IMG/VR virus record: IMGVR_UViG_3300025168_000813
Location: 1-21,269 of that record
DNA: 21,269 nucleotides
Source: a virus
Reading direction: 5' to 3' (one strand)
The notes under the pieces are model-generated. The model was not told the DNA's origin and made no database searches. It worked only from the letters and a program-made list of their open reading frames with translations. Shown piece after piece: positions 1 through 21,269 of this stretch. A program made the position numbers and the translations under genes. Each line of letters opens with the position of its first letter. Positions within the stretch are counted from its first letter, which is position 1.

Positions 1-338
1 TCTTCTTCTAAAACTGATGCCTGCGAAGTACTCTCGTTTCCGACCTCGGTAGTAGATTCCGTAACTTCCTCTTGAGAATCTGAAACCAGTTCTTCTTCTT
101 CGATTTCTTCGGTTTCTTCTTTTTTTTTTACCTCATCTACTGGGTACTTTGAGTTTATGTAGTCTAATTTACTAGAAACTTCTGTGTCGGGGGAATATTT
201 TCTATAAAAACTTTCTACAAAAGAGTCTTGATTATCTCCATAAGTAGTTTGAATGTGCTCTATTTTAGAATCTACATCTACATCCGGAGCATACTTAGCG
301 TATAAATTTCTAATTAAATCTTCATTAACGTCACTCAT
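1..338 (-). CDS. Acidic protein, N-terminal part only (probable large virion protein)
   Basis: Partial gene: it starts with ATG at 338-336 and runs off the left edge, giving about 112 residues. The first 65 residues hold two copies of a short motif, roughly NLYAKYAPDVDVDSKIEHI and SFYRKYSPDTEVSSKLDYI. They are followed by a very acidic low-complexity linker rich in Glu, Ser and Thr. It starts 6 bases after the stop of the 658-residue gene, so it is probably co-transcribed with the internal-virion-type genes. Repeated N-terminal motifs followed by an acidic linker occur in large ejected proteins of related phages, as far as I recall; a role here is inference. A run of ten A residues (120-129 on the plus strand as T) lies in the linker but the frame stays open across it. 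Function unknown. Confidence 0.75.
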   Translation of the reverse strand, partial: MSDVNEDLIRNLYAKYAPDVDVDSKIEHIQTTYGDNQDSFVESFYRKYSPDTEVSSKLDYINSKYPVDEVKKKEETEEIEEEELVSDSQEEVTESTTEVGNESTSQASVLEE

Positions 339-344
339 ATTGCT

Positions 345-2321
345 TTATAGATTTTCATCAATTTCCACATTAGTTCCAACTTTCTCTTTTGGTGCTGGTT
401 TTTTACCTTTTGGAGCCTCTCCTTTAAAATAAAGTTCTCTTCTTAATTCTTGTAGGAAGTTTTCAAATATGTCTTTATTTTCTTTTGGACTTTTTCCTTT
501 TAATAATGCTGGATCATTGTCTAATGTGTTAGATTCTATTACTCTACCATCAGGCATAGTATAAGTAATTTTCATGAAATCATCAGCACCCATATTACCT
601 GTACCTTTATCAACTACTTCTATATCTAAATTGTCAATATCTTTCAAGTCTAAAATGCCAGAATTTAAAGCAAGGTCTTTAACGTACTGAACTTTTTTTG
701 GCGCGTTGTCTCCCCAATCCGCATTTATAAAATTATCAAAACTGTAAGTTTCTGATTTATCTCCAACTGTTATTTTTTGCTTAAAGTCTGCTTCATCTAT
801 AACAATTACCTCGTCTCTTGCTACTTGCTTCCTGTCCTCTTGCTTTAGTATATTACCTTCGTCATCTACGTAACTATTATAATCTTTATCAAATAACTCA
901 TCTATTTCTAAATCTGACACTTTAGAATCAATGTTCATTAATCTAGAAATTGCTTTCTGACCTTCTTTGTCGGTAGTTGAATAAGTTTCAGTTCCACCTG
1001 GAGTTTTATCTGTTCCTTTTAGAGTAACAACTAATTCGGTCCCATTTTTACTATAAACAGCGTCCACTACTTTAGGGTTAGCTATAATACGAGAAGCATC
1101 TTTAGCATCAAACGATTCTAATAACTGAGTATAAGGCTTGTAATCTGGTTCTTTAGGAGTTTCCCCAGGCTTTGATTTTTTAATTCTGGCTAACTTTAAT
1201 TTGTTTTTTTCAGCAGCTATTTCCTTTCTTTTAGCTTCTTCTAATTTTGCCTCCTCTAAATCTAGCTTCTCTCTATCTAATTTATCTTTTAAATAAACTT
1301 CTTTAAAACCTAACTGAGTATCAGCTATTGCTTTAGACTTCTCTCTTAGCCTTTGTTTTTGACCATCTGTTAGTTGAGCTCCCCAGTTTCCATCACTTTC
1401 TTGAATCATTTTAACCCCGTCTTCAGCGTCTCTTCCCTCAAATCTACCTCCTTTATCTAAATCTCCCTCTTGATAAGTAAAGTACTTTTGGTTTTTATTA
1501 TTTAATATGTTGTCTGCTAAATTACTAGCTACTTGATTAGGTGGTCCAGTTAAAACTGTGTTGTATATGCCATCTATCAAATTGTTATAATCTTGAAGTA
1601 GTTTAGGGTCTCTTTCCGCTAATCTTTTTGATATTCCTTCTACAGACTCTATTGGTTCATCTCCTATAACACTTTTAAAATCTCCAGCCTTATCAGTAAT
1701 GCTTTTAATCGTTGCTTGCAAATCTTGTTTATCAACTAATTGAGCTCTGAAGTTATTAAGCTGATTCATGTGGATTATATCCTTTTTTATAGGATTACCC
1801 TCTTTATCAAAACTAACAGAGTATAAACTACCACTACTAGCATTAGGAATTAATTGTTTGTTTTTAAAATCTGCAGCACTTGCGATTCGTTCACCATTCC
1901 ATAATTCAATAACAGATGATTTGCCATCTTTGTTTCTGGTTTCCATTTCCGCTAACCTTTTCTCAAAGTCATTAGAAAACTCTCCAAACTGCTTCCAATC
2001 GTTAGTAACCCTATTCATCAGCATTTTATACTGTGTGGAATTTATTTTATTACTACGTAGTTGATTGGTATAGGTCATCATAAGATTTCTATTAGCCTCT
2101 ACACCTCTTGATACATAATCTGTGAAATCTTGACTTACTCCTGTTGTAAAGTCATTAATAGCAGCTTCTGTTTCTTGCTGAATGTTTAAATCTGTTTCTC
2201 TCTGCTTTACTCTTTTATTTACCTGACCAACAAGCTCAGTTTCCACTTCTCCTAAGACAGTATCCCAATCCGTTGCTTTGGGAGCTACATAACCTGCGTA
2301 TTCTATAATTTTACTACTCAT
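345..2321 (-). CDS. Large charged protein, probable internal virion (cargo) protein
   Basis: A 658-residue protein with an ATG start and TAA stop. It has no signal peptide or clear membrane segment. The composition is strongly charged, with long predicted helices. One Lys/Glu/Leu-rich coiled-coil stretch lies near residues 330-380 and is followed by a Pro/Lys linker (KKSKPGETPKEPDYKP). The C-terminus is again Lys/Pro-rich. I recognise no enzyme motif. It starts 4 bases after the stop of the 342-residue gene, downstream of the tail genes. In podovirus-like phages this slot usually holds proteins packed inside the head and ejected with DNA. That role is inferred from position and composition only. 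Confidence 0.8.
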   Translation of the reverse strand: MSSKIIEYAGYVAPKATDWDTVLGEVETELVGQVNKRVKQRETDLNIQQETEAAINDFTTGVSQDFTDYVSRGVEANRNLMMTYTNQLRSNKINSTQYKMLMNRVTNDWKQFGEFSNDFEKRLAEMETRNKDGKSSVIELWNGERIASAADFKNKQLIPNASSGSLYSVSFDKEGNPIKKDIIHMNQLNNFRAQLVDKQDLQATIKSITDKAGDFKSVIGDEPIESVEGISKRLAERDPKLLQDYNNLIDGIYNTVLTGPPNQVASNLADNILNNKNQKYFTYQEGDLDKGGRFEGRDAEDGVKMIQESDGNWGAQLTDGQKQRLREKSKAIADTQLGFKEVYLKDKLDREKLDLEEAKLEEAKRKEIAAEKNKLKLARIKKSKPGETPKEPDYKPYTQLLESFDAKDASRIIANPKVVDAVYSKNGTELVVTLKGTDKTPGGTETYSTTDKEGQKAISRLMNIDSKVSDLEIDELFDKDYNSYVDDEGNILKQEDRKQVARDEVIVIDEADFKQKITVGDKSETYSFDNFINADWGDNAPKKVQYVKDLALNSGILDLKDIDNLDIEVVDKGTGNMGADDFMKITYTMPDGRVIESNTLDNDPALLKGKSPKENKDIFENFLQELRRELYFKGEAPKGKKPAPKEKVGTNVEIDENL

Positions 2322-2325
2322 AAAG

Positions 2326-3354
2326 TTATTGGTATTGAGGTAAAGTTCTTTGGTCTACAGGCACGCCACCCATTCCAAAAACTCTAAATTCTGGCGGAAT
2401 ATAAAGATCGTTATTAGGATCGTATTGAGGCGTATATCTAGGGTCATTTGGACTTATGTTGTATTCAGGAGCTCCTGAGAGATCATTTACAGCTTCCTTA
2501 GTGAGATCTTTTGATGCTTGTTCAGCTTTCTCTCTACCAGTAGGAGCTCTTTTAGTAGTAGTAGTCTCAGAACTTCCATCTTCTTTTGTGATTGTTGTTG
2601 TTGTTTCTGCTGGAGGAGGATTCAATAATAATTGATTTTTATAATCTTTTACAGACAGCCCTGCTGAGTCAGCTAATTTCTTTGTATCACTGTATAATCC
2701 TGCACCTTGAATTCCTGCAGAAACAAGTCCTCCTACAGCACCTATCATCGCTGCGTTATTATCTGCTATTTGGTCTCCAGCAGCAGTAGCAGCTCTTTGA
2801 GCTCCAGCTAATCTTTGGTATTGCAGCTGTAAATCTTTTTTTTCATTCATTATACCTATTCTCTGTTCTTGAGACATAAACTTATCATCTATCTTTAATT
2901 GGATGTCATCTAACCTAGCGGCTACTTTTGCCGATGCATCTGTCACTCCTTGTTGTACTCTTCCAGCACCTCCAATCGAAGCTCTTTGCCCTCCCTCTTG
3001 AAGAGACTCTGTTGTGGACTGAGCTGACCTTTGAACTTGTTCCATTTGAAGCTTAGTACCTGTGAGGGGAGCTTGTAAAGCCTCGTATCTATTAATGAAC
3101 TTTCTTTTTTCAATATCTTGACCTAGTCTCACAGCTTCAGCAGTAGCATCAGCAAGAGCACCCTGCGCTTTTTGTTTTTGAAAATAATTAGCTCCTAACT
3201 TAAATAAACTAATTGCCGCTGGAATAACAAATGGAGCTATTGCTAGATAAGAATCACCAAACCCAAAAGAGAAAATGCAATCAAATAAGTATATATTTAA
3301 TATAGCTAAAAAACAGTGATATAAAAAAACGAAATAAGTTTTAATTCTGGACAT
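2326..3354 (-). CDS. Probable internal virion protein with N-terminal hydrophobic segments
   Basis: I chose the ATG at 3354-3352, giving 342 residues. An in-frame GTG at 3363 would add MNF but lies almost on the expected transcription start from the TAnnTTTG box at 3371-3378. Residues about 5-30 form a hydrophobic segment. A second one follows (YLAIAPFVIPAAISLF), then a Gln/Ala/Arg-rich helical middle, a small Gly/Ala patch (AMIGAVGGLVSAGIQGAG), a Thr-rich stretch, and a Pro/Tyr-rich tail. Hydrophobic N-terminus plus coiled coil is the pattern of small ejected proteins such as T7 gp14, known to enter the host envelope. That is an analogy, not homology I can show. The region encoding the first 35 residues is very AT-rich, so a later start is possible. 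Confidence 0.75.
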   Translation of the reverse strand: MSRIKTYFVFLYHCFLAILNIYLFDCIFSFGFGDSYLAIAPFVIPAAISLFKLGANYFQKQKAQGALADATAEAVRLGQDIEKRKFINRYEALQAPLTGTKLQMEQVQRSAQSTTESLQEGGQRASIGGAGRVQQGVTDASAKVAARLDDIQLKIDDKFMSQEQRIGIMNEKKDLQLQYQRLAGAQRAATAAGDQIADNNAAMIGAVGGLVSAGIQGAGLYSDTKKLADSAGLSVKDYKNQLLLNPPPAETTTTITKEDGSSETTTTKRAPTGREKAEQASKDLTKEAVNDLSGAPEYNISPNDPRYTPQYDPNNDLYIPPEFRVFGMGGVPVDQRTLPQYQ

Positions 3355-3370
3355 AAAATTCACTTTACCA

Positions 3371-3378
3371 CAAAGATA
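3371..3378 (-). promoter_or_regulatory. TAnnTTTG promoter -7 box before the internal virion genes
   Basis: On the minus strand the box reads TATCTTTG, inside the 20-base gap between the 261-residue gene and the 342-residue gene. A TTTA, one mismatch from the Bacteroidota -33 TTTG, stands 19 bases upstream, although this lies within the preceding gene. Transcription would begin about 5-7 bases downstream, just in front of the chosen ATG. Confidence 0.55.
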
Positions 3379-3383
3379 CTAAA

Positions 3384-4169
3384 TTAAGGATAACTCTTAA
3401 ATATTTCACTACTGACCGCAAATAAATTAGTTTTAGTTTGATCAGAGTTTGTTAAAGTAACCTCGTTATAATGACCTCTAAGGCCGTAAGATTCAGCTAC
3501 ACTATTCTTTACTGCAAAAACAAAATTAGTAGCTACAGGAGTGTTAGTAGGATTAGTAACTTCAATAAATCCAGAGCCAAACACATCAGAGTTAGATAAT
3601 CCAGTTATTGAACCCATCTCTAACAAGTTTCCAGATCCGTCTTTAAAGTAAGCAATATCCCCTATATCCACTATAGGATTTAGTTGTTGTGTAGGTTGAA
3701 AAGTAAACGTAATAGTTAAAACGTTGCCAATTGATGCTACAGTTGAGCTAGATCCTAAACCTTGAGTTGATATTTGAGAGAAATCTACATTTAATCCTGA
3801 TTCCACCGTTCTTCTAACGTTAGCAAAAAACGATCCCTCTTTAGGAACAAAGTACTGAGATTCTATTTTTGCTGAATGTAGGTCACTTACCATGTCAGCT
3901 TTCCAACTTTTAGTACCCTCTAATTCAATGGTTTTAAACATCTTAGTTTCAATAGGTCCGTCATTAAATACAAATTTAACTATAGAAGAAGCAATAGAGT
4001 CAGTTGCGTAATATTGATTTCTAGTAGTGTTACTATGGTGTTTCCAGGGTTTTCCTTGATAAAACGTATAAAAATTACTATTCATACCCACCATCCATTC
4101 AGGAATAAAAGAGTGAAAAGAAGTCCATCCTTTTACTGAGGGTCCATACGTTAATGTTACTTCTGACAT
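3384..4169 (-). CDS. Tail-associated protein with a KGWTSF-type module
   Basis: A 261-residue protein with an ATG start, beginning 9 bases after the stop of the giant tail gene. The N-terminal 100 residues (PSVKGWTSFHSFIPEWM, then NFYTFYQGKPWKHHSN, then FNDGPIETKMFKTIELEG) resemble a segment that I remember near the C-terminal end of tail-hub ('muzzle'-type) proteins of crAss-like and aquatic phages. Here it forms a gene of its own. The C-terminal half is Ser/Thr/Gly-rich and looks all-beta. No signal peptide or enzyme motif is visible. The likely role is as a tail structural component working with its upstream neighbour; this is inferred from resemblance and position. Confidence 0.8.
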   Translation of the reverse strand: MSEVTLTYGPSVKGWTSFHSFIPEWMVGMNSNFYTFYQGKPWKHHSNTTRNQYYATDSIASSIVKFVFNDGPIETKMFKTIELEGTKSWKADMVSDLHSAKIESQYFVPKEGSFFANVRRTVESGLNVDFSQISTQGLGSSSTVASIGNVLTITFTFQPTQQLNPIVDIGDIAYFKDGSGNLLEMGSITGLSNSDVFGSGFIEVTNPTNTPVATNFVFAVKNSVAESYGLRGHYNEVTLTNSDQTKTNLFAVSSEIFKSYP

Positions 4170-4178
4170 ATTATTTAT

Positions 4179-7100
4179 TTAAGGACATGTATATATTTCT
4201 ACTATTACACCTCTATCGTCTATTAATAAAGCTGTTCCATTGCCAGTTCCTACTATATCCCAAGGTGCTTTATACCAAACGTATCCTCCTCTAAACACGT
4301 TAGTATTACTTGTACCCCCTTGACCCAAAATAGGTACTGTAACAATATCATTTACTTGTGGATAAATGGTAGAACCACTATGATAAAACAAAGTTGAATT
4401 TAATTGTCCTGCCGCAATATTACAGGTTAAAGCAGATGTTGTTCCAAATTGAGAACCATCCATTTCAAATGTTCTTTGACCTTCTTCAATTACACTAATT
4501 GTTATAGTCGAATTGGCACTAGTTCCAAAACAATTTTCAGCATTAAACACCAGTGTAAAAGTCCCTGTTTCCGTAGGTGTTCCACTAATAAGCCCTTCTT
4601 CTTGATTAAAGAATAAACCAGAGGGTAAATATTGAGTTGAACTAGTTCCTGAATTAATAAATGTAGTAGTACCAGATGTAGTTGTATAAGTAGTTCCAGT
4701 CACTTCAATAACTATAGTGTCACTTGGTTGAACAGAAGCAGACCTAGATATATTTTGACAATCTGACCAACTTATAGTTGCACCATCTGCACCAGCCGTT
4801 ACTTGAAGCTCATTGCAAGTTCCTACAACATTATAAAATATAGGGTCGTTTGTTGTTTGAATATTTATAGAAGTAACCGTTCCTTGATTAATGTTTATTG
4901 TTGAAGGTAAAGTTATTACAGGAACTGCTGTTTCAGCACAAGTTGCACATAAATCTGTTGAATCTACCGTTCCATCCCCCAAAACACTTAGATAATAATT
5001 TAATGGAGCAGCTGGTATTGAAGGGGAAGTGTTACTTCCATATCTATGGTATGCATCATCTCCTATTCTAACTGTTCCGTTAGGATTTTCATATAAAATA
5101 TCTCCTGCTTCAGGTAATGGATTCGAACCGTTATGATACTTAGTAGTACTTGGCAACGCCCCTGATCTACAAACGTAGTTAGCGTCAGTAGTTAATAGTG
5201 ATGAAGCAGAGTTTTCATAAGTAAATTCAGTAAGAGTAGGATTAGTAATATCCATTTTAGCTATTTTATTAATACCTTCTCCAGTTATATTTTCACCTTC
5301 TCCATAATGTATTATCTCAGCATCGTAAATAGCGGTTTCTGTTGTTTTTACAAATTCTAACGTTCCAGCAGTAGTTGTAGCTGTAGCACCTGAAGAAACA
5401 ACTATAGTTCCGTTTAACCTAATATTAAATATGTTTCCAGTAGCTCCTGTGCCAGAAACCGGAGTATAAGCCAAGGATATCCTACCTTCTTTATCTCCAA
5501 AATCTAACCTAGTTGTAGAATTTCCTGCAGCAGTATTAGTTTGGATTGGAATTGCAAATTCAGATGTTGCTCCAGCCGTTATTTTTCCCCTGTAATCTAT
5601 TAAAGTATAAAAGTGGTCAAAACCTGATCTTGAAAAATTAGATATAGTACCAGTCCAATTGTTTCCTGTTAATACAGGGGTTAGCTCAACAGTACTAGGG
5701 TTAGCTATTATTTCATCAACTTGACTTTGTAAGTATTCAGTATTGGTAAGCAAATAGTACATTTTAGTACCTAATGATGGATCAAAAGCATCTCTGTCAA
5801 CTGCTCCTAATCTAGAAGCTGTTAAAGTCACATTGTCTCCTGTGGATGGATTGCGTCCAAAACCTTCTATTCCAGTTGTACTTCCACTAATAAAGGCTTC
5901 GGAATCATCTAGCATCTGTTGATCAATTGAAGCAAACGCACCAGATGTATTTGATGTAAAGTCATAAGTCAAGCTTCCTGTTTGTCTATTTGCATTTGAA
6001 GAAATAGCTACTCTACCCGATTTATTTGTATTTCCTACCCCTATTACCCCTGTAGTCAACTTACCTTGTCCAGATTGAGTAAAGTCTATATTAGTTGTTG
6101 ATGATCCACATCCAGCAATTTGTAACTGAAAAAATCTATTTGATGTACTTGGATTAGCTTGAAAAACCAAAGTAACTATTTCACTTCTAGAATTACCGTA
6201 AGACGGGCTTGAACCATTAAAAGTTATCCAATTCACTCCGCTCCCAGTGTCTATTGCTGTTATGGTCCAAGCTTTACTAGATGTTATTTCTAATGTTTCT
6301 GTAGACCCGTTTTTACCTATTTGAGGAACAAAATTAGCAGAAAAAGAAAAGTTGCATGGTGGCGCTGGAGTAGTGTTAGAAGATAAGACATACTGTTCTT
6401 TATGCGGGTCCATTGCCCCTAGCTTTTGTGTGTTTAAGTTGCTTCTAAATAAATCCTTAAAATAGTTATTCATTCCTAAATTAGATATCTCGAAAATGCC
6501 ATTTAAACCTAACTGTAATACAGCTCCTCTTTTAGAGTCTGTAAAATACATGTTGTTACCCCAACTAGCAAAACTTTCTGGATTTTCACTAATTCCATAT
6601 TCACCAGTGTAAGTTATTTGAGTACCTAGTACTTGTGGTATAGAAGCCACGTTTCCTCCTCCTACGGAATCAGATAATAAGTTTTTACCAAACAAAACTC
6701 TAGATACTTTGTCTTCTTGAAATAAAACTAAATCAGTGTCACGAGAGTATAATTTTTGAATAGGTCCGTACTCTTTATTAACATCTTTAAAGTTAGCAAG
6801 TGATAAATTAAATTCATTAAGATTATTAACGTTAGTATATTCTGTAAACACACCGCTATATGTTAAACTGGCTGTTAAATGTTCTTCCCTGTAATTTTCT
6901 ATATTTGTGCTTACTCTTGGGCTATATCTTAAAAATGCAGAATTAAACTGCCCTTTTATTCTAGTTGCTTCCACTCCATTTCCAAAAGAGAAACAGTTAA
7001 AAGCAGAATTTTGTGCTTGAGTAGTTGTGAAGTCCCCAACATTATATGAGTTTTGATTTAAACTTACTATTGCAGGGTTTCCATTATATTGACTCTGTTG

Positions 7101-10100
7101 GTTTGCTATATGAGCATTGTTTCCTTTGTCAATATTAAATGTATAAGGCATCTCGTAAAAAATACCAGTATCTACTTCAGTAGGTTTGGTTTCAAAAATA
7201 GGTGACCCCTTTTCATTTTGTACGATATTAAATTCACAACTTAGCTCCATCACTTTATAGCTGTCATCTCCCACTGCACTACTACTTCCAGAAGCTGTTT
7301 GGCCTTTTACTTGACTAGACCTAATAAAAGCTGCTATTGGATAATCAAAAGCAATTAGCTTCGCCCAACTTTGCCAATTACCACTACTGTTTAGAGACGG
7401 AGCTCCATTTGGACCGCTTGATAAAGCTTGTAAAAAAGTATCGTTCAAGTCATCGCTTTGACCAGTTTGATCGGTTCGTTGTAATCCACTTGTGTTTAAA
7501 GCCCCTGAATCTTGTGAAACTCTTCTAAAAAATATTCTTTTTCCTCTGTGATTATCATTGTTATCTTGACAATTTACGTGCCTAAAACTTTGCCATATAT
7601 CTTCTTGATAAAACCACTCTTCTATATTTAGGTAATTATTATTTGAAAAAAATCTATTCATGCTAGTCTTTGTAGACGTTAGAGTTCCACCAGCATATAA
7701 ATTTTCTGTAATATTTATTTCAATTAAAGCTCCTGTTGCTATTCTTTTGTCTAAAGCTGGGTAGTCTCTTGTACCATTAGGTCTAAGAGGTATTTGTGAT
7801 GGGGTATTTGACAGAACTTGTTGGCTGTATCCTTCGTGACCTCCACCACCAGTAATAACGGATATAGCATCCCCTGCTGCAGGATCTCCTTGAGAATATA
7901 TAGACCCAAACTGACCTGTGTTCGAATTATTATAAGACCCTGTGGGGCTAGTCTTAACTCCAAAATTTGTTAATCCAAACCTAGAATGAACATTTATTAT
8001 GAAGTAATCATCTAAAGCATATCCAGCTCCTTTACTAAATCTTAAATATATTAATAAATCATACGCAGGATTCGGAGCAGGAACACCCACTGCACTTGGG
8101 GGATTGTTTATAAGGTAACTAGTTCCTGAAAGATAATATAAAGAAAGGTCAATATTTTCATACCACAACTCATAAATGCCATCATTAAAGTTTTCTACTT
8201 TAAAAGTTTCATTAGCAGTAATGGTTATTTTTATTCTAGCATCTCTCTTGGCAGGTGTATCAAAAGCAGTTATTTTTCCAGAGGGGGTGGGCGCTAAAAG
8301 CTCTATTCTGTTATGTGTTAAAGAGGCTCCGTAAAAAACAGGAATGTCTATTTGTCCAATTGCATTTCTTTCTCCATTAAATGTATTACCTGCTCTAGTA
8401 AATGTTCCCTGATCTATTATATATTGTCTACGTAAACTATGTTTTCCATTAAGTTTTGCTCCAGCTAATCCCGTACCTACATATTTAGCATCAAATACAT
8501 CTGAAATTATATCTCCACCTGTGTCCGATATCATAAAATACAATCCGCCAAACTCATCATTTCCTAAAAAATCATCTGGCTTTACTTCTACTTCTATTAC
8601 TTTGTATTGCTGATTTGAATTAGTAGCTATTCCATTTACCTGTTTCATGTATATAAAAGAGCCTACATCAACTTTATTTACCTCAGATCTATCAATCATA
8701 AAATAATAATCCGATCCATCTCTGTAAAATATTGTAGGAAAAATAGTAGAATAATTATCAGTAACAGATTGTTTTAAATATATCCTGTATTTACTTGCAA
8801 ACTCCGGTGGTCTATTGTATATATAAACTCTTAAATCGTTAATTGTAGCAGAGTTATTAGGGGATATATAGGCTGTATTAGACTGACCTGGTTGTGGTCC
8901 ATTAGGATTAGAAATATTAGGAGTTAAAACCGTAGACATTCTCCCATAATCATCTAAGTAAACTATACCAACTTCATAATTTCGGTCACTTTTAAAACTA
9001 GGTATCCCCGGTCCGAAACGGCTCCCTTGTCTAGATCCTACAATTAAGTTAAGGTCAATTGCTATATTATCACCTAAAGAGTCATGTATATTGTATCCTT
9101 GAGTGTAATTACCATAAACAAGTCTGCTTCCAATTATTTCTTGTGACTGTGCTTTTCTTGGAACATTGTCAAACAGTCTAGTTACTTCGTCAGCACTAAG
9201 TATAGAATATATTTTGTTATTATTAAATGTTACATCTGAATTGCTATTACTAAGCCAATTATTTAATTTTTTATCAAAGGTCTCAATCACATAAACTGAC
9301 CCAGTAAACTCATCAAAAAACAAAAGTTGTACATCTGTTACTTGAACATCTCCTGTGTCTATATTTATCTTTACTTGATTAAATCCATTTATCATAGATG
9401 TAAATACATCTTCCGAATAGTTAACTGAAAATTCAGTTGGTGCAAATGCTGTTGCTGAAAAAGGTGACAAAGAACTATATTCATCATTTTCGTATCTCCA
9501 TCTATAAGCAAATCTTATATACTTTTCACTAATATTGTTTAATTCATTTGTTAATTTTGCTGGAACCAATGACCCTGTTGTGTTTTCAAGAGTTAATGAA
9601 GGGGGATTTAAAGGTGGTTTAAGAATAACAGATATGTCATCTTCGGTAAATGCGTTAGCAGCATAATACTTAAGTATATTTACTCTTCTAGGAGGGTTTA
9701 AATTGTCTGTCCAAAAAAGTAGGTCTCCAATAATATTTACTCCAGTTATTACGTATTCAGAATCAAACTTTAGAACTCTTCCAGCAGTATCTTTAAGGAT
9801 TATTGCAGTAGAATTAGCTGACTCGTTGTATCTTAATATATAATCAAAGTTAGTGTCTTTAACAAACCAATAGAATTCTTCAGCAGCTGGATTTTCAATA
9901 GCTCCTATAGTTTTAGCAGCAGAACTTAAATAACTTAAATCACCACCAACCTGGGTATTACCAAGCATATTTTGAACAGACCCCACACTTGAGTTCTCAG
10001 ATGTTGATACACCTATGTTTTGTCCGTCTCTATATACTCCAGGGGGTATAAGGCGCTCATCGAGGTCCTTATTCATTATCCCCTTGGTGAATGTTCTTGT

Positions 10101-10109
10101 TAATTTCAT
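4179..10109 (-). CDS. Giant tail hub (stabilization/muzzle-type) protein with BACON-like and Ig-like domains
   Basis: This 1976-residue protein is the largest in the window. Near its start, MNKDLDERLIPPGVYRDG (residues 12-29) is the signature I associate with tail stabilization or 'muzzle' proteins of crAss-like phages, distant relatives of P22 gp10. Residues 30 to about 1240 are beta-rich and include DLVLFQEDKVSRVLFG near 1130. A BACON-like domain follows at about 1255-1347 (WTITAIDTGSGVNWITF, ending DFTQSGQ). A Cys-flanked domain spans about 1647-1724. Next comes a Ser/Thr-rich Ig-like part with a putative-Ig (He_PIG) motif at 1828-1873 (LPSGLFFNQEEGLISGTP). A second Cys-flanked domain at 1896-1976 resembles the first. 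The ATG overlaps the upstream stop as ATGA, so translation is probably coupled. The C-terminal modules suggest surface or glycan contact, which is inference. Confidence 0.88.
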   Translation of the reverse strand: MKLTRTFTKGIMNKDLDERLIPPGVYRDGQNIGVSTSENSSVGSVQNMLGNTQVGGDLSYLSSAAKTIGAIENPAAEEFYWFVKDTNFDYILRYNESANSTAIILKDTAGRVLKFDSEYVITGVNIIGDLLFWTDNLNPPRRVNILKYYAANAFTEDDISVILKPPLNPPSLTLENTTGSLVPAKLTNELNNISEKYIRFAYRWRYENDEYSSLSPFSATAFAPTEFSVNYSEDVFTSMINGFNQVKINIDTGDVQVTDVQLLFFDEFTGSVYVIETFDKKLNNWLSNSNSDVTFNNNKIYSILSADEVTRLFDNVPRKAQSQEIIGSRLVYGNYTQGYNIHDSLGDNIAIDLNLIVGSRQGSRFGPGIPSFKSDRNYEVGIVYLDDYGRMSTVLTPNISNPNGPQPGQSNTAYISPNNSATINDLRVYIYNRPPEFASKYRIYLKQSVTDNYSTIFPTIFYRDGSDYYFMIDRSEVNKVDVGSFIYMKQVNGIATNSNQQYKVIEVEVKPDDFLGNDEFGGLYFMISDTGGDIISDVFDAKYVGTGLAGAKLNGKHSLRRQYIIDQGTFTRAGNTFNGERNAIGQIDIPVFYGASLTHNRIELLAPTPSGKITAFDTPAKRDARIKITITANETFKVENFNDGIYELWYENIDLSLYYLSGTSYLINNPPSAVGVPAPNPAYDLLIYLRFSKGAGYALDDYFIINVHSRFGLTNFGVKTSPTGSYNNSNTGQFGSIYSQGDPAAGDAISVITGGGGHEGYSQQVLSNTPSQIPLRPNGTRDYPALDKRIATGALIEINITENLYAGGTLTSTKTSMNRFFSNNNYLNIEEWFYQEDIWQSFRHVNCQDNNDNHRGKRIFFRRVSQDSGALNTSGLQRTDQTGQSDDLNDTFLQALSSGPNGAPSLNSSGNWQSWAKLIAFDYPIAAFIRSSQVKGQTASGSSSAVGDDSYKVMELSCEFNIVQNEKGSPIFETKPTEVDTGIFYEMPYTFNIDKGNNAHIANQQSQYNGNPAIVSLNQNSYNVGDFTTTQAQNSAFNCFSFGNGVEATRIKGQFNSAFLRYSPRVSTNIENYREEHLTASLTYSGVFTEYTNVNNLNEFNLSLANFKDVNKEYGPIQKLYSRDTDLVLFQEDKVSRVLFGKNLLSDSVGGGNVASIPQVLGTQITYTGEYGISENPESFASWGNNMYFTDSKRGAVLQLGLNGIFEISNLGMNNYFKDLFRSNLNTQKLGAMDPHKEQYVLSSNTTPAPPCNFSFSANFVPQIGKNGSTETLEITSSKAWTITAIDTGSGVNWITFNGSSPSYGNSRSEIVTLVFQANPSTSNRFFQLQIAGCGSSTTNIDFTQSGQGKLTTGVIGVGNTNKSGRVAISSNANRQTGSLTYDFTSNTSGAFASIDQQMLDDSEAFISGSTTGIEGFGRNPSTGDNVTLTASRLGAVDRDAFDPSLGTKMYYLLTNTEYLQSQVDEIIANPSTVELTPVLTGNNWTGTISNFSRSGFDHFYTLIDYRGKITAGATSEFAIPIQTNTAAGNSTTRLDFGDKEGRISLAYTPVSGTGATGNIFNIRLNGTIVVSSGATATTTAGTLEFVKTTETAIYDAEIIHYGEGENITGEGINKIAKMDITNPTLTEFTYENSASSLLTTDANYVCRSGALPSTTKYHNGSNPLPEAGDILYENPNGTVRIGDDAYHRYGSNTSPSIPAAPLNYYLSVLGDGTVDSTDLCATCAETAVPVITLPSTININQGTVTSINIQTTNDPIFYNVVGTCNELQVTAGADGATISWSDCQNISRSASVQPSDTIVIEVTGTTYTTTSGTTTFINSGTSSTQYLPSGLFFNQEEGLISGTPTETGTFTLVFNAENCFGTSANSTITISVIEEGQRTFEMDGSQFGTTSALTCNIAAGQLNSTLFYHSGSTIYPQVNDIVTVPILGQGGTSNTNVFRGGYVWYKAPWDIVGTGNGTALLIDDRGVIVEIYTCP
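6069..6350 (-). other. BACON-like domain within the giant tail protein
   Basis: This segment codes for residues about 1254-1347. The BACON pattern is visible in order: a Trp after a Ser/Lys stretch (SSKAWTIT), a second Trp (VNWITF), a Ser/Gly turn (SPSYGNSRSE), a strand ending in an Asn-containing segment (LVFQANPSTSNRFFQL) and the terminal DFTQSG. BACON domains are known mainly from Bacteroidota carbohydrate-active proteins, and one was reported in a tail protein of the original crAssphage. Confidence 0.75.
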
Positions 10110-11029
10110 TTAATCCATTTAGCTCTTCCTCTTAAAGGCATTAAAAGTCTTCCAGGTTGCAAGTTGCTTAATCTAATTTTGGCGTTTCTAAGTTTAGCAG
10201 TTTTTTCTTTTCTAGCTCTAGTTATAATGTACTCTTGAACGTTTATTTTGTTTTCTAAAATCGCCCATCTAATATAAGTATATAAGTAGTCTTCTGCTAG
10301 TTTATTTATAACTATTTGATTATCGTCTCCATTTTCCATACCGTCTGATATGTATTCTAAGACCACTAACTTATTACCCATTTCTGAACTAAAGTTAATT
10401 ACACCACCAGCTTTATCTATTCTGAAATTAGGATTTTGATTAGCTAGTGACGTATTCATTCCGTAATGACCTCCTACTGAAAATCCAAAATACCATTCCC
10501 CATCACAACAATAACCTTCTTTATTATGATATGGGTGTCCTGTATTTAAATATAGTGTAGGTCTAGTGCCTTTTATTCTTTGTAAATCTATAGTGGAGTT
10601 TTCAGGTCTTAGTGCATTTCCATTTATGTCAAATAGTATTTCGGCATCTTGGTCCTGTAGATAAGCTGAAGAAAAATTAGTTTGAAAGTTCTCTATTAAG
10701 GGTCGTAAAACTCCGTTTTCATAAAGAGATATTCTCACATAATTTACATAGTCAGAAGGTAATATATATTTTAAGTCATCACTTACTTGTAACTCTAATA
10801 TTTTTATATTCTTTAACGCATCGTAGTTAATCTCTTGTATACCTCTTTTGGCATGAAATAATATATTATACCTAGTAGTGTTGCTTACTAATTTATCATC
10901 TCCTGAATACATTAGCTCAAAGTTATTTACTATGTCGGCTAGTGATACATACTGGTAATCTCCCCAGTTTATATTCTTAGGAACAACATCATCATTAGTG
11001 TAATATTTTCTATCAGTTATATAGGCCAT
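10106..11029 (-). CDS. Tail tubular / neck adaptor-like protein
   Basis: A 307-residue protein with an ATG start. Its start overlaps the upstream stop by one base (TAATG) and its stop overlaps the giant tail gene by four (ATGA), so the three genes are likely translated together. The sequence has the layout of head-tail ring or tail-tube adaptors: a helical N-terminal part (RYNILFHAKRGIQEINYDAL), a strand with LPSDYVNYVRISLYENG, a beta-rich middle, a strand LVVLEYISDG, and a helical C-terminus ending in a basic Arg/Lys/Pro tail (LLMPLRGRAKWIK). It is the best candidate for the tail tubular protein of the crAss-like gene set. The assignment rests on motif layout and on its place directly before the tail hub gene. 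Confidence 0.72.
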   Translation of the reverse strand: MAYITDRKYYTNDDVVPKNINWGDYQYVSLADIVNNFELMYSGDDKLVSNTTRYNILFHAKRGIQEINYDALKNIKILELQVSDDLKYILPSDYVNYVRISLYENGVLRPLIENFQTNFSSAYLQDQDAEILFDINGNALRPENSTIDLQRIKGTRPTLYLNTGHPYHNKEGYCCDGEWYFGFSVGGHYGMNTSLANQNPNFRIDKAGGVINFSSEMGNKLVVLEYISDGMENGDDNQIVINKLAEDYLYTYIRWAILENKINVQEYIITRARKEKTAKLRNAKIRLSNLQPGRLLMPLRGRAKWIK

Positions 11030-11778
11030 TAAGATTCAGTTTTAATTTGTAGGATTTCTTCGCTTTTTTCAAAGTTTACTACTTCTTGTTCTCTGATACT
11101 TATTCCAGCATATTCACATATCTTAATAGTAATATCTATAGCATCTGAAAGCGGTAACTCAAAGTCTTGGTAAGAAGCACTAGTAGGGTCAAATACAGGA
11201 TCACCATCAGCACCAATAGAATTATATGTCCAAGCTGGAGTTTGAGGATATCTAACATAAGTCAATAAAACATCTGAAGTAATAGACTCTGGATATACTT
11301 GAACCGCATTTGCCGCTGGGCTAATAGGACTAGTAATCGGAGCTGGACCAACTACATAAGCTGGATAAGAAGTATTAGGAGCTGTTAAATTAGAAGAAAG
11401 TAACTTACCTATTTTATATTGAGATACTCTTTCTATTTCTGTATAAGTTATTGGAGCTGTTGTTGGAACTACTTCTAGTTTTAGTAAAGTATACCAGTCG
11501 TTTGGTAATGTAAATGAACCAGTTGCTACATGAGTTAAAGCACTAGATACTGAAAAAGTATCCAAAACTTCTTTCATTTCTTTTACAATATCAGCGTAAG
11601 ACTCCCCTGACATTCTTTGATTTTGTTTCTTTGTCCAATTAGCTAAGCTAAAAAAGTATCCTTCAAAGACCTCTAGTTGTGCTTGGTTTGCAAATAAATT
11701 AAATTCTTCTGGTGTTAAGTACCCGTTGTTGTTCTTGTTTAGTATGGATAGTACGGTATTTCTTACCTCGTTGATCAT
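11029..11778 (-). CDS. Neck/ring adaptor-like structural protein
   Basis: A 249-residue protein with an ATG start, 16 bases downstream of a TATCTTTG promoter box. The N-terminus is helical (NGYLTPEEFNLFANQAQLEV). A strand GSFTLPNDWYTLLKLE and, later, LLTYVRYPQTP follow the same 'LP-D-y then v-Y' layout as the next gene, suggesting that both build rings or the tube between portal and tail hub. The C-terminus returns to helix (ISIREQEVVNFEKSEEIL). It is the first gene of the neck-tail transcription unit. The ring or adaptor role is inferred from layout and gene order; the exact counterpart in other phages is not clear to me. Confidence 0.7.
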   Translation of the reverse strand: MINEVRNTVLSILNKNNNGYLTPEEFNLFANQAQLEVFEGYFFSLANWTKKQNQRMSGESYADIVKEMKEVLDTFSVSSALTHVATGSFTLPNDWYTLLKLEVVPTTAPITYTEIERVSQYKIGKLLSSNLTAPNTSYPAYVVGPAPITSPISPAANAVQVYPESITSDVLLTYVRYPQTPAWTYNSIGADGDPVFDPTSASYQDFELPLSDAIDITIKICEYAGISIREQEVVNFEKSEEILQIKTES

Positions 11779-11794
11779 CGAAAGCTATTTGTCA

Positions 11795-11802
11795 CAAAGA
11801 TA
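11795..11802 (-). promoter_or_regulatory. TAnnTTTG promoter -7 box of the neck-tail unit
   Basis: The minus strand reads TATCTTTG, directly after the T-run of a terminator and 16 bases before the ATG of the 249-residue gene. The longer string GCTTATCTTTGT is nearly identical to the one at 12694-12701. No good -33 TTTG is visible at the usual distance. Confidence 0.6.
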
Positions 11803-11804
11803 AG

Positions 11805-11835
11805 CAAAAAAAAAGAGCCCCACTTGGAGACTCTT
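11805..11835 (-). terminator. Rho-independent terminator after the paralogue pair
   Basis: On the minus strand AAGAG-T-CTCC pairs with GGGGCTCTT around an AAGT loop. This gives nine pairs including one G-T, with one bulged T, followed by a run of T. It lies 24 bases after the stop of the 173-residue gene and just before a promoter box. Confidence 0.85.
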
Positions 11836-11841
11836 ATAGTA

Positions 11842-11861
11842 ATTGTTTTTGTTTTTAGTTA
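11842..11861 (-). repeat. 20-base copy of the capsid gene leader
   Basis: The minus-strand string TAACTAAAAACAAAAACAAT is identical to the sequence that ends at the capsid start codon (14987-15006). Here it begins with the stop codon of the 173-residue gene and leads into a terminator instead of an ATG, reading AATT where the capsid gene reads AATG. Confidence 0.8.
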
Positions 11862-12380
11862 GCCTATGCTAATTCCAATAACTTTTTGATTCACGAAAAC
11901 AGGCTCTGGAGCCACATCAGTCCATGAAGTTATTAAAGCATCTTCCATTTGCTCTTGTACTTGATCCCTCATTGCCTCACTTCCAGAAGCTACTGGCGTG
12001 TGAACTAAAGTTACCAAATCAGTTGCGCTAGGCCCATCATAAGCAATGGTAGTTGTGCTTGTGCTAAGTTGCTCTATTAATCCTACGTCACCTATGGAAA
12101 CTAGTTGATTATTGTAAGAGCTACCTGAATGAATAAAGAATGATTTTCCTGAAACTATTGGAAGTGTTCCTCCATCTAAAGCAGTTAAAGTAAGATTATT
12201 GCTGTCTATTTTACTAGTAACTACAAAATACTTATTGCCGGTAGATTCATGAACAATGTCTCCCACAGAAACATTAGCAAAAACATTACCAGTATCTGTT
12301 AGGTCTGCATCCCCAACTGGAGTAACTGATGTTCCATTCATTATCAAGCTATATACGGGTACGTTTAAAAACTTTTCCAT
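11859..12380 (-). CDS. Small virion-type protein, long paralogue with inserted domain
   Basis: A 173-residue protein with an ATG start, 3 bases after the stop of the 92-residue gene. It is a clear paralogue of that gene: both begin M-x-KFL-x-x-PV, and they align again from QLVS through LIEQ, an acidic EAMRDQVQEQ segment, a TSW/RW motif and a final IGI. The difference is an insertion of about 80 residues (about 10-90, DNA about 12111-12353) that looks like a small beta domain (DADLTDTGNVFANVSVGDIV). Similar beta modules occur in phage decoration and fibre proteins, to my recollection. Both genes sit in a promoter-terminator cassette after the capsid region. Capsid decoration is a reasonable guess, not shown. 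Confidence 0.8.
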   Translation of the reverse strand: MEKFLNVPVYSLIMNGTSVTPVGDADLTDTGNVFANVSVGDIVHESTGNKYFVVTSKIDSNNLTLTALDGGTLPIVSGKSFFIHSGSSYNNQLVSIGDVGLIEQLSTSTTTIAYDGPSATDLVTLVHTPVASGSEAMRDQVQEQMEDALITSWTDVAPEPVFVNQKVIGISIG

Positions 12381-12383
12381 ATC

Positions 12384-12662
12384 TTAAGCTATTCCAATGT
12401 CACTTACTGCTTTTGGCATTACTAGGTCAATAGAAACATTAGTCCATCTTTGGCTTAAAATGCTAACTACTCCGTCTTGAATAGCATCTCTCATTTCTTC
12501 GTTTCCTGAAGCTGCTGTTGCGTGAGTAATGCTTGTTACTTTTCCTCCGCCATAATAAATTTTTACTGCGGTTGTAGAGAATTGTTCGATTAATTTAATG
12601 TCGTTAGCTGAGACAAGCTGACTTTGCTGCCCAGTAACTGGTATACTTAAAAACTTTTGCAT
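12384..12662 (-). CDS. Small virion-type protein, short paralogue
   Basis: A 92-residue protein with an ATG start, 31 bases downstream of a TACCTTTG promoter box. It has no membrane segment or signal peptide. It keeps only the core shared with its 173-residue neighbour: KFLSIPV, QLVSANDIKLIEQFSTT, then THATAASGNEEMRDAIQDG and QRWTNVSIDL. I recall similar short proteins (EMRDAIQD, WTNV) near capsid genes of marine phages, with no known function. Separate promoter and terminator suggest that the pair is made in larger or different amounts from its neighbours. A capsid-associated role is inferred. Confidence 0.8.
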   Translation of the reverse strand: MQKFLSIPVTGQQSQLVSANDIKLIEQFSTTAVKIYYGGGKVTSITHATAASGNEEMRDAIQDGVVSILSQRWTNVSIDLVMPKAVSDIGIA

Positions 12663-12693
12663 TGTTTAAAAAATTAAGTGGTTAATAATCTTA

Positions 12694-12701
12694 CAAAGGT
12701 A
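12694..12701 (-). promoter_or_regulatory. TAnnTTTG promoter -7 box of the paralogue pair
   Basis: The minus strand reads TACCTTTG, directly after a terminator T-run and 31 bases before the ATG of the 92-residue gene. The 20-base string at 12694-12713 differs by a single base from that at 11795-11814. Confidence 0.6.
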
Positions 12702-12704
12702 AGC

Positions 12705-12731
12705 AAAAAAAAAGGAAGCTTTGAAGCCTCC
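12705..12731 (-). terminator. Rho-independent terminator after the 247-residue gene
   Basis: On the minus strand GGAGGCT pairs with AGCTTCC (one G-T pair) around a TCAA loop, followed by nine T. It begins 12 bases after the TAA stop of the 247-residue gene. Confidence 0.88.
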
Positions 12732-12743
12732 CTTATTTAGTGT

Positions 12744-13487
12744 TTATTTTACTTTTTTCTCAAGTAGCTCTAAAACTTCTAGCCCATCATCTGTCTTGAA
12801 ATATGATATTAATGAACGTTTGTGGTCTTCGCCAAATGGAACAGTAATAATTCTTTTTTTGTTTTCTTTTAGATTGTAATAGATTTCTCTTTTTTGCTTT
12901 CTATAAGTAATCAAGTTTTGCTCAAAAGATTTAATTACCAACTCTTCTAACTCTAAGTCACTATCGTCTAGCATTTCTAAAAATCCTTCTGGATCTTGTT
13001 TAGCATAAACTAATATGTCTCTTTTTAGTTCGTTAGTTTTTATACCATCTACTCTATTTCCCATTAAAACTCTTCCTATCATTTCCATTTTTTCAATTGG
13101 TAAATCAGAAGCTAATTTTAACGCCTCTATTTCAAGAGTTAAGAAATCTAATTCTTGTTGAGCATCACGCTCTAAATCTACTTCTTCGTAAAGAGTTCCG
13201 TTTAAAGGATGGAGAGATAAAAATTGTTGCAGTAATGTATCTGTTCTTTTAGTGTTTAAAAAGCCATCTTCAAATATAATAGGCTCTATTAATACATTTT
13301 TATCTTGTTCGTCTTCGAAAATAGACTTTTGGTTTTTGGCATATCTCATTGCTCTGTTGATTCCCTTTTCTTCATCAAAGTGTAATAAAGGGTTACTAGT
13401 TGAATGAGTTGAATTGATCATTGTGGAGATAGGCGTTTTATCTGACTTTAACCTATACATCCTGTCTTTTAATACTTGTTTTTTCAT
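12744..13487 (-). CDS. Conserved-looking phage protein of unknown function, 247 residues
   Basis: The frame stays open back to 13628, inside the capsid gene, but I start it at the ATG at 13487-13485 (MKKQVLKDRMYRL). That ATG follows an A-rich leader shared with the scaffold gene (AAATCAAATCAAATG), and the upstream part reads as an off-frame shadow of the capsid gene. The protein is acidic and mostly helical. LLHFDEEKGINRAMRYAKNQ, FLSLHPLNGTLYEEVDLERD and TNELKRDILVYA look like family motifs that I recall from other aquatic-phage head modules, with no known function. It lies between the capsid gene and a strong terminator, so it probably belongs to the capsid transcript. A structural or assembly role is only suggested by position. 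Confidence 0.8.
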   Translation of the reverse strand: MKKQVLKDRMYRLKSDKTPISTMINSTHSTSNPLLHFDEEKGINRAMRYAKNQKSIFEDEQDKNVLIEPIIFEDGFLNTKRTDTLLQQFLSLHPLNGTLYEEVDLERDAQQELDFLTLEIEALKLASDLPIEKMEMIGRVLMGNRVDGIKTNELKRDILVYAKQDPEGFLEMLDDSDLELEELVIKSFEQNLITYRKQKREIYYNLKENKKRIITVPFGEDHKRSLISYFKTDDGLEVLELLEKKVK

Positions 13488-13515
13488 TTGATTTGATTTA
13501 ATTATGTAAATAATA

Positions 13516-13531
13516 GGGGGCCGAAGCCCCC
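13516..13531 (-). terminator. Very stable GC hairpin with TTCG loop after the capsid gene
   Basis: On the minus strand GGGGGC-TTCG-GCCCCC forms six GC pairs closed by a TTCG tetraloop, 17 bases after the capsid stop. The following TATTATTT is T-rich but not a clean T-run. It could be a leaky terminator or a stabilising 3' end for capsid mRNA. Confidence 0.65.
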
Positions 13532-13548
13532 ATATATAATTGTCTTTT

Positions 13549-14988
13549 TTATCCTTTGAACAATACAAAGTTGTTTGCACCCATAGTACATAGAGCTCTT
13601 TCAGATAAGAAGTTGACTTCCATCGCATCTAAATCTGAAGTAGCAGCACCACCAGCACTACCAGTCATCCACGTTTTGTAACGTCTGTCTTCTGTTTCAG
13701 AAGCTCTGTATCTTACGTGTAAGAATGGTCTCTTAGCGTTTTTTCCTAAGATTTGATCGTATACTGAAGTAGAACCAGCTGGTACTAAAGCACCGCTTAC
13801 TTTTCCACCATCAATACCACCTCTTAAAGTAGCATCGTTTAAGTATTTCCAATCTGACTTATAGAAATCATAACCTCTTCTGAATCCTTTGAATCCAAGG
13901 TTAAGTGCCATTTCTTCGTCATTGTCAAACAATCCGTAAGAAGTACCACCTGCACCGTAAGAGTTTTGAGCAGCTAACATGTCATCAATTGCGAAAGAGA
14001 AATTTCTATCAACAAAGATTACATTTTCCTGAATAGAACCTTGCTTGTCTAACCTTTTGATTATAGTATCAAATGCAGCTAAAGTAGTTGGATAACCACC
14101 TGCCCATACATTTCCTCTAGACTCAATAGCTTCGAACATTCCTTCAGTACCTACGTTATTAGCTAAACCTGTTCCAGCTGGATAAGCTGAACCTGATAAG
14201 TTAGCTAAAGCACCTGAAGCATTTTCAGCAATAACACCTTCAATCATAGACATCTCTAAGTAGTCTTCAAATCTTAGTCTTGTTTCGTGCTCAGACTTCA
14301 AATACCATAAGTATCCAGTAGCTCCATTTTCAGTAGTTACTTCAACCCATCCAATTTGAGCCATATCAGAACCAGAAACAACATACTTGTCTTTGATAAT
14401 AATTGGTTTGTTAGATAAGAAGATATCTTCAGCTTCTAAAGATCCAACCATTCCAGTTGTTCCTTGTTGAAATTCAGAACCGTATACAAATACAGTTAAT
14501 GGAACGTTTGCTGGTACTACTTGACTAGCCTCGTAAAAAGCTACGAAAAACTCATCAGTAGTAGCTGCACCAACACTAGTAACAATACCCTTGTTAGAAT
14601 TTGACCCACCATTTTCTGATATTAAAACAGTTTGTCCTACTCTAAAGTTACAAGCTTCATTTGTTCCTGCTCCACCAGCTCCTGTTAAAAACTTAACGGG
14701 TACTGCAACTGCAGCCGGAGCTGTAGCTGTTTGTGCTGCTGCATACTTTGTATGTAGTCTACCTTGCTCTGCCCATTTGATAAGGTCTGAGTTAGTAGGC
14801 ATTTCAGCTCCTACCATACGTAAGAAAGCTGCGATTGTTCTGTTACCGTATCTTTCGAATTCTTTTTCGTAAGTATCAGGTAAGTACTGACTCAAAAAAT
14901 TGAAATCAGTTATATAATTACTTGGCAAAGTTGCCTTTACCGAACTGGGAGTTAATGCAACTCCACCAGCGTTTAATGATCCTGCCAT
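13549..14988 (-). CDS. Major capsid protein (HK97-type, crAss-like)
   Basis: A 479-residue protein with an ATG start, between the scaffold gene and head-completion genes. It forms the icosahedral shell. ERYGNRTIAAFLRMVGAE at residues 45-62 and the overall length match what I recall of capsid proteins of crAss-like and related aquatic phages. Ala/Gly-rich loops follow at residues 85-110. A beta-rich part at about 110-170 may be an inserted surface domain. The C-terminal half has HVRYRASETEDRRYKTW and ends NFVLFKG. The ATG follows an A-rich leader (CTAAAAACAAAAACA) with no Shine-Dalgarno sequence, as expected for high expression in Bacteroidota. A strong hairpin follows the stop. Confidence 0.9.
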   Translation of the reverse strand: MAGSLNAGGVALTPSSVKATLPSNYITDFNFLSQYLPDTYEKEFERYGNRTIAAFLRMVGAEMPTNSDLIKWAEQGRLHTKYAAAQTATAPAAVAVPVKFLTGAGGAGTNEACNFRVGQTVLISENGGSNSNKGIVTSVGAATTDEFFVAFYEASQVVPANVPLTVFVYGSEFQQGTTGMVGSLEAEDIFLSNKPIIIKDKYVVSGSDMAQIGWVEVTTENGATGYLWYLKSEHETRLRFEDYLEMSMIEGVIAENASGALANLSGSAYPAGTGLANNVGTEGMFEAIESRGNVWAGGYPTTLAAFDTIIKRLDKQGSIQENVIFVDRNFSFAIDDMLAAQNSYGAGGTSYGLFDNDEEMALNLGFKGFRRGYDFYKSDWKYLNDATLRGGIDGGKVSGALVPAGSTSVYDQILGKNAKRPFLHVRYRASETEDRRYKTWMTGSAGGAATSDLDAMEVNFLSERALCTMGANNFVLFKG

Positions 14989-15006
14989 TGTTTTTGTTTT
15001 TAGTTA
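14987..15006 (-). repeat. Capsid gene leader, duplicated at 11842-11861
   Basis: This minus-strand string, TAACTAAAAACAAAAACAAT, is identical over 20 bases to 11842-11861. Here it fills the scaffold-capsid gap and runs into the capsid ATG, so it is the translation leader of the most abundant virion protein. Confidence 0.8.
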
Positions 15007-16146
15007 TTAGTTTTTATTTTTGTTACTTTTTATTCTTAATCCAGAACCACTACCACTACTAACTGATGTAACTTTAAAACCTCCACTAGACACCGATTGA
15101 GTTGCGTTACGAATACCATTCATATCAATGTTTTTACTTTCTTTAGTTATGTCATTTACCGCATCTGACTTGCCTTGTTCATAAAAGAACTTAGCAAACG
15201 AATCCGGGTGCATAGCTAACGAAAGTGACTTATGATACGAAGCGGCATCTTTTAAGTAACCATCCTCAGTCAAATGTTTAGATATGAAGTTATTTAGATC
15301 TGCCTGTGACTCTTTTAGTTTTTCTGAATCTGCAGGTTTATACTTTAGAGACTTATCATTTAACTTGAATTCGAAACCTTCAAATTTATCATTAAACAAC
15401 TCGTTTGTTTTCTCAGAAAAGTACTCCGATCTTTTAGTTGTCTCAGCTTGTGATTGTTGTGACTCTGTTTTATTGTTCTTGTAAGCGTTAAAATCCTCTA
15501 ACTCTTCGGCAGGTATAAAATCCTTTGTTGACTCAACTTTTGTCTTATATGTTTCCTTGAGTTTGTTAAAGTACTCTTTTGCTTTTGCAAGTTCTTCTTT
15601 CTTTGCTATCTTTCTTTTTCGAACATCAGAAGCATCATCTGCATCTTCATCGTATGAAAATCTCTCACTAAGTTCAAAATCTACATCATCTGAATCTAAA
15701 TGAGGCTTTTGTTGTTTCCAAAATTCAAACAGCAACTGGTCTTCATTCATACCATCAACATCTTTTGTTAATCTCATGAAATCATCTAGACCTCTTCCAG
15801 TTTCCTTTTTGTAGTTTAAATAATTAACTATTTCTTCAGGAAGGTCTGGGGTATTTTTACGTTTAGAAGTAAAATCGTCTAATGACGAAACTTCATCACC
15901 ATATCTATTTTTAATAAATGAAAGAACTTCTTCCTCTTTTAAAGAGGGTTTATCTTCTACTTTCTCTTCTACCTTTTCTTCAACTTTAGTTTCCTCGTTA
16001 ACAACGGGTGTTTCTGAAGGAACTTCTGTTGTCTCTACTGTTGTCTCTTCTTGGCCTTGACCTGCTTTTTTTAACAAGTCTGCTTCTCTTTCAGCTACTG
16101 ACTTTTCTTCAGCATCATCTAGAGCTCTTACTTTTATATTATCCAT
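15007..16146 (-). CDS. Probable head scaffold protein
   Basis: A 379-residue protein with an ATG start directly upstream of the capsid gene and downstream of the portal, the usual place of the scaffold. The composition fits: strongly acidic, Glu/Lys/Ser-rich and mostly helical. A low-complexity Thr/Val/Glu stretch lies at about residues 30-70 (VEEKVEEKVEDK), and long charged helices occupy the middle. The C-terminus is Ser/Gly-rich then basic (SGSGSGLRIKSNKNKN). Basic C-terminal tails bind the capsid protein in known scaffolds such as that of P22. A TAACTTTG promoter box lies 20 bases before the start, so scaffold and capsid may be transcribed separately from packaging genes. The role rests on position and composition. 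Confidence 0.78.
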   Translation of the reverse strand: MDNIKVRALDDAEEKSVAEREADLLKKAGQGQEETTVETTEVPSETPVVNEETKVEEKVEEKVEDKPSLKEEEVLSFIKNRYGDEVSSLDDFTSKRKNTPDLPEEIVNYLNYKKETGRGLDDFMRLTKDVDGMNEDQLLFEFWKQQKPHLDSDDVDFELSERFSYDEDADDASDVRKRKIAKKEELAKAKEYFNKLKETYKTKVESTKDFIPAEELEDFNAYKNNKTESQQSQAETTKRSEYFSEKTNELFNDKFEGFEFKLNDKSLKYKPADSEKLKESQADLNNFISKHLTEDGYLKDAASYHKSLSLAMHPDSFAKFFYEQGKSDAVNDITKESKNIDMNGIRNATQSVSSGGFKVTSVSSGSGSGLRIKSNKNKN

Positions 16147-16158
16147 TTGATTTGATTT
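16144..16158 (-). repeat. A-rich leader shared with the 247-residue gene
   Basis: AAATCAAATCAAATG, including the scaffold start codon, is identical over 15 bases to 13485-13499 in front of the 247-residue gene. Neither has a Shine-Dalgarno sequence; the shared string is probably a translation leader. Confidence 0.6.
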
Positions 16159-16166
16159 TAATTGTA

Positions 16167-16174
16167 CAAAGTTA
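16167..16174 (-). promoter_or_regulatory. TAnnTTTG promoter -7 box before scaffold and capsid
   Basis: The minus strand reads TAACTTTG in the 45-base gap between portal and scaffold, 20 bases before the scaffold ATG. No clear -33 TTTG lies at 17-23 bases upstream. Confidence 0.55.
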
Positions 16175-16191
16175 CTAACTTTTTTTGATTT

Positions 16192-18624
16192 TTATCTGGG
16201 GTTAAACTCAGCAAAATTAAATCCGTCTAAACTATCCTCGTTAGATTCAAAATTTATAGGAGGTAATTTACTTTGTCTTTGCTGTATTAACTTAGACTGT
16301 TCAGTGTTTTGTTTTGATATCCTAGCTGATTTAGCTTGCTCTCTTTGGACTTCCCTTTCTTGCATGCTGCCTACATCAACTCCTTTTAACTGCATTTGAT
16401 ACATAAACTCTTCCGCCATAAGCTCCTTCTTGAGCATAGCTTCTTGTTGTAGTTTTTGTATAGCAAATTGCGTTTCTGACTTTTCAATCTCTATTTTAGC
16501 CTGCATTTCAGCTTGTATTGATTGCATTTTATTTTGAGCAGCTGCTTGTTGAGATTGCATATTTACCTGACCCTGCATTTCCATCTTCTGGTTTTCTCTA
16601 GCGATATCTTGCTCTTGTTTCTTTCTTCTTTTTAGCTTCAATAGCTCATTTGCCATCTTTAGGTTCTTTATCTCCCTAATGTCAATAGCATCTTCTAAAC
16701 TAATTTGATCACGACTCATAGCCATTTGAATATTAGCTTCTAATTGTGCTTTTTCTTCTTCATCAGGAGCAACTTCTAAAAACACTCCAAAATCATGCAG
16801 GTATAAATCTTTTATGCTATCTAATATAGATACGTTATACTTACCTACTTGCATAGCAAACTCTTCTTTAAAATCTGCATATTCTAAAACATCTGCTAGT
16901 CTACAGGACAATGCTTCAGCTAGTTTCTGGGTTATTTGAACATTTGCCTCTAATATGTGTCTAGTTGCAACATTTGAATTTAAAGCAGCTAATTTTTGTA
17001 AACCTACCAAAGCATCTGGATTAGGTGTTGATGCATCTCTAGCTTCGTTAAGTCCCGTTACATCTCTAATCATATTTAGATAATGGTTGTACGAACTTAT
17101 TAAACTAGCCATCTTAGCCTGACCACTGTTAGTACCCAGCTCCTGTATTGGAACTCTAGCATTATTAAATTCACCATCCTGAGTATAACTTCTCCCAATG
17201 ACACTACCCGTTTGAAAATATAGCTTTAATGCGTCTTCTGGATTGTAAGCAGCTCCTGTTCCTAAATCTACTTCGTTTAATCCATCGGCATCTATAAATA
17301 CACCATCAGGCACTACTCTAGATATAACTTGTTGTAATTTAAGATGAACTATTTGTATTAAATCAGCAAACGTGATCATTCTTCTTACTAAAGATTCAAT
17401 TACGCCCTTATACATTCTTGGAGCAGCTCCGATATAATTAGGCAAAGCATACTGAGAAGCTGACTTAGGTCTAACCATGTTCTTAGATAACTCCCACTTT
17501 AATACTTTTTGAGTACCCATCACCATGATACCTTCGTACCAGACATCTATTCTTTTTTCTAACTTCTCAAATCTTTCTTGTTCTTCTACTGGTGGATTGA
17601 AGTCATCATCTTTTCTAATTACTTTTTCACCACCATTATCCATATACTTTTTCTTATAAACCATTTTCTTTGTGGTCTTATAATTGTAGTATAGTAAAGT
17701 GACTACATCTTTTTGAAACATACTATCCTGATAAGGTCTAATAATTCCATAGTAGTTATACCATAAAGATGACATTTGAGATATTTCCTCCATCTCTTCT
17801 AAACTGATATCTGGATTTATCTTAGCTAGCTCTGTTATTGGAACTTGTTTTACTTCTCCAAAATAAAAGCAATCATCAAAAGTAGGGCTTTCTGTATAGC
17901 TATAAACTAATGAAGCTGGATCTACGTATTCTATTGAAACACCTGAATTAGGTAGAAACTGGTGCTTTACAAATGAAGTGCCTAAAACCATTAGGTCATA
18001 GTTTACTTGCTTCTGTATTCTTTGTTTGTAATGGTTCTGTTCTAGTAATGTGTCTATAGCTTCTTCTTCAGCAATTTCAATCGCTGGCTTATAGTTCATT
18101 TGCATATATAGTGCTAACTCCTGCTCGCTTTCCGGTAGGTCTTGCTTAGGTGTATTAAACATATCTATACCAAACATTGCTTCTGTTGCCTCTAACATAG
18201 GTTTAGCAATCATATCTGCTTCTACAATTTCCTGAAACTTATGTTTTTTCTCAGCAGACATAGCGTCTTGAGCCACCGCTTTTACATCAAATAATCTATC
18301 AGCCATTCCATTAACTACAATGTCAACAAACTTAGGAATAATAGGAACTGGTGTCCAATCTAGATTTAAATAACTTAAGTCTCCATCTACAGATATCTCG
18401 TTTTTATATTTACCTATAGGTTGTTCTCCCCTAGCATATAGTCTTAATCTGTGAAACTCTACCCACTGATCATAAAACCTGCAACTATTACCACTTCTCT
18501 TAAACCATTCATACTGTATTGATTCTCCTACTTGTCTACCGTATTCGATAGTTTCTTTTTCTGAGTCTGTTGCTGATTGGTTTGGGAAGTTGGTTTGGTT
18601 AATTATAACTGATGGTTCTTTCAT
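16192..18624 (-). CDS. Portal protein
   Basis: An 810-residue protein with an ATG start, 2 bases after the terminase stop. It forms the ring at the packaging vertex through which DNA enters and leaves. RLRLYARGEQPIGKYK at residues 59-74 and YLNLDWTPVPIIPKFVDIVV at about 85-104 are segments I associate with portals of crAss-like and aquatic relatives. The middle has beta-rich wing and stem parts. The last 140 residues (about 667-790) form a long Gln/Met/Lys-rich helical tail (EMQGQVNMQSQQAAAQNKMQ), fitting the barrel or coiled-coil end that projects into the capsid in long portals. Position between TerL and scaffold supports the call. Confidence 0.9.
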   Translation of the reverse strand: MKEPSVIINQTNFPNQSATDSEKETIEYGRQVGESIQYEWFKRSGNSCRFYDQWVEFHRLRLYARGEQPIGKYKNEISVDGDLSYLNLDWTPVPIIPKFVDIVVNGMADRLFDVKAVAQDAMSAEKKHKFQEIVEADMIAKPMLEATEAMFGIDMFNTPKQDLPESEQELALYMQMNYKPAIEIAEEEAIDTLLEQNHYKQRIQKQVNYDLMVLGTSFVKHQFLPNSGVSIEYVDPASLVYSYTESPTFDDCFYFGEVKQVPITELAKINPDISLEEMEEISQMSSLWYNYYGIIRPYQDSMFQKDVVTLLYYNYKTTKKMVYKKKYMDNGGEKVIRKDDDFNPPVEEQERFEKLEKRIDVWYEGIMVMGTQKVLKWELSKNMVRPKSASQYALPNYIGAAPRMYKGVIESLVRRMITFADLIQIVHLKLQQVISRVVPDGVFIDADGLNEVDLGTGAAYNPEDALKLYFQTGSVIGRSYTQDGEFNNARVPIQELGTNSGQAKMASLISSYNHYLNMIRDVTGLNEARDASTPNPDALVGLQKLAALNSNVATRHILEANVQITQKLAEALSCRLADVLEYADFKEEFAMQVGKYNVSILDSIKDLYLHDFGVFLEVAPDEEEKAQLEANIQMAMSRDQISLEDAIDIREIKNLKMANELLKLKRRKKQEQDIARENQKMEMQGQVNMQSQQAAAQNKMQSIQAEMQAKIEIEKSETQFAIQKLQQEAMLKKELMAEEFMYQMQLKGVDVGSMQEREVQREQAKSARISKQNTEQSKLIQQRQSKLPPINFESNEDSLDGFNFAEFNPR

Positions 18625-18626
18625 TT

Positions 18627-20858
18627 TTACTTTATAATAGTGCTCAATGTACCTTTATTACTATATCTTGCAAAGTTAATGCTTATTTTTGATTCTTTCT
18701 TGGGAACATGATACAAGTGTTTTTGATTAGCCATTATAGCTAGACCTGAACTTATTGTAGCATCATACTTAGTCCTGTTGTTTATATTAAATTTAGCCCA
18801 ATCTTCTAGAGTTCTAGTGAAGTACATGGAACCCATTTCGTCTGGATCTCTATACACTGAATCTAAATCTAATCCTACATATTTCTCTATGTAAGACTCC
18901 ACAGCTGCAGCATGAGCTTGTTTTACCGCTTCTGATGAGTTTGGTATCCCTCCAAGTTCTTTTTCTGTCTTAGAGAGCGTTGTTTTACTTTTGTCAGGTC
19001 TGTTTATAGAGAAGGCTCTGTAACCTCTGTTTTTAAAATGGTAAAGCAATCTAGGTTTATTATTCTCAATTAAAATAGGCATACCATAAAAAACACAAGC
19101 CATAAGCACATCTTCAAAAAATATCTCTGCAGTTTGTGGTCTAGCTACATATTCTAAAAAAAACTCATTGCTAGGAGCTTCATCCATATTAAACTTTGTT
19201 AGTCCATGCAAAGCTCCATTTGATCCAATACCACCTACAGTCCCAGAAATATCATAACTATCGCATCCAAACGAACCTAAGTGTTCATTGCCAGGGTAAA
19301 ACATATTAGACCTATTTATAACTCTGTTTTGTAGCTCAGGTTTTGGAGTCCAAGAAACTAAAAATCTTCCTTTTCTGTCCGGAACCCATATAACCTTGGT
19401 ATCTTGTATTCCATCTTTCCAAACAAACTTTCCTTTAGTAATATACCTTTGTTTAATAAGAGAATCGTTGTAGTCTATTTGCTGATATATTTTAGTTAGA
19501 TTAAACAAAGACTGTTTACTTTCATCTCTAAATGCATGTGATTCTGTTCTAGGAAACTGCCTGTAAAATTCATTAAGAGCATCTGCATCATTCTTTAAAG
19601 ACTCCACCTCATTCTCCCAATATTGAACAACACCTAAACTTATTTTTTCTTGATCTGTTCCTGTTATTGGTTTTTCAGGAGTGTCTAAAACAGCATGTCC
19701 AAATTCATCTATGTATCCCTCAAAATTATACTCCATTGGAATAAATAATGAATACAACCCGGACTTAGTTTGACCATTAGCATTTCTACTAGTTACATCA
19801 GAATCACTATATAATTTTTTAAAGTTTTCACCACCTTTATCTAAAGCATTAGAAGTAGATCCCATCATACATTTCCCAACTATTTTACTACCTAATCTTA
19901 AACAGGTTTTAGTTACCCTCCAGTTATTTAATATATTTTCAGGCTTATCCCACTTACCACTTTCATCGTGTATTAATAATAGTAATTTTTCTCCATCATA
20001 AGAGTTGTCAGAAGTGTTCTTCCAATCTAATACAGTATCAAGCCCATCCATCACAAGCTCGTCTGTTTTACCCATGTTTTTTTTGGTTATTTTACTAGCT
20101 GGAACTCGGTATGCTAATTCTGTTTTAGGCTTGTCCATTCCATCCTGAATAGGTTTAAAAAAGAAAGGATAGTTATTAGATATAGGAACCACTTTGTCGG
20201 TAAACATTTTCTTAGCATCGCCTCCAGTTTTAGATAATATACCTACTCTAGCATCTCTAGTAATAGTTCCTTGGTTAACAGCTTCGCATGAACTCATAAA
20301 TGAAAACCCTGAACGCCTGTTTTTTAAGTAACACATTCCAAAACTTCTTTTGTCTAACTTACAAGCTTCCCAAAATAAATAAAATATTCTATTAGATTCT
20401 CTGAAATCTGGTTTACCTACATCTATCTTAGTCCAATTCAAATACATATAGTGAGTCCCTGTGATGTAAGTAGATTCTCCGTTATTTGTAAACCAATATC
20501 CCTTTTCTCTTTTTTCAAACTCTTCCTCAATATAATCTACCCACTTTGACTTAAATGTATTGTCTCTTTTTTGCCAATCAAATATTGTTTTAATACCAGA
20601 TAATTCTTTAGGTATGTCCTCTGCTTTCCATTTATTATATCTGCTATTTATTGTTTTTGGTTCTTTTGGTAATCCTATTTTTAGACCTTGCACATCATAC
20701 ACCTCTCCTAAAGTTCCATCTTTAGATATAATTACAATGTCATACTTTTCGTTGTATCCGTAATCCCAAGTCTTAGATTTGTTCTTATTGGTTATTACAG
20801 TTTTAGGTACAACTTCAGTTATAACTTTATGTAGTCTATTTTGATCTTTTTTCTGCAA
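18627..20858 (-). CDS. terL: Terminase large subunit (TerL)
   Basis: A 743-residue packaging motor: the ATPase pumps DNA into the head and the nuclease cuts it. The ATPase shows a deviant Walker A (KNRRSGFSF, about 179-187), Walker B LLLLIHDES (292-300, acids D298 and E299) and a coupling motif GSTSN (333-337). PRTESHAF at about 436-443 is the usual linker motif. The RNase H-like nuclease has GCDSYD (D533), E598 in LIENN and D699 in KYDATISSGLA as candidate metal ligands. The start appears to be TTG at 20858-20856: a stop lies at 20882-20880, no ATG or GTG stands between, and the first internal Met is at residue 175. It overlaps the upstream gene by 23 bases, suggesting coupled translation. 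Confidence 0.92.
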   Translation of the reverse strand: MQKKDQNRLHKVITEVVPKTVITNKNKSKTWDYGYNEKYDIVIISKDGTLGEVYDVQGLKIGLPKEPKTINSRYNKWKAEDIPKELSGIKTIFDWQKRDNTFKSKWVDYIEEEFEKREKGYWFTNNGESTYITGTHYMYLNWTKIDVGKPDFRESNRIFYLFWEACKLDKRSFGMCYLKNRRSGFSFMSSCEAVNQGTITRDARVGILSKTGGDAKKMFTDKVVPISNNYPFFFKPIQDGMDKPKTELAYRVPASKITKKNMGKTDELVMDGLDTVLDWKNTSDNSYDGEKLLLLIHDESGKWDKPENILNNWRVTKTCLRLGSKIVGKCMMGSTSNALDKGGENFKKLYSDSDVTSRNANGQTKSGLYSLFIPMEYNFEGYIDEFGHAVLDTPEKPITGTDQEKISLGVVQYWENEVESLKNDADALNEFYRQFPRTESHAFRDESKQSLFNLTKIYQQIDYNDSLIKQRYITKGKFVWKDGIQDTKVIWVPDRKGRFLVSWTPKPELQNRVINRSNMFYPGNEHLGSFGCDSYDISGTVGGIGSNGALHGLTKFNMDEAPSNEFFLEYVARPQTAEIFFEDVLMACVFYGMPILIENNKPRLLYHFKNRGYRAFSINRPDKSKTTLSKTEKELGGIPNSSEAVKQAHAAAVESYIEKYVGLDLDSVYRDPDEMGSMYFTRTLEDWAKFNINNRTKYDATISSGLAIMANQKHLYHVPKKESKISINFARYSNKGTLSTIIK
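18671..18678 (-). promoter_or_regulatory. Possible TAnnTTTG promoter box before the portal
   Basis: The minus strand reads TAACTTTG 47 bases before the portal ATG, but inside the terL coding sequence (codons for Ile-Asn-Phe-Ala). It may be chance; the flanking bases resemble the intergenic boxes. Confidence 0.3.
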
Positions 20859-21120
20859 ATCCTTGATAAGCCTCTTTTTTTATTGTTCTCTCTTCTAGCA
20901 TAGCTTGCTCTTCTTGTATTCTTTTAAGTATTTCAAAAGCATCAAATATGGCCAGCTTCTTAGTAGCTGCTGCGTTTTTTAATCTATCTGCCGCTAAATC
21001 ATCTTCAGCATCGTACTTTATGATATCTTCCTTAGCTACTTTTATTAGCTCTTTAACAGCTATTTCTCCAGCTTGGATAATGTCTTCTTTTAATTTTTTT
21101 ACACTTATATCAATACGCAT
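20836..21120 (-). CDS. Small helical protein next to terL (candidate small terminase)
   Basis: A 94-residue protein with an ATG start and TAG stop. Its start overlaps the GroES-like gene by 16 bases and its end overlaps terL by 23, so the three are probably translated together. It is almost entirely helical and charged. The central LAADRLKNAAATKKLAIFDA and the end YQGFAEKRSK look like family motifs that I recall from the same position in other aquatic phages. Small terminase subunits are often short helical proteins encoded just before terL, so that is the leading guess. No DNA-binding helix-turn-helix is obvious, and the function remains unproven. Confidence 0.75.
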   Translation of the reverse strand: MRIDISVKKLKEDIIQAGEIAVKELIKVAKEDIIKYDAEDDLAADRLKNAAATKKLAIFDAFEILKRIQEEQAMLEERTIKKEAYQGFAEKRSK

Positions 21121-21269
21121 ATATCTTCTGTTTTCATTCGGTATAAAGTTTCGCCTTCTATCTTAAATTCGTATTCTGATTCAGGCAAGAAACAAACATC
21201 ATCTCCTTCTAATATATCTAAAGATACCAATTCTTTGTTTCCATACTTTACTTTTCCTACTAATTGCTT
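21105..21269 (-). CDS. GroES-like co-chaperonin, C-terminal part
   Basis: Only the last 54 residues are in the window; the start lies beyond the right edge. The visible part is VKYGNKELVSLDILEGDDV, then FLPESEYEFKIEGETLYRMK, then TEDICVLI and a TAA stop. This matches the C-terminal half of GroES: a 'GD-V-f' turn, a strand with Y-E/V-K-I-x-G, the 'LyrMk' strand and the closing EDI hydrophobic end. Phage GroES-type proteins such as T4 gp31 cap the host chaperonin so that it can fold capsid protein. Its place beside packaging and capsid genes fits that role. It overlaps the next gene by 16 bases. Confidence 0.78.
   Translation of the reverse strand, partial: KQLVGKVKYGNKELVSLDILEGDDVCFLPESEYEFKIEGETLYRMKTEDICVLI

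Follow-up and report, generated by a model that had tools for sequence, protein, structure and literature searches.

A divergent BACON domain at the start of an appendage inserted in the split muzzle of a putatively aquatic crAss-related phage

The 1976-aa protein encoded on the minus strand at positions 4179-10109 of the window, which is the whole stretch of DNA analysed here (a viral contig, 21,269 bases long with 34% G+C), carries a divergent BACON domain at residues 1252-1347. BACON is a small sandwich module known above all from bacteria of the gut. Taking all the evidence together, the reading that we prefer, at a probability of roughly 0.68, is that this domain is a spacer that starts an appendage inserted in the split muzzle of an aquatic crAss-related phage. 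More interesting than the BACON domain itself is the break in the muzzle, which lies at a fixed site and bears BACON-led appendages.

A crAss-type muzzle encoded by two genes

The genes on the minus strand of the window run in the order terminase, portal, capsid-type proteins, two neck/tail proteins, the 1976-aa protein, a 261-aa protein and others. Those that concern the muzzle are:

10106..11778, minus strand: two neck/tail structural genes (307 and 249 aa; phrog_13977 and phrog_14543), upstream of the muzzle
4179-10109, minus strand: ORF of muzzle body and appendage, 1976 aa
6375..10109, minus strand: muzzle body, residues 1-1245, ending at the conserved ...DPHKEQYVLSS strand (PF25731, E 1.5e-15; PHROG 14478, E 4e-204)
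3384..4169, minus strand: muzzle C-terminal half, a separate 261-aa gene (PF25729, E 2e-10; phrog_18548, E 2e-37)

The sequence-only reading had called the 1976-aa protein a tail hub protein, but its matches in Pfam, the PHROGs and alignments are to the muzzle and not to a tail hub; in PhiCrAss001 the tail hubs are gp38 and gp39, not the muzzle (PMC10172136). Over its N-terminal 1247 aa the protein matches Pfam crAss_MUZ (PF25731), the next gene matches crAss_MUZ_C (PF25729), the body aligns with the muzzles of phi38:1, Gundel_1, elemoF and phi13:2, and the product of 3384-4169 can be aligned with the C-terminal region of intact muzzles. Judged by these matches the protein is a crAss-type muzzle (T7-nozzle-like) broken in two; PF25729, looked for within the same chain, is carried in the window by the next gene, which begins 9 nt past the stop codon of the body and appendage ORF. 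The order of the two neck/tail genes upstream of the muzzle is the same in phi38:1 and phi13:2.

The muzzle section of PMC10172136 gives a layout of ring-joining domain, propeller, two Ig domains and crass fold, attributes differences in length to insertions in the crass and IG2 regions, and makes no mention of a split at this site. Aligned as a profile, the C halves correspond to residues 1200-1291 of PhiCrAss001 gp44, with the break site at gp44 ~1198; the body profile found no match among PDB sequences and the placement on gp44 is by sequence alone. From the pattern of strands, the break is predicted to fall in the hairpin between two strands of the muzzle beta-propeller. PhiCrAss001 gp44 and the muzzles of the cultured relatives phi38:1, Gundel_1 and elemoF have in common with the window a homologous body and PF25729 region, at the same place downstream of tail structural genes; they are, however, one unbroken chain of 1324-1493 aa without BACON, whereas the muzzle of the window is split, holds a 730-aa insert and would have its C half supplied in trans. 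Cellulophaga phage phi13:2 (Pachyviridae; gp120/gp121) shares both the split site and the separate C-half gene, although in its appendage, unlike that of the window, a Cys-flanked non-BACON domain comes first and a Big_9/cadherin-like domain is also present.

Membership of the BACON family

Translation of positions 6069-6350 gives residues 1254-1347 of the minus-strand ORF, and the pattern from which a BACON-like domain had been read is found where it had been placed, with WTIT at 1281, NWITF at 1293 and DFTQSG at 1342 of the 1976-aa protein. The right edge of that range stands, whilst the left edge has to be moved, the domain beginning slightly earlier at Cys1252. It lies directly after the muzzle body, which ends at ~1245, and does therefore follow the conserved part as had been claimed.

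6069..6356, minus strand: BACON domain, residues 1252-1347, with signature residues W1281, W1294, N1319, R1325 and Q1345 and a pair of cysteines, C1252 and C1334

The profile search that had been proposed as a check gave a divided answer. Plain Pfam hmmscan of both the window protein and the bare segment returned no BACON match, the curated cut-off not being reached, whilst a bacterial BACON HMM and hhalign were both positive. The HMM was made from 310 domains from genome contigs, found with a generic BACON-like consensus as the search seed, and all eight of the domains sampled from behind it exceed the curated cut-off of Pfam BACON (PF13004) and/or BACON_2 (PF19190). The window segment reaches 28.0 bits against this HMM (E 1e-10 when a single sequence is searched), compared with at most 16.5 bits for 20,000 shuffles, 1.0 for the reversed segment and at most 6.3 for non-overlapping parts of the muzzle. 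In hhalign 15 homologues align to the bacterial BACON profile over all 66 columns with a probability of 97.4% and a score of 58.5, where 200 column shuffles reach no more than 22.7; the reversed alignment reaches 27.1, and the family call therefore rests on the combined evidence. The probability is 98.3% with 30 muzzle BACONs, one of the 30 rows being a wrongly picked ORF.

Relatives of the window bring the domain within reach of Pfam. Homologues of the segment match PF13004 below its cut-off in two loci, L020 (20.1 bits, E 6e-4) and L013 (E 0.006), and muzzle relatives at the same site lie above the cut-off of 25 for PF13004 (L139, 38.6 bits; L132, 32.9; L221, 27.6) or that of 25 for PF19190 (L126, 38.4 bits; L144, 27.6), such that the PF13004 scores at one site form a graded series from the window with no match, through L020, to L139. 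The four conserved residues W, N, R and Q that define BACON (PMC6949934) are kept across the 30 muzzle versions, with W1281, R1325 and Q1345 in 30/30 and N1319 in 28/30. Since the Pfam cut-off is a detection threshold and not a structural trait, the window domain is still filed as a divergent BACON. Less was returned by two other searches: tblastn of the segment in phage records gave weak matches only (best E 0.01), and a genome-contig scan using the L020 version gave no match.

The predicted fold is the Ig-like beta sandwich that the sequence-only reading had led one to expect. Of the two conditions named beforehand as refuting that reading, the want of a Pfam match applies to the window sequence, whereas a fold of another kind does not. 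An AlphaFold (AF2) model made with 15 window and locus sequences is an eight-strand sandwich (pLDDT 89.4, pTM 0.78), and a Foldseek search of the PDB with it gives the first four places to 4zmh and 3zmr (E 3e-5 to 9e-5, TM 0.59-0.64, prob 1.00); 4ZMH and 3ZMR are the structures named for BACON_2 and BACON (PMC11216935). Among viral models several matches are labelled 'BACON domain-containing protein', one of them from Polaribacter phage Leef_1. Model and search together confirm, at the level of prediction, a sandwich like that of 3ZMR and 4ZMH. The BACON families of 3ZMR (BoGH5A) and 4ZMH resemble the window domain in this fold, in the W/N/R/Q signature, in size and in standing at the start of a multi-domain appendage. 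The window domain differs from the PF13004 and PF19190 families in a sequence that lies below Pfam detection and in a conserved Cys pair near both ends, and it sits inside a phage muzzle whereas known BACON families lie behind a lipoprotein signal. Both C1252 and C1334 are present in 27 of the 30 muzzle versions and both are absent in three, which are the stand-alone ones and belong to one clade, so that few independent events are represented. A disulfide between C1252 and C1334 likely closes the domain.

It would seem very improbable that the domain is instead a generic Ig-like sandwich that has come to resemble BACON by convergence, without being a member of the family. The want of a Pfam match for the window sequence could be read in this way, as could the weak matches of antibody domains when the segment profile was searched against PDB sequences (3zmr was also weak, and the search carried no weight in the family call) and the many Ig-like folds that Foldseek returns, yet the best structural matches are the two BACON structures and not antibodies, the register in hhalign is full-length with the four signature residues kept, and the alternative domain that occupies this site in other loci, described below, fails the comparison with BACON (hhalign 3%). 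Convergence also sits badly with the graded PF13004 series, and is largely refuted by the relatives above the cut-off, which share the site and part of the tree.

The appendage

The BACON domain is the first part of a long appendage whose features are:

4182..6374, minus strand: whole appendage, fused to the muzzle body, residues 1246-1976 (~730 aa), BACON first
4890..5189, minus strand: appendage module, residues 1641-1740 (C..YHNG..P..GD..Y..H.YG..CxxC), conserved in the alignment
4491..4742, minus strand: He_PIG Ig-like domain, residues 1790-1873 (Pfam PF05345, 33.4 bits, cut-off 24)
4182..4439, minus strand: C-terminal appendage module, residues 1891-1976 (YHSG..P.VND..GGY.WY..IDDRG..CP), from the alignment

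L013, L020 and L031 encode the appendage separately, in a gene that opens with BACON, and the stand-alone appendage of L020 has its own ATG after AGGAGG. The module at residues 1641-1740 corresponds to phrog_21885, itself without known function, at E 2e-5 in the window and E 1e-13 to 3e-14 in L013 and L020; judged by eye, the module at 1891-1976 looks like it. The appendage ORF ends with Cys-Pro in 24 non-redundant loci. A model of the appendage is of moderate quality (pLDDT 75, pTM 0.46), and a fold search of the PDB with that model gave no usable match.

Generality and descent of the split

After two further scans of viral contigs the comparison covered 200 phage loci, which were picked by similarity to the window such that the counts are not population frequencies. 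In 135 loci, the window included, the HMM matches to the body end and the C half fall in different ORFs, 330-5610 nt apart, and in six loci (phi38:1, Gundel, Panino, elemoF, L150 and L151) the halves lie in one ORF, 10-55 nt apart. Removal of near-duplicates leaves 109 non-redundant loci, 104 of them split and five intact. BACON stands directly after the body end in 30 non-redundant loci, with L223 left out of this number as its domain is 2.4 kb downstream, and the rest mostly have a different domain of ~110 aa at the same site. This alternative domain, which starts with CG and ends with CP, occurs in ~70 non-redundant loci (L118, L116, L149-L199 and others); two members tested had no match in Pfam, and hhalign to BACON gave 2-3%.

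In a tree of the body end and C half the domain types follow descent, requiring six Fitch changes against 31.7 in shuffles. As the domain types track the tree, BACON is inherited and not a recent acquisition. Recent swapping of BACON between lineages was considered as the main pattern and rejected, the labels following the tree. L150, which is intact, and L196, which is split, are sisters with a support of 0.999, a pairing that points to more than one gain or loss of the break. Deep branch supports are weak, at 0.2-0.7 at several nodes, so that the tree gives no firm count of independent splits.

That the split is an assembly error, or that a single chain is made by readthrough of the stop, has next to nothing left to commend it. 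The two ORFs of the window do share a frame with one TAA between them, but the split recurs in the 104 non-redundant loci from many assemblies as well as in the isolate phi13:2 (gp120/gp121), the gaps are of up to 5.6 kb and often hold further ORFs, and the halves are in frame in 34/104 loci, which is the level expected by chance. With the frame relation of the halves random, readthrough is not the mechanism.

Spacer or binder

In the mechanism that we propose, BACON would be the first domain of a multi-domain appendage of ~730 residues that is inserted in the tail-tip muzzle between two predicted strands of its beta-propeller, whilst the rest of the muzzle, namely the propeller end and the PF25729 domain, would be made from the next gene. 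The muzzle would then be assembled in trans from two chains, or from three where the appendage is its own gene. BACON itself may be a rigid adapter or spacer, probably closed by a disulfide. It would guide the chain away from the propeller hairpin and keep the YHNG/YHSG modules and He_PIG at a distance from the tail, and it would be these later modules of the appendage, not BACON, that contact the host surface.

Conservation of the domain differs with the time scale. In the close relatives L006, L007 and L004 BACON is 100, 96 and 92% identical, compared with 94, 71 and 40% for residues 551-1000, a pattern more to be expected of a structural adapter than of a surface engaged in an arms race. 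In distant relatives BACON identity falls to 27-36%, against 67-72% for the propeller end, and over long times the domain is, on these identities, not strongly constrained.

The sequence-only reading had proposed a glycan- or mucin-binding module at the tail tip, and that candidate role is unproven and not favoured. A BACON domain that is itself the receptor- or glycan-binding module, making the first contact with host surface polysaccharide, is unlikely, albeit clearly less so than the alternatives weighed above. It gains some credit from phage K1F, for which display of BACON-containing gut-phage proteins, one of them with a single BACON, gave higher uptake by epithelial cells (PMC13370021), and from the tail-associated BACON arrays of p-crAssphage (PMC6949934). 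However, carbohydrate binding has been shown for no BACON domain (PMC13003899, PMC12853789, PMC6949934), the BACON of BoGH5A is described as a linker (PMC6949934), and a spacer role has been proposed for BACON (PMC13003899, PMC12853789, PMC11216935). Direct binding also fits poorly with a BACON that is among the best-conserved segments of the muzzle in close relatives, and whose presence tracks the muzzle phylogeny as described above. A spacer is thus favoured over direct binding with reasonable, though not great, assurance.

More broadly, the propeller of the aquatic crAss-related muzzle may be broken recurrently at a site that functions as a docking slot, in which varied adapters (BACON or the Cys-flanked 'CG...CP' domain) and their appendages are installed, with the nozzle rebuilt from two or three chains; we regard this as an evenly balanced proposition. 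What is found is a nozzle protein, conserved and seemingly essential, that is interrupted at a single fixed position and carries long appendages, and phage BACON is now placed at the tail-tip gate in non-gut phages, beyond the tail arrays of the gut. The break site offers a concrete place to seek the receptor-binding parts of aquatic Bacteroidota phages, and could be tested in cultured relatives such as phi13:2. A BACON domain alone should be taken as evidence neither of sugar binding nor of a Bacteroidota host.

Host and relationship to crAss-like phages

Phage records that match TerL and the muzzle number 87, and all are phages of Flavobacterium, Cellulophaga, Tenacibaculum or Maribacter except for one environmental (spring-water) genome. 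The host is likely a member of the Bacteroidota and probably flavobacterial, in what would be an aquatic setting. The BACON domain had been taken to support a Bacteroidota host; the host itself is upheld by the matches to phages of Flavobacteriia, but the evidence then offered is not. A search of genome contigs found bacterial BACON also in Acidobacteria, Akkermansia, Treponema and others, and being present in many bacterial phyla BACON is no host marker.

The link with crAss-like phages survives as a distant kinship only. TerL BLAST at E 1e-5 found no gut Crassvirales record, returning phages of Flavobacteriia and one environmental phage, which speaks against a close link, and as far as these tests reach the phage appears to be a crAss relative outside the order Crassvirales. 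The parallel with BACON in crAss phages likewise holds in part, as the BACON array of p-crAssphage is in a different protein, gp64 (PMC6949934). The crAss-BACONs of gp64 and the window domain are alike in that both belong to tail-associated proteins of podoviruses of Bacteroidota, whereas the window has a single BACON and not an array, in a muzzle chain and in an aquatic lineage. Single BACONs have been described as lying away from tail genes and mostly on gut contigs (PMC6949934).

Further observations

The annotated muzzle of Maribacter phage Panino (L120, 5001-8914) comprises two called genes inside the body (946 + 320 aa), cut at a different place from the split of the window; this could be a frameshift or another break. 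Elsewhere in the window the minus-strand ORFs 12744-13628 and 13549-14988 share an 80-nt overlap, and the called start of the former, of 294 aa, is probably too early. Finally, positions 2326-3363 encode a 345-aa protein with a GTG start, a hydrophobic N-terminal segment and a weak match to the virion structural phrog_13764, which could be a protein stored in the tail and ejected.
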